Shown: piece after piece, positions 1 through 57,877 of the stretch | Numbering within the stretch: the stretch's first letter is position 1 | How the letters are laid out: every line of letters starts with the position of its first letter | NCBI GenBank assembly: GCA_021325215.1 | Contig: JAJPHO010000131.1 | Coordinates: 1 to 57,877 of the forward strand | From: Alphaproteobacteria bacterium | GTDB lineage: Bacteria; Pseudomonadota; Alphaproteobacteria; Rhodospirillales; Magnetospirillaceae | DNA length: 57,877 nucleotides | Direction of reading: 5' to 3' | The notes under the pieces: model-generated | Databases searched by the model: none | Seen by the model: only the letters and a program-made list of their open reading frames with translations | What the model was told of the DNA's origin: nothing | Translations under genes and position numbers: made by a program

Positions 1-231
1 CAGATGCCGCTCCCGATTCGCTATAAAGGGGAGGATCTGGACTGCGATTACCGTCTCGATCTCGTGGTTGAAAATTCGCTTATCGTAGAAATAAAATCCG
101 TAGAGAGTTTTGCACCGGTTCATTCTGCACAGATGCTGACCTATCTAAAGATTTCCGGCATCAAAACCGGCTTATTGATCAACTTCAACACTGCCGTCCT
201 AAAAGATGGCCTGCGGCGCTTTGTATTATGA
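1..231 (+). CDS. GxxExxY family protein, 3' fragment (cut by window edge)
   Basis: This is the C-terminal 76 residues of an ORF that is already open at base 1, so the start lies outside the window. The core around residues 18-31, with Asp-Leu-Val-Val-Glu followed by Ile-Val-Glu-Ile-Lys, fits the D/ExK part of the PD-(D/E)XK-like fold assigned to GxxExxY proteins (PF13366 type). The His-x-Ala-Gln-Met-Leu-Thr-Tyr-Leu stretch and the ending Leu-Leu-Ile-Asn-Phe-Asn are also typical. The family's biochemical role is not established; nuclease activity is only suggested by the fold. It ends 14 bases before an 8-bp-period tandem repeat, and the polysaccharide operon starts 53 bases downstream. Confidence 0.75.
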   Translation, partial: QMPLPIRYKGEDLDCDYRLDLVVENSLIVEIKSVESFAPVHSAQMLTYLKISGIKTGLLINFNTAVLKDGLRRFVL

Positions 232-244
232 AACACTTTCATCT

Positions 245-274
245 TCTTCGTGTCTTCGTGTCTTCGTGGTGAAA
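245..274. repeat. 8-bp-period tandem repeat, TCTTCGTG x3 plus GTGAAA
   Basis: Three perfect tandem copies of TCTTCGTG at 245-252, 253-260 and 261-268 are followed by GTGAAA. On the minus strand it reads TTTCAC then CACGAAGA x3. The same pattern (TT..ACC edge followed by units of CRCRRAGR) recurs at 7924-7939 and 39629-39761. It lies between the GxxExxY stop and the FkbM start codon, close enough to affect the leader of the downstream operon. Confidence 0.85.
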
Positions 275-283
275 TACGATCGA

Positions 284-1639
284 ATGACCGACTCAGCCCC
301 CACCAGCGCCCCGCTGACCTCCTACGCCCAGAATTTCGAAGATGTGATTCTGTGGCGCGCCCTTCGGCAAATCGAGCGCGGCTTTTACATCGATGTGGGC
401 GCCCAGGACCCGGTCGAGGATTCGGTCAGCCTCGGCTTCTACGAGAAGGGCTGGCGCGGTGTGCATGTCGAGCCGACCCTGCATTATGCCGAAAAGCTGC
501 GCGCCGCCCGCCCCGACGAGACGGTGATCCAGGCGGCGGTGGCGGCCGAGGCCGGCCTGCTGCATTTCTACGAGATCGTCGAGACCGGCCTCTCCACCGG
601 CGACTCCGCCCAGGCCCAGCATCACCGCGATGCGGGCTTCACCGTGCGCGAGACCGACGTGCCCTGCATGCCGCTCGGCGCCCTGCTCGACCGGTATGGC
701 GACCGGCCGATCCATTGGCTGAAGATCGATGTCGAAGGGCTCGAGCAGCAGGTGCTGGAAAGCTGGGGCGACAGCAAGGTGCGCCCGTGGATCGTGGTGG
801 TCGAGGCGGTGGTGCCCGGCACCCAGATCCCCAGCCACGACGCCTGGGACGAGCTGGTCACCGCCAAGGGGTATAAGGCGGTCTATTTCGACGGCCTGAA
901 CCGCTATTACCTGTCGAACAAGCAGACGGACTTGGCCGACCGCTTCCGCGCCGGCCCGAACGTTTTCGACGAATTCGTGCTGAGCGGCACCAGCACCAAC
1001 CGCTTCAGCAAGCTGCTGACCAACCGCATCGAGGACATCCAGCAGCGCTTCGACCATGCAATCGGCGTTCACGCCATTCTGCAGGAGGAAGCCCGCGCCA
1101 AGCTGATCGCCACCATCCGCGATCTGCAGCACGCCCGCACCGAAGCGCGCGAGTTCCACGAGCAGCTGGAAGAGCTCTACAAGAAGCATACCGACGCGAT
1201 GCAACAGCACGCTCTGCAGGTGCAGACGCTGGAGCAAAAGGCCGCGCAGGAGCTTTACGATCTCAATGTGCGTCTGGCCAATGTGCTCAACAGCAGTTCG
1301 TGGAAGATCACTCGCCCCTGGCGTCTGGCGGGCCGGCTGGCCGGCAAGGCCAAGCGTGGTCTGCGCCGCCTGGCCGGGCTGCCCCGCCGCCTTCCCGGAG
1401 CGCTGATCCGCGCCATCCGCGCCCGGCCCGGGATCAAACGCCTGCTGATGTCGGTGCTGAGCCGCGTTCCCGGCCTCGCCGCCCGCGCCCGCCGCTATGC
1501 CAACCAGGCACCCGGCCCGACCATCGTCGCGGCCCCCATCGCCCGCGCCGCCGATCCGTCCGGCTCTCATCTCACTGCGTCGGCGCGCCGCGTGCGCGCC
1601 CGGCTGGCCGCCTCGCGCCCCCACGGAAACACCCCATGA
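284..1639 (+). CDS. FkbM family methyltransferase with C-terminal coiled coil
   Basis: A 451-residue protein. Residues about 10-235 form an FkbM-type SAM-dependent methyltransferase: Phe-Tyr-Ile-Asp-Val-Gly-Ala is the SAM-binding loop, His-Val-Glu-Pro follows strand 2, and Leu-Lys-Ile-Asp-Val-Glu-Gly is the family's signature. Residues about 250-345 are charged, glutamine-rich and predicted coiled coil, ending in a Ser-Ser-Ser-Trp-Lys-Ile-Thr-Arg-Pro motif often seen at the tail of O-antigen enzymes. The last ~90 residues are Arg/Ala-rich and basic. The ATG at 284 follows the repeat; an upstream in-frame extension would translate the repeat and is unlikely. It overlaps the next gene by four bases (ATGA). 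Likely role: O-methylation of a surface glycan, perhaps as a chain-end cap. Confidence 0.85.
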   Translation: MTDSAPTSAPLTSYAQNFEDVILWRALRQIERGFYIDVGAQDPVEDSVSLGFYEKGWRGVHVEPTLHYAEKLRAARPDETVIQAAVAAEAGLLHFYEIVETGLSTGDSAQAQHHRDAGFTVRETDVPCMPLGALLDRYGDRPIHWLKIDVEGLEQQVLESWGDSKVRPWIVVVEAVVPGTQIPSHDAWDELVTAKGYKAVYFDGLNRYYLSNKQTDLADRFRAGPNVFDEFVLSGTSTNRFSKLLTNRIEDIQQRFDHAIGVHAILQEEARAKLIATIRDLQHARTEAREFHEQLEELYKKHTDAMQQHALQVQTLEQKAAQELYDLNVRLANVLNSSSWKITRPWRLAGRLAGKAKRGLRRLAGLPRRLPGALIRAIRARPGIKRLLMSVLSRVPGLAARARRYANQAPGPTIVAAPIARAADPSGSHLTASARRVRARLAASRPHGNTP

Positions 1640-4600
1640 AACTGGTTATCGATCTCCAAGGCGCGCAGGGCGAAAACCGCGCGCGCGGCATCGGCCGCTA
1701 TTCCCTGTCCCTGACCGAAGGCCTGATCCGCACCGTGCGCGGCCACGAAGTCGTGGTGGTGCTGAACAGCCTGCTGGCCGAACGGCATCCCGGCCTGCGC
1801 GAGACGATGGGCAAGCTGCTGCCGGCCGAAAACATCAAGATATGGACACCGCCCGCCGGCATCTCGGCGGTGGCCGGCAATGACGGCCTGCGCCGCGCCG
1901 CCGAGGCCCTGCGGGAAAGCTTCATCGCCGAGCTGAACCCCAGCGTCGTGCATGTCTCCAGCCTGTTCGAGGGCCTGGGCGCCGACGCCGCCACCAGCAT
2001 CCGCGCCACCGGCGCCGACATGTCGAGTGTGGCGACGCTCTACGACCTGATCCCGATGCTCTATCCGGACACCTATCTGAAGCCCAATCCGGTGGTGGAG
2101 CGCTGGTACCTCAACAAGCTCGACCATCTGCGCCGGGCCGATCTGCTGCTGGCCATCTCGCACTCGTCGCGGCGCGAGGCGATCGAGCATCTCGGCATGC
2201 CCGAGGACCGCGTGCGCGCCATCGGCACCGCCATCGACGACAGCTTCCGCCCGATCCAGGTGCCGATGGAAAAGGGCATGGCCCTGCGCAGCCGTCTGGG
2301 GCTGCAGCGGCCCTTCCTGCTCTATACCGGCGGCATCGATCCGCGGAAGAACATCGAGGGCCTGATCCGCGCCTTCGCCGCCTTGCCGGCCGAGATCCGC
2401 GACCGCCATCAGCTGGCCGTGGTCTGTTCGGTGGGCGATGCCGACCGCGAGCGCCTGACCAGGCTGGCGCGCGGCGCCGGCCTGCCGCCGGATGGCCTGG
2501 TATTGACCGGCTTCGTGCCGGACGAGGAATTGCTGTTCCTCTACAATCTCTGCCATTCCTTCGTCTTCCCGTCCTGGCATGAGGGCTTCGGCCTGCCGGC
2601 GCTGGAAGCGATGGCCTGCGGCGCCGCGACCATCGCCGCCGACTCCTCCAGCCTGCCCGAAGTGATCGGCCGCGCCGACGCGCTGTTCGCGCCGCGCGAC
2701 GATGCCGCCATGACCGGCAAGCTGCACCAGCTGCTGACCGACGACGGTTTCCATCGCGAGCTGCGCCGCTGGGGGCCGGAACAGGCCGCCAAATTCTCGT
2801 GGGACGCCACCGCCAAGCTGGCCTGGGACGGTTTCCTGCAGATCGACGAGGAACATCGCGACAAGAAGGCGGCCCGCGGGTCGGGCGCCACGCTGAAGCG
2901 TCCGCGCCTGGCCTATGTTTCGCCCCTGCCACCGGCGCGCAGCGGCATCGCCGATTATTCCGCCGAGCTGCTGCCGGAACTGGCCCGCCATTACGACATC
3001 GATGTCGTCATCCATCAGACCGAGCTGACCGATTCCTGGATCAAGGCCAATTGCAGGGTCCGCGACGTCGCCTGGTTCGACGAGAATGCCGGCGCCTATG
3101 ACCGCATCCTCTATCATTTCGGCAATTCCGACTTTCACCATCACATGTTCGGGCTGCTGGAGCGCCATCCCGGCGTGGTGATGCTGCACGACTTCTATCT
3201 GAGCGGCATCGTCGCCCATATGGAATGGCACCATGGCGAACGCCATCTGTGGAGCAAGGCGCTTTACGCCTCGCATGGCTATGACGCGCTGGCCAGGCGC
3301 TTCTCCGGCGCGTCCGACGCCGAGGTGGTGTTCGACTATCCCTGCAATCTCGACGTGCTGCGCCAAGCCCGCGGCGTGATCGTGCATTCCGCCTATTCCC
3401 GCCGCCTGGCCCATCGCTGGTGCGGCGAGACGATCGCCGCCGGCATGGCGCAATTGCCGCTGCTGCGCGCCGCCCCCCCGGCGCTCGACCGCGCCGCCGC
3501 CCGCAAAGCCCTGGGGATCTCGCCCAAGGATTTCGTGGTGTGCAGCTTCGGCATCCTCGGCCCGATCAAGCTCAATGATCGGCTGCTGGCCGCCTGGCAG
3601 GTTTCGGAAACCGGCCGAGATCCCGGCGCCCACCTGATCTTCGTCGGCGAAAACCAGCCCGGTCCCTACGGCGATGCGATCACCACCGCCATCGCCGGAT
3701 CGGAGAACCGCGTCTCGATCACCGGCTTCGCCACCGCCGAGGATTACAAGCTGCATCTGGCGGCCGCCGACGTCGCGGTGCAGCTGCGTACCAATTCGCG
3801 CGGCGAAACCTCGGCCGCCGTGCTCGATTGCCTGAATTACGGTCTGGCCACCATCGCCAATGCCCATGGCGCCATGGCCGACCTGCCCGACGAGGCGCTG
3901 GTCAAGATCGCCGATGCCTTCACCGACGAAGAGCTGGCCGCCGCGCTCGACGCGCTGCATCGCGATCCCGCCCGCCGCGACGCGCTGGGCCGGACGGCCA
4001 AGGCGCTGCTGCACACCGAGCACGCGCCGCGCAAGGTCGCCGATCTCTACGCCGAGACCATCGAATCCTATTACGCCGAACCGGCCGGCGCCGATCTGGC
4101 CTTGGCGTCGCTCGATCTCGACGGACTGACCGACGCCGCCGCTGGCGACGTCGCCGAGGCCTTCGCCGCCACCTTCCCGGCCCCGGGACCGGTGCGGCAA
4201 TTGCTGGTCGACGTCTCGGAACTGGCCCGCCATGACGCCGCCAGCGGCATTCAGCGCGTCGTGAAGAACATCCTGACCGAATGGCTGGCCAATCCGCCGG
4301 CCGGCTATCGTGTCGAGCCGGTCTATGCCACCGAGCGCGATTCCTATCGCTATGCCCGGACCTTCACCCTGGGACTGCTGGGCTGCCCGGCCGATGCCCT
4401 GACCGACGATCCGGTCGAGTTCGCCGAGGGCGACATGTTCCTCGGCCTCGATCTGCAGCCTCTGGTGATTCCCGCCCAGCGCGCCTTCTTCACCCGCCTG
4501 CGCCAGCGCGGCGTCGCCGTTCATTTCGTCGTCTACGACCTGTTGTGCGTCGAGCGGCCCGACTGCTTCCTGCCGGGCGCCGACCAGTACTTCACCCATT

Positions 4601-6309
4601 GGCTGGAGGTGGTGGCCGAGAATGACGGGGCGATGTGCATCTCGGCCGCGGTCGCCGAGTCCCTGCGCCGCTGGCTGGGCGAACGCCGCCCCGATTTGAA
4701 GATCGGCCATTTCCATCTCGGCGCAGACTTCCCGGCTCAGGGCGGCGAGCCGTCCTTGCCCGCCGCCTGGACCAATCGCTCCGCCCCCCGCACCGTGCTG
4801 ATGGTCGGCTCGATCGAACCGCGCAAGGGCTATGCCGCCGCACTGGATGCCGCCGAGACATTGTGGGCGGCCGGTACCGACTTTACCCTGGCCATCGTCG
4901 GCAAGACCGGCTGGATGGTCGATGTGCTGACCGCCCGCCTGAAGAAGCATGCCGAGCTGAACCGCCGCCTGTTCTGGTTCGAGGGCAGCAGCGACGCCAC
5001 CCTGGCCGCTTTGTACTGCGAGGCCGATGGTCTGCTGCTGGCCTCCGAAGGCGAAGGCTTCGGCCTGCCGCTGATCGAGGCGGCCCATTACGGTCTGCCG
5101 ATCCTGGCGCGCGATCTGCCGGTGTTCCGCGAAGTAGCCGGCGATCATGCCCGCTATTTCGACGGCGATCTCGCCGCCTCCCTCTCCGCCTGGCTCGGCG
5201 AGCTGGAGGCCGGCCAGGCGCCCGATCCGGCCGGCATCGGCCATCTCAGCTGGCAGGCCAGCGCCCGCCAGCTGGCCGAGCGCCTGCTGGCGCCGCCGGC
5301 GGAAAGCGTGCTGCCGCCGCCGCGCCAGACCGGCAACCAGCAATCCGCGCAATTATGGTCCGCGTCGCAGAGCCCGCTGCAGATCTATGCCGGCTATACG
5401 CCGGAAGACGTGGCGATGCTGAAGCGCTATGCCGATTATCCGGCCAATGTCTTCACCGACCATTTCATCGACGGCTTCGGCAACAAGACCCCGTTCGCCA
5501 CCGTGCCCTTCTGCAACGGCGTGCGGCCCGGTCCGCTGCAATTGCCGGTGCCCGGCGACGGCTATCACGCCGAAACGATCGAATATGTCGCCCTGGTCGA
5601 CAGCATCGACCGCGCCGATCCGCGCCGTTACAGCGCCGTCGAGATTGGCGCCGCCTGGGGTCCTTGGGTGTCGCTGGGCGGCGTGCTGGCCCGCCGCACC
5701 GGCCGCGACGACATCACGCTGGTCGCCGTCGAGGCCGATCCCGACCGCTTCCAGCTGGTCGCCAAGCAGCTGATCGCCAATGACCTGCGGCCCGACGATC
5801 CGATTCCCGGCGAGGCCGAATCCGGCCCCTGGACGCAGAACGGTCCGGTGCGCTGCCGCATCATTCAGGGCGCGGCGGGCGCAACCGAGGGCCTGCTCTA
5901 TTTCCCCAAGCTCAATCTGGCCGATCTCGGCGCCTCGGCGTCGGAGGACCCCATCGAGCATGATTACCGCGGCGCCGAATGCGACAGCTTCGAGGTCAAG
6001 GCCTATACGCTGGCGCAGATCCTGGAAGGGGTCGACACGGTCGATCTGCTGCATATCGACATCCAGGGCAGCGAGTTCGATCTGCTGGCCGGCAGCCTGG
6101 ATGCGCTGAACAGCAAGGTCCGCTCGATGCTGATCGGCACCCACAGCCGCGTCATCGAAGGCCAGATCATCGATCTGCTGATCGACAAGGGCTGGGAGCT
6201 GTACCGCGAGAAACCCTGCCGCGTCGATTGGCATAAGGTGACCCCGACCCTGACCGGGCGCACCACCGACGATGGCTGCCAATATTGGCGGAGACTGGCC
6301 GATGCTTGA
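1636..6309 (+). CDS. Giant glycan enzyme: three GT4-type glycosyltransferase domains fused to an FkbM methyltransferase
   Basis: 1557 residues. Domain 1 (about 1-400) is a GT4 glycosyltransferase with Gly-Gly-Ile-Asp-Pro-Arg-Lys-Asn near residue 232 and the EX7E motif Glu-Gly-Phe-Gly-Leu-Pro-Ala-Leu-Glu near 315. Domain 2 (about 423-810) opens with Ser-Pro-Leu-Pro-Pro-Ala-Arg-Ser-Gly-Ile-Ala, typical of GT4 enzymes, but I see no clear EX7E pair near its end. Domain 3 (about 854-1240) has Gly-Ser-Ile-Glu-Pro-Arg-Lys-Gly near 1057 and Glu-Gly-Phe-Gly-Leu-Pro-Leu-Ile-Glu near 1140. Domain 4 (about 1260-1557) is an FkbM methyltransferase with Val-Glu-Ile-Gly-Ala and His-Ile-Asp-Ile-Gln-Gly. No membrane segments are seen. 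It probably assembles and methylates several residues of a surface polysaccharide in the cytoplasm. Start is the ATG overlapping the previous stop. Confidence 0.88.
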   Translation: MKLVIDLQGAQGENRARGIGRYSLSLTEGLIRTVRGHEVVVVLNSLLAERHPGLRETMGKLLPAENIKIWTPPAGISAVAGNDGLRRAAEALRESFIAELNPSVVHVSSLFEGLGADAATSIRATGADMSSVATLYDLIPMLYPDTYLKPNPVVERWYLNKLDHLRRADLLLAISHSSRREAIEHLGMPEDRVRAIGTAIDDSFRPIQVPMEKGMALRSRLGLQRPFLLYTGGIDPRKNIEGLIRAFAALPAEIRDRHQLAVVCSVGDADRERLTRLARGAGLPPDGLVLTGFVPDEELLFLYNLCHSFVFPSWHEGFGLPALEAMACGAATIAADSSSLPEVIGRADALFAPRDDAAMTGKLHQLLTDDGFHRELRRWGPEQAAKFSWDATAKLAWDGFLQIDEEHRDKKAARGSGATLKRPRLAYVSPLPPARSGIADYSAELLPELARHYDIDVVIHQTELTDSWIKANCRVRDVAWFDENAGAYDRILYHFGNSDFHHHMFGLLERHPGVVMLHDFYLSGIVAHMEWHHGERHLWSKALYASHGYDALARRFSGASDAEVVFDYPCNLDVLRQARGVIVHSAYSRRLAHRWCGETIAAGMAQLPLLRAAPPALDRAAARKALGISPKDFVVCSFGILGPIKLNDRLLAAWQVSETGRDPGAHLIFVGENQPGPYGDAITTAIAGSENRVSITGFATAEDYKLHLAAADVAVQLRTNSRGETSAAVLDCLNYGLATIANAHGAMADLPDEALVKIADAFTDEELAAALDALHRDPARRDALGRTAKALLHTEHAPRKVADLYAETIESYYAEPAGADLALASLDLDGLTDAAAGDVAEAFAATFPAPGPVRQLLVDVSELARHDAASGIQRVVKNILTEWLANPPAGYRVEPVYATERDSYRYARTFTLGLLGCPADALTDDPVEFAEGDMFLGLDLQPLVIPAQRAFFTRLRQRGVAVHFVVYDLLCVERPDCFLPGADQYFTHWLEVVAENDGAMCISAAVAESLRRWLGERRPDLKIGHFHLGADFPAQGGEPSLPAAWTNRSAPRTVLMVGSIEPRKGYAAALDAAETLWAAGTDFTLAIVGKTGWMVDVLTARLKKHAELNRRLFWFEGSSDATLAALYCEADGLLLASEGEGFGLPLIEAAHYGLPILARDLPVFREVAGDHARYFDGDLAASLSAWLGELEAGQAPDPAGIGHLSWQASARQLAERLLAPPAESVLPPPRQTGNQQSAQLWSASQSPLQIYAGYTPEDVAMLKRYADYPANVFTDHFIDGFGNKTPFATVPFCNGVRPGPLQLPVPGDGYHAETIEYVALVDSIDRADPRRYSAVEIGAAWGPWVSLGGVLARRTGRDDITLVAVEADPDRFQLVAKQLIANDLRPDDPIPGEAESGPWTQNGPVRCRIIQGAAGATEGLLYFPKLNLADLGASASEDPIEHDYRGAECDSFEVKAYTLAQILEGVDTVDLLHIDIQGSEFDLLAGSLDALNSKVRSMLIGTHSRVIEGQIIDLLIDKGWELYREKPCRVDWHKVTPTLTGRTTDDGCQYWRRLADA

Positions 6310-6868
6310 GGCGCGCCCGGCCTCGATTCCGGGGCTGGTCATCCTGGCGACCCGCTGGTTCGCCGATGAGCGCGGCGCCTTTTCCGAGGTCTATCGGCAA
6401 GACAGGTTCTTCCAGGCCGGGATTACCGTATCCTTCGTGCAGGATAACCAGGCCATATCGAGAAAGGCGGGCACTTTGCGGGGCTTGCACTTCCAGAAGC
6501 CGCCGGCGGCTCAGGCCAAGCTGGTCCGTGTGACGCGCGGCTCGATCTATGACGTGGCGGTCGATATTCGTCCGGGCTCGCCGACCTATGGCCGGTGGGA
6601 CGGGATCACGCTGTCGGCTGAGAACCGGCTGCAGATCTTCGTCCCGGCCGGTTTCGCCCATGGCTATCTGACCCTCGAAGACGACACCGAGGTGCTGTAC
6701 AAGGTCGACGCGCCCTATACGCCCGCCGCGGAAGGCGGGCTGCTGTGGAACGACCCCGCCATCGGCATCGGCTGGCCCGATCTCGGCATCGAGCCGGTGA
6801 TCGTTCCGCGCGACGCCGCTTTGCCGGCCTTGGCCGACCTGGCCCCGATCGAGGAATGGCGCCTATGA
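6302..6868 (+). CDS. rfbC: dTDP-4-dehydrorhamnose 3,5-epimerase
   Basis: 188 residues, the normal length for RmlC/RfbC. It converts dTDP-4-keto-6-deoxyglucose to dTDP-4-keto-rhamnose, third step of dTDP-L-rhamnose synthesis. Family motifs are visible: Arg-Gly-Leu-His-Phe-Gln near residue 60 (with the catalytic His), Tyr-Asp-Val-Ala-Val-Asp-Ile-Arg, and Pro-x-Gly-Phe-Ala-His-Gly-Tyr. The ATG at 6302 overlaps the previous gene by 8 bases; a longer in-frame start at 6272 would lie deeper inside that gene. Followed by rfbB with an ATGA overlap. Confidence 0.95.
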   Translation: MLEARPASIPGLVILATRWFADERGAFSEVYRQDRFFQAGITVSFVQDNQAISRKAGTLRGLHFQKPPAAQAKLVRVTRGSIYDVAVDIRPGSPTYGRWDGITLSAENRLQIFVPAGFAHGYLTLEDDTEVLYKVDAPYTPAAEGGLLWNDPAIGIGWPDLGIEPVIVPRDAALPALADLAPIEEWRL

Positions 6869-7908
6869 CCCTGCTCGTGACAGGCGGCGCCGGCTTCATC
6901 GGGTCCGCCGTCGTGCTGCAGGCGCTGGCCGAGGGCCGCCGCGTCGTCACCCTCGACAAGCTGACTTACGCCGCCAATCCCGAGACGACGGCACTGCTGG
7001 CCGGACATCCCAATCATGCGCTCGAGACCGCCGACATCACCGATGCCGAGGCGGTCGGCGCCATCCTGGCCAGACACCAGCCCGCCAAGATCCTGCATCT
7101 GGCCGCCGAATCCCATGTCGACCGCTCGATCGACCGGCCCGGTGACTTCGTTTCCACCAATGTCCAGGGCACCTTCGTGATGCTGGACCAGGCTGTGCGC
7201 TATTGGCGCGGACTGCCGGCCGCCGGGAAGGAAGCTTTCCGCTTCGTCCACGTCTCCACCGACGAAGTGTTCGGCTCGCTCGGCGCCGAGGGCAGGTTCA
7301 CCGAGGACAGCCGCCATGCGCCCAATTCGCCCTATGCCGCAAGCAAGGCCGCGTCGGATCATCTGGCGCGGGCCTGGCACGTCACCTTCGGGCTTCCCGC
7401 GGTAATCACCCATTGCTCGAACAATTACGGGCCGCGGCAATTCCCCGAAAAGCTGATCCCGCTGATGATTCTCAACGCCCTGTCCGGCGCGACGCTGCCG
7501 GTTTATGGTGATGGGCGGAATGTCCGGGATTGGCTGTTCGTCGAGGACCATGCCCGCGCTTTGCTGATGGTGGCGGACCGGGCTCAACCAGGCAGTACCT
7601 ACATGATCGGCGGCGGTACGGAGCGCAGCAATCTCGACCTCGTGCAGATCCTGTGCGACCAGCTGGATGAGGTCAGGCCGGACCAGGCTTTGGGGCCGCG
7701 CCGAGGCCTGATCCGGTTCGTCGCCGACCGGCCCGGCCATGACCGCCGCTACGCGGCCGATTTCTCGCGCCTCTCGCGCGAGCTGGGCTGGCGCCCCTCG
7801 GTCGATCTGGCTGGCGGGTTGAGGAAGACCATCGAGTGGTATCTGGCCAACCCCGCCTGGTGCGCCGCCTGCGGCGAGAGCGCCCGGGCGCGGCAGGGGG
7901 TAAAGTAA
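6865..7908 (+). CDS. rfbB: dTDP-glucose 4,6-dehydratase
   Basis: 347 residues, an extended short-chain dehydrogenase. The NAD-binding Gly-Gly-Ala-Gly-Phe-Ile-Gly is at residues 7-13, the catalytic Ser-Thr-Asp-Glu-Val-Phe-Gly follows His-Val, and Tyr-Ala-Ala-Ser-Lys is the YxxxK pair. Asn-Asn-Tyr-Gly-Pro-Arg-Gln-Phe-Pro-Glu and Tyr-Gly-Asp-Gly-x-Asn-Val-Arg-Asp-Trp are typical RmlB stretches. It makes dTDP-4-keto-6-deoxyglucose, second step of dTDP-rhamnose synthesis. The C-terminal 20 residues, rich in Cys, Ala and Arg, are unusual but in frame. ATGA overlap with rfbC. Confidence 0.95.
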   Translation: MTLLVTGGAGFIGSAVVLQALAEGRRVVTLDKLTYAANPETTALLAGHPNHALETADITDAEAVGAILARHQPAKILHLAAESHVDRSIDRPGDFVSTNVQGTFVMLDQAVRYWRGLPAAGKEAFRFVHVSTDEVFGSLGAEGRFTEDSRHAPNSPYAASKAASDHLARAWHVTFGLPAVITHCSNNYGPRQFPEKLIPLMILNALSGATLPVYGDGRNVRDWLFVEDHARALLMVADRAQPGSTYMIGGGTERSNLDLVQILCDQLDEVRPDQALGPRRGLIRFVADRPGHDRRYAADFSRLSRELGWRPSVDLAGGLRKTIEWYLANPAWCAACGESARARQGVK

Positions 7909-7923
7909 AAGGAGAGAGATTTA

Positions 7924-7939
7924 CCACGGAGACACGGAG
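7924..7939. repeat. Short copy of the 8-bp-period repeat (CACGGAGA)
   Basis: The 35-base rfbB-rfbD gap contains TTTACC followed by CACGGAGA and CACGGAG, about 1.9 units of the same pattern as at 245-274 and 39629-39761. It ends five bases before the rfbD start codon, so its purine-rich GGAG may act as the rfbD ribosome-binding site. Confidence 0.7.
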
Positions 7940-7943
7940 CGAC

Positions 7944-8846
7944 ATGTCCCATCCGGTTCCCACTCTAGTCATCATCGGCGCCCGCGGCCAACTCGGCCGT
8001 TGCCTGGCCGCCCTGCCGATACCGAACGGCTGGGAGCGCAAGCTGCTGGCCCGCCCCGAAATCGATGTCACCGACCAGGCATCGGTCGATGCGGCGCTCG
8101 AGAGCGTGACCCGCGGCGTGGTCGTCAACGCCACCGCCTATACCGCCGTCGACAAGGCGGAAACCGACCGCGAGCAGGCTTTTGCCGTCAATCGCGACGG
8201 AGCGCGTCATATCGCTCTGGCGGCGGCCCGGCACGGCCTGCCGATCATCCATATCTCGACCGACTTCGTGTTCGACGGGAGGAAGGGCGGCGCCTATGCC
8301 GAGTCCGATCCGGTCGCGCCGCTGTCGGTCTATGGAGAGAGCAAACTGGCCGGCGAGGAGGCCCTGGCCGGCGCCAATCCGCGCCATGTCGTCTTGCGCA
8401 CCGCCTGGGTCTTCAGCCGCCACGCCGCCTGCTTCCCCCGCGCCATCTACACGGCTCTGCGCGGCAAACCGGAGGTCGCCGTGCCCGACGACCAGATCGG
8501 GTGCCCGACGGCCGCCGAACATCTGGCGGAGATCATCACCGCCATCGCCCCTGACCTGCTGGATCTCGCCCCGGACGATCCGCTGTTCGGGCTTTACCAT
8601 CTGGCCGGGCAGCCGGCGCTGTCGCGCTATGCTTTCGCCCAGGCGATCGAGGCCGAGATGAAGAAACAGGGGCTGGATGTCGGCAAGGTGCTGCCCCGCA
8701 AGACCGATCCCGAGGCGCCCGGCGCCCGGCGCCCGGCCAATTCCGCCCTCGCCTCCGACCATTTTACGGCGGCTTTCAGGCTCGATGCGCCGGATTGGCG
8801 GACCATCCTGCCCGCTTGCGTGACGGCCTACGGAGATCCCGCGTGA
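7944..8846 (+). CDS. rfbD: dTDP-4-dehydrorhamnose reductase
   Basis: 300 residues, normal for RmlD. Gly-Ala-Arg-Gly-Gln-Leu-Gly near the N-terminus binds NAD(P)H, Ser-Thr-Asp-Phe-Val-Phe-Asp-Gly carries the catalytic Ser/Thr region, and Tyr-Gly-Glu-Ser-Lys is the YxxxK pair. It performs the final reduction to dTDP-L-rhamnose. I chose the ATG at 7944 because the family begins a few residues before the GxxGxxG motif; upstream in-frame sequence would translate the repeat. Its stop overlaps the GTG start of rfbA. Confidence 0.94.
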
Positions 8847-9736
8847 GGAAAGGCATCATTCTGGCCGGCGGCACCGGCAGCCGCCTGTTTCCCGCCACGC
8901 TCGTCACCAGCAAGCAGCTGCTTCCGGTCTATGACAAGCCGATGATCTATTATCCGCTGTCGGTGCTGATGCTGGGCGGCATCCGCGACATCCTGATCAT
9001 CAGCGGCCCGCGCGACGTTGAGGGTTTCCGCCGCCTGCTGGGCGATGGCCGCCAGCTCGGCATGTGCTTCACCTATGCCGAACAGGACAGGCCGCGCGGC
9101 CTGGCCGATGCGTTCCGGGTCGGCCGCGACTTCATCGGCGAGGACGACGTCACCCTGGTGCTGGGCGACAATATCTTCTACGGCGACGGATTGTCCGGCC
9201 TGCTTAAATCGGCCGAAAGCGTCAAGGACGGCGCGACCGTCTTCGCTTACCGCGTCCATAATCCGGAGCGCTATGGCGTGGTCGAATTCGATCCCCAGGG
9301 CCGGGCCCTGTCGATCGAGGAAAAGCCGAAGCAGCCGCGCTCTCATTGGGCGGTGACCGGGCTCTATTATTACGACAATTCGGTCGTCGACATCGCTGCC
9401 GACGTCCGGCCGTCAGCGCGCGGCGAACTCGAGATCACCGAGGTCAATAATGCCTTTCTGGCAGCCGGCAAGCTGCAGATCCAGCAGATGGGGCGCGGCT
9501 ATGGCTGGATGGATGCCGGCACCGAGGACGCGCTGCTGGAGGCATCGCAATTCATCGGGGCCATCGAGCGGCGCCAGGGCATCAAGGTCGCGTGCCTGGA
9601 AGAAATCGCCTGGCGTCAGGGCTTCATCGGGTTGGACCAGCTGGCCGAACTGGCCAAGCCGCTGGCGCCCAGCACGTATGGCCGTTACCTGCTGACCCTG
9701 GTCGAGGATGCCACGGCCGGCCGGGAAAGACGGTAG
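8843..9736 (+). CDS. rfbA: Glucose-1-phosphate thymidylyltransferase
   Basis: 297 residues. The N-terminal [12 protein letters not shown] is the nucleotidyltransferase signature; [11 protein letters not shown] and Gly-Asp-Asn-Ile-Phe-Tyr-Gly are RmlA motifs. It makes dTDP-glucose, first step of the pathway. The start is GTG, overlapping the rfbD stop (GTGA), because the family begins two residues before Gly-Ile-Ile. The 3' end overlaps the convergent glycosyltransferase by 52 bases. Gene order is C-B-D-A. Confidence 0.95.
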
Positions 9737-10956
9737 TCGTCCTCTTCGGGCGCTTCGACCATCAGCGCTTCGCGGATCAGGCGGACGTAATTATCCGCCG
9801 AGAAACGCTGCTCAGCCACCATCCGGGCCCGATCGGCCAGGCGCTGGGCGAATTCGCGATCACCGCGCAGGCGCTTCAGCGCCGCCGCCGCGGCGTCGAC
9901 ATCGGCATCCGCCCAGCTCTGCGACGGATCGTGGCTGCAGCGCTGCGGATCGTTGGCGGGGATCAGACGATAGGGGATGGGCATGCCGCAATCGGCCGAG
10001 ACGAATTCGGCCGTGGCTGACCAGTCGGTGGAGATCACCGGCGTGCCGATCAGCATCGCCTCGGCGGCCAACATGCCGAACCCTTCCGAACGGTGCAGCG
10101 ACAGCACCGCGTCGGCGCTGGCGATCAGCTCCATCACCCGCTTGCGCGGCATAACCTCGACCAGCACCTCGATATTGGACGCGCCGCTGGTCTCGGCCTC
10201 CAGCATGGCCATGCCCTGCGAATAATGGTCGGGATTGACGACCTTGACGATCAGACGGGCGCCGGGATCGGCGCCGAACGCCTTCTTGAAGGCGCGCACG
10301 GTGGCCAGCGGGTTCTTGCGCTCGAAGCCGGACGCCATGTTGAAGATGGTCAGCGCGGTAAAGCACTCATTGGTACGGCCCCGGCGCCGTACCCCTTCGA
10401 CATCGACCGGGTGCGGAATGATATGGATCGGACCGGCAAAGCTCTTGCGTACCGCATCGGCGCAGAACTGGCTGGGTACCCAGATCTCGTCGAGCAGGCT
10501 GCAGCCGAAACGCCAATCGGCCGGCAGGCCGGCCAGTTCCCAATGCCAGAACCCGACCAGACGCTTGCCCTGGATCAGTTTGCGGCCGCAGCGGACCAGC
10601 GCATAAGGCAAGGTCGAGCCGGGCGTATGCAGCACCACCGTACCGGGCCCCGCGGGAGACACCTGGTCGGAGACGTCGAAGCCGGGCAGATCGGCCGGCG
10701 CCAGCAGCGATCCGGACAGATCGATGGTCGAGAACGGCAGACCGGCGCGGCGCAGCCCGTCGACATTCATGCGCGCCGATTCGCCGAGACCCGTCGCGCT
10801 GTTCAGCACGCCGGACACGACCACGGGCAGATAAGCACTGGGCTCTCCGCGCGCGGGCACCATAAGAGTCGTCGCCCGGATGAACAGGCGGCGGCGGGAT
10901 TCGCGGGGAAGGAGGCGCCAGATCCTATGGATGGCCGCCGTCATAAGACGCATCAT
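9685..10956 (-). CDS. Glycosyltransferase family 4 protein
   Basis: About 423 residues. The N-terminal part has [12 protein letters not shown], the acceptor-side loop of one GT4 subgroup. The donor side has Phe-Glu-Arg-Lys-Asn-Pro and the EX7E motif Glu-Gly-Phe-Gly-Met-Leu-Ala-Ala-Glu. No membrane segments. It probably adds a sugar to the surface glycan of the neighbouring operon, though it is on the opposite strand. Start is uncertain: ATG codons at 10956 and 10953 lie just after the upstream gene's stop, and a longer frame to 11001 overlaps that gene. Confidence 0.85.
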
Positions 10957-10963
10957 GACAGGA

Positions 10964-12673
10964 TCAGGCTGTACCGAGGTGGCCGACGACGGCGACGCCA
11001 ACCAGGGTAATGGTTCCTGCGGTTCCTCCCTGCAGAATCAGATCCCCTCCCGGGTTTGACAGATGGACGGATGAAGCCAAGTCTTTTTCTTCCACGAAAA
11101 CCAAGCCCGGCGAATACAGGAAGACATCGCTGGTCGGATTCGAACTCTCGAAGAAGACGACCTTGACGGTGCCATAGACACTCAGGATGCCGGCCAGTTC
11201 CTGCTGCGCGATGGGGTCGGCGATGGCGACCTGCTGGGAAATGCCATGAGTCCCACTGGTCACGAAATCGGAAATCGCGCTTTTGACGATCGCGCCGTTG
11301 GTCGTATCGACATTGAGGACCAGATTGCCGTTCCCATCCGACACCGGACCGGCCGGGGCGACCGTGGAACCTGCCGAGACGGCCGGCTGGCTGGACGAGA
11401 CCAGCAGCTGGGACGAAGTGGCCCCGGCATTGTCGGCGGGCGGCGAGGCAGGGTGCGAACTTGTGCCGGAATTGGCGTCGGTGCCCGACGACGGCGCGGC
11501 GGGATTGCCCGATTTGTCGTTGATCTTGATATCCAGCAGCCGGATCGCATCCGACGTCACATCCTGCAGATCGAGCGACGGAACGCTGACCGCCCCCGTA
11601 TCGAAATGAACGACGATCGGTTCGGCCTGCGCCGTGGCCGTGGCCGTGGCGACGACCCTCTGAGCCGCCAGGGCGGCAAAATTGGCGTCGAATTGGGTAT
11701 CGATGGTGAGATGTGGCAACGGATCATCGACCATCGCCTTCTGCACCAGCGGAGCGACCATGTGAGCCGCGTCCACCGTCGCCCTGGCCCCATCGGAAGA
11801 GGCGGCATCGAGGGCCGCAGCCGGCGCGGCCTTGTGCGCCATCGCGGACTCGGGATTGCCCTGAGATGCGTCAGCCCCATGGCCATGCGACGCGGTGTCC
11901 GCGCGATCGGCTCCGGCCAGAGCCGGCGCGTCGAGCAGCAGGCTGGTCGCGATGTGATCCGCCGTCTGATGGGCGGCATCGGCGATATGGGCCGGAAAGT
12001 CTTCGATCATCTGCGCGATGTCGGCGATCTGCTGGGCGATCGGCTGCAGCGCCGTCATGGCGATGGCGATCAGCGAAGCCAGCGTGAGGGTCAGCCCCTC
12101 CTTGGCGGAATCATACGCCAGCCGGGCATCGGTGACCGGCAGCTTCATCAGGGTATGCAGAGTGTCGGCCCAGCCGGTCTTGACCTGCTTGAGCGCATGC
12201 AGCGCGCTTTCCTTGCCGTGTTCCCACTGCGCTTCGACCGACCGGAGCCAATCCTGGGCGATCATCTTCTCGGAATGGGCCAGCGCCGTGGCGACGAAAG
12301 CCGTCAGCAGCACGGCCGGATGCAGCAGCAGACGGGACCCCGGACTGGCCGCCGGCACCACCAGCGGCTGGCTGCTGACCATGCGGTCGACGATGGCGCG
12401 GAAATTAGCGCCGCGGAACGTCTCGTCCACGGCGATGCTGGCAGCGACGAAGACACCGTCGATGCGCGCGAAATGGGCGATCACTTCCTCATTGTCGACG
12501 CGGCAGAACACGAACCACGGGTCGCCTTCATCCGACATTCCCATGTCGGTCGCCACCGACAAACCAGCCCGGCCGAGCAGGTCGACGACCCGGTAGAGCT
12601 CGGCCAGCTCGTCATTGGTCCAGGGCTGAGGCCCCTTGGCGCGGCCGGGGAAGGTGAAAACGTTTGCACTCAA
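10964..12673 (-). CDS. Unrecognised 569-residue protein with Ala/Ser/Asp-rich middle
   Basis: I do not recognise a family. Residues 1-95 look like a compact globular domain, with Trp-Phe-Val-Phe-Cys-Arg-Val-Asp-Asn-Glu-Glu suggesting a small sensor-like alpha/beta fold. Residues about 115-130 form a short hydrophobic stretch (Leu-Leu-Leu-His-Pro-Ala-Val-Leu-Leu-Thr-Ala-Phe). Residues 190-470 are low-complexity Ala/Asp/His/Ser-rich, as in linkers or secreted proteins. The last ~120 residues are beta-rich and Gly/Val-rich, ending in a hydrophobic run. No signal peptide is seen. The short gap to the glycosyltransferase downstream suggests co-transcription. Confidence 0.6.
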   Translation of the reverse strand: MSANVFTFPGRAKGPQPWTNDELAELYRVVDLLGRAGLSVATDMGMSDEGDPWFVFCRVDNEEVIAHFARIDGVFVAASIAVDETFRGANFRAIVDRMVSSQPLVVPAASPGSRLLLHPAVLLTAFVATALAHSEKMIAQDWLRSVEAQWEHGKESALHALKQVKTGWADTLHTLMKLPVTDARLAYDSAKEGLTLTLASLIAIAMTALQPIAQQIADIAQMIEDFPAHIADAAHQTADHIATSLLLDAPALAGADRADTASHGHGADASQGNPESAMAHKAAPAAALDAASSDGARATVDAAHMVAPLVQKAMVDDPLPHLTIDTQFDANFAALAAQRVVATATATAQAEPIVVHFDTGAVSVPSLDLQDVTSDAIRLLDIKINDKSGNPAAPSSGTDANSGTSSHPASPPADNAGATSSQLLVSSSQPAVSAGSTVAPAGPVSDGNGNLVLNVDTTNGAIVKSAISDFVTSGTHGISQQVAIADPIAQQELAGILSVYGTVKVVFFESSNPTSDVFLYSPGLVFVEEKDLASSVHLSNPGGDLILQGGTAGTITLVGVAVVGHLGTA

Positions 12674-12753
12674 AATCTTGAGCTCACCCGTGAAAATTGC
12701 GTTGCAGTTCCCGGCAACCTATCAGAACCCCGCCGGGTTTCCTACCACCTCGA

Positions 12754-13050
12754 CTATTGACCGAACAGAATCCGGTAAGTCTCGGGATCGTAGAAACGCA
12801 TCAGCTGCTTGACGAAATCCGACGGCTCCATGCCGAGCGCCTTCGCCCACATCTCATAACGGTCCGGCGGAATACGGCCGCGGCCGACCTCAAGCTGAGA
12901 AACGAAAGTATAGTACTCGACGCCAACCAGATCAGCTAGCTCGCGCTGCGTTAAATTCTGCTTAACGCGCAGCTCCTTGAGCCAGCGCCCCGCCTCGCGG
13001 CGCAACGCCTGGACGTCGTGTCCGGCGGCTTGTTGCGGATGAGAATACAT
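12754..13050 (-). CDS. XRE-family helix-turn-helix regulator
   Basis: 98 residues. Residues about 22-75 are an XRE-type HTH: Leu-Arg-Val-Lys-Gln-Asn-Leu-Thr-Gln-Arg-Glu-Leu-Ala-Asp-Leu-Val-Gly-Val is helix 1 to helix 2, followed by Ser-Gln-Leu-Glu-x-Gly-Arg-Gly-Arg-Ile-Pro. ATG at 13050 gives a normal small-regulator length; the frame stays open to 13263 but the extra N-terminus is Cys/Trp-rich and unconvincing. It is divergent from the SapC-family gene, and an inverted repeat at 13112-13148 in the shared gap is a candidate operator. Confidence 0.85.
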   Translation of the reverse strand: MYSHPQQAAGHDVQALRREAGRWLKELRVKQNLTQRELADLVGVEYYTFVSQLEVGRGRIPPDRYEMWAKALGMEPSDFVKQLMRFYDPETYRILFGQ

Positions 13051-13111
13051 GGCCTGAGCCCCTTCAAAAGCGGAATATCCGAGCCATCGGCTCACAAGCT
13101 GACGCCTATCA

Positions 13112-13148
13112 TACAGCAACAGGAACCAACAGTTCAATAGTTGCTGTA
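13112..13148. promoter_or_regulatory. Inverted repeat in the XRE-SapC divergent gap (candidate operator)
   Basis: TACAGCAAC at 13112-13120 and GTTGCTGTA at 13140-13148 are perfect 9-base inverted arms separated by 19 bases. Inside the spacer GAAC and GTTC form a second small dyad. A consensus-like -35, TTGACA, lies at 13163-13168 on the plus strand, without a clear -10. The position between a regulator gene and its divergent neighbour is typical of an autoregulatory operator; binding is inferred. Confidence 0.5.
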
Positions 13149-13246
13149 CAAGCGTACCTACCTTGACATTGAACGGCGAATAGCCGATGCCCAGGCGCTC
13201 GCATCTGCTATGCTGCCGCCCGCCAACCAACCAACGGAATACGCAA

Positions 13247-14041
13247 TTGGCCCTGGTCCCCATCTCGCGCGAAATTCACGCCAGGACGAAAGTCCGCCCG
13301 CTATCCTCTCTCTCCTTCGCCCGGGAGACCGCCACCGTCCAGGTGTGCGGTGCCGAAATCGCCGCGATCGGCCAGGAACTGCCGGTCGTCTTCGCCCGCA
13401 GCGGCGATGGCTTCATCCCCGTCGCTCTGCTCGGCTTCCGCCCCCAACAGAACCTGTTGATCGATCCGCAGGGGCGCTGGCTCGGCCACCACCTCCCCGC
13501 CGTCTGGCGACGCGGCCCCTTCCGGCTGGCCCATATCGCGGGAGAGGCAGAGGGCAAGATGGCTCTGTGCCTGGATGATTCCGACGAACACCTCAACGAA
13601 TCGGAGGGGCAATCGCTGTTCGACGAATCCGGCGCGCCCACGGCGCTGGTCAACACCGCCTCGGCCCTGCTGACCCAGATCGAGCGCGATGCCCGGATGA
13701 CACACGCCCTGTGCGCCACGCTGGACCGTTTCGAGCTGATCGTTCCGTGGGATCTCGACATCACCCAGCCGGATGGCACCGCCCAGCGGGTTGGCGGCCT
13801 GTTCCGGGTCGATGAAGCCAGGATCGCCACCCTGTCCGCCGACGCGCTGGTCGAGGTCCGTGACGCGGGCGCTTTGCCGGTGATCTATGCCCATCTGCTG
13901 TCCCTTTCCAAGATCAGCACTCTGGGACGGCTGGCGCGGCTGGCCAATGAGCGGACTCAGCAGCAGACCGCGATGCAGAATGGCAATCTGAACCTTGATC
14001 GCGCCTTCGGCATTGTGGAGGATGACCCGTTCCTCTTCTGA
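13247..14041 (+). CDS. SapC family protein (copy 1)
   Basis: 264 residues from a TTG start. The N-terminus (Val-Pro-Ile-Ser-Arg-Glu-Ile-His, then Lys-Val-Arg-Pro-Leu-Ser-Ser-Leu-Ser-Phe-Ala) and the later Pro-Val-Ala-Leu-Leu-Gly-Phe and Trp-Leu-Gly-His-His-Leu-Pro-Ala stretches match the layout of SapC-like proteins, and of the second copy at 16579-17319. In S-layer bacteria SapC lies in the S-layer export locus, but the function of the family is not established. The TTG at 13247 sits where the family normally begins; an ATG at 13187 is an alternative with a less convincing N-terminus. Confidence 0.75.
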   Translation: MALVPISREIHARTKVRPLSSLSFARETATVQVCGAEIAAIGQELPVVFARSGDGFIPVALLGFRPQQNLLIDPQGRWLGHHLPAVWRRGPFRLAHIAGEAEGKMALCLDDSDEHLNESEGQSLFDESGAPTALVNTASALLTQIERDARMTHALCATLDRFELIVPWDLDITQPDGTAQRVGGLFRVDEARIATLSADALVEVRDAGALPVIYAHLLSLSKISTLGRLARLANERTQQQTAMQNGNLNLDRAFGIVEDDPFLF

Positions 14042-14073
14042 CGAAGCGGAGCGGAGTCATACGGAAAGACGAC

Positions 14074-14604
14074 ATGACCACGGTAAACACCTTGCGCATG
14101 GGGTTCCTCGAAGCCGAAGACCGGTTTCTGGTGGACTTCGTCTATGCCGACCATTGCCTGTCGATGCTGATCACGCGCCGCATCATCCGGCGCGTGATCC
14201 AGGGCATCGCCCAGGTTCTGGCGCAATCCAGCCCGGTGATCGCCCGCGTTCCCGCCAGCCACAAGACCGAAGTGTTGGTCTGGGAGCATCTGTCCGCCAT
14301 CCAGCCCGAGGCCGAAGCCGCCGGCGGCGAGGGCGGCGAGAAGACCCCGGCGCTGCATTCGCCGCAGCCCTGGCAGCTTCTGACCAAGCTCGACATCAAC
14401 ACCCTGCCGAACTCTTTCTCGCTGCGTTTCGAGAGCCGCGGCGGCACCGTCGTCGACATGTCGATGAGCCGGCCCGAGCTGCACCGGCTGCTGGCCAGCC
14501 TGCGCCAGCTGGCGCGTCACTCGGAATGGGACCTCGACACCGAGATCGGCTGGCTGGTCGAGGCCGACGCCCCGCAGATGCACCCTGGAAGCCTCGCCTC
14601 ATGA
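14074..14604 (+). CDS. Conserved-looking hypothetical protein (176 aa)
   Basis: I do not recognise a family. It is soluble, with no signal peptide. The N-terminal half holds a helix rich in Ile and Arg (Ile-Thr-Arg-Arg-Ile-Ile-Arg-Arg-Val-Ile), the middle has an Ala/Glu/Gly linker near residues 77-90, and the end is acidic. ATG at 14074 has GGAAAGA upstream. It begins 32 bases after the SapC-like stop and overlaps the next ORF by ATGA, so the two unknown genes are translationally coupled and probably act together. Confidence 0.7.
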   Translation: MTTVNTLRMGFLEAEDRFLVDFVYADHCLSMLITRRIIRRVIQGIAQVLAQSSPVIARVPASHKTEVLVWEHLSAIQPEAEAAGGEGGEKTPALHSPQPWQLLTKLDINTLPNSFSLRFESRGGTVVDMSMSRPELHRLLASLRQLARHSEWDLDTEIGWLVEADAPQMHPGSLAS

Positions 14605-15008
14605 ATTCCCGCCGGGGCCTCACCCCCGAACGCTTCGTCGCCCTGGTCGACGAATTCCGTCAGAAGATCACGCGGGAGCGCTTCGTCGCCCGCCTGACCG
14701 AGGTCAAGCAGGACGAGCTGATCGATCTGGTCAAGCTGCAGGCCGAAGTGCGGGCCCGCTATTTCATGACGGTGCTGGATCTGGTGCAGCCCAACCTGGC
14801 CGACATCGAGGGCAAGGTCGAAGAGGCCCGCTTCTACCGCGAGATGGCCGAGGAAATCGCGCTCGGCGTGCAGGCGGTGGCCACCGCCGTGCTGGCCAAG
14901 GAAATCCCGGTGCCGGGCCTCGACCATGGCGACGAAATGAGCGCCGAACTCGAAAAAGCCCTGCAGGACTTCATCAAGCGCAGCGACGAAGGCGACTGGG
15001 AATATTAG
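14601..15008 (+). CDS. Conserved-looking hypothetical protein (135 aa), coupled to previous gene
   Basis: 135 residues, strongly alpha-helical and charged, without membrane segment or signal peptide. Features include Arg-Phe-Val-Ala repeated near residues 11 and 28 and an acidic C-terminus ending Glu-Gly-Asp-Trp-Glu-Tyr. I cannot assign a function. The ATG overlaps the preceding stop (ATGA). Downstream lies copy A of the dispersed double-hairpin element and then the convergent manC. Confidence 0.7.
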   Translation: MNSRRGLTPERFVALVDEFRQKITRERFVARLTEVKQDELIDLVKLQAEVRARYFMTVLDLVQPNLADIEGKVEEARFYREMAEEIALGVQAVATAVLAKEIPVPGLDHGDEMSAELEKALQDFIKRSDEGDWEY

Positions 15009-15024
15009 TGGGACAATCCGCCTT

Positions 15025-15132
15025 ACGGCCGCAAATGCGGCCGCGCGCTGCCGGCAGCCGCGGCGCAGAGTCGGTATAGGTTGGCGCGGTAGCCCAGGCC
15101 ACGGAGTGGCCGCCCGGCGCCTGAGGGACTAA
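15025..15132 (+). repeat. Dispersed double-hairpin element, copy A
   Basis: Stem 1 is GGCCGCA/TGCGGCC (15027-15042). A conserved linker with GCGCGCTGCCGGCAGCCG follows, then GGTATAGGTTGGCGCGGTAG, then stem 2 GGCCAC/GTGGCC around loop GGA (15097-15111), and the constant edge CCCGGCGCCTGAGGGACTAA. It fills the gap between the 135-residue gene and manC. The manC stop codon (minus strand TAG) is formed by bases of the edge. Confidence 0.85.
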
Positions 15133-16547
15133 ACTCTACCGTAAGTATCCTCGTAGCGGACGATATCGTCCTCGGACAGATAGGTCCCTGACCGCACTTC
15201 GATCAGCTTCAGCGGAACCTTGCCGGGATTCTCCAGCCGGTGCTTGGTGCCGACCGGAATGTAGGTCGATTCATTCTCGCGCAGCAGGAAGGTCTCGTCA
15301 TTGCGCGTGATCAGGGCGGTGCCCTCGACCACGACCCAGTGCTCGGCGCGGTGATGATGCATCTGCAGGGACAGCTTGGCGCCCGGCTTGACGGTGATCT
15401 GCTTGACCTGGAACCGCGTCCCGGAATCGACGCTCTGGAAATAGCCCCACGGCCGATAGACCTTGCGGTGCAGATCGCCCTCGGTGCGCTTGCGCTCCTT
15501 CAGCGATTCGACGATCTTCTTCACTTCCTGCACATGGCGGCGCTCGGCGACCAGAACGGCGTCCTCGGTGGCCACCACGATGATGTCGCGGAGGCCGACG
15601 CCGGCGACCAGGACCCCGTCGCCGCGCAGGTAGCTGTCGTGGCAATCCACGGAAATGACGTCGCCCACCTCGACATTGCCGGCCTGGGTCTTGCCGGTGA
15701 TGTCCCACAGGGCCGACCAGGAGCCGACGTCGCTCCAGCCGAAATCGGACGGAACCACGGCGGCGCGCTCGGTATGCTCCATCACCGCATAATCGATCGA
15801 GGCCGACGGCGCGCGGCCGAAAGCCTCGGCGTCGAGGCGCAGGAAGTCGATATCGGCGACGGCATGGTCGATCGCCGGCGCGACCGCGTCAAGGATGTCG
15901 GGGCACAGGCGCTTGACCTCGTCGAGGAAGACCGAGGCCTTGAACACGAACATGCCGCTGTTCCACAGGAATTCCGGCTGCGCCGTCATGGCGCGGGCGC
16001 GTTCGAGATCGGGCTTTTCGATGAAGCGCTCGACCTTGAAGCTGCCTTCGGTCAGCGCGGTTCCGCGCTGAATATAGCCATAGCCGGTTTCCGGCGCGGT
16101 CGGCTTCATGCCGAAGGTGACCAGATGGCCGGCCGCCGCGGCGTCGCCGGCCAGCTCGAGGGATTTGAGAAAGCCGGGCTGGTCGCCGATCACGTGATCG
16201 GACGGCAGCACCACCATGATGGCTTCGGGAGCGATCGATTGCAGGATCAACGCGGCGGCGGCGATGGCCGGCGCGGTGTTGCGGCCGACCGGCTCCAGCA
16301 CCAGGCGCAGCGGCTTGATGCCGATTTCCTGCATCTGCTCGGCGACGATGAAGCGATGCGCCTCGTTGCAGATGATCAGCGGGCCGGCAAACCGGCCCTT
16401 GCCGGCGCGCAGCGCGGTTTCCTGGATCATCGTCCGTTCGGACGACAAGGGAAGCAGCTGCTTGGGATACAGCGAACGGGACAGCGGCCACAGGCGGCTG
16501 CCCGATCCGCCGGACAGGATGACGGGGTAGAAGGTTCGGTCGCTCAT
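15129..16547 (-). CDS. manC: Mannose-1-phosphate guanylyltransferase / mannose-6-phosphate isomerase
   Basis: 472 residues, the usual length for the bifunctional type II enzyme. Residues about 5-290 are the nucleotidyltransferase: Ser-Gly-Gly-Ser-Gly-Ser-Arg-Leu-Trp-Pro-Leu-Ser-Arg at the N-terminus and Phe-Ile-Glu-Lys-Pro further on. The C-terminal ~120 residues are the cupin isomerase domain, with Pro-Trp-Gly-Tyr-Phe and a metal-binding His-His-His-Arg-Ala-Glu-His. It makes GDP-mannose and mannose-1-phosphate precursors. The ATG at 16547 starts right before the family's conserved N-terminus; the frame open to 16631 is read-through of noncoding sequence. The phosphomannomutase upstream on the same strand supplies its substrate. 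Confidence 0.95.
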   Translation of the reverse strand: MSDRTFYPVILSGGSGSRLWPLSRSLYPKQLLPLSSERTMIQETALRAGKGRFAGPLIICNEAHRFIVAEQMQEIGIKPLRLVLEPVGRNTAPAIAAAALILQSIAPEAIMVVLPSDHVIGDQPGFLKSLELAGDAAAAGHLVTFGMKPTAPETGYGYIQRGTALTEGSFKVERFIEKPDLERARAMTAQPEFLWNSGMFVFKASVFLDEVKRLCPDILDAVAPAIDHAVADIDFLRLDAEAFGRAPSASIDYAVMEHTERAAVVPSDFGWSDVGSWSALWDITGKTQAGNVEVGDVISVDCHDSYLRGDGVLVAGVGLRDIIVVATEDAVLVAERRHVQEVKKIVESLKERKRTEGDLHRKVYRPWGYFQSVDSGTRFQVKQITVKPGAKLSLQMHHHRAEHWVVVEGTALITRNDETFLLRENESTYIPVGTKHRLENPGKVPLKLIEVRSGTYLSEDDIVRYEDTYGRV

Positions 16548-16578
16548 CGCTCTTGGCTCCTGCCCCGTCTCCTTCACA

Positions 16579-17319
16579 TCAATCCAGCAGGGCCTTCGGC
16601 TTCTCGCCGCGCTTAACCGCGTCGCGGACATTGTGGCGCAGCACCAGACGCTGGATCTGGCCGCTCGACTGCAGCTGGATGTAGGCCATCGACAGGGCGC
16701 CCGACTTGCGCAGCTTCAGGAACTCCTCGTCGGACAGCTCCTGCAGCTTTTTCTCGTCGATGCCGAACAGGCCGGTGACATTGTGCTTCTGGGCGGACAG
16801 CTGAACCTGCAGATCGGTGCCGCGGATCAGGCCGGCGGCGGCCAGCTCGGCCATCAGGCCGCGAGTGGCGGCATGGTGACGGTCGGTCTCGGCGATCAGG
16901 CGCATGGTGCGGCCGACCGGAGTCTGGGCCTCGTCGGCACCGTCCTCACCATAGAGCAGCTCGCCCTCGGTGTCGGACAGCATCTCTTCCTCGACCAGCA
17001 GGGCCGGCATTTCCTTGCCGTCGACCAGGGTCGGGCCGATGGTGAAGGGGAAGCGGCGGAAAGCGGCCGGCAGGTAGTAGCCGCTCCAGCTGCCGTCTTC
17101 CTCGACGAACATGTTCTGGTCGTTGATCAGCGACAGCAGGGCGACCGGGGTGTAGGCGCCTTCGCGCTCGACGAAGAAGATCGGATAGGTGGAAGCAGCG
17201 CTGCTGAACTCGCCCACGACCACTTCGACCACCGGCAGGTTGGCCAGGAACTTGAAATCGGCGAGCGGCTTCAAGCGCTTCTTCGCCATCTTTTCCTTAT
17301 TAACCGGAATATGTGCCAT
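16579..17319 (-). CDS. SapC family protein (copy 2)
   Basis: 246 residues. The N-terminal Ile-Pro-Val-Asn-Lys-Glu-Lys, Leu-Lys-Pro-Leu-Ala-Asp-Phe-Lys-Phe, and Tyr-Pro-Ile-Phe-Phe-Val-Glu followed by Pro-Val-Ala-Leu-Leu-Ser-Leu fit the SapC family layout. Trp-Ser-Gly-Tyr-Tyr-Leu-Pro-Ala-Ala-Phe-Arg-Arg-Phe-Pro-Phe aligns with the same region of the copy at 13247-14041. No signal peptide. ATG codons at 17331, 17319 and 17289 are possible; the last has the best ribosome-binding site (AAGGA) but would remove conserved N-terminal residues. It sits between manC and the phosphomannomutase on the same strand. Confidence 0.8.
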   Translation of the reverse strand: MAHIPVNKEKMAKKRLKPLADFKFLANLPVVEVVVGEFSSAASTYPIFFVEREGAYTPVALLSLINDQNMFVEEDGSWSGYYLPAAFRRFPFTIGPTLVDGKEMPALLVEEEMLSDTEGELLYGEDGADEAQTPVGRTMRLIAETDRHHAATRGLMAELAAAGLIRGTDLQVQLSAQKHNVTGLFGIDEKKLQELSDEEFLKLRKSGALSMAYIQLQSSGQIQRLVLRHNVRDAVKRGEKPKALLD

Positions 17320-17419
17320 TGGGCTGTCCATTCAGTAAGGCCCGCGGTCCATCCCCCGGGCGGAAATTAAAGGTTTCGTGTGGTGCCAGATCGGCGGTCG
17401 GCTTGTCAAGCGAGCAAGG

Positions 17420-18811
17420 TCAAAGCCCGGCAGGGACCTCGATGCCGGCGGCGGCCAGATGCCCGGACAACTCGGCTTTGAGCCCCGCCAGCGTCGCCTG
17501 ATCCTTGCCCTCGCAGCGCGCCACCAGCACCGCCTGGGTGTTGGAGGCCCGCAGCAGCCACCAGCCGTCGGCATGGGTCACGCGCACGCCGTCGAGATCG
17601 TTGACCGCGCCCGCCCCGCCTTTGAGGCGCGCCTTGACCGTGTCGATCACCGAGAACTTCTTCTCGTCGGGGCAGTCGAAACGCAGTTCCGGCGTGTTGA
17701 CCAGCTTGGGCATGCGGTCATAGCGCGCCGCCAAGGTCTGGTCTGTCCAACTTGCAACGATCGACAGAAAGCGGATCGCGGCATAGAGCGCGTCGTCGAA
17801 CCCGTAATAGCGGTCGCCGAAGAAGATATGCCCGCTCATCTCGCCGGCCAGCGGAGCGCCGGTTTCCGCCATCTTGGTCTTGATCAGCGAGTGGCCGGTC
17901 TTCCACATCAGAGGCTGGCCGCCCAGTTCCGCGACCTGGTCGAACAAAGCCTGGCTGGCCTTGACGTCGGCCATGATGACGGCGCCCGGACGCTCGGCCA
18001 GCACATCCTCGGCCAGCAGCACCAGGATCTGGTCGCCCCAGAGAATGCGCCCCTGCCCGTCGACCACGCCGATGCGGTCGCCGTCGCCGTCGAAAGCGAC
18101 GCCGAAATCGGCCTTCTCGGCGGCGACCCGCTCGATCAGCTGGACCAGGGTATGCGGGTCGGTCGGATCGGGGTGATGATTGGGGAAGGTGCCGTCGATC
18201 GTCTCGTTGATCAGCACATGGCGGCCGGGTAGGCGCGCGGCCAGCGTTTCCGCCACTTCGCCGCTGGCGCCGTTACCGGGGTCCCACACCACGGTCAGAT
18301 CGCGGCCGGGACGGAAATCCTGCAGCAGGCGGGCGACATAGGCGTCGAACACGCTGTGCTTCGCCACTTTGCCGGCGGCCGGCTTCAGCGAGGCGGCATC
18401 CGCCATATCGGCCATCAGCGCGCCCAGGCGCTTGATCTGCGGACCGAAGAACGGCTTGTTCTTCAGCATCATCTTGAAGCCGTTATGGTCGGGCGGATTG
18501 TGCGAGCCGGTCACCATGATGGCGCCGTCGGCGGCCAGGTGATGGCTGGCGTAATACAGCATCGGGGTCGGGCCGCGGCCGATATCGGTGACGGCGACGC
18601 CGCCCTCGATCAGGCCCGCCGCCAGCGCCTCGACCAGCGCGGGGCTGGACAGGCGGCCATCGAAGCCGATCACGACTTTGTCACCGCCGGCCTCTCGAAC
18701 GAGCTGGGAGAAGCCGAGGCCGATCTTGTAGGCATCCTGCTCGAACAAGGTCTGACCGACGATTCCGCGAATATCGTATTCCCGGAAGATACTGGTATGG
18801 GGAGCGCTCAT
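17420..18811 (-). CDS. Phosphomannomutase / phosphoglucomutase
   Basis: 463 residues, alpha-D-phosphohexomutase family (AlgC/ManB type). Glu-Tyr-Asp-Ile-Arg-Gly-Ile-Val-Gly opens domain 1, Val-Thr-Gly-Ser-His-Asn-Pro-Pro holds the phosphoserine, and Asp-Gly-Asp-Gly-Asp-Arg is the metal-binding loop. The Gly-Glu-Met-Ser-Gly-His-Ile-Phe-Phe sugar-binding loop is also present. It interconverts hexose 6- and 1-phosphates and feeds manC and rfbA. Start is the ATG at 18811, ten residues before the conserved N-terminus; the frame stays open far upstream but that part overlaps the divergent gene. Confidence 0.94.
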   Translation of the reverse strand: MSAPHTSIFREYDIRGIVGQTLFEQDAYKIGLGFSQLVREAGGDKVVIGFDGRLSSPALVEALAAGLIEGGVAVTDIGRGPTPMLYYASHHLAADGAIMVTGSHNPPDHNGFKMMLKNKPFFGPQIKRLGALMADMADAASLKPAAGKVAKHSVFDAYVARLLQDFRPGRDLTVVWDPGNGASGEVAETLAARLPGRHVLINETIDGTFPNHHPDPTDPHTLVQLIERVAAEKADFGVAFDGDGDRIGVVDGQGRILWGDQILVLLAEDVLAERPGAVIMADVKASQALFDQVAELGGQPLMWKTGHSLIKTKMAETGAPLAGEMSGHIFFGDRYYGFDDALYAAIRFLSIVASWTDQTLAARYDRMPKLVNTPELRFDCPDEKKFSVIDTVKARLKGGAGAVNDLDGVRVTHADGWWLLRASNTQAVLVARCEGKDQATLAGLKAELSGHLAAAGIEVPAGL

Positions 18812-18852
18812 ACTCGGGGTCGTAGCAAAATCCACTCCCTTTGTCGACGAGT

Positions 18853-18923
18853 GTGGTGCCCGACATTTTCGAAATGCCGAGAATCGCGGCTGCGAACGGA
18901 CCGGCATTTCGAAAATGCACCAC
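18853..18923. promoter_or_regulatory. Long inverted repeat made of two palindromic half-elements
   Basis: CATTTTCGAAATGCCG at 18864-18879 is the exact inverse of CGGCATTTCGAAAATG at 18902-18917. GTGGTG at 18853-18858 and CACCAC at 18918-18923 extend the arms, with a five-base insertion on the left. Each arm contains its own near-palindrome around TTTCGAAA. It lies in the 160-base gap between the divergent phosphohexomutase and EF-hand genes. It could be a pair of operators for one regulator, or a cruciform/transcribed hairpin. Confidence 0.65.
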
Positions 18924-18971
18924 GAGACAAATCTGCTATAGATCAAACCATTGCGGATGGAGGGCGGCGCA

Positions 18972-21191
18972 GTGGCGGCACATGTTTGGCGGTTCTTGCG
19001 GGCCGGCGGTTTCGACCAGGTGCGGATCGAGAGCGGCGCCGACGTTCTGGCGCTCGACGAACTCGACATGAAGCTGTGGGTGGCGCTGGCCTGCCCGGTG
19101 GCGGGCATGGAGTTCGACGCCAAGACCCTCGACGTGCTCGATCTCGACCATGACGGCCGCATCCGCGCCAGCGAGATCATCGAGACCATCAAATGGCTGC
19201 GCCTGGTCCTCAAAGACCCCGAGGCGCTGACCGGCGACGACCCGACCCTGCCCTTGTCGGTAATCTCCGAGGAAACGCCGGAAGGCCGGCGCGTCCTGGC
19301 TTCGGCCCGACGCATCCTGGCCAGCCGCGGCAATGCCGATGCCGACACGGTCACGATCGAGGACGCCACCGACACCGAGCACGTATTCGACCAGACCGAC
19401 TTCAACGGCGACGGCGTGGTTCCCGCTTCCGCGGCGCCCGATGCCGATACCGCCCGGCTGATCGAGGATCTGATCACCGTCTATGGCCCGGCCGAAGACC
19501 GCTCGGGCAAGCCCGGCATCGACCAGGAGCGCGCCGACGATTACGCGGCCGGGATCGCCTCCTTCCGTGCCTGGTGGGATGCCGCGCGCACCGATCCCGC
19601 CATCCTGCCGCTGGGCGAGAACACCCACGCCGCCTTCCTCGCGCTGCTGGCGGTCGAAGACAAAGTCGCCGATTATTTCCAACGCTGCCGCCTGTCCGCC
19701 TTCAGCCCGGCCGCCGCCGACGCCGCCAATCCCGACGAGGATTTCTTCGCCGCGATGTCGCAGCGGCCGCTGATTGAAAGCCAGGACCTGCTGCGCGGCA
19801 TGGCGCTGGCCGAGATCGCCCCCGACCGCCCGCTGCCTCTGGCCGAGCGCCTCAACCCCGCCTGGCGGGCCGAAATGGACGCTTTCCGAGACAATACCGT
19901 CAAGCCGATCCTGGGCGAGACGGCGGAACTCGGCCAGGCCGACTGGCCCCGCCTGCTCGATCGCTTCGCCGCGCACCGCGCCTGGCGTGCCGGCCGCCCC
20001 AACAACGCCATCGACGTTCTGGGCGAAGCCCGCCTGGCGGAGCTGGCGGCCAACACCGGCAAGGAGACCCTCGACACGCTGATCGCCGAGGACAAGGCGC
20101 ATGAGGACGAGGCCAGCGCCATCGACGACGTGCTGCGCCTGGCCCTGCTGCGCCGGAACTTCCTGCCGCTGCTCAATAATTTCGTCAGCTTCCGCGAGTT
20201 CTACACCAAGCGCAGCAGCGCCACCTTCCAGGCCGGCACGCTCTATCTCGACGGGCGCAGCTGCGATCTGTGCGTCAAGGTGAGCGACGTCGCCAAGCAT
20301 GCGGCGATGGCGACTTTGTCGCGCATCTATCTGGCCTATTGCGAATGCCGCCGGCCGATGACCGGCGAGACCATGTTCATCGCCGCCGCCTTCACGGCGG
20401 GGGATTCAGACCAGCTGATGGTCGGCCGCAACGGCATCTTCTACGACCGGCTGGGCCAGGATTGGGATGCCGTGGTGGTGCGCATCGTCGAACATCCGAT
20501 CAGCATGCAGCAGGCATTCCTCGCTCCCTACAAGCAGCTGGGACGTTTCATCGGCGAGCAGGTCGAAAAGCTGGCCCAGGCCAAGTCGAAGGTCATGCAT
20601 GACGACCTCAGCCAGGCCATCACGACCACCGCCACCACCGCGATAAAGGCGCCCGCCCCCGCACCGGCGCCTGCCGCTCCCGCCCGCCCGGGCGCTCCCG
20701 CTCCCGCCGCCGTGGCGCCGGCTGCCGCGACGCCGTTCGACATCGGCCGTTTCGCCGGCGTGTTCGCCGCCATCGGCTTGGCGATCGGCGCGATCGGCAC
20801 CGCGCTGGCCCATGTCGCCGGCACCTTCCTCGGCCTCGCCTGGTGGCAGATGCCGCTGGCGATCGTCGGCATCATCCTGGCCATCTCCGGCCCGTCGATG
20901 GTGATCGCCTATGTGAAGCTGCGTCAGCGCAACCTGGCGCCGCTGCTCGACGCCAATGGCTGGGCCATCAATGCCCGGGCCAAGATCAATATTCCGTTCG
21001 GCGGGTCCTTGACCCACCTCGCCAAACTGCCGCCGGGGGCCGAGCGCTCGCTCAACGACCCCTATGCCGAGAAGCAGGTGCCCTGGCGCCTCTATCTCGC
21101 CTTGCTGATCGTGATCGGCGGGGCCGCGGCGGCGATCTGGCTGACCGGCGGCGTCGAAAAACTGTTTCATCGGTTGGTAAGTTTACTATGA
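18972..21191 (+). CDS. EF-hand membrane protein of unknown function
   Basis: About 739 residues. Near residue 60 Asp-Leu-Asp-His-Asp-Gly-Arg-Ile-Arg-Ala-Ser-Glu is a canonical 12-residue EF-hand loop; Asp-Phe-Asn-Gly-Asp-Gly near 140 is a second, partial one. A large helical region follows, then an Ala/Pro-rich linker near 560-585. Two or three membrane segments follow, near 595-615, 625-645 and 710-728. The bulk is probably cytoplasmic and anchored by the C-terminus. I do not recognise a named family. I prefer the GTG at 18972, which has GGAGGG six bases upstream, over ATG 18957. Confidence 0.75.
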   Translation: MAAHVWRFLRAGGFDQVRIESGADVLALDELDMKLWVALACPVAGMEFDAKTLDVLDLDHDGRIRASEIIETIKWLRLVLKDPEALTGDDPTLPLSVISEETPEGRRVLASARRILASRGNADADTVTIEDATDTEHVFDQTDFNGDGVVPASAAPDADTARLIEDLITVYGPAEDRSGKPGIDQERADDYAAGIASFRAWWDAARTDPAILPLGENTHAAFLALLAVEDKVADYFQRCRLSAFSPAAADAANPDEDFFAAMSQRPLIESQDLLRGMALAEIAPDRPLPLAERLNPAWRAEMDAFRDNTVKPILGETAELGQADWPRLLDRFAAHRAWRAGRPNNAIDVLGEARLAELAANTGKETLDTLIAEDKAHEDEASAIDDVLRLALLRRNFLPLLNNFVSFREFYTKRSSATFQAGTLYLDGRSCDLCVKVSDVAKHAAMATLSRIYLAYCECRRPMTGETMFIAAAFTAGDSDQLMVGRNGIFYDRLGQDWDAVVVRIVEHPISMQQAFLAPYKQLGRFIGEQVEKLAQAKSKVMHDDLSQAITTTATTAIKAPAPAPAPAAPARPGAPAPAAVAPAAATPFDIGRFAGVFAAIGLAIGAIGTALAHVAGTFLGLAWWQMPLAIVGIILAISGPSMVIAYVKLRQRNLAPLLDANGWAINARAKINIPFGGSLTHLAKLPPGAERSLNDPYAEKQVPWRLYLALLIVIGGAAAAIWLTGGVEKLFHRLVSLL

Positions 21192-21217
21192 GCAACGAAC
21201 CCACCGCCCCCCTTTCC

Positions 21218-21370
21218 GGCGTGCAAGTGCACGCCCGCGCTGCCGACAGCGTCGATCACACAGGCGGTATAGCTTGGCGCGGTAGCCCAGCGGCACGCAT
21301 GCTTGGCATGCGATCATTAAGCTTGGTCGGCCAAGCCGACCGGGGCCGCGCCCGGCGCCTGAGGGACAAA
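21218..21370 (+). repeat. Dispersed double-hairpin element, copy B (long variant)
   Basis: Stem 1 is GGCGTGC/GCACGCC (21218-21235), followed by CCGCGCTGCCGACAGC, then GGTATAGCTTGGCGCGGTAG. Stem 2 is replaced by a longer branched unit closed by GCGGC/GCCGC that holds CATGC/GCATG and GGTCGG/CCGACC hairpins. The edge is CCCGGCGCCTGAGGGACAAA, ending six bases before the ABC exporter start codon, so GAGGGA is that gene's likely ribosome-binding site. Confidence 0.85.
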
Positions 21371-21376
21371 ATTTAA

Positions 21377-23116
21377 ATGAGCTTCTTCACTCTTTACAGC
21401 CGGGTGCTCGGGCAGCTTAAGCCCGAGCGCACCCTGGCGATCATTCTGACCCTGGCCAATCTCGGCGTGGCCGGCCTGCAATTCGTCGAGCCGATCATGT
21501 TCGGCAAGGTGGTCGACACATTGTCCTCCGCCGCCCGGCACACCGCCGAGGAAGTCTGGCACGAAAGCTTTCATCTGCTCGGCCTGTGGGCGGTGATCGG
21601 CGTCGGCGGCATCCTGGCCAATGTGCTGGTGGCGCTGCATTCCGACCGCATGGCCCATCGCCGCAAGCTGGCCGCCATGGCGCAATATTTCGAGCATGTG
21701 CTGGAACTGCCGCTGGCCTATCACCTCGATACCCATTCCGGCCGCCTGATCAAGATCATGCTGCAGGGCGCCGACAACATGTTCGGCATCTGGCTGTCCT
21801 TCTTCCGCGAGCATCTGTCGACCTTCATCGCGCTGATCGTTCTGCTGCCGATGTCGATGTTCATGAATTGGCGGCTGGGGCTGGTGCTGATCGTCCTGCT
21901 GGTGGTGTTCGCCGTGCTGTCGATCCTGGTCATGATGCGCACCGAAGGCGCCCAGCGCGAGGTGCAGGAATTCCATTCCGAGCTGGCCGAACGGGCCGGC
22001 GACGCCCTCGGCAATGTCGGCCTGATCCAGAGCTTCGTGCGTTTGGCCCTCGAAGTGCAGCAGCTCGGCCAGGTGATGGGCAAGGTCCTGGCCGCGCAAT
22101 ATCCGGTGCTGACCTGGTGGGCGATGGTCACCGTGCTGACCCGCGCCGCCTCGACCCTGACCGTGATCACCATCTTCACCCTCGGCACCTGGCTGTTCCT
22201 GCATGGCCAGACGAGTGTGGGCGAGATCGTCAGCTTCATGGGCTTCGCCAATCTGCTGATCGGCCGCCTGCAGCAGGCGATGGGCTTCGCCAATACCCTG
22301 TTCTTCCAGCAGCCCGGCCTGAACGATTTCTTCTCGGTGCTCGACGCCAAATCCGCCGTGGCCGAGAAGCCCGGCGCCACCGAGCTGGGCCGCGTGCAGG
22401 GCCATGTGACCTTCGAGAATGTCAGCCTGTCCTATGGCGACAAGCAAGCTGTGACGGGCCTTAATTTCGACATCGCGCCGGGCAGCATGGTCGCCCTGGT
22501 CGGCACCACCGGCGCCGGCAAAAGCACCGCCATGGCGCTGCTGCATCGCCTGTGGGACCCGCAGACCGGCCGCGTCACCATCGACGGCCTCGACATCCGC
22601 GACGTCACCCTGTCGAGCCTGCGGCGCAATATCGGCGTGGTGTTCCAGGAAAGCACCATGTTCTACCGCACCATCGCCGAGAATCTGCAGGTCGGACACC
22701 CCGACGCGACCGAGGCCGAACTGATCGAGGCGGCGACGCTGGCCGAGGCGCATGAATTCATCATGGCCCAGCCCAACGGCTATCAGACCCTGGTCGGCGA
22801 GCGCGGCCGAACCCTGTCGGGCGGCGAGCGCCAGCGCATCGGCATCGCCCGCGCCTTGCTGAAGAATCCGCCGATCCTGATCCTCGACGAAGCGACCAGC
22901 GCGCTGGATTCGGTGACCGAGGCCAAGGTGCAGAAAGCGCTGAGCGCCCTGATGAAGGGCCGCACCACCTTCGTCATCGCCCACCGCCTGTCCACCATCC
23001 GCGACGCCGATTGGGTGCTGGTGATGGATAAGGGCCGCATCATCGAACAGGGCCGCTATGACGATCTGGCGAAAGCCGGCGGCGCCTTCACCGGCCTGTT
23101 GAACCGGGCCGGCTGA
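21377..23116 (+). CDS. ndvA: Glucan exporter, ABC transporter fused permease/ATPase (NdvA/ChvA-like)
   Basis: 579 residues, an ABC half-transporter. Residues about 15-300 contain six membrane segments; residues about 335-575 form the ATPase with Walker A Gly-Thr-Thr-Gly-Ala-Gly-Lys-Ser, the signature Leu-Ser-Gly-Gly-Glu-Arg-Gln-Arg, Walker B Ile-Leu-Ile-Leu-Asp-Glu-Ala and the H-loop Ile-Ala-His-Arg. The N-terminus and overall length resemble the cyclic beta-1,2-glucan exporters NdvA/ChvA, which move the glucan to the periplasm. The specific substrate is inferred: no glucan synthase is in the window. Translation probably starts from the ribosome-binding site in repeat copy B. Confidence 0.85.
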   Translation: MSFFTLYSRVLGQLKPERTLAIILTLANLGVAGLQFVEPIMFGKVVDTLSSAARHTAEEVWHESFHLLGLWAVIGVGGILANVLVALHSDRMAHRRKLAAMAQYFEHVLELPLAYHLDTHSGRLIKIMLQGADNMFGIWLSFFREHLSTFIALIVLLPMSMFMNWRLGLVLIVLLVVFAVLSILVMMRTEGAQREVQEFHSELAERAGDALGNVGLIQSFVRLALEVQQLGQVMGKVLAAQYPVLTWWAMVTVLTRAASTLTVITIFTLGTWLFLHGQTSVGEIVSFMGFANLLIGRLQQAMGFANTLFFQQPGLNDFFSVLDAKSAVAEKPGATELGRVQGHVTFENVSLSYGDKQAVTGLNFDIAPGSMVALVGTTGAGKSTAMALLHRLWDPQTGRVTIDGLDIRDVTLSSLRRNIGVVFQESTMFYRTIAENLQVGHPDATEAELIEAATLAEAHEFIMAQPNGYQTLVGERGRTLSGGERQRIGIARALLKNPPILILDEATSALDSVTEAKVQKALSALMKGRTTFVIAHRLSTIRDADWVLVMDKGRIIEQGRYDDLAKAGGAFTGLLNRAG

Positions 23117-23162
23117 CGCCGGCCGGGCTGGTCGACGAATTCGTCGGCGACGTCCGGCGGGG

Positions 23163-23204
23163 TTGACGAAAGAAAGTCACTATATGATATACTTAAACGT
23201 ATAT
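23163..23204 (+). promoter_or_regulatory. Promoter and palindromic operator of the ArsR/YeeE operon
   Basis: TTGACG at 23163-23168 is a good -35. ATATAC (23187-23192) and GTATAT (23199-23204) form a perfect inverted repeat with a TTAAAC spacer, and the left arm overlaps the likely -10 (GATATA at 17-base spacing, or TATACT at 19). Such AT-rich palindromes are typical operators of BigR/ArsR-type repressors, so autoregulation is likely. Confidence 0.65.
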
Positions 23205-23221
23205 TGTGTGGAACTCACCCC

Positions 23222-23524
23222 ATGACCAAGACCGAGATGAGCGCCCGGGCCGCCGAAGTGGCGGCCCTGCTGAAAACCCTGACCCACCCGGCGCGCCTCA
23301 TGATCGCCTGCACGCTGGTGGAGGGGGAGCGCTCGGTCGGACAGCTGGAAGCCGAACTCGGCGTGCATCAGCCCACTCTGTCGCAACAGCTCACCGTGCT
23401 GCGCGAAGCGCGCATCGTGGAAACGCGCCGTGACGCCAAGCAGATCTTCTATCGCCTGACCGACGGCAGGATCGCCAGGCTGGTCCAGTCCCTCTACGCC
23501 ATTTTCTGCGCGGAGGCCGGGTGA
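23222..23524 (+). CDS. ArsR-family repressor, BigR/SqrR-like sulfur sensor
   Basis: 100 residues. A winged HTH with Leu-Thr-His-Pro-Ala-Arg-Leu, then Ser-Val-Gly-Gln-Leu-Glu and His-Gln-Pro-Thr-Leu-Ser-Gln-Gln-Leu as the recognition helix. Two cysteines, Cys30 and Cys96, occupy positions matching the pair that forms a persulfide bridge in BigR/SqrR repressors; there is no arsenic-type CxC metal motif. The downstream YeeE/YedE genes are the usual partners of BigR. It probably represses its own operon and is released by sulfide or persulfides. The ATG at 23222 follows the palindromic operator. The stop overlaps the next start. Confidence 0.82.
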   Translation: MTKTEMSARAAEVAALLKTLTHPARLMIACTLVEGERSVGQLEAELGVHQPTLSQQLTVLREARIVETRRDAKQIFYRLTDGRIARLVQSLYAIFCAEAG

Positions 23525-23931
23525 TGGGCGCAGTCCCGCAAGCCCTCGCCGGCGGCGTGCTGATCGGCCTCGCCTCGGTATTGTTGATGGCCGGCCTGGG
23601 CCGCATCGCCGGCATCAGCGGGATCGTCGCGGGGATCGGCCGGCGGGATGACCGGCGCGCGGAAAATCTCGCCTTCGTCGCCGGACTGCTGCTCGGCCTT
23701 CCCGTGGCGCGGCTGCTGGGACTGCCCACCGGGCTGACCATTACGAACGACATGCCTCTTCTGATTGCCGCCGGCCTGCTGGTCGGGTTCGGCACCCGCC
23801 TCGGCTCGGGCTGTACCAGCGGCCACGGAGTCTGCGGCCTGGCGCGGCTGTCCCCGCGCTCCGCCGCGGCGGTCGGAATCTTCATGGCCGCCGCGATCAT
23901 CACCGTCTTCGTGATGCGGAGGATCGGATGA
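23524..23931 (+). CDS. YeeE/YedE family sulfur-compound transporter component
   Basis: 135 residues, with about four hydrophobic segments. It carries the family signature Gly-Ser-Gly-Cys-Thr-Ser-Gly-His-Gly-Val-Cys-Gly near residue 100, whose cysteines line the conduction path in the structurally known thiosulfate transporter. Half-size YeeE proteins come in pairs with a second small subunit, as here. Likely role: uptake of thiosulfate or other sulfur species across the inner membrane. The ATG overlaps the repressor's stop (TGATG); a GTG three bases earlier is the alternative. Confidence 0.85.
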   Translation: MGAVPQALAGGVLIGLASVLLMAGLGRIAGISGIVAGIGRRDDRRAENLAFVAGLLLGLPVARLLGLPTGLTITNDMPLLIAAGLLVGFGTRLGSGCTSGHGVCGLARLSPRSAAAVGIFMAAAIITVFVMRRIG

Positions 23932-24347
23932 ACCGGATCGCGGCACGTGCGGTCATCGCTCTGGCGAGCGGCACCCTGTTCGGCGCCGGCCTCGCTCTGT
24001 CGGGCATGACCGACCCGGCGCAAGTGCGCGGCTTTCTCGATGTGGCCGGCAACTGGAATCCCACCCTCGCCTTCGTACTGGCCGGCGCGGTCGGCACCAC
24101 CTTTGCCGGCTATCGGTGGCTGGGCCGGTTTGCCCGCCCTCTCTACGGCGACCGCTTCGACCTTCCCGCCTCCCGCCGGATCGACGTCCGGCTGATATCG
24201 GGCGCGGCGCTGTTCGGCATCGGCTGGGGCCTGGTCGGATTGTGCCCCGGCCCTGCCGTCGCCGATCTCGCCACCGGCTCAGGCCCGGTCGCCCTGTTCG
24301 TTACGGCCATGCTGACCGGCATGGCCCTGTACGGCGTCATCTTCTAG
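23928..24347 (+). CDS. YeeE/YedE family second subunit (DUF6691-like)
   Basis: 139 residues with four hydrophobic segments. Leu-Ser-Gly-Met-Thr-Asp-Pro-Ala-Gln-Val near residue 24 and Gly-Leu-Val-Gly-Leu-Cys-Pro-Gly-Pro-Ala near 103 are the conserved motifs of the second half-transporter. It overlaps the previous gene by four bases, so the two subunits are probably made in equal amounts. With the upstream repressor this is a three-gene sulfide-responsive cassette. Confidence 0.85.
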   Translation: MNRIAARAVIALASGTLFGAGLALSGMTDPAQVRGFLDVAGNWNPTLAFVLAGAVGTTFAGYRWLGRFARPLYGDRFDLPASRRIDVRLISGAALFGIGWGLVGLCPGPAVADLATGSGPVALFVTAMLTGMALYGVIF

Positions 24348-24425
24348 CAGGGAAAGTGACGAATGCGCAAGCAATGCAGGGACGTGATCGCTGACAATTG
24401 ATCGCGATGGCGACGGCCGGCTGAT

Positions 24426-24439
24426 TTGATCCAGGTCAA
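24426..24439 (+). promoter_or_regulatory. FNR/FixK-type binding site
   Basis: TTGATCCAGGTCAA matches the TTGAT-N4-ATCAA consensus except for G in place of A at one position; this exact variant is common in alphaproteobacteria. It lies 52 bases before the first 2OG-oxygenase start. A weaker copy, TTGATCGCGATGGC at 24398-24411, has a perfect left half. Control by an oxygen-sensing FNR/FixK regulator is inferred. Confidence 0.65.
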
Positions 24440-24490
24440 AGCCGTCCGCACCGAACAAGGGTGAGGTTCCGGTCTCTCCCGGAGGATCGG

Positions 24491-25123
24491 ATGTCACCCT
24501 TGCTGAATTTCGACCGCATCGCCGCCACGCCCGCGATACACCAGCCCTTTTCCTTCCTGTGCGCCGGCCCGGTGCTGGACCAGCCGGCACTGACCGCCGT
24601 CGCCGGCGACTTTCCGGCGCTGGACGGGCCCGGCCTGTTCACCCTCGACGGGCTGGAGTACGGCGCGCGCTTCGCCCGCCTGGTCGAGGAACTGCGGCAG
24701 CCGCGCCTGCGCGGGATCATGGAGGAAAAATTCGACGTCGACCTGTCGGACAAACCGCTGATGATCACCGTGCGCGGTTTCTGCCAGCGCAAGGACGGGC
24801 GCATCCATGTCGATTCCACCGACAAGGTGGTGACCGGGCTGCTGTATCTCAACGATCCGCTATGGACCGGGGAAGGCGGCCGCCTGCGCCTGCTGCGCGG
24901 CCCCGACTCGCTGGACGACGCGATCGCCGAGATCCCGCCCCACGGCGGCACGATGGTGGTGTTCCGCCGCAGCGACCAGTCCTGGCATGGCCATGCCCCG
25001 TTCGAAGGTCCGCGCCGCGCTGTGATGTTCAATTGGATGAAATCCGAGGCGGCGCTGGCCAAGAACCTGCTGCGCCACAAGGTATCGGCCTTCGTCAAAC
25101 GCGGCCTGGCGGTGGGGTATTGA
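24491..25123 (+). CDS. 2OG-Fe(II) oxygenase superfamily protein (first of a pair)
   Basis: 210 residues. His-Val-Asp near residue 110 and His-Gly-His-Ala-Pro-Phe-Glu-Gly-Pro-Arg-Arg near 175-185 provide the HxD...H iron ligands and the Arg that binds 2-oxoglutarate, as in prolyl-4-hydroxylase-like proteins. The surrounding Gly-Leu-Leu-Tyr-Leu-Asn-Asp and Gly-Gly-Arg-Leu-Arg-Leu-Leu also fit. The substrate is unknown. GGAGG lies a few bases before the ATG at 24491. It follows an FNR-type site and is directly followed by a second oxygenase. Confidence 0.82.
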   Translation: MSPLLNFDRIAATPAIHQPFSFLCAGPVLDQPALTAVAGDFPALDGPGLFTLDGLEYGARFARLVEELRQPRLRGIMEEKFDVDLSDKPLMITVRGFCQRKDGRIHVDSTDKVVTGLLYLNDPLWTGEGGRLRLLRGPDSLDDAIAEIPPHGGTMVVFRRSDQSWHGHAPFEGPRRAVMFNWMKSEAALAKNLLRHKVSAFVKRGLAVGY

Positions 25124-25124
25124 G

Positions 25125-25772
25125 ATGATCTCGTCCACCACCGCCGACATCGCCACCTGGTTCCTGTCCTGCCTGACCGAGGCCGACCACCGGACCGCCC
25201 CCTACGACCATTGGCTGCTGACCGGCTGCCTACCCGAGGAGACGGTCAAAGAGGTGGCCTCCCTGCCGGTCTCGCCTCCCGTCGCCCTGCCCTTCGACGG
25301 ACGGCGCGAAAGCGGCAATTCGACCCGGATATTCTGCAACCCCGAGCAGCAGAGCCGCTTTCCTGTCTGCGCCGCCCTTGCCGAGGCTTTCTCCGATCCG
25401 TCGGTGATCAGCGTGCTGGAGCTGGCGACCGGCGCCCAGGTAAGCCGGGGACGCCTGCGCATCGAATATTGCCAGGACGTCGACGGCTTCTGGCTCGAGC
25501 CGCATGTCGACATCAAGGTCAAGCTGTTCACCATGCTGATCTATCTGTCCGACGATCCGCGGTTGGCCGACGCCGGGACCGACATCTATGACGACAGTCC
25601 GGACCATAAGCGGGTCGCGACGGTGCCCTACAGCGCCAATGCGGGACTGATCTTCATTCCCGCCGCCGACACCTGGCACGGCTTCACCAGGCGGCCGATC
25701 CAGGGCGTGCGCAAATCGCTGATCGTCAATTACGTCACGCCGGACTGGCGCGCGGTCGAGGAGCTGTGCTGA
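25125..25772 (+). CDS. 2OG-Fe(II) oxygenase superfamily protein (second of a pair)
   Basis: 215 residues. Leu-Glu-Pro-His-Val-Asp-Ile-Lys near residue 125 gives the HxD ligands, Leu-Ile-Tyr-Leu-Ser-Asp-Asp follows, and Trp-His-Gly-Phe-Thr-Arg-Arg-Pro with a later Arg-Lys-Ser gives the distal His and the 2-oxoglutarate Arg. It starts two bases after the first oxygenase, so both are in one operon. Family members in surface-glycan regions sometimes hydroxylate sugars or proteins, but no substrate can be named here. Convergent with the MipA-family gene. Confidence 0.8.
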   Translation: MISSTTADIATWFLSCLTEADHRTAPYDHWLLTGCLPEETVKEVASLPVSPPVALPFDGRRESGNSTRIFCNPEQQSRFPVCAALAEAFSDPSVISVLELATGAQVSRGRLRIEYCQDVDGFWLEPHVDIKVKLFTMLIYLSDDPRLADAGTDIYDDSPDHKRVATVPYSANAGLIFIPAADTWHGFTRRPIQGVRKSLIVNYVTPDWRAVEELC

Positions 25773-25775
25773 GAG

Positions 25776-26609
25776 TCAGAACCGATAGCCGATATTGAAA
25801 TCGATCGCCGCCTGCAGCTTGGTCTCGACGATCGGGCTGCGGGCCGCGTCTCCGAGATAGCGGCGATAGGCAAGATCGCCTTCGACCAGCCAATGCTCGT
25901 TGATCAGATAGACGGTGGTGGCGCCGACCCCGACATTGCTGAAGCCGCCATTGGCATCGAAGGCCCGCAATCCCGAGGTCCGTGAAATGTCCGGCGAAAC
26001 GCCGAAATAAGCGTTCATATAGTGCTGGTCGGCCAGCGTAATGCTGGGTCCGACGAACAGCAGCCAGCTCTTATCCTTGTTGAGCGGCAGCGGAATATAG
26101 GCGCCGACATCGCCGACCACGCCGTCATTGCCGCCGATGCCTTTGCGGATCTCGGCGGTCAGCACCACCGGAAACAGGAAATATTGCGCGAACAGCTTGG
26201 GCTCGGGCGCGAAGGACACATCAGGCAGGTTGCGGATGCGCGGATCGTCGTGGGTGTTGCGGCCGAGATCGTAGCCCAGCGCGATGCCGGCACGGAACCC
26301 GGGCTCGTGGATCACGTTCCAGCCCAGCCCCTCGCCGTCCGAGAGGAAGAACTCGTCCTTATAGCGGATGTCGAGAATGGCGCTGGGCCCGGTCTTGTAG
26401 CGCTTCGATCCCATGAAGGTCGGCTGCTCGCTGACTCCCGGGCCGAAGTCGCGGCGCCATTCGGGCGGCGGACCGTCGAGCGAGCTCAACACCTCGCCGG
26501 TCGAATATTGCCAATCCATCAAGGGTGACGGGGTTTGCGCGAAACCGGCGATGACCGGAAGCAGGCCGGTCAGAACAGCGGCGACCCTGACGATATATCG
26601 GGAATCCAA
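25776..26609 (-). CDS. MipA/OmpV family outer membrane protein
   Basis: 277 residues. Residues 1-24 form a signal peptide ending Ala-Gly-Phe-Ala. The rest is beta-rich with alternating hydrophobic residues and ends in Gly-Tyr-Arg-Phe, the terminal Phe expected of an outer membrane barrel. Gly-Ile-Ala-Leu-Gly-Tyr-Asp-Leu-Gly and the Leu-Arg-Asn-Leu-Pro-Asp segment suit MipA/OmpV, described as scaffolds or porin-like proteins. Monocistronic as far as can be seen. Confidence 0.82.
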   Translation of the reverse strand: MDSRYIVRVAAVLTGLLPVIAGFAQTPSPLMDWQYSTGEVLSSLDGPPPEWRRDFGPGVSEQPTFMGSKRYKTGPSAILDIRYKDEFFLSDGEGLGWNVIHEPGFRAGIALGYDLGRNTHDDPRIRNLPDVSFAPEPKLFAQYFLFPVVLTAEIRKGIGGNDGVVGDVGAYIPLPLNKDKSWLLFVGPSITLADQHYMNAYFGVSPDISRTSGLRAFDANGGFSNVGVGATTVYLINEHWLVEGDLAYRRYLGDAARSPIVETKLQAAIDFNIGYRF

Positions 26610-26688
26610 TGTGTTGCCTCCGGAAAGTCTCCGAAGGCAGGAACAGCTGTGCCGATGGCCGGTTCCGTGGCAGAAGCGGGACGGACGG

Positions 26689-26859
26689 TCACAATCCGAT
26701 CCATTTGGTGATCAGCTTGAACGGCCAGACATGCTCCCACAGGAAATGCTCGAACGGGAAACCGAAGGTCAGACCGAGCCAGAAACTGAGATTGAAAATG
26801 CTGGCGCGCAATTGCCGGTGAAGCCAGATCCACGCTCTGCTTTTTTGTGCTGCCATCAT
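26689..26859 (-). CDS. Small Trp-rich protein (56 aa), likely membrane-associated
   Basis: Between the MipA gene and the DUF1489 gene, the minus strand encodes a 56-residue protein with five tryptophans. It has a basic N-terminus (Lys-Ser-Arg-Ala-Trp) and a hydrophobic centre (Phe-Trp-Leu-Gly-Leu-Thr-Phe-Gly-Phe-Pro-Phe), and ends Thr-Lys-Trp-Ile-Gly-Leu. ATG codons at 26859 and 26856 follow an AGGTGA sequence. Codon composition is like that of its neighbours and the gap would otherwise be 385 bases. I do not recognise a family. One short membrane segment is possible. Confidence 0.55.
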   Translation of the reverse strand: MMAAQKSRAWIWLHRQLRASIFNLSFWLGLTFGFPFEHFLWEHVWPFKLITKWIGL

Positions 26860-26994
26860 TCACCTGATTCCCATATTGCGGTTCCCGCGCAGAAAGATGG
26901 GCGGTTTATCAGGTCTGTCAATAATACCAAACTGCAGAGCTCCCCCCACGCGGTCTTGAACCAGTGCGGCCAAGGGCTTACTTACAGGCCCGAC

Positions 26995-27429
26995 ATGACC
27001 ATCCATCTGATCAAGCTCTGCGTCGGCGCCACCGGCCTCAACGACCTCGCCACCTGGCAGGCCCAGCGTCTCGAAGACAAGCGGCGCGCCGGCGAGAAGC
27101 CGGAACTTCTCCACATCACCCGCCAGACTCCCAAGCGCGCCGAAGATGTGCTGGATGGCGGATCGCTCTATTGGGTGATGAACGGCTTCGTCACCGCCCG
27201 GCAGCGCCTCCTCGAACTGCGGCCGGTCGAGCGTGACGGCGTTCCCCATTGCGCCCTGGTCTATGATCCCGAGCTCATTACCGTCGAGCCCCGCCCGCGC
27301 CGCCCGTTCCAGGGCTGGCGCTATCTCGACCCCGAGGATGCGCCGCGCGACATGGGGAAATGGGTGCTCGGGGCGGAAGACCAGTCCCTGTCGCTGCAGA
27401 ACGAACTGATCGCATTGGGGCTACTGTGA
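26995..27429 (+). CDS. DUF1489 family protein
   Basis: 144 residues, soluble. Ile-His-Leu-Ile-Lys-Leu-Cys-Val-Gly at the N-terminus, Tyr-Trp-Val-Met-Asn-Gly-Phe-Val-Thr-Ala-Arg-Gln near 60, and Pro-Phe-Gln-Gly-Trp-Arg-Tyr-Leu near 107 are characteristic of DUF1489, found widely in alphaproteobacteria. Function unknown. The GTG start of the transporter overlaps its stop, suggesting co-expression. Confidence 0.88.
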   Translation: MTIHLIKLCVGATGLNDLATWQAQRLEDKRRAGEKPELLHITRQTPKRAEDVLDGGSLYWVMNGFVTARQRLLELRPVERDGVPHCALVYDPELITVEPRPRRPFQGWRYLDPEDAPRDMGKWVLGAEDQSLSLQNELIALGLL

Positions 27430-28604
27430 AACATAATCTCTCTTCCGGCCTGACCATCTCGATGGCCGCCGCGACCGGCCTGGCCGTCGCCAACATCTAT
27501 TACAACCAGCCGATGCTCGGCGTGATGGAACGGGACCTGCCCGGCCCGCTCACCCATCTGATCCCCACCGCGACCCAGCTGGGCTATGCGGCAGGCCTGT
27601 TCCTGCTGGTCCCGCTGGGCGACATCCTCGAACGCCGCCGGCTGATCGTCATCCAGTTCGTGCTGCTCGCCCTGGCGCTGGTCGGCGCCGCCATGGCGCC
27701 CGGCGGCGCCGCCCTGATGATCGCCTCGCTGGCCGTCGGCGCCCTAGCCACCGTCGCGCAGCAGATCGTGCCCTTCGCCGCCCATCTGTCCTCGCCCGAG
27801 CGCCGCGGCGCCACCGTCGGCACGGTGATGGCGGGACTGTTGAGCGGCATTCTGCTGAGCCGCACCCTGGCCGGCTATGTCGCCACCCATGCCGGCTGGC
27901 GCGAGATGTTCTGGCTGGGTGCTCCGCTGGCGCTGGGCGCCGGACTCTGGATGGCGCTGATCCTGCCGCGCCACCGTTCCGACAGCACGCTTCTCTATCC
28001 CCGCCTGATGATCTCGCTGGCGCATCTGTGGAGCGAATTCGCCGAATTGCGCGTGGCGGCCATGACCCAGGCGCTGCTGTTCGGCGCCTTCTCGGCCTTC
28101 TGGACCATCCTGGCGCTGCGCCTGCAGGAGCCGCCTTTGTCGATGGGCGCCGACGTCGCCGGCCTGTTCGGCATCGTCGGCGCGGTCGGCATCCTGGCGG
28201 CGCCGCTGGCCGGGCGCATCGCCGACAAGCACGGCCCGTTCCGCGTCATCGCCCTGGGCGCCGTGCTGACCTTGGTGTCGTGGATCGTATTCGGCCTGTG
28301 GACCGGCCTGGCGGGATTGGTGTTCGGCGTGATCCTGCTCGATTTCGCCGTGCAGAGCTCGCTGATCTCGAACCAGAGCGTGATCTACGCCCTGCGCCCG
28401 GAGGCCCGCGCCCGCCTCAACACGGTCTTCATGAGCGTGATGTTCCTGGGCGGCGCCACCGGTTCCGCCGCCGCGGTCCAAGCCTGGGAACATGGCGGCT
28501 GGAACGCGGTCGCGGCGCTGGGCGCGGCGTTCGGCGCACTGGCCAGCCTGCTGCAATTCCGCCAGGCGCGCCGTCGCAAGCAAGCTGCCGAACAGGCGGC
28601 TTAG
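27426..28604 (+). CDS. Major facilitator superfamily transporter
   Basis: 392 residues with about 12 membrane segments. Asn-Ile-Tyr-Tyr-Asn-Gln-Pro-Met in TM1 and Val-Pro-Leu-Gly-Asp-Ile-Leu-Glu-Arg-Arg in loop 2-3 (the MFS A-motif) place it with predicted drug/solute efflux permeases of the DHA group. It starts at a GTG overlapping the DUF1489 stop. The 3' end overlaps the convergent FkbM gene by four bases. Confidence 0.88.
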   Translation: MKHNLSSGLTISMAAATGLAVANIYYNQPMLGVMERDLPGPLTHLIPTATQLGYAAGLFLLVPLGDILERRRLIVIQFVLLALALVGAAMAPGGAALMIASLAVGALATVAQQIVPFAAHLSSPERRGATVGTVMAGLLSGILLSRTLAGYVATHAGWREMFWLGAPLALGAGLWMALILPRHRSDSTLLYPRLMISLAHLWSEFAELRVAAMTQALLFGAFSAFWTILALRLQEPPLSMGADVAGLFGIVGAVGILAAPLAGRIADKHGPFRVIALGAVLTLVSWIVFGLWTGLAGLVFGVILLDFAVQSSLISNQSVIYALRPEARARLNTVFMSVMFLGGATGSAAAVQAWEHGGWNAVAALGAAFGALASLLQFRQARRRKQAAEQAA

Positions 28605-29569
28605 GCCGCCGAGAACACCACGTTGATCGGCGCTTCGGCGGCATATTCGGTGATCGTCTCGCCCAGCGTGCCGTCGGGCAGCAGCAAGGCGCAGCGATAG
28701 CCGATCCCCGCCAGGGCGCCGATCAGCTGGTTGGCGTCGGATTTCGACACCCGGCGCAGGCCGTCATTGTGCAATTCGCACAGGATGGTCGGCTTGTGCT
28801 CCGCCAGCCGGGCCATTCCGCCTGTGATGACCATCGGCTCGGCGCCCTCGACATCCATCTTGATGAAATCGATCTTGCCGGGCAGCAGCAGGTCGTCGAG
28901 GGTGCGCACCTGCACCGGCTTCACATCCTCGCGGCGCGGGTCGACCGGCTCGGACAGCAGATGCGAGCCGCCGAAATTCATGCCGCCGATGGCATGGAAC
29001 AGGTTCAGGGTGCCGGGCTCGGCGCCCAGGGCGCAATTGTAGGTCTGGCAAATATTTTCGAAGCGGTTTTCCTGGCGCGACAAATTCAGCTTGTCATAGA
29101 GGAAGGGCACCGGTTCGAAGGCGTGGACCTGGCCGGCCGGGCCGACGATCGACGAGAACAGCATGGCGTAGAAGCCGATATTGGCGCCGATATCGATCAC
29201 CGTATGGCCCGGCTTCACGACGGATTGCACGAAGGCGACTTCGGCCTTCTCGTAATTATCGAGCAGGATGTTCTTCGAGATGGCGACTTCCCGCAGATAG
29301 ACGAACAGGCGGAAGCCGTATTTGGTTATCTTGATGATCCAATCGTCGTGCAGCATCGAGAAATGCGGGTTGGCGACGATGAATTCCTCGCAGGTCATGA
29401 ATTCGGCGCGCAGGCTGCGCGTATCCTGCGAGCGGCCGGACAGCACCGCATCGCTTTCCGGCTCGCGGTCGAGAAACAGGCGATAAGCCCAGCGCACCAT
29501 CTCCTTCTTGTCGAGGGTCTGGGACAGTTCGATGCCCGGTTCCGCCATAACGCCATGTTCCTCGATCAA
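28601..29569 (-). CDS. FkbM family methyltransferase with DUF4214-like N-terminus
   Basis: 322 residues. The N-terminal ~60 residues have Ala-Tyr-Arg-Leu-Phe-Leu-Asp-Arg-Glu-Pro-Glu-Ser, a pattern of DUF4214-like repeats found in secreted or surface-glycan proteins. The methyltransferase follows: Val-Ile-Asp-Ile-Gly-Ala-Asn-Ile-Gly-Phe-Tyr (SAM loop, near 122), His-Ala-Phe-Glu-Pro, and Ile-Lys-Met-Asp-Val-Glu-Gly-Ala-Glu. It is the third FkbM module in the window but lies 19 kb from the others, so the glycan it modifies is unknown. The ATG at 29569 or 29548 could be used. Confidence 0.85.
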   Translation of the reverse strand: MIEEHGVMAEPGIELSQTLDKKEMVRWAYRLFLDREPESDAVLSGRSQDTRSLRAEFMTCEEFIVANPHFSMLHDDWIIKITKYGFRLFVYLREVAISKNILLDNYEKAEVAFVQSVVKPGHTVIDIGANIGFYAMLFSSIVGPAGQVHAFEPVPFLYDKLNLSRQENRFENICQTYNCALGAEPGTLNLFHAIGGMNFGGSHLLSEPVDPRREDVKPVQVRTLDDLLLPGKIDFIKMDVEGAEPMVITGGMARLAEHKPTILCELHNDGLRRVSKSDANQLIGALAGIGYRCALLLPDGTLGETITEYAAEAPINVVFSAA

Positions 29570-29626
29570 GAGTTGAGTCGGCGGCGAAGATAATTCACGG
29601 CAGGGGAAATGTCAGCGCGCTGTAAC

Positions 29627-30001
29627 TCAGAAGCGGTAGCCGAGGGTGACGCCGAGGACGACGGAGGAATGATAGTCGTAGAGGTTCCGCCCTTGGTCTT
29701 TCGGATCGGTTTCCGAATGCCCCGCCGCGCGCGCCGGATCGGGAACGTTGAAATCGATCAGGCCGGCATCGAGGTCGGCCGCGGTTCCATGTCCTTCGAT
29801 CCCGCACATCGCCACGCTGACATTCGACGCGCCGTCGTTATAGACCACCTTGCCGGTAGGATCGCCGACGATCGTCGCGGGATAGGATTTCGGCGCTTTG
29901 GCGGGAGCCGGAAGCGGAATCTCGGCAATAGCCAACTCCTCGGCCTGAGCACCGGCGGAGACGACAAGGGAGAGCGCGAGGGCGGCAGCGATACGGATCA
30001 T
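29627..30001 (-). CDS. Small secreted protein of unknown function
   Basis: 124 residues. Residues 1-21 form a Sec signal peptide (Met-Ile-Arg-Ile-Ala-Ala-Ala-Leu-Ala-Leu ... Ala-Gln-Ala). The mature part is Pro/Ala-rich at first and ends Gly-Val-Thr-Leu-Gly-Tyr-Arg-Phe. A terminal Phe after alternating hydrophobic residues resembles a barrel strand, but the protein is too short for a full barrel. One Cys is present. The ATG at 30001 was chosen for the signal peptide. A hairpin terminator separates it from the DUF417 gene upstream. Confidence 0.65.
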   Translation of the reverse strand: MIRIAAALALSLVVSAGAQAEELAIAEIPLPAPAKAPKSYPATIVGDPTGKVVYNDGASNVSVAMCGIEGHGTAADLDAGLIDFNVPDPARAAGHSETDPKDQGRNLYDYHSSVVLGVTLGYRF

Positions 30002-30065
30002 GGGCTTGCAGATGGCGTGCGACCCCCGACTAATCAAGACATGCTGAAGGCCTTCCAGACGAAGA

Positions 30066-30090
30066 GGGCGGCCCGGCATCCGGACCGCCC
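30066..30090 (-). terminator. Hairpin terminator after the DUF417 gene
   Basis: GGGCGG (30066-30071) and CCGCCC (30085-30090), with inner CCGG pairs, form a strong GC hairpin downstream of the minus-strand DUF417 gene. The tract after it on that strand is only pyrimidine-rich (CTCTTCG), so efficiency is uncertain. Confidence 0.5.
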
Positions 30091-30117
30091 TTTCGGTATT
30101 ATCGAGTGACGGACCTG

Positions 30118-30615
30118 TCAACCGGCCACCTCGGCCCGGGCCAGCACCCGCCGGGCATCCTGGATGAGCAGGTAGACGGAGACGGCCAGCAGCACCAGAT
30201 CCTTCAGCAGGAAGGCCGTATTGATGGTCATGGCCGGGAAACCACCCGCGCCGGCATCCCAGCCATCGGGAACGAACGGGAACACCGTGATGGTGGCGAT
30301 GAAGGTCATGGTCGAACCGATGGCGCCCAGCATGCCCGCCTTCTTGTTCCAGAAACCCAGCAGGAGCAGCGAACCGAAGGTCCACTCCGAGGCGCCCAGG
30401 AAGATGGCGGTGCCATGGATGCCCAGAACCGGAATGGTCCAGAAGATGAACGGGCCGTGGGTGATGATGGGCAGCAGCCCGCGGATCTCCGCCTCGAACC
30501 ATTTGTCGTACCCGAACCAGGCGAAGATGATCACCATGGCGGCACGGACCACATGGTAATCGAGGTCTTGTTTCAGCAGGCCGGTGCGGCCGAGAAGCTT
30601 GGCGATAGCGTCCAT
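30118..30615 (-). CDS. DUF417 (YkgB/RclC-like) membrane protein
   Basis: 165 residues with four membrane segments. Val-Ile-Ile-Phe-Ala-Trp-Phe-Gly-Tyr-Asp-Lys-Trp-Phe in the first, Ile-Pro-Val-Leu-Gly-Ile-His-Gly-Thr, and Phe-Leu-Leu-Lys-Asp-Leu-Val-Leu-Leu in the last match DUF417 proteins. The E. coli member RclC takes part in resistance to reactive chlorine species; a stress role here is inference. ATG at 30615 was chosen over a weak upstream ATG at 30657. The next gene upstream on the same strand encodes a MarR repressor. Confidence 0.82.
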   Translation of the reverse strand: MDAIAKLLGRTGLLKQDLDYHVVRAAMVIIFAWFGYDKWFEAEIRGLLPIITHGPFIFWTIPVLGIHGTAIFLGASEWTFGSLLLLGFWNKKAGMLGAIGSTMTFIATITVFPFVPDGWDAGAGGFPAMTINTAFLLKDLVLLAVSVYLLIQDARRVLARAEVAG

Positions 30616-30728
30616 TTGATGTCTCCTCAACGAGTGGGGTAAGTCGATGAGGATCACTATGACGCGGGCAGATGAGATTTATAATTCTACAAAATCTCAG
30701 TTACATGCCAATTCGTCTCAAACACCGC

Positions 30729-31184
30729 TCACTCGCCCTCGGACGGACTCGCCACCAGGCGGTCGAGATTGGCGATCAGCCGATTGAGCAGATCGACGAG
30801 TTGCGCCGCCTCCTGATCCGAGAAGCCGGCCAGGGCGTCGCGATTGCCTTGAAACAGCACCTCGCAGGCCTCGGGCATGCGGGCGAGCGCGGCGTCCGTC
30901 AGGGAGATCAGGCTGCTGCGGCCATCGGAGGGATCGGGCACTCGCCGGATCAGCCCGTCCCGCTCCATCCGGTTCAGCATCTGCGCCATCGAGGATTGTT
31001 CGATCTTGGCGAAACGGGCCAAGCCGCGCTGTGAATCGGCGCGGCCTTCCCCGAGCGCGACCAGCACGGGCAGATGCCCGACCCCGAAGCCCATGGGTTT
31101 GAGACGCGCCTCGCTCAACCGCGCGAAGCCGCGCGCAGCCTGCGAGATAAGATGCCCCGGCGTCGACAGCACATCCTCGTCCAT
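30729..31184 (-). CDS. MarR-family transcriptional regulator
   Basis: 151 residues, winged HTH. Val-Leu-Val-Ala-Leu-Gly-Glu-Gly-Arg, then Gln-Ser-Ser-Met-Ala-Gln-Met-Leu-Asn-Arg-Met-Glu-Arg-Asp-Gly-Leu-Ile-Arg-Arg is the recognition helix and wing entry, and Asp-Pro-Ser-Asp-Gly-Arg-Ser is the wing tip, all standard for MarR. No cysteine-based sensor is visible. It is divergent from the SnoaL-like gene, with two palindromes between them, so it probably represses both itself and that gene. It may also control the downstream DUF417 gene. Confidence 0.88.
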   Translation of the reverse strand: MDEDVLSTPGHLISQAARGFARLSEARLKPMGFGVGHLPVLVALGEGRADSQRGLARFAKIEQSSMAQMLNRMERDGLIRRVPDPSDGRSSLISLTDAALARMPEACEVLFQGNRDALAGFSDQEAAQLVDLLNRLIANLDRLVASPSEGE

Positions 31185-31200
31185 GCCCCACCCCTCTTGA

Positions 31201-31236
31201 ATAGGTGCCTATGTTTTATATATAGCTACCTATATA
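31201..31236. promoter_or_regulatory. Two palindromic MarR-type operators
   Basis: ATAGGTGCCTAT at 31201-31212 has perfect 5-bp arms around TG. TATATAG and CTATATA at 31219-31225 and 31230-31236 flank CTAC. The two sites share the ATAG..CTAT core and are 20 bases apart centre to centre, about two helical turns, in the gap between marR and the SnoaL-like gene. Confidence 0.65.
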
Positions 31237-31267
31237 ATGCAGATAAGCCTGAGGAGGGCAATAGACG

Positions 31268-31645
31268 GTGACGAACGAGAGCGAACTCATCACGCGCCTT
31301 TACGCCTGTTTCAATGCGCGGGACATCGACGGCGTGCTGGCCGCCCTGGCCGACGACGTGGCCTGGGCCAATGGCATGGAAGGCGGCCATGTTCATGGCC
31401 ATGCCGAGCTGCGCGATTATTGGACGCGCCAATGGGCCGTCGTCAGCCCCCATGTCGAACCGCTGGCGGTCACCCGGGCCGAGGACGGCTCCATCGTCGT
31501 CGAAGTCCGGCAATCGGTGCGGGATCTCGATGGGAATCCCCTGATCGACCAACAGCACGGGCTGCTCAGGGACAAGATCGTCGGACACGTCTTCCATCTG
31601 CGCGATGGAAAGATCGTCCGTTTCGATATCAGGGATGAAGCTTAA
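31268..31645 (+). CDS. SnoaL-like / nuclear transport factor 2 fold protein
   Basis: 125 residues. [23 protein letters not shown] is the typical opening of this cone-shaped alpha/beta fold in cut-down form, and the His-Val-His-Gly-His region and closing Gly-Lys-Ile-Val-Arg-Phe-Asp-Ile fit too. Members bind or isomerise small molecules; none can be assigned. GTG start at 31268, downstream of the MarR operators, with GAGG a few bases upstream. Confidence 0.78.
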   Translation: MTNESELITRLYACFNARDIDGVLAALADDVAWANGMEGGHVHGHAELRDYWTRQWAVVSPHVEPLAVTRAEDGSIVVEVRQSVRDLDGNPLIDQQHGLLRDKIVGHVFHLRDGKIVRFDIRDEA

Positions 31646-31713
31646 GGGAGTTTTCCGAGGAAATTTCGCTATCATGCCCCGGACAATTTCACGATCGGTG
31701 GCAGAGGTTTGCA

Positions 31714-33330
31714 ATGGAAACGATTGGCCGTGACCTGCAGGAAATGCGGCGCGTCCCCCTGGCCCCGTCTCACGTCGCCGCTCTGCGGACGGCTGGGACG
31801 ATCGTGCACTACACGGCCGGCCAGTTCATCGTGAAGACGGGCGATCTGATCGATCGCTTCATCTATATCGAGGCGGGTGAGATCGAGGTGGTCAATCCCT
31901 ACACCGGCGAGCGGCATTTCCCCTCGACGCTCGGCCCGACCCAGTTCCTGGGGGAGATCGCCTTTCTGGGCGGCGGGAATGTATCGCTGCCGACGCGGGC
32001 CGTTTCCGACACCCGGGTGATCGAGGTTCCCCGCGCCACCATGCTTCGCCTGATGGCCGAGATTCCCGAAATGTCGGACATCATCATCACCGTCTTCGCG
32101 GCGCGGCGGCGGAGTCACCTCGGCGCGCCTGAAGCGACGCTGGTTCTGATCGGCGAGGACAGCGACCGCGCCGTGCGCCGCGTCGCCGAATTCGCCAGCC
32201 GGAACCGATTGCCCTTCGCCTCCCACGCGGTCGGCAGCCCGGAGGCGGAACGCATCGCGGCCAGCTGCAGCATAAAGGCCGATCAGCCGGCCGTGATCTT
32301 CGGACGGGATCAAGTCATCGCCGATCCGACACCGGATGCGATCGCCCGTCTGCTGGGGCTCAACCGCGATCTCGAAGACCTCGAAATGTTCGATGTCGTC
32401 ATCGTCGGCGGGGGTCCGGCCGGTGTCGCGGCGGGCGTCTATGCCGGCGCGGAAGGGCTCAGCGCGCTGGTCGTCGAGGATATCGCGATCGGCGGACAGG
32501 CCGGCACCTCCAGCCGAATCGAGAATTACATGGGTTTCCCCACCGGCATCTCCGGCGCCGACCTGGTCTGGCGGGGCGAAGTCCAGGCGATGAAATTCGG
32601 CACCCGGTTCCTGATGCCGCGCCGGGTCGCGAGGCTCGAGCGTCTCGAAGGCGGCGAATTCTGCACGATCTTCGAGGATGGCCGGCGCGTTCGCGCGGGC
32701 GCCGTCGTCGTGGCGACGGGGGTGCAATATCGCCCGCTGCAGCTCGAACGGTTCGCCGAGTTCGAGGGTGCCGGCATCTATTACGCCGCCACCGAAAATG
32801 AAGCGCGCTTCTGCAAGGGTTCCGAGGCGATCGTGATCGGCGGCGGCAATTCCGCCGGCCAGGCGGCCATGCATCTCAGCCGCCATGCCGCCCATGTCCG
32901 GCTGCTGGTGCGGGGCAAATCCCTGGCCACCTCGATGTCGAACTATCTGTCCAGCCGCCTCGAAGCCGATCCGAACATCACGATCGAATACGGCGCCGAG
33001 GTCACGGCTCTGCACGGAAGCGAAACGCTCGACAGCGTCACCATTCGCGACGTGGAGAGCGGCGCCCTCAGAACGATCCCCACCTGCGCGATGTTCGTCA
33101 TGATCGGCGCCGCCCCGAATACGGGCTGGCTGAAGGGGATGGTGGATCTGGACGGCAACGGGTACGTCCTGACGGGAGAAGCCGCCGGCGCCCACTCGCC
33201 CTACGCCACCTCCGAACCGGGAATATTCGCCGTCGGCGACGTCCGGGCCGGATCGGTCAAACGCGTCGCCTCCGCCGTCGGGGAGGGATCGGTGGTGATC
33301 TCGAAGGTGTGGGAATATTTGAAGGGGTAG
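31714..33330 (+). CDS. Thioredoxin-reductase-like flavoprotein with cyclic-nucleotide domain, CxxC missing
   Basis: 538 residues. Residues about 1-120 form a cyclic-nucleotide-binding domain (Gly-Glu-Ile-Ala-Phe-Leu-Gly-Gly-Gly region), and about 135-215 a thioredoxin-like linker domain. From about 227 a thioredoxin-reductase module follows, with the FAD loop Val-Gly-Gly-Gly-Pro-Ala-Gly, Gly-Gly-Gln-Ala-Gly, the NADPH loop Ile-Gly-Gly-Gly-Asn-Ser-Ala near 373 and Ala-Val-Gly-Asp-Val near the end. Where E. coli TrxB has Cys-Ala-Thr-Cys, this has Ala-Thr-Glu-Asn (about residue 359), so it cannot reduce thioredoxin by the usual route. Possibly a cNMP-controlled NAD(P)H-flavin sensor or oxidoreductase. 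The gene stands alone. Confidence 0.82.
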   Translation: METIGRDLQEMRRVPLAPSHVAALRTAGTIVHYTAGQFIVKTGDLIDRFIYIEAGEIEVVNPYTGERHFPSTLGPTQFLGEIAFLGGGNVSLPTRAVSDTRVIEVPRATMLRLMAEIPEMSDIIITVFAARRRSHLGAPEATLVLIGEDSDRAVRRVAEFASRNRLPFASHAVGSPEAERIAASCSIKADQPAVIFGRDQVIADPTPDAIARLLGLNRDLEDLEMFDVVIVGGGPAGVAAGVYAGAEGLSALVVEDIAIGGQAGTSSRIENYMGFPTGISGADLVWRGEVQAMKFGTRFLMPRRVARLERLEGGEFCTIFEDGRRVRAGAVVVATGVQYRPLQLERFAEFEGAGIYYAATENEARFCKGSEAIVIGGGNSAGQAAMHLSRHAAHVRLLVRGKSLATSMSNYLSSRLEADPNITIEYGAEVTALHGSETLDSVTIRDVESGALRTIPTCAMFVMIGAAPNTGWLKGMVDLDGNGYVLTGEAAGAHSPYATSEPGIFAVGDVRAGSVKRVASAVGEGSVVISKVWEYLKG

Positions 33331-33351
33331 TTCGCGTGATGCGGCGAAGAT

Positions 33352-33425
33352 TGGCTGGGGGACTAGGATTCGAACCTAGACTGGCGGAGTCAGAGTCCGC
33401 TGTCCTACCGTTAGACGATCCCCCA
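33352..33425 (-). tRNA. tRNA-Gln (anticodon CTG)
   Basis: The minus strand folds into a cloverleaf: acceptor TGGGGGA paired with TCCCCCA, discriminator G and encoded CCA (33352-33354). The anticodon stem GCGGA/TCCGC carries loop CTCTGAC with anticodon CTG, reading CAG. The T-arm GGTTCGAATCC is standard. It lies between the reductase gene and the ppx/gppA gene, both on the opposite strand. Confidence 0.95.
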
Positions 33426-33535
33426 GTGGCGGGAAGGGGCGCTTTCTAACACGTCATTTTCAGGAATGCCAGCCCCAATTTTAGAGAAAAATTTGCGGCC
33501 TTTTTTTGAGGGGCGCGCTCCAGTACCATTCAGTC

Positions 33536-34546
33536 ATGTTGCTCAACGATCCGTCACGCCTCGCTTGTCCGGGCGCCGATACGGTTTACGGTGCGCTGGA
33601 CCTGGGCACCAACAATTGCCGCCTGCTGATGGCGGTGCCGCACGGTGACGGCTTTCATGTGGTCGATGCCTTCTCGCGCATGACCCGCCTGGGCGAAGGC
33701 CTGGCCACCAGCGGGCGGCTGTCGCCCCTGGCCATCGAGCGCACCATCGCCGCCCTGCGCCTGTGCGCCCACAAGCTGCGCCGTCGCGACACACGGCGCC
33801 TGCGCGCCGTCGCCACCGAAGCCTGCCGCCGCGCCGCCAATTACCGCGACTTCGTCGAGCTGGTCCATTACGAGACCGGCCTCGACCTCGAAATCATCAC
33901 CCCGCGCGAAGAGGCCAGCCTGGCCATGGCCGGCTGCGCCCCCCTGCTCTCCCCCGAACCGGACAAGGCCCTGGTCTTCGACATCGGCGGCGGCAGCACC
34001 GAGCTGATCGAAGTGACCCTGCTGCCGGACGGCACGCAGCGCATCGAGGCGATCGAATCCCTGCCGCTGGGCGTCGTCACCTTGGGCGAACTGCGCTGCG
34101 ACGATCTCGATTGCAGCGAGGGCTATCAGCGCATCGTCGCCGAAGCGATGGAGCGCCTGCGCTGTTTCGACCGCGACGGGCGGCTGGGCGAGCTGGCCAA
34201 GGCGGGCAAGCTGCAGATGCTGGGCACCTCGGGCACGGTGACCACCCTGGGCGGCATCCATCTCGGGCTCGAGCGTTACGACCGCTCGCAGGTCGACGGC
34301 CTGACCATGGATTTCACCGATATCGAGCGGATCAGCCTGCGCCTGATGGGCTGTTCGCACGATGAGCGCGCCGCCAGCCCGTGCATCGGACCGGAGCGTT
34401 CCGACCTGGTGGTGGCCGGCTGCGCCATCCTGGCCGCGATCTGCCGTCTGTGGCCGACCGGGCGGTTGCGCGTGGCCGATCGCGGCGTGCGCGAAGGAAT
34501 TCTGTTGTCGATGATGCGCGCGGACGCTAGAGAAGCGTCGACATGA
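33536..34546 (+). CDS. Ppx/GppA family phosphatase
   Basis: 336 residues. Ala-Leu-Asp-Leu-Gly-Thr-Asn-Asn-Cys-Arg (phosphate loop 1), Phe-Asp-Ile-Gly-Gly-Gly-Ser-Thr-Glu-Leu (catalytic loop 2) and Gly-Thr-Ser-Gly-Thr-Val-Thr-Thr-Leu are family motifs. It is the short form with only the two actin-like lobes, as in many alphaproteobacteria; such enzymes degrade polyphosphate or pppGpp. ATG at 33536; a TTG 30 bases earlier is possible. It overlaps rlmE by ATGA, a frequent pairing in this class. Confidence 0.9.
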   Translation: MLLNDPSRLACPGADTVYGALDLGTNNCRLLMAVPHGDGFHVVDAFSRMTRLGEGLATSGRLSPLAIERTIAALRLCAHKLRRRDTRRLRAVATEACRRAANYRDFVELVHYETGLDLEIITPREEASLAMAGCAPLLSPEPDKALVFDIGGGSTELIEVTLLPDGTQRIEAIESLPLGVVTLGELRCDDLDCSEGYQRIVAEAMERLRCFDRDGRLGELAKAGKLQMLGTSGTVTTLGGIHLGLERYDRSQVDGLTMDFTDIERISLRLMGCSHDERAASPCIGPERSDLVVAGCAILAAICRLWPTGRLRVADRGVREGILLSMMRADAREAST

Positions 34547-35286
34547 CCGAAAAGAAGAAATCAGGATCGGGCTCGCGCGGCCTGCATACCCGCGTGAAGA
34601 CCGCCGCCAAGCGCTCGGTCTCCTCGACCCGCTGGCTGCAGCGCCAGCTCAACGACCCCTATGTCGCCGAGGCTCGCCGCCTGGGCTATCGATCCCGCGC
34701 GGCGTTCAAGCTGCTGCAGTTGGACGACAAGTTCAAATTCCTCAAGCCTGGCATCCGCCTGGTCGATCTCGGCGCCGCCCCGGGCGGCTGGACCCAGATC
34801 GCGGTGGAGCGCATCGGCATCCTCAAGCATGGCCGCGGCAAGGTGGTGGGGATCGACATCCTCGATTGGGCGCCGCTGGCCGGCGCCACCAACCTGGTCG
34901 GCGACTTCCTGGCCGACGACGCGCCGGACCGGCTGCGCGACGCGCTGGAAGGCCCGGCGGACGTGGTGCTGTCCGACATGGCCGCGCCGACCACGGGACA
35001 TCCCGCGACCGACCATCTGCGCATCATCCATATGTGCGAAGTGGCGCTCGATTTCGCCCTGACCGTGCTGGCGCCGGGCGGAACCTTCATCGCCAAGGTG
35101 TTCAAGGGCGGCACCGAGCGCGAGCTGCTTGACCTGCTGAAGCGCAGCTTCGAGTCGGTCAAGCATGCGAAGCCCGCCGCCAGCCGGCAGGAATCGGCGG
35201 AGACCTATGTGGTCGCCCAGGGCTTCAAGGGTGCGCCGGAGCGCACCCTTGACCCCTCATCAGGCGAGCAGACTCTCGCGGATTGA
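34543..35286 (+). CDS. rlmE: 23S rRNA (uridine-2'-O-)-methyltransferase RlmE
   Basis: 247 residues. A Lys/Arg-rich N-terminal extension of ~35 residues precedes Trp-Leu-Gln-Arg-Gln-Leu-Asn-Asp-Pro-Tyr. The SAM loop Val-Asp-Leu-Gly-Ala-Ala-Pro-Gly-Gly-Trp, Leu-Ser-Asp-Met-Ala-Ala-Pro and Phe-Ile-Ala-Lys-Val-Phe carry the K-D-K-E catalytic set of FtsJ/RlmE. It methylates U2552 in the ribosomal A-loop. The last 27 bases overlap the convergent M16 peptidase gene. Confidence 0.94.
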   Translation: MTEKKKSGSGSRGLHTRVKTAAKRSVSSTRWLQRQLNDPYVAEARRLGYRSRAAFKLLQLDDKFKFLKPGIRLVDLGAAPGGWTQIAVERIGILKHGRGKVVGIDILDWAPLAGATNLVGDFLADDAPDRLRDALEGPADVVLSDMAAPTTGHPATDHLRIIHMCEVALDFALTVLAPGGTFIAKVFKGGTERELLDLLKRSFESVKHAKPAASRQESAETYVVAQGFKGAPERTLDPSSGEQTLAD

Positions 35287-36531
35287 GGCGTAATCCGCCA
35301 CGTTCTCCAGCGGCCCGATGGCGGCGAAGGTCGGCGGGGTGGTGAACAGGCGGTTCGCCACCTTCACCACGGCGGCCTCGTCGACCGCCTCGATCCTGGC
35401 GACCACTTCCTCGATGCTTTGAATGCGGCCATGCACCATCAATTGCCGCGCCAGCTGCTCGCAGCGGGCATTGGTGCTTTCCAGCCCCATCAGGATGCCG
35501 GCCTTGATCTGGGCGCGCGAGCGGCGCACCTCCTCGGCGGTAACGCTTTTCATCACCTTGCGGACTTCTTCGCAGATCACCGGCACCACTTCGGCGGATT
35601 CATCCGCGCCGGTGCCGGCATAGATCGAGAACAGGCCGCCGTCCGACAGTGACTGGCTGAAGCTGTAGACCGAATAGGCCAGGCCGCGGCGTTCGCGCAC
35701 TTCCTGGAACAGGCGCGAGCTCATGCCGCCGCCCAGCAGGCCGGACAGCACCGACATGGCGTAGTAATCGGGGTCTTCATAGGCGACGCCATCGAAGCCC
35801 AGCACCACATGGACCTGTTCGAGGTCGCGCTCTTCGCGGTAATCGCCGCCTTCATAGCGGGCCGGCTCTTCGCTGCCGGCACGCGCCGGCGCAAGGCCGG
35901 AGAAATGGCGCTCGGCCTCGGCGACGATGGAATCGTGGTTGAGATTACCGGCGGCGGCCAGGATCATCGTTCCCGAACCGTAATGATCGCGCATATAGCC
36001 GGCCACGGTCTTGCGGCTGAAGGAGCGGACCAGCTCCGCCGTGCCCAGCACCGGGCGTCCGACCGCCTGTTGCGGAAAGGCGGTGGCCTGGAAATGATCG
36101 AAGATGATGTCGTCGGGCGTATCGATCGCCTGGCTGATCTCCTGCACCACCACCGCCTGCTCGCGGGCCAGCTCGTCGGGATCGAGGCTGGAATGCTGCA
36201 GGATGTCGGCCAGGATATCGATACCCAGGCCGGTATCCTCCTTCAGGATCTTGGCGTAATAGGCGGTGTGATCGCGGCTGGTATAGGCGTTGAGCAGGCC
36301 GCCCACCGCCTCGATCTCTTCGGCGATCGCCTGGGCCGTGCGGCGCTCGGTGCCCTTGAAGGCCATATGTTCCAGCAGATGCGAGATGCCGTTGATCTCG
36401 GCCGCTTCGTGGCGGGTGCCGGCATTGACCCAGACGCCCAGGGAAACGGTCTCGACCGACGGCATATGGTCGGTGATCACCACCATGCCGTTCGACAGCT
36501 TGCTCTGCTTGATGTCCAGCGCGGTGCTCAT
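35260..36531 (-). CDS. M16 family zinc peptidase (mitochondrial-processing-peptidase-like)
   Basis: 423 residues, one M16 module pair. Gly-Ile-Ser-His-Leu-Leu-Glu-His-Met-Ala-Phe-Lys-Gly-Thr near residue 50 carries the inverted zinc motif HxxEH, and a distal Glu follows about 75 residues later. Gly-Leu-Ala-Tyr-Ser-Val-Tyr-Ser near 285 is the conserved substrate-binding Arg-Arg-Gly-Leu-Ala-Tyr region. The family is close to the mitochondrial beta-MPP. The ATG at 36531 is preceded by GAGGGA from repeat copy C, the probable ribosome-binding site. thrC lies upstream on the same strand, an arrangement common in this class. Confidence 0.93.
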   Translation of the reverse strand: MSTALDIKQSKLSNGMVVITDHMPSVETVSLGVWVNAGTRHEAAEINGISHLLEHMAFKGTERRTAQAIAEEIEAVGGLLNAYTSRDHTAYYAKILKEDTGLGIDILADILQHSSLDPDELAREQAVVVQEISQAIDTPDDIIFDHFQATAFPQQAVGRPVLGTAELVRSFSRKTVAGYMRDHYGSGTMILAAAGNLNHDSIVAEAERHFSGLAPARAGSEEPARYEGGDYREERDLEQVHVVLGFDGVAYEDPDYYAMSVLSGLLGGGMSSRLFQEVRERRGLAYSVYSFSQSLSDGGLFSIYAGTGADESAEVVPVICEEVRKVMKSVTAEEVRRSRAQIKAGILMGLESTNARCEQLARQLMVHGRIQSIEEVVARIEAVDEAAVVKVANRLFTTPPTFAAIGPLENVADYASIRESLLA

Positions 36532-36537
36532 ATTTCT

Positions 36538-36644
36538 TTGTCCCTCAGGCGCCGGGCGCGGCTTCCAGCCGCTAGGCTTCCGCGCCAAGCTATGTTGCCT
36601 GTGTAATTTCGGCTGTCGGTAGCGCGGGCGTGCAGTCGCACGCC
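36538..36644 (-). repeat. Dispersed double-hairpin element, copy C
   Basis: On the minus strand stem 1 is GGCGTGC/GCACGCC, then CGCGCTACCGACAGCCG, then CATAGCTTGGCGCGGAAGCC, stem 2 GCGGCT/AGCCGC with loop GGA, and the edge CCCGGCGCCTGAGGGACAAA. It fills most of the thrC-M16 gap and ends six bases before the M16 start codon, so GAGGGA serves as its likely ribosome-binding site. Confidence 0.85.
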
Positions 36645-36673
36645 TGCAACGAATTTTCGGGAAAATTCCTTGC

Positions 36674-38065
36674 TCATCCCGCGACCTTCGCGACGTAATC
36701 CTTCACGGCAGTCTCATCGTTGGGCAGCACGTCATAGCGCTCCTCGCGCTCGAACAGATCGGCCAGGCGCGGCGGCAGGGCCGGACGGATGCCGGTGGCG
36801 CGCTCGACGGCGTCGGGGAACTTGGCCGCGTGCGCGGTGGCCAGTGCCACCATCGGCACGGTCTCGTCGCGGCGGCGGGCCCGCCCGGCGGCGACGCCGA
36901 TGGCGGAATGGGGATCGATCAAAAGTCCTGTCTCCTCATAGAGCGAGCGCATGACAGCCAGAGTCTTTTCATCGTCGAAGGAGGCCGCGTCGAACAGCGC
37001 GCGCGCCTCGGCCCACAGATGATCATCGACCGCGAACGAGCCGCTTTGGCGGAAGGCGCCCATGCGGGCGGTGACCTGCGCTGCGTCGCCCTTATGCAGG
37101 TCGAACAGATAGCGCTCGAAATTGCTCGAGATCTGGATGTCCATGCTTGGGCTTAATGTAGGGACGACTCCCTCGCTTTGCATCCGCCCGGTGGCGAAAA
37201 AGCGCGTCAGGATGTCGTTGCTGTTCGAACCGATGACCAATTGGCGGATCGGCAGGCCGAGATGGCGGGCGCTGACGGCGGCATAGACATTGCCGAAATT
37301 GCCGGTCGGAACCGCGAAGGACAGGCCGCGCTCCGGCGCGCCCAACGCCACGCCGGCGGCGAAGTAATAGACGATCTGGCCGAGGATGCGCGCCCAATTG
37401 ATCGAGTTCACCGCCGACAGGCGGCAGCGGTCGCGGAAGGGCTGGTCGTTGAAGAGGACCTTAACCAGGTCCTGGCAATCGTCGAAACTGCCTTCCAGGG
37501 CGATGTTGTGCACGTTGGACGACAGCACCGTGGTCATTTGCCGGCGTTGCACCGCGGAGGTCCGGCCTTTCGGATGCAGGATCACGATGTCGATATTGGC
37601 GCGGTCGCGGCAGGCCTCGATGGCGGCCGAGCCTGTATCGCCCGACGTGGCGCCGACGATGGTGATCCGTTCCCCGCGCTTCTTCAGCACATGGTCGAAC
37701 AGGCGCCCGAGCAATTGCAGGGCATAATCCTTGAAGGCCAGGGTCGGGCCGTGGAACAGCTCCAACAGCCAATCGTTGGCGGACAATTGAACCAGCGGCG
37801 CCACCGCCTTGTGACCGAAGCCCTTATAGGTGTCGGCGACCAGATCGGCGAATTCGTCTTCGCCGATCACACCGTCGAGGAAGGGCATCATCACCCGCGT
37901 CGCCAGCTCGGCATAGGACAGGCCGGCCATCGCCTTGATCTCGGAGGCCCCGAAATGCGGCCAGGCTTGCGGCAGATAGAGCCCGCCATCACGCGCCAGC
38001 CCGGACAGCAGGACGTCGTCGAAGGGCAGGATCGGCGCCTGGCCGCGGGTGCTGTGATAGGTCAC
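36674..38065 (-). CDS. thrC: Threonine synthase
   Basis: 463 residues, the long bacterial/yeast-type threonine synthase. Tyr-His-Ser-Thr-Arg-Gly is the family N-terminus; Leu-Ala-Phe-Lys-Asp-Tyr-Ala-Leu-Gln carries the PLP lysine near residue 110; Gly-Ala-Thr-Ser-Gly-Asp-Thr-Gly-Ser-Ala and Val-Pro-Thr-Gly-Asn-Phe-Gly-Asn bind the phosphate. It converts O-phosphohomoserine to threonine. It lies 13 bases after the M32 peptidase gene on the same strand. Confidence 0.96.
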   Translation of the reverse strand: MTYHSTRGQAPILPFDDVLLSGLARDGGLYLPQAWPHFGASEIKAMAGLSYAELATRVMMPFLDGVIGEDEFADLVADTYKGFGHKAVAPLVQLSANDWLLELFHGPTLAFKDYALQLLGRLFDHVLKKRGERITIVGATSGDTGSAAIEACRDRANIDIVILHPKGRTSAVQRRQMTTVLSSNVHNIALEGSFDDCQDLVKVLFNDQPFRDRCRLSAVNSINWARILGQIVYYFAAGVALGAPERGLSFAVPTGNFGNVYAAVSARHLGLPIRQLVIGSNSNDILTRFFATGRMQSEGVVPTLSPSMDIQISSNFERYLFDLHKGDAAQVTARMGAFRQSGSFAVDDHLWAEARALFDAASFDDEKTLAVMRSLYEETGLLIDPHSAIGVAAGRARRRDETVPMVALATAHAAKFPDAVERATGIRPALPPRLADLFEREERYDVLPNDETAVKDYVAKVAG

Positions 38066-38078
38066 GGAAACCGGCTCC

Positions 38079-39560
38079 TCAGGATGCGTAACGGGCGCGC
38101 AGATGCGCCTTGAAGATTTCGGCGTCGAGCGGCTTGCCGGTCGCCTGGCGCAGCAGCTCGTCGGTGGAATAGCGCGAGGCCTTGCCGTGCACGTTCTCGC
38201 GCAGCCAGCCCAGCAGCGGCGCGAAACGGCCGGCGGAGAGGTCTCCGTCGAGGTCGGGCAGCGCCTTGCGCGCCGCGTCGAACAGCTGCGCGGCGGTCAT
38301 GGCGCCCAGCGTATAGGTCGGGAAATAGCCGAACGCGCCGTCATACCAGTGGATGTCCTGCAGACAGCCCAGCCGGTCGTCGGGCGGGACGATGCCCAGC
38401 AATTCCTCCATGCCCTCGTTCCAGGCGGCGGGCAGATCGGCGACCGACAATTCGCGGGCGATCAGCGCCTGTTCGAGCCGGAAGCGCAGGATGACATGGG
38501 CGGGATAGGTCACTTCGTCGGCATCGACGCGGATGAAGCCGGGCTCGACCCGCATGGTGGCGTTATAGAGCTGGTCGGCATCCCAGCCGCTGCGGCCGAA
38601 CTGCCGCGCCAGCTTGGGCGCGGCGAAGCGGAAGAAGGCGCGCGAACGGCAGGCCTGCATTTCCATCAGCAAGCTCTGGCTCTCATGCACGCTCATGCCG
38701 CGCGCCTTGCCGACCGGCTGATGGCGCCATTGCTTGGGCAGGCCCTGCTCATACAGCGCATGGCCGGTCTCGTGGATCACACCGAACAGGCTGGTGATGA
38801 AGTCTTTTTCGTCATAGCGCGTGGTGATGCGCACATCGTCGGGCGTGCCGCCGCAGAAGGGATGCAAGCTCTCATCCAGGCGGCCATGGTCGAAATCGAA
38901 GCCGAGCGATTTCATCATTTCCAGGCCGATTTCCTTCTGCACCGCCTGCGGAAACGGACCTTCCGGCGCGGCCGGGGCGGCGCCCTGCTTCTTCAGCACC
39001 TCGGCCAGGAAGCCCGGCAGGAAACCGGCCAGATCGGCGAACACCCGGGCGATGTCGGCGGAGCGCCCGCCCGGCTCATACTGATCGAGCAGCGCGTCAT
39101 AGGGCGAGACGCCCAGCGCCTGCGACTTGATCTCGGCCATCTCGCGGGTGAGGTCGAGCAAAATGCTCAGCGGCTCGATCACCTGCCTGAAATCGGCGGC
39201 AGGCCGGGCCTTGCGCCACACCATCTCGCAGGACGAGCCGGCGCGGGAGAGTTTCTCGACCAGCTCGGCGGGAACGGCGGAAGCATGCAGCCAGTCGCGG
39301 CGCATCTCGCGCAGATTGGCGGCTTTCCAGCCTTCCAGGCCTTCCTGCTCGGCAGCCTTCAGCCACTCCTCTACCTCGGGCGCGACCAGCAGGTCGTGGC
39401 CGAGACTGGCCAGGCTGGCAAGCTGTTCGCCGCGCGATTCGGCGCCGCCTTCGGGCATCACGGCCGACATGTCCCAATGCAGGAAACCGGAGGCCTGGTC
39501 GAGATGGGAAAGCTTGGCGAAGCGGCTTTCGAGCCGCGCATAGGCGGTGTTGCTGGTCAT
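38079..39560 (-). CDS. M32 family metallocarboxypeptidase
   Basis: 493 residues, the normal length for M32 (thermostable carboxypeptidase Taq type). Gly-Val-Ile-His-Glu-Thr-Gly-His-Ala-Leu-Tyr-Glu-Gln near residue 262 is the HExxH zinc site. His-Glu-Ser-Gln-Ser-Leu and Thr-Tyr-Pro-Ala-His-Val-Ile-Leu-Arg downstream are also family-specific. It removes C-terminal residues from peptides in the cytoplasm. I take ATG 39560; the frame stays open to 39674 but there the residues Ala-Pro-Leu-Arg-Leu-Cys-Gly come from translating the CGCAGAGG repeat. Confidence 0.93.
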   Translation of the reverse strand: MTSNTAYARLESRFAKLSHLDQASGFLHWDMSAVMPEGGAESRGEQLASLASLGHDLLVAPEVEEWLKAAEQEGLEGWKAANLREMRRDWLHASAVPAELVEKLSRAGSSCEMVWRKARPAADFRQVIEPLSILLDLTREMAEIKSQALGVSPYDALLDQYEPGGRSADIARVFADLAGFLPGFLAEVLKKQGAAPAAPEGPFPQAVQKEIGLEMMKSLGFDFDHGRLDESLHPFCGGTPDDVRITTRYDEKDFITSLFGVIHETGHALYEQGLPKQWRHQPVGKARGMSVHESQSLLMEMQACRSRAFFRFAAPKLARQFGRSGWDADQLYNATMRVEPGFIRVDADEVTYPAHVILRFRLEQALIARELSVADLPAAWNEGMEELLGIVPPDDRLGCLQDIHWYDGAFGYFPTYTLGAMTAAQLFDAARKALPDLDGDLSAGRFAPLLGWLRENVHGKASRYSTDELLRQATGKPLDAEIFKAHLRARYAS

Positions 39561-39628
39561 CAAGCTGTTATCGCCGCCCAGGGCTTTGGAGACAAGGAAA
39601 TCTGACATCTCCGGGCGGCCAGGACTGA

Positions 39629-39761
39629 TTGAACCGCAGAGGCGCAGAGGCGCAGAGGGGATTGAGTGGTCCAAAGCGCCCGCGGCATTTCCTCATGGGA
39701 TTAATGCCGCAGGCGCCTCGTCCGCGCGTTGCCTCTGCGCCTCTGCGCCTCTGCGGTTCAA
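39629..39761. repeat. Perfect 30-bp inverted repeat built from three 8-bp units per arm
   Basis: The left arm (39629-39658) is TTGAAC followed by three CGCAGAGG units; the right arm (39732-39761) is its exact inverse, three CCTCTGCG units then GTTCAA. The 73-base centre holds a second, imperfect inverted pair (CGCCCGCGGCAT and ATGCCGCAGGCGCC). It sits between the M32 and RlmD-like genes, both on the minus strand. The units share their 8-bp period and edge with the repeats at 245 and 7924. Confidence 0.9.
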
Positions 39762-39772
39762 ATATGCGCCGA

Positions 39773-41056
39773 TTACCGCTGAAAAACCGCCACGGCTTCG
39801 AGATGGGCGGACCAGGGGAATTGATCGACCGGGGTTGCCTTGATCAGCTTGTAGCCGGCATCGGCCAAGGTCGCCGCATCGCGCGCCAGGGTGGCGGGAT
39901 TGCACGACACCGCGACGACGGTCGCCGGGCCGCCCTTGGCGATCTGCTCGGCCTGGGCGGCGGCGCCGGCGCGCGGCGGGTCGAAGATCACGGCGGCGAA
40001 CGGCTTCAACTCATGGGCCAGAAGCGGCTGGCGGGCGAGGTCGCGATGGACCGCCGTGATCGCCAAGCCGACACGGCGGGCGGCGGCGCCCAGCGCGCCG
40101 ATGGCGGCGGCGTCGCCTTCGACGGCGGTCACGGCACGGCCTTTCGCCAGCGGGAAGGTGAAACTGCCGCTGCCGGCATAGAGATCGAGAATGGCGCCCT
40201 GGGCCGGCAGATATTCCTTGACCAGCGCGACCAGCGCCGCCTCGCCCTCGCGGGAAGGCTGCAGGAAACCGCCGGGCGGAATGTCGACCGAGACCTCGCC
40301 CATGGTCACCTGGGCCGGGCGGCGATGCGCGACCGGCTCGGCCAGATCGCCCTTCTGCCAGGACAGGCGGGCGAGGTCCTGGGCTTCGGCGAAGCTGGCC
40401 AGCTTTTCGCGGGCAAACAGGTCGAGTTCATGCTCGGTCTGGATGACGAGGTCGATGCCGCTGTCGGTCAGGGTGGTCAGTGCGTCGCCGGTGGTGCCGG
40501 TCGGCAGGATTTCCGTCAGCAGCGTGCGCAGCGGCGCCAGCAGGGCCAGCAGCGCGGGCGCCAGCAGCAGGCAGGGATCGACTTCGACGATGTGACGGCT
40601 GGCGCGCTCGTTGAAGCCGATCACGACGCCCTTGGCCAGGCGTGTGAAGGCGAAGGCGGCGCGGCGGCGGGTGCCGGGGGCGATGGAGACCAGCGGAGCG
40701 ATCAGGCGGCTGTCGAATTCGACGCGGGTCAGGGCGGTGACCAGGCGCTCGCGCTTCCAGTCGGTCAGCGCCTCGTCGGTGATATGCTGCAGATTGCAGC
40801 CGCCGCATTGGCCGAACAGCGGGCACGGCGCGTCGCGGCGGGTCGGACCGGGCGTGACCAGTTCGGCCATGCTGGCGGTGAAGCCGTCGGCGCGGCGGCC
40901 TTCGAGGCGCGCGACGATGCGATCGCCCGGCGCGGTAAGCGGCACGAAGACCTGCTCGCCGTCGAATTTGGCGAGGCCGTCACCCCGGGCACCAATGGCG
41001 AGGATGTCGAGGTCGACCGTGCGGGTGCGGAACGGCGGCGGCTTACGGTTCTTCAT
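39773..41056 (-). CDS. RlmD/RumA-like RNA m5U methyltransferase
   Basis: 427 residues. The N-terminal ~60 residues resemble a TRAM domain. Cys-Pro-Leu-Phe-Gly-Gln-Cys-Gly-Gly-Cys near residue 77 plus a later Asp-Pro-Cys supply the four cysteines of the iron-sulfur cluster. Leu-Asp-Leu-Tyr-Ala-Gly-Ser-Gly-Ser-Phe is the SAM loop, Phe-Asp-Pro-Pro-Arg-Ala-Gly follows, and Val-Ser-Cys-Asn-Pro-Ala-Thr holds the catalytic Cys. It methylates uridine C5 in rRNA (or tRNA); the exact target cannot be read. It overlaps the previous gene by four bases. Confidence 0.9.
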   Translation of the reverse strand: MKNRKPPPFRTRTVDLDILAIGARGDGLAKFDGEQVFVPLTAPGDRIVARLEGRRADGFTASMAELVTPGPTRRDAPCPLFGQCGGCNLQHITDEALTDWKRERLVTALTRVEFDSRLIAPLVSIAPGTRRRAAFAFTRLAKGVVIGFNERASRHIVEVDPCLLLAPALLALLAPLRTLLTEILPTGTTGDALTTLTDSGIDLVIQTEHELDLFAREKLASFAEAQDLARLSWQKGDLAEPVAHRRPAQVTMGEVSVDIPPGGFLQPSREGEAALVALVKEYLPAQGAILDLYAGSGSFTFPLAKGRAVTAVEGDAAAIGALGAAARRVGLAITAVHRDLARQPLLAHELKPFAAVIFDPPRAGAAAQAEQIAKGGPATVVAVSCNPATLARDAATLADAGYKLIKATPVDQFPWSAHLEAVAVFQR

Positions 41057-42534
41057 GGGCGGGACAATACACACAGAAGGCCGGGCACCGGGTCACCTTT
41101 TTCGCGGCGGGTGACGGTGGGTTCCAGCAGGGTTACGGAAAAGCCGGTCTCGCCGGCAAGACGGCGGAGATAGGAGTCGGCGTGGGCGAAGCGGCCGGTC
41201 GGCTGCAGGGTATAACCCTCACCCTCTCCGCGCTCGACGGTGAAGGCGAAATGGCCGGCGGCCCGCAAGGCTGTGCGCGCGGCGGCGAAGACCGGCGCTA
41301 GGTCACCGAGATAGATCAGCACGTCGGCGGCGATCACCAGATCATAGGACGCGGAACGCCCCGCCATCTCCGGCACCAGATCGCCGACCGCGACCGAATC
41401 ATAGACGCCGCGGGCGCGCGCCTGGTCGGCCATTTTTTCGGAGAGGTCGATGCCGTCGAGGCGGCGCGCCAAAGGCTTCACCGCCAAGCCGGCGAGGCCG
41501 GTGCCGCAACCGGCATCGAGAATGTCGCACGGCCCGGCGATGCCGGCGCGGCGCAGGCCGTCGAGGATCACCTCCGGACCGCGATAATCGAGATTGCCCA
41601 GCAAATCCTGATCGAAACTGCCGGCATATTGGTCGTATAACGCGCTGACATGCGCCGCCGAAGCCCGCTCCGGCACAGCGCTCTGGCCGAGCTTGGCGAG
41701 AGCGAGCTGGGCGCCAAAGCTGTCGGCAGGATCGAGGGAGAGAACGCGGTCATAGGTGACCGCGGCCTCGTCGGTGCGGCCCAGACGGACCAGCGTTTCA
41801 CCCAGCAGCCAGTGCGGCTCCGCCTGATCCGGCAACAGACGCACCGCTTCGGCGAATTGCTCGATCGCGGCTTCGTCGGGGAGCGACTGCCCATACTCGA
41901 TCCGGCACGCCGCATCCTCCGGCGCGATCCGCACCGCGAACTCCGCCGCCCGTCCGGCTTGCCCGAGCTTGCGCTGAACGCCGGCCAAATTGGCGTAAGG
42001 CTTGGCGGTCGAGGGATCGAGGATCACGGCAATGCGAAACTCTTCGGCCGCCCGCTCGGGATTGCCCGAAGCGCGCTCCGCGATACCGAGATTGTTGCGC
42101 AGCGGCGCCAGCGCCGTCCACACACGGGCGGAGCGGCGCAGCGGCATGGCGGCGGCGGCGAAATCCTGGCCGGCGATATGCAGATCGCCCAGTTCGCGCC
42201 AGGCGACGGCGAGATCGGGCGCGACCGCCAGCAGACGGCGATAGGCGGTGATGCCCTCGATCAGCCGGTTCTGCTGAATTTGCGCGCGCGCCATGGCCAG
42301 CATGGGCGGCACGGCGTCGGGGGTTTTGGCCAAAGCGCGGGAAAGATGCTGGGCGGCTTTTTTGCCCTGCCCTTCCTTGAGCGAGATCAGGCCGAGCAGA
42401 TAGGGGAGAGCCTGCGGTTCCGGCCGTCGGCTTTCCAGCGAGCGGGCAAGCTTGCGCGCCTGCTCGATGCGTCCGGCATCAAGATGCGCAAAGGCCTGCG
42501 AGAGGGCCTGCTCGACGGAAATCTGCTCCTTCAT
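41053..42534 (-). CDS. TPR-repeat protein fused to a SAM methyltransferase
   Basis: 493 residues. Residues about 5-285 contain some seven to eight tetratricopeptide repeats with Ala-rich helices. Residues about 320-470 are a class I methyltransferase: Ile-Leu-Asp-Ala-Gly-Cys-Gly-Thr-Gly-Leu is the SAM loop and Asp-Leu-Val-Ile-Ala-Ala-Asp-Val-Leu-Ile-Tyr-Leu-Gly is motif II. The substrate is unknown; the TPR part may present a protein. ATGA overlap with the RlmD-like gene indicates coupled translation. A terminator separates it from recA. Confidence 0.85.
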   Translation of the reverse strand: MKEQISVEQALSQAFAHLDAGRIEQARKLARSLESRRPEPQALPYLLGLISLKEGQGKKAAQHLSRALAKTPDAVPPMLAMARAQIQQNRLIEGITAYRRLLAVAPDLAVAWRELGDLHIAGQDFAAAAMPLRRSARVWTALAPLRNNLGIAERASGNPERAAEEFRIAVILDPSTAKPYANLAGVQRKLGQAGRAAEFAVRIAPEDAACRIEYGQSLPDEAAIEQFAEAVRLLPDQAEPHWLLGETLVRLGRTDEAAVTYDRVLSLDPADSFGAQLALAKLGQSAVPERASAAHVSALYDQYAGSFDQDLLGNLDYRGPEVILDGLRRAGIAGPCDILDAGCGTGLAGLAVKPLARRLDGIDLSEKMADQARARGVYDSVAVGDLVPEMAGRSASYDLVIAADVLIYLGDLAPVFAAARTALRAAGHFAFTVERGEGEGYTLQPTGRFAHADSYLRRLAGETGFSVTLLEPTVTRREKGDPVPGLLCVLSRP

Positions 42535-42557
42535 GGAGCGGTTAAGTAGCTGGATGC

Positions 42558-42593
42558 GAAAAGGGCGTCCAGAAGCTTTTGCCTGGACGCCCT
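42558..42593 (-). terminator. Rho-independent terminator after recA
   Basis: On the minus strand, AGGGCGTCCAG and CTGGACGCCCT (perfect 11-bp arms at 42583-42593 and 42562-42572) enclose a 10-base loop and run into TTTTCGC. It lies 20 bases after the recA stop. Confidence 0.8.
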
Positions 42594-42612
42594 CCCCGGA
42601 TCGTTCAGCCGA

Positions 42613-43695
42613 TCACTCTTCGTCGTTAGTCGGGTTGCCGTCCTGATCGCCCGGGCCGCCCGACAGGGCGTCGGCGACGGTGCGGGCGTTGGCGCGGATG
42701 GTCGCCTCGATCTCGTCGGCGATGGCCGGATTGTCGCGCATGAACTGCTTGGCGTTCTCGCGGCCCTGGCCGATGCGCTGAGACTTGTAGGAGAACCAAG
42801 CGCCCGACTTCTCGACGATGCCGGCCTTGACGCCGAGATCGATCAGTTCGCCGGTCTTCGAGATGCCTTCGCCATACATGATGTCGAAATCGACCACCTT
42901 GAAGGGCGGCGCCAGCTTGTTCTTGACCACCTTGACGCGGGTCTGGTTGCCGACCACCTCGTCCTTGTCCTTGATCGAACCGATACGGCGGATGTCGAGG
43001 CGGACCGAGGCATAGAACTTCAGCGCGTTGCCGCCGGTGGTGGTTTCCGGGCTGCCGAACATCACGCCGATCTTCATGCGGATCTGGTTGATGAAGATCA
43101 CCATGCAGTTCGACTTCGACACCGTGGCGGTCAGCTTGCGCAGCGCCTGGCTCATCAGGCGTGCCTGCAGACCGACATGGCTGTCGCCCATCTCGCCTTC
43201 CAGTTCAGCGCGCGGCACCAGGGCGGCGACCGAGTCGACCACCAGCACATCGACCGCGCCCGAGCGGACCAGCGTGTCGGCGATTTCCAGCGCCTGCTCG
43301 CCCGCATCCGGCTGCGAGATCAGCAATTCGTCGAGATTGACGCCCAGCTTGCGGGCATAGATCGGGTCGAGCGCGTGCTCGGCGTCGATGAAGGCGCAGG
43401 TGCCGCCCTTCTTCTGCGCCTCGGCGACCACATGCAGGGTCAGCGTGGTCTTGCCCGAGCTTTCCGGCCCGTAGATTTCGATGATGCGCCCGCGCGGCAG
43501 ACCGCCGATGCCCAAGCCCAGATCGAGCCCGAGGGAACCGGTGGAGACGCTCTCCACCTCGATCACCTCGCGTTGGCCCATGCGCATGACCGAACCTTTG
43601 CCGAAAGCCCGTTCGATCTGCGTCAGGGCGGCATCCAAAGCCTTTTGTTTGTCCATGGTTTCCTTATCCACCAAGCGGAGTGCTGTCTGAGTCAT
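42613..43695 (-). CDS. recA: Recombinase A
   Basis: 360 residues. Walker A Gly-Pro-Glu-Ser-Ser-Gly-Lys-Thr-Thr near residue 77, Walker B [10 protein letters not shown], loop L2 [17 protein letters not shown], and the acidic C-terminus ending Asn-Asp-Glu-Glu all mark RecA. It forms filaments on single-stranded DNA, drives strand exchange and triggers LexA cleavage. ATG at 43695; the open frame further upstream crosses the promoter region. A LexA box lies about 90 bases upstream. Confidence 0.98.
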
Positions 43696-43783
43696 CACTG
43701 ACGGCTCCCTGTTATTCCACGGACATGGGCGCGTGGCAATCGCCATCAATGTACTTTGTTTGTTCTCATTTGCAAGGGGATTT

Positions 43784-43798
43784 GTTCCCGCTGTGTTC
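43784..43798. promoter_or_regulatory. Alphaproteobacterial LexA (SOS) box of recA
   Basis: GTTC-CCGCTGT-GTTC is an exact match to the GTTC-N7-GTTC box recognised by LexA in alphaproteobacteria. It lies between recA and the divergent BON gene, about 90 bases from each start, so it could act on both; recA is the expected target. Confidence 0.85.
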
Positions 43799-43886
43799 CG
43801 GTCACAAATCGGCTCCGGAACTTCAGTCACGTCAAGGACTTGAAGGATCGGGCCAATCGAAGCCTAACAGCGAAGGAAACCAACCC

Positions 43887-44192
43887 ATGCGCAGCTTCAA
43901 TCGACTCGTCTTCCTCTCCGCCCTGCTGCTGAGCACAACCGCTCCGGCCCTGGCGGGAGAATCGGCCGGCGATTATGTCGACGATACGGCGATCAGCACC
44001 AAGATCAAGGCGTCGCTGATCAAGGATCAGGAATTGAAGGCGTTCGACATCCATGTCGATACCGACCGCGGCATCGTCCATCTGAGCGGCACTGTCGACA
44101 CGTCGATCCAGAAGGCCGACGCGGTGCGCATCGCCAAGAACACCGCCAACGTCAAAGACGTGGTCAACGACATCATGGTGGCGAAAAAATAG
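43887..44192 (+). CDS. Exported BON-domain protein
   Basis: 101 residues. Residues 1-23 are a Sec signal peptide ending Ala-Pro-Ala-Leu-Ala. The remainder is one BON domain: Asp-Asp-Thr-Ala-Ile-Ser-Thr-Lys-Ile-Lys-Ala, then Val-His-Leu-Ser-Gly-Thr-Val-Asp and Val-Lys-Asp-Val-Val-Asn-Asp-Ile. BON domains (OsmY type) bind phospholipid and act in envelope stress in the periplasm. GAAGGAAA precedes the ATG. It is divergent from recA, convergent with cckA with only one base between the stops, and shares the gap that holds the LexA box. Confidence 0.9.
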   Translation: MRSFNRLVFLSALLLSTTAPALAGESAGDYVDDTAISTKIKASLIKDQELKAFDIHVDTDRGIVHLSGTVDTSIQKADAVRIAKNTANVKDVVNDIMVAKK

Positions 44193-44193
44193 C

Positions 44194-46494
44194 TCAGGTG
44201 ATGCGCTGCATGGCCTCTTTGACGAGGCCTGCCAGCTGCTTGAGCGAGAAGGGCTTGGGCAGGAAGAACATGTCGTCCTCGCCCGCCACCTTTTCCGGCG
44301 CGACATCCTCGGAATAGCCCGACATCAGGATCACCTGGATGGCGGGCCTTTCCTGGCGGATCAGCTTGGCCAGAGTGGCGCCGTCCATGCCGGGCATCAC
44401 CACGTCGGTCACCAGCACGTCGACCTGCGGGGTGACCCGCAAGGCCTCGAGCGCGGTCTCGGCCGAGCGCGCCTCGATCACGTTGTAGCCCTGGTTCTTC
44501 AAGGCGCGTGAGCCGAACAGGCGCACCGCATCCTCATCCTCGACCAGCAGCACCGTGCCGGCGCCGGTCAGATCGCGGCGCGCCGGCGCCTCGGTGGGCG
44601 GCGGGCTGTGCGACGTGGCCACCTCGATCTGCTCGAAGCGGGGCAGATAGATGGTGAAACGGCTGCCGCGCCCGACCTCGGAATCCACGAAGATGAAGCC
44701 GTCGGTCTGGCGCACGATGCCGTAGACGGTCGACAGGCCCAGGCCGGTCCCCGCCCCCACTTCCTTGGTCGAGAAGAACGGCTCGAAAATGCGGCCGATA
44801 TGTTCCTCGGCGATGCCGGTGCCGTTGTCGGCCACTTCAAGGGCGACATAGGAGCCGGGCGGCATGATGTCGTCGCCGCGCTGATAGGGGCGCTCGACCG
44901 TCGCGGCCCGGGTGCTGATCGACAGCAGCCCGCCGCCCTGCATGGCGTCGCGGGCATTGACCGCCAGATTGATGATGACCTGGTCGAACTGGCCGGGATC
45001 GACGCGCACCAGGCCGAGATCGCGGCCATGGGTGATGGTCAGCTCGATGGTCTCGCCCAGCAGGCGGCGCAGCAGGTTGGAGAGGTCGGCCAGGGCGTCG
45101 GTGACGTCGAACAATTTCGGCTGCAGGGCCTGCCGGCGCGAGAAGGCCAGCAGCTGGCGCACCAGGCTGGCGGCGCGGTTGGCGTTCTGCTTGATCTGCA
45201 TGATGTCGGCGAAGGAAATGTCGCCCGGACCGTGACGCTGCAGCAGCAGGTCGCAAAAGCCGATCATCGCGGTCAGCAGATTGTTGAAATCGTGCGCGAC
45301 GCCGCCGGCCAGCTGGCCCATCGCCTGCATCTTCTGATTCTGGGCGATCTGAATTTCCAGATTCTTATGCTCGGTGGTGTCGATGAAATGCAGGATCAGG
45401 CCGGACACGGCGCCGTCTTCATCGGTCGGTCCGATATGCAGGGTCGCCGCCAGCTCGCGTCCGTCGCCGCGCAGGCGGACCGGCAGGCGGGCGCCCAGGC
45501 TCGCCCCCAGCAGCACGCGCGACATCTGTTCCGCCACGGCGGCGCGGTCGTCCAGCATCATCAGATCCGTGACCGAGCGGCCGATCAGATCCTCTTCGTC
45601 CGCTCCGACCATGGCCAGCAGCGTCTCGTTGGCCGAAGAGACCGAACCGTCGGGGTCGACCAGGGCGATGGCGACCGGGCTTTCCTCGAACAGCCAGCGA
45701 TAGCGGCGCTCGGCCACCTTCAGGGCGCGTTCGCGGTGACGCTCGGGCATCAGGTCGCGCACCACCACCGAGCGGGTCAGCGTCTCGCCGCCCTCGTCGA
45801 ACACGGTGTGGGTGACGAAGGCCTGGAAGACGTCGCCATTGCGGCCTTTGAGGCGCATTTCGGCGCGGTCCTCCTCGGGGTCCGGCTCGACGCCAAGCAC
45901 TTCGGCCAGCGGCGCGCCGACCAATTGCTCGGGGGCACCGCCGATCCATTCGGCCAGGCGCTGATTGATGAAGCGGAAGCGGCCCTCGGTGTCGGCGGAA
46001 TAGAAGCCGACCGGCAGGAAATCGATGAAATCGGCCAACATCTCGCGTTCGCGGCGCCAGGTCTCGTCGATGGCGCGGCGTGTCGAAATGTCCTCGACCG
46101 TCCAATGCAGCAATCCGTTGGCCATGCCGCGCACCGAGATGGCCAGCCATTCGCGGCCATGTTCCGGCGCCGGCAGCGCCAGTTCCGCCTGATGGACGCC
46201 ATGCAGGCTGGCGGCCAGGCGCAGGCGGGCCACTTCGGCCATGGCGCGCTCGTCGCCCTCGACCCGCGGGGCCAAGGGCGCCAAAGGATCGGCGGTCGGT
46301 CCGAGCAGGCGGACGGCTTCGGCGTTGCGATAGATCTCGACACCGTCGCGGCCGACCAGCAGCTGGCCGCGCGGATCGGCCTGATAGGCCGCCAGCAACG
46401 CTTTATATTGCTGCGCCGTCTCGCGTCCGCGGCCGAACAGGCTGCGGAACCAGCCCGGATTAGCGCCGGAGTTTGCCTTTAAGGCGGAAGACAT
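44194..46494 (-). CDS. cckA: CckA-type hybrid histidine kinase
   Basis: 766 residues. PAS-like sensor regions lie at about 40-130, 150-255 and 265-385. The HisKA helix has Gly-Gly-Val-Ala-His401-Asp-Phe-Asn-Asn-Leu-Leu, the CckA-type H-box. The ATPase has [10 protein letters not shown] and Gly-Thr-Gly-Leu-Gly-Leu-Ser. A C-terminal receiver carries Asp697 in [11 protein letters not shown]. In alphaproteobacteria CckA phosphorylates CtrA and CpdR through ChpT. No membrane segment is seen at the N-terminus, unlike Caulobacter CckA. The start overlaps flhB by 35 bases; CtrA commonly controls flagellar genes, which fits. Confidence 0.87.
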
Positions 46495-47527
46495 AGGAAA
46501 TCACCTCGGCCACGGCCTTGTAATGTTCGGGGGGAACTTCGCGGTCGATCTCGACGGCGGCATAGAGGGCGCGCGCCAGCGGAGGGTTCTCGACGATCAT
46601 GATATCATGCTGCTCGGCCAGTTCGCGTATCCTGAAGGCGACCAGATCCTGGCCCTTCGCCACCAGCATCGGCGCATTCATGCTGTCCGGGTCGTATTTC
46701 AGCGCGCACGCGAAGTGGGTCGGGTTGGTCACCACCACGTCGGCCTTGGGCACCGACGCCATCATGCGCTGGCGGGCGCGCTGCAGGCGCAGACCGCGGA
46801 TGCGCGCCTTGACCATCGGATCGCCTTCCGACTGCCGGTGTTCGTCCTTGATCTCCTGCTTGGTCATGCGCAGCTTCTTCATGTACTGGAAGCGCTGATA
46901 CATGTAATCGGCGCCGGCGATGCAGATCTGCACCGCCAGGATGGTCATCAGCAGCCTGATCAGAATCGAGTGCAGGAACGACAGAATGGCCGGCATTTCC
47001 ATGGTGGGCAGCAGCGGCAAGTAGGTCACCTTGCCCTTCACCACCAGATAGAACAGGAAGGCCACCAGGATCAGCTTGAGCAGGTTCTTGCCAAGATCGA
47101 CGGCGCCGTTCAGCGAGAAGATGCGCTTGAGGCCGTTGAGCGGGTTCAGCTTGTTGAGATCCGGCGTGATCTTCTTGGTGGTGATCAGCCAGCCGGTTTG
47201 CCCAAACGCGGCCGCCAGGCCGGCCCCCAGCAGAACCGCCAGCGGAACCGCCATCAGCAGCGCCATGCGCGCCGCCAGGCCGCGCAACATGTCGACGAGT
47301 TCGGGCTCGGTACCGATGCGGATCGTATGCGGTTCCTGCATCAGCGCCGCCAGATAGGACTTCACCTTGTCCATCATCGGCGGCAGCACCCACCAGACTA
47401 CGACCAGGATCGCCGCCAGCGAGGCAGCGGTCTTGATCTCCTGCGACATGATGATGTCGCCTTCGTCGCGCGCTTGGGAAAGGCGTTTGCCTGTTGGTTC
47501 CTCTGTTTTGCCATCTTCATCGGCCAT
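46460..47527 (-). CDS. flhB: Flagellar type III export switch protein FlhB
   Basis: 355 residues. The N-terminal half holds four membrane segments after a polar Thr-Glu-Glu-Pro-Thr-Gly-Lys-Arg leader; the cytoplasmic half contains Asn-Pro-Thr-His-Phe-Ala near residue 267, the autocleavage NPTH site. FlhB switches export specificity from rod/hook to filament proteins. The ATG lies just after repeat copy E, whose edge provides GAGGGG about 12 bases upstream. It is followed by the overlapping cckA. Confidence 0.96.
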   Translation of the reverse strand: MADEDGKTEEPTGKRLSQARDEGDIIMSQEIKTAASLAAILVVVWWVLPPMMDKVKSYLAALMQEPHTIRIGTEPELVDMLRGLAARMALLMAVPLAVLLGAGLAAAFGQTGWLITTKKITPDLNKLNPLNGLKRIFSLNGAVDLGKNLLKLILVAFLFYLVVKGKVTYLPLLPTMEMPAILSFLHSILIRLLMTILAVQICIAGADYMYQRFQYMKKLRMTKQEIKDEHRQSEGDPMVKARIRGLRLQRARQRMMASVPKADVVVTNPTHFACALKYDPDSMNAPMLVAKGQDLVAFRIRELAEQHDIMIVENPPLARALYAAVEIDREVPPEHYKAVAEVISYVFRLKGKLRR

Positions 47528-47534
47528 GAGTCGG

Positions 47535-47642
47535 CTAGCCCCTCAAGCGCCGGGCGCCCGCTTGCAGCGAGCTTGGCTTTCGCCTCGTCTGCCAATGGTC
47601 CAAGGACCTATCGGCGACCTCGCGCGGCCTCATGAAGAGGCC
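47535..47642 (-). repeat. Dispersed double-hairpin element, copy E (most diverged)
   Basis: On the minus strand stem 1 is GGCCTC/GAGGCC (loop TTCAT), followed by GCGCGAGGTCGCCGATAGG. The middle linker is diverged but keeps TTGGC and AGCC. Stem 2 is CTCGCT/AGCGGG with loop GCA, and the edge reads GCCCGGCGCTTGAGGGGCTA. It occupies the fliR-flhB gap and ends 7 bases before the flhB start codon. Confidence 0.7.
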
Positions 47643-47658
47643 GGGTATGGCGAGATGG

Positions 47659-48423
47659 CTAGCCAAAATTGAGGAAGCTCCCCAGCCCGTCACCCAGCTG
47701 ATTGATGAACAGCATCAGGATGGCGGGCAGGCAGATCATGAGGATGGTAAGGCCGCCGAGGATCTGCAGCGGCAGCCCGACGAAGAACACCTGCATGTTG
47801 GGAACCAGGCGGTTGAGCAGCGCCAGGCCGGTATTGAGGGTGACCGAGAAGACCAGCAGGGGCGCGGCCAGGCGCATGCCCATCATCGAGGCCGAGCTCA
47901 GCGACCGCACCAGCGTCATCGCCAGATCGTCGGTCGGCAGAGGCTGGCCGGGCGTCAGGATCGCATAGCTGTCGACCAGGGCGCGCAGCATCAGATGATG
48001 GGTGTTGGTGGCGAAGATCAGCGTCATCGCCACCAGATTCAGGAATCCGGTGATCAGCGCGTTCTGCTGCTCGGTGATCGGATCGTAGGTGAACATATTG
48101 GTGAGGCCGGTGGCGTAGCCGATCGCGCTGCCGCCGAAATCAAGCGCCGAGACCAGCGCCTGCACCACCAGGCCGATGAAGATTCCGAAAGCGATCTCGC
48201 CCCCCAATATCAGGAACAGGCCGATCGGCGTGGCGGGCGGCGCCGGCAGCTTGGGCGCCAGCACCGGCATCAGCACGAAGGACAGCAGCAGGGCGAACAG
48301 CAGGCGCACGCGGGCGGACACCATCGCGCTGTTGAAGCCCGGCAGGAACATGATGCCCGAACCGACCCGCGCGAAGATCAGCATCCACTGGAACAGATTC
48401 GCGGCGAGCATCTCGCGGAGCAT
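47659..48423 (-). CDS. fliR: Flagellar export protein FliR
   Basis: 254 residues with about six membrane segments. Phe-Ala-Arg-Val-Gly-Ser-Gly-Ile-Met-Phe-Leu-Pro-Gly-Phe in the first segment, Gly-Glu-Ile-Ala-Phe-Gly-Ile-Phe-Ile-Gly and Pro-Asn-Met-Gln-Val-Phe-Phe-Val-Gly-Leu-Pro are FliR hallmarks. It joins FliP and FliQ in the export gate. It follows fliQ by three bases, and repeat copy E separates it from flhB. Confidence 0.95.
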   Translation of the reverse strand: MLREMLAANLFQWMLIFARVGSGIMFLPGFNSAMVSARVRLLFALLLSFVLMPVLAPKLPAPPATPIGLFLILGGEIAFGIFIGLVVQALVSALDFGGSAIGYATGLTNMFTYDPITEQQNALITGFLNLVAMTLIFATNTHHLMLRALVDSYAILTPGQPLPTDDLAMTLVRSLSSASMMGMRLAAPLLVFSVTLNTGLALLNRLVPNMQVFFVGLPLQILGGLTILMICLPAILMLFINQLGDGLGSFLNFG

Positions 48424-48426
48424 GGC

Positions 48427-48693
48427 TCAGCCCCCTGCGATGGCGCGGTCTATCACCAGATGGGTGAAGTCGAACAAGGTGTGCAGCATGAAAGGCAGGA
48501 ATATGAGCAGCACCAGCAGAACGGTGAGAACCTTCGGCACGAAGGTCAGCGTCATTTCCTGAATCTGGGTCAGCGCCTGGAACAGCGAGACCAGAAGACC
48601 GATGGCCAACCCCGCCAGAAGCGGCGGCGCGGCCACCTTCACCATGACCAGCATGCCCGAGCGGGCCAGGTCGATGAGTTCCGACTCGGTCAC
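48427..48693 (-). CDS. fliQ: Flagellar export protein FliQ
   Basis: 88 residues, two membrane hairpins. Leu-Ala-Ile-Gly-Leu-Leu-Val-Ser-Leu-Phe-Gln-Ala-Leu-Thr-Gln-Ile-Gln-Glu is the near-invariant FliQ motif, and the protein ends shortly after Phe-Leu-Pro-Phe-Met-Leu. It forms the export gate with FliP and FliR. Same operon as fliE upstream and fliR downstream. Confidence 0.95.
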   Translation of the reverse strand: MTESELIDLARSGMLVMVKVAAPPLLAGLAIGLLVSLFQALTQIQEMTLTFVPKVLTVLLVLLIFLPFMLHTLFDFTHLVIDRAIAGG

Positions 48694-48709
48694 GAAAACA
48701 AACTTTCGC

Positions 48710-49033
48710 TCAGATCGGCATCTTCAGGATGTCGCTGTAGGCGTTGATCACCTTGTCGCGCACGGCGACCACGGTCTGCAGGGTCAGTTCGGCATTATTG
48801 ACGGCGGCGACCACGTCGCGCACATCGGCCTTGCCGGCGATCGCCTGCTTGCTCATCTCTTCGCTCTTCTTGCCGGCGTCGATGGCGTTCTGCGCGCCCT
48901 GGCGCAGCAGCGAGGCGAAATCGGAGCCCGAACCGGAAACCGATTCGGTCTTGGCGCTGCTGTCGCCGGTCGAGAAGGAACGGGCAGCGTTGTTATACGC
49001 GGCGACCGCGTTGTTGAAAGTGGTCAGAGCCAT
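48710..49033 (-). CDS. fliE: Flagellar hook-basal body protein FliE
   Basis: 107 residues. The C-terminal Val-Asn-Asn-Ala-Glu-Leu-Thr-Leu-Gln-Thr-Val-Val-Ala-Val-Arg-Asp-Lys-Val, then Ala-Tyr-Ser-Asp-Ile-Leu-Lys-Met-Pro-Ile is the FliE signature. FliE links the MS ring to the proximal rod. The N-terminal 45 residues are Ser/Gly/Asn-rich and variable as usual. Between flgC and fliQ. Confidence 0.95.
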   Translation of the reverse strand: MALTTFNNAVAAYNNAARSFSTGDSSAKTESVSGSGSDFASLLRQGAQNAIDAGKKSEEMSKQAIAGKADVRDVVAAVNNAELTLQTVVAVRDKVINAYSDILKMPI

Positions 49034-49055
49034 GACGGATTCCCCTCTCCGCTAA

Positions 49056-49466
49056 TCACTTCAGCATATTGACGGTCTGCGACAGCATGCTGTTGGAGAC
49101 GCTGATCACATTGAGATTGGCTTCGTACGAACGCTGGGCTTCGCGCATGTCCATCAGTTCGATCAGCGGATTGACGTTCGGTGTCAGCACATAACCGCTG
49201 GCATCGGCCGCGGGATGCTTGGGATCGTACTTTTTCTGAAATTCGGAGCGATCGACGTCGATCTTGTTCACCTTCACCATGTCGGCACCGTTGGTTCGGT
49301 CGAGAACATTGCGGAAGCTGATGGTCTTGCGGCGGTAAGGCGAGCCGTCGGGCGAGGTCGGCGTGGAATCGGCATTGGCCAGATTCTCGGACACGACGCG
49401 CATGCGCTCGGACTGGGCCTTGAGGCCCGAGACGGCAATCAACGAAGCTTTAGAGAGATCATCCAT
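49056..49466 (-). CDS. flgC: Flagellar proximal rod protein FlgC
   Basis: 136 residues, standard for FlgC. Val-Ser-Glu-Asn-Leu-Ala-Asn-Ala-Asp-Ser-Thr near residue 26 is the rod-protein N-terminal signature; Tyr-Val-Leu-Thr-Pro-Asn-Val-Asn-Pro-Leu and the closing Arg-Ser-Tyr-Glu-Ala-Asn-Leu-Asn with Ser-Asn-Ser-Met-Leu are FlgC-specific. Exported through the flagellar type III system to form the rod. Eight bases after flgB. Confidence 0.95.
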   Translation of the reverse strand: MDDLSKASLIAVSGLKAQSERMRVVSENLANADSTPTSPDGSPYRRKTISFRNVLDRTNGADMVKVNKIDVDRSEFQKKYDPKHPAADASGYVLTPNVNPLIELMDMREAQRSYEANLNVISVSNSMLSQTVNMLK

Positions 49467-49474
49467 GGGTCACC

Positions 49475-49876
49475 TCAGCCGTTCTTGTCGAGGGCGGTCT
49501 TGAGCATGTTGATGTGCTTCATCATCAGATTGACCGCGAGTTCGTAGTCACCCTTGATGTCGCCGATCTTCTGCATCTGGTCTTCGATCAGCACCTGGTT
49601 GCCGTCGGGCTTGGATTCCTCGGGACGGTGCACGTCGACCTGCTCGAAGCGGACAGGCTCGACCTCGGGCGACATGTGCATGGGATTGGTGACCGTGGCG
49701 CGCACGGCCTCGGCCGGCGGCGCCATCAGGTCCTTGAAGCTGACCGGAGCCAGATCCTTGAGCTTGTATTGCGGGCTGTTGGCGTTCGCGACGTTCTCGG
49801 ACAGCACGGACTGACGACGGGCCAGATAATCGACCTGCCGCTGAGCCATCGCGAAAAGGGTAAGGTCTTCGAACAT
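49475..49876 (-). CDS. flgB: Flagellar proximal rod protein FlgB
   Basis: 133 residues. Leu-Ser-Glu-Asn-Val-Ala-Asn-Ala-Asn-Ser-Pro-Gln-Tyr-Lys near residue 24 is the rod signature, and the C-terminus is an amphipathic Met-Met-Lys-His-Ile-Asn-Met-Leu helix. First gene of the flgB-flgC-fliE-fliQ-fliR-flhB-cckA run. Its ribosome-binding site AGGCGAGG is paired into an 11-bp stem in the leader. Confidence 0.95.
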   Translation of the reverse strand: MFEDLTLFAMAQRQVDYLARRQSVLSENVANANSPQYKLKDLAPVSFKDLMAPPAEAVRATVTNPMHMSPEVEPVRFEQVDVHRPEESKPDGNQVLIEDQMQKIGDIKGDYELAVNLMMKHINMLKTALDKNG

Positions 49877-49882
49877 CGGGCA

Positions 49883-49942
49883 CCTCGCCTAACCAAGGGG
49901 TTCAAGCTAGCGGCGAAGCCCTTAACGAGTCGTTAGGCGAGG
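49883..49942 (-). promoter_or_regulatory. Leader hairpin covering the flgB ribosome-binding site
   Basis: On the minus strand CCTCGCCTAAC (49942-49932) and GTTAGGCGAGG (49893-49883) are perfect 11-base inverted arms. The second arm is the flgB Shine-Dalgarno region and ends six bases before the ATG. The loop contains a further AAGGG/CCCTT pair. If transcribed, the stem would hide the ribosome-binding site. Confidence 0.7.
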
Positions 49943-49996
49943 GGAAAATTTTGCCGGGCAAATGCCCAAAAAACAGGCATATCAAGTATCGCACCC

Positions 49997-50105
49997 GGGC
50001 CGCAAGGCGGCCCCGCGCGGCCGACAGCCGAAGTCAAGAAACAGGGATAGCTCGGCGCGGTAGCCAAGACGGCTGAAAGCCGTCGCCCGGCGCCTGAGGG
50101 ACTAA
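49997..50105 (+). repeat. Dispersed double-hairpin element, copy D
   Basis: Stem 1 is GGGCCGC/GCGGCCC with loop AAG (49997-50013), then GCGCGGCCGACAGCCGAA, then GGATAGCTCGGCGCGGTAGC, stem 2 GACGGCT/AGCCGTC with loop GAA (50068-50084), and the edge CCCGGCGCCTGAGGGACTAA. It lies between fliP and flgB, which are both on the opposite strand. The fliP stop (TAG on the minus strand) falls in the edge. Confidence 0.85.
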
Positions 50106-50824
50106 CCGAAGCTTTGTACCAGCGAGCCGGCGATCAGGTACCAGCCATCCACCAGCACGAAGAAAATCAGCTTGAACGGCAGGGAAAAGGTGGCTGGCGG
50201 CAGCATCATCATGCCCATGCTCATCAGCACCGAGGCGACCAGCATGTCGATCACGAGGAACGGCAGATAGATTAAAAAGCCGATCTCGAAGGCGCGTCTC
50301 AGCTCGCTGATCATGAAGGCCGGGATCAGCAATTGCAGCGGCGTGTCTTCCGGCTTCTCGACCATCGGCGTGTGCGACAGGTCGAAGAACAATTTGATGT
50401 CCTGGTCGCGCACCTGCTTGATCATGAAGGCCGAGACCGGCTTGGTGGCGCGCGAGAAGGCCTCCATCTCGTCGATCTTGTTGCTCATCAGCGGCTGCAG
50501 CGCGTCGTGATAGACGGCTTCCAGGGTCGGCGACATCACGAAGCCGGTCAGGAACATCGCCAGGGACACGATCACCATGTTGGGCGGCGCGGTCGCCGTG
50601 CCCATCGCCTGGCGCAGGAAGGACAGCACCACGACGATGCGGGTGAACGAGGTCACCGTGACCAGGATCGCCGGGGCGATCGACAGCACCGTGATCAGGA
50701 CGATCAGCTGCACCATGCGGCTGGTGGTCGAGCCGCCTTCGCCGAGGTCGAGGGAGAATTGCTGCGCCGAGGCCGGCAGCGCGGCCAGCATCAATCCAAG
50801 CGCGACGAGCAGGCGCTGCTTCAC
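50102..50824 (-). CDS. fliP: Flagellar export gate protein FliP
   Basis: 240 residues. Residues 1-20 form a cleavable signal peptide (ending Ala-Ser-Ala), a known FliP oddity. Then come Arg-Ile-Val-Val-Val-Leu-Ser-Phe-Leu-Arg-Gln-Ala-Met-Gly, Met-Phe-Leu-Thr-Gly-Phe-Val-Met, and Ile-Pro-Ala-Phe-Met-Ile-Ser-Glu-Leu-Arg-Arg-Ala-Phe-Glu-Ile-Gly-Phe. Pentameric core of the export gate. It overlaps fliO by four bases. Confidence 0.96.
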   Translation of the reverse strand: MKQRLLVALGLMLAALPASAQQFSLDLGEGGSTTSRMVQLIVLITVLSIAPAILVTVTSFTRIVVVLSFLRQAMGTATAPPNMVIVSLAMFLTGFVMSPTLEAVYHDALQPLMSNKIDEMEAFSRATKPVSAFMIKQVRDQDIKLFFDLSHTPMVEKPEDTPLQLLIPAFMISELRRAFEIGFLIYLPFLVIDMLVASVLMSMGMMMLPPATFSLPFKLIFFVLVDGWYLIAGSLVQSFG

Positions 50825-51120
50825 TGGGAGGGTCCTTCGGGCAAGGTGAAAGCTTCGGGAGCGGAGCTCTTGTCGATATGAAGGTCGGCGGCGCCGCCGA
50901 CCAGCAACAGATATTCGGTGTCGTCCTTCCTGACCAGCACCAGACGGCGGCGATTATCGATCTGCAGCGTCTCGACCAGTCCGAGGCGGCGGCGCCCGCC
51001 GCGCTTGAGGGTCAGGCCGCCCGCCACGCCGAAACGCCGCGCCAGGAAACCGGCGCCCGCGATCAACCCGAGCACCAGCACCAGCGACAGCAGGGCACGC
51101 AAAGACACATCCCAGCCCAT
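50821..51120 (-). CDS. fliO: Flagellar biosynthesis protein FliO
   Basis: 99 residues: one N-terminal membrane segment (about 8-25) followed by a small basic cytoplasmic domain with Arg-Arg-Leu-Gly-Leu-Val-Glu-Thr-Leu-Gln-Ile-Asp and Arg-Leu-Val-Leu-Val-Arg. FliO assists FliP assembly. Overlaps fliP (ATGA) and starts one base after the 89-residue gene stop. Confidence 0.9.
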   Translation of the reverse strand: MGWDVSLRALLSLVLVLGLIAGAGFLARRFGVAGGLTLKRGGRRRLGLVETLQIDNRRRLVLVRKDDTEYLLLVGGAADLHIDKSSAPEAFTLPEGPSQ

Positions 51121-51121
51121 G

Positions 51122-51391
51122 TCAGCCCTGCTCCCGCGGGAATTGGGACAGACGTTCTTCGAGGTCGCCGGCCAGCTGGTCGAGCCGGCCGATCAGCGCC
51201 TGCAATTCATCGAGCAGTTCCTGGCCCTCTTCGCGCGGCATCTGCTGCACCGTGTCGCAAATCAGGCGGACGCGTTCCTCCAGCGCCGACAGATCGACCA
51301 GCGTGCCGCCGGCCACCAGCCGCCGCGCGGTCAGCACCAGCGAGGACACCTTGGCCAGTTCCTCGCGCGCCTCTTCCTTGGGGAGAGTCAC
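51122..51391 (-). CDS. Small helical protein (89 aa) between fhlB and fliO
   Basis: 89 residues from a GTG start that overlaps the fhlB stop (GTGA). It is charged and helical, with several Leu heptads (Leu-Leu-Asp-Glu-Leu-Gln-Ala-Leu-Ile-Gly-Arg-Leu-Asp-Gln-Leu), consistent with a coiled coil. No membrane segment. The tight coupling on both sides suggests a flagellar assembly or regulatory role; I do not recognise a family. Confidence 0.7.
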   Translation of the reverse strand: MTLPKEEAREELAKVSSLVLTARRLVAGGTLVDLSALEERVRLICDTVQQMPREEGQELLDELQALIGRLDQLAGDLEERLSQFPREQG

Positions 51392-51690
51392 GGCGCGGCC
51401 TCCGGCATCCGGCCGTTGGCCAGATAGACATAAGTGAGGATTTCCGCCACAGCCATGAGCGCTTCCAGTGGAACCGGGCTGTCGACATCGACCGCCGCGA
51501 GAATTTCGACGAGATCGGCGTCTTCGCGCACCTTGACCCCGGCCGCGAAGGCGAGGTCGAGGATCTGCCGGGCCAGCTCCCCCTTCCCCGAAGCCACCAC
51601 CCGCGGCGCCTGATCGCCCTTGTCGGGGCGATAGGAAAGAGCGACCGCGGTTTCGCGTTTCGGAAGATGGCGGGTGGGCCGATCTGTCAT
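51388..51690 (-). CDS. Free-standing FlhB C-terminal domain protein (FhlB/FlhX-like)
   Basis: 100 residues that match only the cytoplasmic end of FlhB: Ala-Val-Ala-Leu-Ser-Tyr, then Ala-Pro-Arg-Val-Val-Ala-Ser-Gly-Lys-Gly and Val-Pro-Leu-Glu-Ala-Leu-Met-Ala-Val-Ala-Glu-Ile-Leu-Thr-Tyr-Val-Tyr. It lacks the membrane half and the NPTH site. Such proteins can stand in for the cleaved FlhB C-terminal part in other bacteria. First gene of a fhlB-orf89-fliO-fliP run. Confidence 0.85.
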   Translation of the reverse strand: MTDRPTRHLPKRETAVALSYRPDKGDQAPRVVASGKGELARQILDLAFAAGVKVREDADLVEILAAVDVDSPVPLEALMAVAEILTYVYLANGRMPEAAP

Positions 51691-51728
51691 GCAGGCACGA
51701 TGACAGAGCGGACTTTATAAAAGGTTTA

Positions 51729-52232
51729 TCAATGGACCGTCGGCACCCCGGATTCGTCCCACGCCGCCGGCCAGGGCCGGTGCTCGGCGCGGCGCGGCGG
51801 CACCGACAGGCCGGCCCCCGACATGGCGAACGCCAGGCTGCGCAGCGCCGGCAAAGCGAGCTGAACCGCGGCGGGCGGAATCCAGTCTTCCAGCAGGAGG
51901 ACGGCTTGGGCATCGCGGTTATGCTGCAGCAGCCCGACCATCTGCAGCAATCTCCCCTCATCCTCGCTGAGGAAGCGCGCATGGATGCAGCGCACGCTGA
52001 GCGGACGCAGCGGCACGGCGGTGACGATCTCGAACAGGCGCTCGAAAGCCGGCACGCCGTCGGCGGCGATACCGGCGGCGACGAAGCCCTGGCGCCAGTC
52101 GGGCCAGCGCCGCTTGGGATCGATGCGTTCGGACGCATAGAGCCGGAAGGCGCCGGCCAGGAACAATTCGGCCGAGCGCAGCTCGGTCATCGGCATGTCC
52201 GGTTCATAGGCGGCGGGGCAGATATGGGGCAT
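51729..52232 (-). CDS. Hypothetical protein (167 aa), possibly iron-regulated
   Basis: 167 residues, soluble, no signal peptide. Notable are Ala-Glu-Leu-Phe-Leu-Ala-Gly-Ala-Phe-Arg-Leu-Tyr and Ser-Val-Arg-Cys-Ile-His-Ala-Arg-Phe-Leu-Ser. I do not recognise the family. The ATG at 52232 has AAGGAG seven bases upstream. A Fur-box-like sequence lies about 50-70 bases upstream, so expression may respond to iron. Divergent from the M20 gene. Confidence 0.72.
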   Translation of the reverse strand: MPHICPAAYEPDMPMTELRSAELFLAGAFRLYASERIDPKRRWPDWRQGFVAAGIAADGVPAFERLFEIVTAVPLRPLSVRCIHARFLSEDEGRLLQMVGLLQHNRDAQAVLLLEDWIPPAAVQLALPALRSLAFAMSGAGLSVPPRRAEHRPWPAAWDESGVPTVH

Positions 52233-52282
52233 CGGGGTCTCCTTGGGACTGAGACGATCACGATAAGCGAGCCCGAGAGTTG

Positions 52283-52304
52283 TTGCAAGTGATTCGCAAT
52301 TGCA
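52283..52304 (-). promoter_or_regulatory. Fur-box-like dyad
   Basis: TTGCAAGTGATTCGCAATTGCA contains TGCAA and TTGCA arms around a GATTCGC core; 7 of 9 positions of the two half-sites pair. It resembles TGCAA-type Fur boxes of proteobacteria. It lies in the gap between the 167-residue gene and the M20 gene. Confidence 0.5.
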
Positions 52305-52378
52305 TTTCATTCCCGCTTGCCGGAGCCGGGTGCGCGGGCGATGATTCCCGCGTCGATTTTCAACGGAGGAACACAGGG

Positions 52379-53689
52379 ATGAAAGCTGCCCGTCTATTGA
52401 TGGCCTGTTCGCTGCTGGCCTTGGCCGGCGCCGCCGGCGCCGAGGATCTGAAGACCGCCATCGACAAGGACTATCCGTCGCTCGACAGCCTCTATAAGAC
52501 GCTGCATGCCCATCCCGAACTCTCCACCAAGGAAGTCGAGACCTCGAAGCGCCTGGCCGAGGAAGCCAAGGCGGCGGGCTTTACCGTCACCGACCATGTC
52601 GGCGGCACCGGCATCGTCGCGGTGCTGAAAAACGGCCCCGGCCCGACCGTGATGATCCGCACCGACATGGACGCCCTGCCGGTCGAAGAAGCCACCGGCC
52701 TGCCCTATGCCTCGCACGTCAAGGCGAAGAACGCCCGGGGCGAGGATATCGGCGTGATGCATGCCTGCGGCCACGACATCCACATGACCGTGTGGACCGG
52801 CGTGGCGCGGCGCATGGCGGCCGAGAAGGACAAATGGTCGGGCACGCTGGTGATGATCGGCCAACCCGCCGAGGAAACCATCGGCGGCGCCGACGCGATG
52901 CTGAAGGACGGGTTGTTCACCCGCTTTCCGCGCCCCGACTTCAATCTCGCCATCCACGACACGAATGGCCTGCCCGCCGGCCAGGTCGGCTATGTGCCGG
53001 GCTTCGTGCTGGCAGCCAGCGATTCGGTCGACATCGAAGTCAAGGGCATCGGCGGACACGGCGCCTATCCGCAGGCGACCAAGGACCCGGTGGTGCTGGC
53101 CTCCTATATCGTGGTGGCGCTGCAGACCCTGGTGTCGCGCAACAACGACCCGTTCGATCCGGCGGTGGTGACGGTCGGCTCGATCCATGGCGGCACCAAG
53201 CACAACATCATCGGCAGCTCGGTCCATCTGCAGCTGTCCGTGCGCAGCTACAAGGAGGAGACCCGCAAGAAGCTGCTGGAGGGCATCAAGCGCATCGCCG
53301 TCAATGAAGGCCGCGCCTTCGGCCTGCCCGAGGACAAGCTGCCCGAGGTGATCTTCAGCGACGAGAACACCCCCGCCACCTACAACAATCCCGACCTGGT
53401 CGCCCGCCTGGTGCCGGCGCTGCAGCGGGAACTGGGCACCGACAATGTGGTCAAGACCGACCCGATCATGGCGTCCGAGGATTTCTCGCGCTATGGGCTG
53501 GTCGATCCCAAGATCCCGTCGGCGATCCTGTGGGTGGGCGGCGTCGAGGCGAAGAAATGGGCCGCGACCACCGACAAGACCACCATCCCGTCGCTGCACT
53601 CCGCCCTTTGGGCGCCCGATCCGGAGCCGACCATCAAGACCGGCATCGTCACGCTGGTCAGCGCGGCGCAGGATCTGCTGAAGAAGTGA
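52379..53689 (+). CDS. Exported M20 family amidohydrolase
   Basis: 436 residues. Residues 1-20 are a signal peptide (Leu-Leu-Ala-Leu-Ala-Gly-Ala-Ala-Gly-Ala). Leu-His-Ala-His-Pro-Glu-Leu-Ser, Arg-Thr-Asp-Met-Asp-Ala-Leu-Pro-Val-Glu-Glu, His-Ala-Cys-Gly-His-Asp-Ile-His, and Gln-Pro-Ala-Glu-Glu-Thr carry the metal ligands of the M20D amidohydrolase group. It probably hydrolyses N-acyl amino acids or related amides in the periplasm. AACGGAGGAA precedes the ATG. It ends in a hairpin shared with the convergent AMIN/TPR gene. Confidence 0.9.
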   Translation: MKAARLLMACSLLALAGAAGAEDLKTAIDKDYPSLDSLYKTLHAHPELSTKEVETSKRLAEEAKAAGFTVTDHVGGTGIVAVLKNGPGPTVMIRTDMDALPVEEATGLPYASHVKAKNARGEDIGVMHACGHDIHMTVWTGVARRMAAEKDKWSGTLVMIGQPAEETIGGADAMLKDGLFTRFPRPDFNLAIHDTNGLPAGQVGYVPGFVLAASDSVDIEVKGIGGHGAYPQATKDPVVLASYIVVALQTLVSRNNDPFDPAVVTVGSIHGGTKHNIIGSSVHLQLSVRSYKEETRKKLLEGIKRIAVNEGRAFGLPEDKLPEVIFSDENTPATYNNPDLVARLVPALQRELGTDNVVKTDPIMASEDFSRYGLVDPKIPSAILWVGGVEAKKWAATTDKTTIPSLHSALWAPDPEPTIKTGIVTLVSAAQDLLKK

Positions 53690-53697
53690 CGTGAAAA

Positions 53698-53729
53698 GTC
53701 GGCGATCAGCTGATCAGTTGATCGCCGAC
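53698..53729. terminator. Shared hairpin between convergent M20 and AMIN/TPR genes
   Basis: GTCGGCGATCA (53698-53708) and TGATCGCCGAC (53719-53729) are perfect 11-bp arms. The right arm covers the last codons and stop region of the minus-strand gene. No U-tract is present on either strand, so bidirectional termination or 3'-end protection is only plausible. Confidence 0.5.
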
Positions 53730-56700
53730 AGCCCGCTATCCTGCATCCGCTTGCGATAGTCGGACAGGAAGCTCTTAAAGCCCTCGACCTCTTTGATCTT
53801 GGCGGCGATCGCCGGCATGTCCGGCGTCGTACGGTCGAGCGCGCTGGTCAGCATGCCGAAACCCTCGGCATACGGGCTGCCGGCCATGGCCGGGCCGTAA
53901 TTGCGCCGCAGTCCGGCCAGGCCGCGCTCGTCATTGGCCAGCACCAAAGCCGTCGCCCACGAGATGCAGGTCTTGGCCTGCTGGTCGTCGAGCTTGGCCC
54001 CGCGCTCGGGGCGCGGCACCATCGCCTCGAAATCGGCGGCCGCCGCTTCCCAATCCTTGGCCTTCCAATGGATTTCCGAGCGCAATTGCGCGGCTTCGGC
54101 GGAATTGTCGCCATCCAGCGCATGGATCGCGTCGTTGGTCTTGTCGAGATCGGACAGAGCGCGCGCCTTGAGATGGCGGCGCTGGCTGACCAGATCCTCG
54201 GGCTCGCCCGGCATCTCGCTGGCCGCCAAGCCATCGACCGCCGCCTGGGGCTGCTGATTCATCAGATCGAGCAGGGCCAGCTGGGCGCCGACGCGCGCCT
54301 TGTCGAGGCCGGACAGGCGATAGGTGACCTGATGCTTGAGCAACTCGGCGGCGCGGTCCAGCAGATCGACCTTGGCCAGGCGGTCCGCCAGCTTGCGGAT
54401 CATTTCGTCGCCTTCGGGACCGGTCGGCGTCAGATCGCGGAACTCGTCGAACAGGCCGATCGCCGAGATCGGCGACAGGCTGTCGGCGCCGCCCTGCAGA
54501 TAGAGCATCTTGAACATGTCGCTCATCAGCTGGATGGCTTTGGGCGTGCCCTTGTCGTCGGGGTAGTAATTGATCAGCGACCGCAATGCACGAAGCGCGG
54601 AGGGATAATCGCCGGCTTCGCGCTGAAGCTGGGCGTAGCGCAGCAGCAGATTGAATTCGAACGGCTGCTCGCGCCAGGAGAAGCGCAGCTTGTCGAGCTG
54701 CTCGGCGGCTTCCTTGGGCGAGATCTTGCGGGTCTTCAACTGCAATTCGGTCTCGGCGAAGCGGGCCAGCGCGCGGAATTCGCGGTTGTCGCCTTCGGCA
54801 GCGCTGTCGTACTCGTCGATCGCCTTCTCGAAATGCCCGACCAGCTGGTCATAGGTGCCGTGCAGGTAATAGCGCTCGGGCTCCTCCATCTTGGTCGCTT
54901 CTTCGCGATCCATCAGGTTCAGCGCCTGATTGGCGGCCTGCTCGTCGCCGGCGGCCACGCCGGCGGTGACGGCGGCGGCGGCCATCTTCCATTTCAGGCG
55001 GTGCGGATAGCCCTTCAGCAGCGGCAGGGCCGGCTCCATCAGCTTGTCCCAATCGCCCGGCGTTTCCGAATCGCCGACATGGGCGAAGCCGCGCCACATC
55101 TGACTTTCCGCATCGCTGGCCAGCGCCGGATCGTCGAGGTCGGCCTGGGCCAGGTCCCATTGCGCCAGCAGCGCTTCGGCGCCGCCCTTGACCACCTTGA
55201 AGCCCGGCGTCTGGGCCAGGTCCGGCTGGTCGATCGCGGCCAGGCGCAGATAGCCGAGCGCCTCGGCCGGATAGGCGTTAGCCAGGAAGAAACGCGCCGC
55301 CTGCAGATGGGCCAGCGCCCGCTTCGAGGCCGACACCGTGGCCAGGCTGTTCAGCACGATCTTGCGGTTGGCCTCGAACGTGTCGGGGCCGCCGCGCTTC
55401 CAGGTGTTGATGTCGAACAGCGAAGTGGACGAAGCCGCCGCCGCATCCTTGGGCGCGGTATCCAGCTCCGAGGAGAAGCGCAGCCCGCTGCCATTATAGG
55501 TGCCGATGGTGACGCCGCCGCGGGTCGAGCGGATGTCGAGCCCGTCGACATGGGGAATGATGACGATGCCCTGGGTGGTGTCGAGCAGCTCGAGATCGGG
55601 CGCGTCGCGGCCGGGATAGACGCCCTGCCAGACCGGAATGACCGGCACCACCTTCATCACGTCGCCGATCTCGGGGTCGACCACGGTGATCAGGCTGCCG
55701 GAATCCGGCGCCTTGACCGCAATGCCGACGCCGCCCGGCAGATTGGCCGGCGCCTGCACCGGGATGATGTCGCGCGGCTTGCTGGGCTGGTCGGTCAGAT
55801 CGACGATCCACAGCAGGCCTTCCTTGCGCATGCTGGGATAGAAGCCCGGCTTCACCACCAGGCGCAGCACGGTGGCTTCCTTATTGGGGACCTGCTCGAC
55901 GGACAGGACGGACTCGCCGCCCAGGCGCTTCAGCAGGGTGGTATCGACCTCGGTACGGCGGTCCAGCACGATCCACAGATAGCCGGCGCGCTCGAACACC
56001 GCCGCGGCCGACGGCTTGGTCATCGGTACGCTGAGGCTGTAGACCGGGCCGGCGGGGGCTTTCGGAGCGGCCGTCGCGGCGGTCGGCGCGGCGGTCGGCG
56101 CGGCCATCGGAGCCTCGGGCTTGGCGTCGGCGGCAGGCTTGGCCTTGTCGAAATTGGTCGGCTTGACCGGCGAGAGGCCGTTCTTCAGCGATTCCTCGGG
56201 GGTCTTGGGCGCTTCGGCCTCCGGCGCCATCTGCTTGACGGCCGGCTGGGCGACATCGGTGCCGGGGGCGGGCGCCAGCGGCACCTTGGCGCTGTCGGCG
56301 GGCGCGTCGGCACCGGCGGCGCGCACCACATCGACCACCACCTTGTTGTCCGAAGTGAAATGGCGAAGGCGGGTATCGGGCGGCACCTGCAGCACCACCG
56401 AAACGCCCTTGGCGGATTCGGTCAGGGTGGCGGTGATGTCGCTGGGCAGGCCGCTCTTCAGCGCGGCAAGATCCATATGGGCCGGCTTGGTGAAATTGAT
56501 GGTCGCTTTGCCGCCCTGCTTCTCGGCCGAATAACCGACCGGACCGGGCCAGTCGAACACCAGGCGGGTATAGCCGCCATGGTCGCCGGCATGGACGTCG
56601 ACCGAGGGTGGGCCGGAGGCAGCGGGTTTCGCCGGAGCGGATGCCGGCGTTGAGGCGGATGCAGGCGCCGGCTTCGCATCGCCGGCCGGGGCCGGGGCCG

Positions 56701-57100
56701 CGCCGTTGGTGAGGTCGATCACCACCGAATTATTGTTGCCGGTGAAGGCCTTGGCGGTCATCGGCTTGAGCAGCTGGAAGGTCGCCGCCAGCCCGTCATC
56801 CGACACCGAGACGGCCCGCACCACCTTGGCCAGCGGCTTGGTCAGCGCCTGGACGTTGCCCTTGATGGGACGGTCGAACCGCACCAGCAACTGGTCGTTA
56901 ACGATTTCGGCTTGGTAGGTGACCGGCGCGTCCCAATCGAAAACGATGCGGACGAAGTCCTCATGCACCGCGGCGCGCGGCGAGGTCTGCGCCGACGCCA
57001 GGGAAGCGACGGAAAAAAGGGCGAGAAAAAGAAGGATCAGGCGGAAGCGCGACCGGTTGCGGCCGGCTTGGTGAGCGCCCCCCGGCCTGCTCATGATCAA
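53714..57100 (-). CDS. Exported protein with three AMIN-like modules and TPR repeats
   Basis: 1128 residues. A signal peptide spans about 18-38. Three AMIN-like beta modules follow at about 45-130, 170-262 and 345-440; the first two contain Arg-Ile/Leu-Val-Phe-Asp-Trp and end in Val-Val-Ile/Val-Asp-Leu/Val, and the linkers between modules are Ala/Pro/Lys-rich. Residues about 590-1100 contain many degenerate TPR-like helices. It is likely periplasmic and binds peptidoglycan or partner proteins. It overlaps cheZ by four bases, so it is co-transcribed with chemotaxis genes. I do not recognise a named protein. Confidence 0.75.
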   Translation of the reverse strand: MIMSRPGGAHQAGRNRSRFRLILLFLALFSVASLASAQTSPRAAVHEDFVRIVFDWDAPVTYQAEIVNDQLLVRFDRPIKGNVQALTKPLAKVVRAVSVSDDGLAATFQLLKPMTAKAFTGNNNSVVIDLTNGAAPAPAGDAKPAPASASTPASAPAKPAASGPPSVDVHAGDHGGYTRLVFDWPGPVGYSAEKQGGKATINFTKPAHMDLAALKSGLPSDITATLTESAKGVSVVLQVPPDTRLRHFTSDNKVVVDVVRAAGADAPADSAKVPLAPAPGTDVAQPAVKQMAPEAEAPKTPEESLKNGLSPVKPTNFDKAKPAADAKPEAPMAAPTAAPTAATAAPKAPAGPVYSLSVPMTKPSAAAVFERAGYLWIVLDRRTEVDTTLLKRLGGESVLSVEQVPNKEATVLRLVVKPGFYPSMRKEGLLWIVDLTDQPSKPRDIIPVQAPANLPGGVGIAVKAPDSGSLITVVDPEIGDVMKVVPVIPVWQGVYPGRDAPDLELLDTTQGIVIIPHVDGLDIRSTRGGVTIGTYNGSGLRFSSELDTAPKDAAAASSTSLFDINTWKRGGPDTFEANRKIVLNSLATVSASKRALAHLQAARFFLANAYPAEALGYLRLAAIDQPDLAQTPGFKVVKGGAEALLAQWDLAQADLDDPALASDAESQMWRGFAHVGDSETPGDWDKLMEPALPLLKGYPHRLKWKMAAAAVTAGVAAGDEQAANQALNLMDREEATKMEEPERYYLHGTYDQLVGHFEKAIDEYDSAAEGDNREFRALARFAETELQLKTRKISPKEAAEQLDKLRFSWREQPFEFNLLLRYAQLQREAGDYPSALRALRSLINYYPDDKGTPKAIQLMSDMFKMLYLQGGADSLSPISAIGLFDEFRDLTPTGPEGDEMIRKLADRLAKVDLLDRAAELLKHQVTYRLSGLDKARVGAQLALLDLMNQQPQAAVDGLAASEMPGEPEDLVSQRRHLKARALSDLDKTNDAIHALDGDNSAEAAQLRSEIHWKAKDWEAAAADFEAMVPRPERGAKLDDQQAKTCISWATALVLANDERGLAGLRRNYGPAMAGSPYAEGFGMLTSALDRTTPDMPAIAAKIKEVEGFKSFLSDYRKRMQDSGLSAIN

Positions 57101-57747
57101 CCGTTATTGAACAGCGCGTCGATAGCCGCCTGGTCGTGGGCGGCGTCGGGCATTTGCGGTCCGTTCAGCAGATCCTCGTCCGTCGGTTTGGCGCCCGGCG
57201 CGGATTCCGGCTTGGCCTCGGCACGGGCCGCGGCGACCCCGGGGCCGAAAGCGCTGACCAGGCCCTCGATGCGCTCTTCGATATGCTTCAGCGCGCGGAC
57301 CACCTTGGTGATGCGCTGGCCGGTGATGTCCTGGAAATTACACGCCTCGAAAATGGCCGTGGTCGCCTCGGACAGCTTCTGAGCCTGGGCCGGATCGAGG
57401 TCGCGCGACACTTCCTCGATCTTTTCGGCGGAATCCAGAATGGTGTTGGTGGCGTTCTCGGTGGCGCCGACGATGGCGTCGAGCTCGTCGGTCGCCGACG
57501 CGATGTAGCGCGACTGCAGATCGTCGGAACGCAGCTGAGCCAGCTCGTCCTTGGCGCGGTGGATATAATCGGCCAGGGCCTCAAGCTCTTGATAAAGCTT
57601 GAGGTCGGCCGTCGACATCTCGCCCGACAGAGTGCCCAGCAGGGAGCGAACGACCTCGCCGATATCGTCGACCTTGACCGTATCGCCGCCCTGCTGGCGC
57701 AGAGCCTGCAGCTGCAACTCGAGGTCGCGGTCTATGGTCGCCGCCAT
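57097..57747 (-). CDS. cheZ: Chemotaxis phosphatase CheZ
   Basis: 216 residues. A long helical hairpin with Phe-Glu-Ala-Cys-Asn-Phe-Gln-Asp-Ile-Thr-Gly-Gln-Arg-Ile near residue 135, including the catalytic Gln of the QDxTGQ motif. The C-terminal Asp-Gln-Ala-Ala-Ile-Asp-Ala-Leu-Phe after a disordered linker is the CheY-binding tail. It dephosphorylates CheY-P. It lies directly downstream of cheY on the same strand. Confidence 0.93.
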   Translation of the reverse strand: MAATIDRDLELQLQALRQQGGDTVKVDDIGEVVRSLLGTLSGEMSTADLKLYQELEALADYIHRAKDELAQLRSDDLQSRYIASATDELDAIVGATENATNTILDSAEKIEEVSRDLDPAQAQKLSEATTAIFEACNFQDITGQRITKVVRALKHIEERIEGLVSAFGPGVAAARAEAKPESAPGAKPTDEDLLNGPQMPDAAHDQAAIDALFNNG

Positions 57748-57771
57748 AACCTGCTGCTCCCCTTGGACGCG

Positions 57772-57877
57772 TTAGAACTCGCCGAGGACGCTGACCATCT
57801 TGCCTTGCAGGGTCTCGGCGTTGAACGGCTTCACGATATAGTTCGACACGCCGGCTTCCTTCGCCGCGATGACGTTC
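57772..57877 (-). CDS. cheY: CheY-type response regulator, C-terminal fragment
   Basis: Only the last 34 residues are in the window; the 5' part continues beyond it. They read Asn-Val-Ile-Ala-Ala-Lys-Glu-Ala-Gly-Val-Ser-Asn-Tyr-Ile-Val-Lys-Pro-Phe-Asn, the end of a CheY receiver with the conserved Lys-Pro pair. Upstream of cheZ with a 24-base gap. Confidence 0.9.
   Translation of the reverse strand, partial: NVIAAKEAGVSNYIVKPFNAETLQGKMVSVLGEF

Follow-up and report, generated by a model that had tools for sequence, protein, structure and literature searches.

A palindrome of tandem 8-bp units as a candidate gene-less member of a GxxExxY-nuclease element family

A palindrome between two genes

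The window analysed here is a stretch of 57,877 nucleotides, contig C143 of an alphaproteobacterial genome (G000, the source genome) of 4.88 Mb in 195 contigs. A palindrome at 39629-39761 lies between two minus-strand genes, with the following layout.

38079..39608, minus strand: M32 carboxypeptidase (Taq) gene (PF02074, E 6.7e-165), 39608 being a possible start
39629..39658, plus strand: left arm, 30 nt, with three CGCAGAGG units at 39635-39658
39676..39690, plus strand: core hairpin, left half (GCGCCCGCGGCATTT)
39702..39716, minus strand: core hairpin, right half
39732..39761, minus strand: right arm, the exact reverse complement of the left arm, with units at 39732-39755
39773..41074, minus strand: RlmD/RumA-like 23S rRNA uracil methyltransferase gene (TIGR00479, above its cut-off)

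An earlier note on this DNA described a perfect 30-bp inverted repeat with three 8-bp units per arm and a nested palindrome, and re-measurement reproduced this exactly. The arms are 100% complementary over 30 nt each and are separated by 73 nt, the 8-bp CGCAGAGG unit is exact in all three repeats of each arm, and the inner inverted pair is imperfect. Folded as single-stranded DNA, positions 39625-39765 reach -62.6 kcal/mol (z = -12.55), a value attained by none of 200 dinucleotide shuffles. No target-site duplication is visible flanking the palindrome. The left arm lies 20 nt from the possible M32 carboxypeptidase start at 39608, although a start near 39560 is likelier; an open reading frame called from 39674 would extend this gene into the palindrome. 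The palindrome is open in several frames and yields peptides such as MNRRGAEAQRG and SAPLRLCGS, and gene callers may extend or invent open reading frames across such elements.

The right arm begins 11 nt after the rlmD-like stop codon, and a strong hairpin in that position could be a regulatory palindrome or terminator of the flanking operon or, given the associations described below, of a GxxExxY gene; gene-bearing copies elsewhere also sit just after stop codons. However, the stem is followed by no T tract, there are no terminator-like sites in 39400-40000, and an Rfam search of the whole window at gathering score placed nothing on the palindrome, its sole match being a distant tRNA. Like arms also surround a nuclease gene at other loci. 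Locus DNA has matches in 53 further genomes of the family, chiefly within the two neighbouring genes, and among the matches listed none has the palindrome at this place; the arms themselves appear there only in the source genome and, away from this locus, in G629 and G023. The earlier note had allowed for a plain terminator, unique in the genome and conserved at its site, and what we find is a multicopy sequence not seen at the site in the relatives' listed matches. We therefore regard a terminator or regulatory role as improbable, and a terminator effect may arise as a by-product of the palindrome. Sub-threshold Rfam matches on the palindrome (microRNA, snoRNA, sRNA) were taken as chance hits on a long hairpin.

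Copies and GxxExxY genes in the source genome

A search of the source genome for like arms, as the earlier note had suggested, was productive. The 16-base arm pattern with at most two mismatches gave 46 matches, against 18 for the reversed pattern, part of which may be other unit arrays. Ten two-armed, gene-less copies with CGCAGAG units were delimited (C1, C36, C38, C60, C71, C73, C74, C130, C143, which is the window, and C145), those on C1, C38 and C60 being shorter or worn. C17 has one damaged copy, and solitary arm-like stretches lie at C1:5375, C7:54704 and C60:20126. Flanking DNA varies from copy to copy. With at most one mismatch, the arm pattern occurs in 8 of 41 genomes (the source genome and 40 relatives), and more than one such match is found only in the source genome (34) and in G032, of the same order (36).

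The long copy on C92 is of a different kind. Over 448 bp, its CGCAGAG-type arms enclose a GxxExxY gene (PF13366, TIGR04256) with no internal stops, and its arm sequence GAACCGCAGAGGCGCAGAAGCGCAGAGG differs from GAACCGCAGAGGCGCAGAGGCGCAGAGG of the window at one position. Among the arm-bearing loci examined in this genome, a survey that copies missing from the assembly could escape, a gene lies between the arms in C92 only, and it matches the nuclease family only. A protein search of 31 source-genome stretches and the window element likewise found a trace of the GxxExxY protein only in C92. The palindrome in the window thus has arms of CRCNNA-X units, 8-10 bp apart, in common with a GxxExxY-bearing copy in its own genome, which is the criterion by which we define the GxxExxY-arm element family.

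Six PF13366 matches in the source genome, two of them halves of one gene, correspond to five loci. The earlier note likens the palindrome to two other sites that it does not name; another exact 8-bp tandem array of three units is found in the window only at 245-268, and it belongs to one of the five GxxExxY loci.

C92: CGCAGAG-type arms around the gene
C135: 42 matched bases in arms made of CACGGACGGA units, at a GxxExxY gene
C39/window start: TTTCACCACGAAGACACGAAGACACGAAGA ahead of the gene on C39, mirrored by an exact inverse at window 245-274
C103: CACAGATTT palindrome next to the gene but not enclosing it
C60: CACAAAG/CACGAAG palindrome next to the gene, followed by a second piece of gene
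Window 1..231, plus strand: 3' part of a GxxExxY gene (PF13366/TIGR04256), the 5' part of which is at the end of contig C39 (L055)
Window 245..274, minus strand: right arm of the window-start element, TCTTCGTG three times, then GTGAAA

The assembly break between C39 and the window falls inside a gene-bearing GxxExxY element, and the end of C39 and the start of the window overlap in gene sequence. At G000:C60:53700-54597 (L052), the gene and a piece of a second copy stand in tandem with a unit palindrome between them, up to a contig end. Four of the five gene loci (C92, C39/window start, C135 and C103) have gene-less palindromes of their own unit elsewhere in the genome. Gene-less CACGAAG palindromes lie on C7, C37 and C40 (twice), CACGGAC palindromes on C31, C104, C125, C157 and C171, and CACAGAT palindromes on C5, C37, C86, C184 and C193; no short arm pairs were delimited at the CACGGAC places on C13 and C142 or the CACAGAT places on C134, C145:49285 and C76.

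Bacterial MITEs are gene-less derivatives of insertion sequences, and target-site duplication is absent in some MITE families. The window palindrome resembles them in being short and gene-less, in sharing its inverted repeats with a gene-bearing element of its own genome, and in having several gene-less copies in unrelated flanks. It differs from an insertion-sequence-derived MITE in that no transposase was found in the gene-bearing relative and no target-site duplication was seen, and in that a core hairpin is common to different arm families (see below).

A second comparison is with REPtrons, in which an enzyme gene is framed by palindromes like its dispersed copies. On this account a REP-associated tyrosine transposase of the HUH class (RAYT/TnpA-REP) would have spread the palindrome as a REP/BIME-like unit. 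In its favour, the palindromes are dispersed, intergenic and built around an inner hairpin, like arms frame an enzyme gene, and gene-bearing relatives show no target duplication. REP sequences (treated also in PMC12306157) are defined in PMC8266576 by a tetranucleotide, most often GTAG, at the foot of a palindrome of 20-50 nt. The foot of the present arms reads CTGATTGAACCGCAG...CTGCGGTTCAAATAT, without GTAG, and the arms are arrays of 8-bp units. The earlier note's miniature transposable or REP-pair-like unit survives in outline, as a multicopy sequence not seen at the locus in the 53 relatives among the matches listed. The agent that the note proposed to look for, a REP-associated tyrosine transposase, is not supported at the arm-bearing loci examined: the only gene found between these arms in the source genome, that of C92, belongs to a predicted PD-(D/E)XK nuclease family and not to the HUH transposases. 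The arms of the wider family differ from REP sequences too, in being arrays of spaced 7-bp units with a last base that tracks the protein clade. We consider a REP origin extremely unlikely.

The nuclease and its arms across bacteria

The Pfam and NCBIfam models for GxxExxY assign no role to the family. A full-text search of the open literature, a body that leaves most subscription papers and all preprints outside, returned no description linking GxxExxY to such arms, and looking for the arm sequences led to unrelated papers only; the name or Pfam accession receives a passing mention in one passage each of PMC9756366, PMC8934634 and PMC12085832. No homologous sequence for the protein was found in the PDB at E <= 1. 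A structure model of L116, which is 67% identical to the C60 protein, was predicted with high confidence (pLDDT 95.1, pTM 0.86). Its nearest solved structure is SSO0001 (4ic1; Z 9.8 over 101 residues), which we take to be a Cas4, followed by a series of PD-(D/E)XK enzymes with Hjc at Z 7.0, although Z values near 7 may reflect common fold arrangements and the structural matches are to generic PD-(D/E)XK enzymes. Foldseek returned like kinds of enzyme, including resemblance to Hjc and lambda exonuclease, none at E <= 0.001, and PADLOC gave only weak Cas4 (E 0.0013) and RT-PDDEXK matches. Across 36 sequences D61, E71, K73 and Y89 are among the invariant residues and Q85 is nearly invariant, a set that fits a PD-(D/E)XK core; the Q85...Y89 pattern presumably corresponds to the QhxxY motif of RecB-family and Cas4 nucleases. 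The median dN/dS was 0.097 over 22 gene pairs at 70-98% protein identity (pairs with usable dS, some with a common member), indicating that the protein is maintained by purifying selection. GxxExxY is therefore predicted to be a small PD-(D/E)XK nuclease with a Cas4/Hjc-like fold. The predicted fold, the weak Cas4 profile match and the QhxxY motif liken it to Cas4, lambda exonuclease and Hjc; in contrast to these, no CRISPR or phage setting was noted, the core is about 117 amino acids, and the gene is encoded alone between unit-array arms.

The association of gene and arms extends far beyond the source genome. In GTDB species genomes, 80 named GxxExxY loci were located. They are the best matches among at least 585 relatives and represent Pseudomonadota, Planctomycetota, Bacteroidota, Chloroflexota, Cyanobacteria, Verrucomicrobiota, Acidobacteriota and others. 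A flank inverted-repeat score was obtained by aligning the 400 bp upstream of each gene with the reverse complement of the 400 bp downstream. It reached at least 15 in 47 of the 74 loci counted (median 17) but in only 3 of 267 displaced windows from the same loci (median 9); six further loci with a flank of 200 or less were dropped, two of which score at least 15. Mispaired flanks, a second control, reached this score in 21 of 371 cases, above the displaced-window count because mispaired flanks have units in common. Of 185 collected genes having both flanks, 127 score at least 14, a threshold below that of the controls, which were run at 15 or more only; decay, contig ends or a real lack of arms may account for the other 58, which have no arm pair at 14. 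Beyond the source genome, loci were chosen by their GxxExxY gene, and all these figures thus describe genes with arms and not the contents of arms in general. We hold with great confidence that the nuclease gene and its arms are inherited together as a single unit.

The arms follow a simple grammar, being arrays of a 7-bp unit, CRCNNA followed by a variable base X. In the 105 upstream arms at loci with a flank score of at least 16 there are 286 CRCNNA motifs, against a mean of 75 and a maximum of 93 in 200 dinucleotide shuffles, and 156 of 187 successive unit spacings are 8, 9 or 10 bp. The seventh base is mostly G, T or A, with C in two loci, and follows the type of protein: GLLES proteins go with CRCNNAG, GFLEKVYENAL with CRCNNAT and GFLEAVYQECM with CRCNNAA. 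Placed on a tree of 103 proteins, the seventh-base label changes 6 times, against a mean of 26.4 for shuffled labels, none of 200 shuffles being as low. Because the shuffle ignores kinship, this result shows that arms and gene travel together; recognition of the seventh base by the protein is only suggested. The tree holds 103 of the 127 arm-bearing genes, the 24 omitted having fewer than three countable units or units that differ in their last letter, among them C92 of the source genome (L032; 4 G, 2 A). Exceptions kept in the tree are L158 (GLLES-type with A units), L229 (GFLE-type with G units) and L246, L268 and L280 (GLLE without S, with T units). Other arm units altogether, of CAGGATT or CATCCC types, are found at L230, L241 and L256.

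Across whole genomes the association is looser. PF13366 occurs in 19 of 289 Alphaproteobacteria. A strict array pattern, three CRCNNAG units at 8-bp spacing, matched 34 of these genomes and its reversed control 36, so single array matches are background, and an apparent single-match association with PF13366 (10/34 versus 9/255, p 6e-6) was set aside on that ground. At least three array matches were found in 17 genomes, and at least three control matches in 4, all of them among the array genomes. PF13366 is present in 6 of the 17 against 13 of the 272 others (p 2.8e-4), in 5 of 15 against 13 of 273 without the source genome and G205, in which 24 array matches resemble one tandem repeat (p 0.001), and, in genomes of at least 4 Mb, in 6 of 9 against 9 of 71 (p 0.001). 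Control-match genomes are likewise enriched for PF13366 (8/36 versus 11/253, p 7e-4). One contribution to this comes from arrays that, once shifted, fit the control pattern; another, we think, comes from genome size. It is the locus-level linkage of arm and gene, and not this genome-level association, that carries the case. In 11 of the 17 genomes with at least three array matches no GxxExxY gene was detected (for example G297, with 39 matches, and G206, with 20); if the nuclease-element reading is true, gene-less copies persist longer than the gene.

Mobility and the proposed element class

Presence or absence of elements differs clearly between related species. Among 23 genomes searched in the genus of G345, 14 have the two flanks of one element site together. 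G345 has the element intact and G339 has it with slight wear; it is decayed or has palindromes added in G365, G461 and G477, a gene remnant with or without another palindrome remains in G433, G439, G357 and G497, and other DNA without a recognisable element occupies the site in G361, G333, G423, G342 and G658. In L306 and L309 (G461 and G477), extra palindromic sequence adjoins the left-arm GCAGAT unit within the decayed GxxExxY element, hinting that existing units could act as insertion targets. In the genus of G569 (121 genomes), where both flanks were found together in 4 of 29 fetched loci and 25 of the 29 were without one flank, G569 itself has a complete element. G667, with flanks 95.8 and 97.4% identical to those of G569, has at the orthologous site a gene-less element with like ends and spacing, in which the units read CACAACG in place of CACGAAG, a concerted change. 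The site holds 76 bp in G761, 54 bp in G714 and other DNA in G758. At the orthologous site, immediately next to the element that G667 carries there, G569 has about 425 additional bp. Several short elements of G667 and G569 have a multicopy sequence of about 570 bp as their neighbour (L403 about 2160-2681, L366 about 973-1480, L384, L387, L393 and L401). Between fabD and fabG an element is present in Sphingomonas parapaucimobilis, and in S. paeninsulae fabD and a fabG-like start are about 30 nt apart, a comparison that is not base-precise. No base-precise empty site was found in the source family, the genera of G345 and G569 or plasmid records, where junctions had diverged or the DNA differed.

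The target duplications that the earlier note proposed to look for were not found. None of 84 gene-bearing elements has an adjoining direct repeat of at least 3 bp (1.24 expected), and permitting small offsets gave a mean of 1.99 against 1.93, the chance level. Carriage as phage or plasmid cargo was considered and rejected: tblastn with the C60 protein (E <= 1e-5) matched 0 of 50,697 phage and 8 of 72,556 plasmid records, and a scan of IMG/VR gave 3 loci, these phage and plasmid searches covering the near relatives of that one protein.

Mechanical ORF calling places 55 of 72 gene-bearing elements between two ORFs that share the element's strand, 4 between two on the opposite strand, and 8 and 5 in the mixed arrangements. 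They start a median of 8.5 nt after the upstream stop and end 21 nt before the next start, and 19 of them have an arm that runs into an adjacent ORF call. Annotated neighbours include radA and an FAD-protein gene in Bacteroides finegoldii, adenine deaminase and mannose-1-phosphate guanylyltransferase genes in Bernardetia, and fabD and fabG in S. parapaucimobilis. The same-strand bias would be explicable if the gene is read from a host operon, or by transcription-coupled insertion. Of 18 gene-less elements in the source genome, the window's included, 9 are in co-directional, 6 in convergent and 3 in divergent ORF settings.

The inner hairpin does not follow the arms. Of 17 elements with CGCAGAG, CACGAAG, CACGGAC or CACAGAT arms, 16 contain a core of GCGCCTGCGGCAATC or GCGCCGCAGGCAATC (at most 3 mismatches). 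The core is missing from both CACAGATTT elements, and 44 out of about 2000 random 80-mers drawn from the window contain it; the two patterns had been picked after the elements had been inspected. This common core was seen at source-genome loci L431-L449 and in the CGCAGAG copies. Arms seem tied to the family and cores to the host, as though copies recombined or were made by template switching, and simple mobilisation in trans gives no account of a core common to different arm families.

These patterns give some weight to an explanation in which palindromes spread by template switching and recombination and the gene hitch-hikes, its product merely tolerating or processing them as a palindrome repair nuclease. 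Many array-bearing genomes without the gene, the core hairpin common to several arm families, the concerted change of units at an orthologous site and the likeness to Hjc and lambda exonuclease would all sit well with it; the concerted change, seen in another genus, would also favour active maintenance, one of the two causes (the other being recent formation) to which the earlier note ascribed the identity of the arms. Against it, the arms bound the gene itself, beyond mere presence in the same genome, and the arm letter tracks the protein clade across phyla. We think hitch-hiking unlikely, if well worth keeping in mind.

We favour instead a reading of the window's palindrome as one of the gene-less, MITE-like members of a GxxExxY-nuclease element family, and consider this, together with the following mechanism, probable. 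Members of the family are laid out as an array of 7-bp units, then the GxxExxY gene or a short core hairpin, then the inverted array. The nuclease would bind the units of both arms, the 8-10 bp spacing setting them near one helix face or along one hairpin stem, and would cut or trim the element ends in a palindromic or single-stranded form. Host repair or replication would then join the copy elsewhere, without target duplication and often in intergenic DNA just after stop codons, and gene-less copies with matching arms would be mobilised in trans. Binding, cutting and mobilisation by the nuclease are steps that we infer.

A bolder proposal, which we put forward tentatively and consider possible rather than probable, is that these loci represent an undescribed class of mobile element spanning phyla. 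Its Cas4/lambda-exonuclease-like GxxExxY protein, acting with neither transposase nor integrase, would read 7-bp arrays by a one-letter code in which the clade sets the last base of CRCNNA-X, and would disperse its own gene together with swarms of palindromes that lack one, with no duplication of the target. If that class is real, scattered palindromes of CACAGAG, CACGAAG, CGCAAAG, CACGGAT and kin would be its footprints. Were GxxExxY to drive this common class of repeat, an orphan family would gain a role and DNA mobility without a classical transposase would gain an example; many short palindromes, and the spurious gene-caller peptides on them, would be accounted for, and the seventh-base correspondence would offer a handle on protein-DNA recognition.

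A different repeat was also seen in the window, in four copies of about 110-165 nt at 14980-15150, 21200-21390, 36520-36660 (minus strand) and 49960-50120. It has conserved blocks such as GGCGCGG.AGCC and CGCCCGGCGCCTGAGGGAC with a variable stem between them, gave no Rfam match at gathering score, and is possibly a structured RNA or another palindromic repeat.
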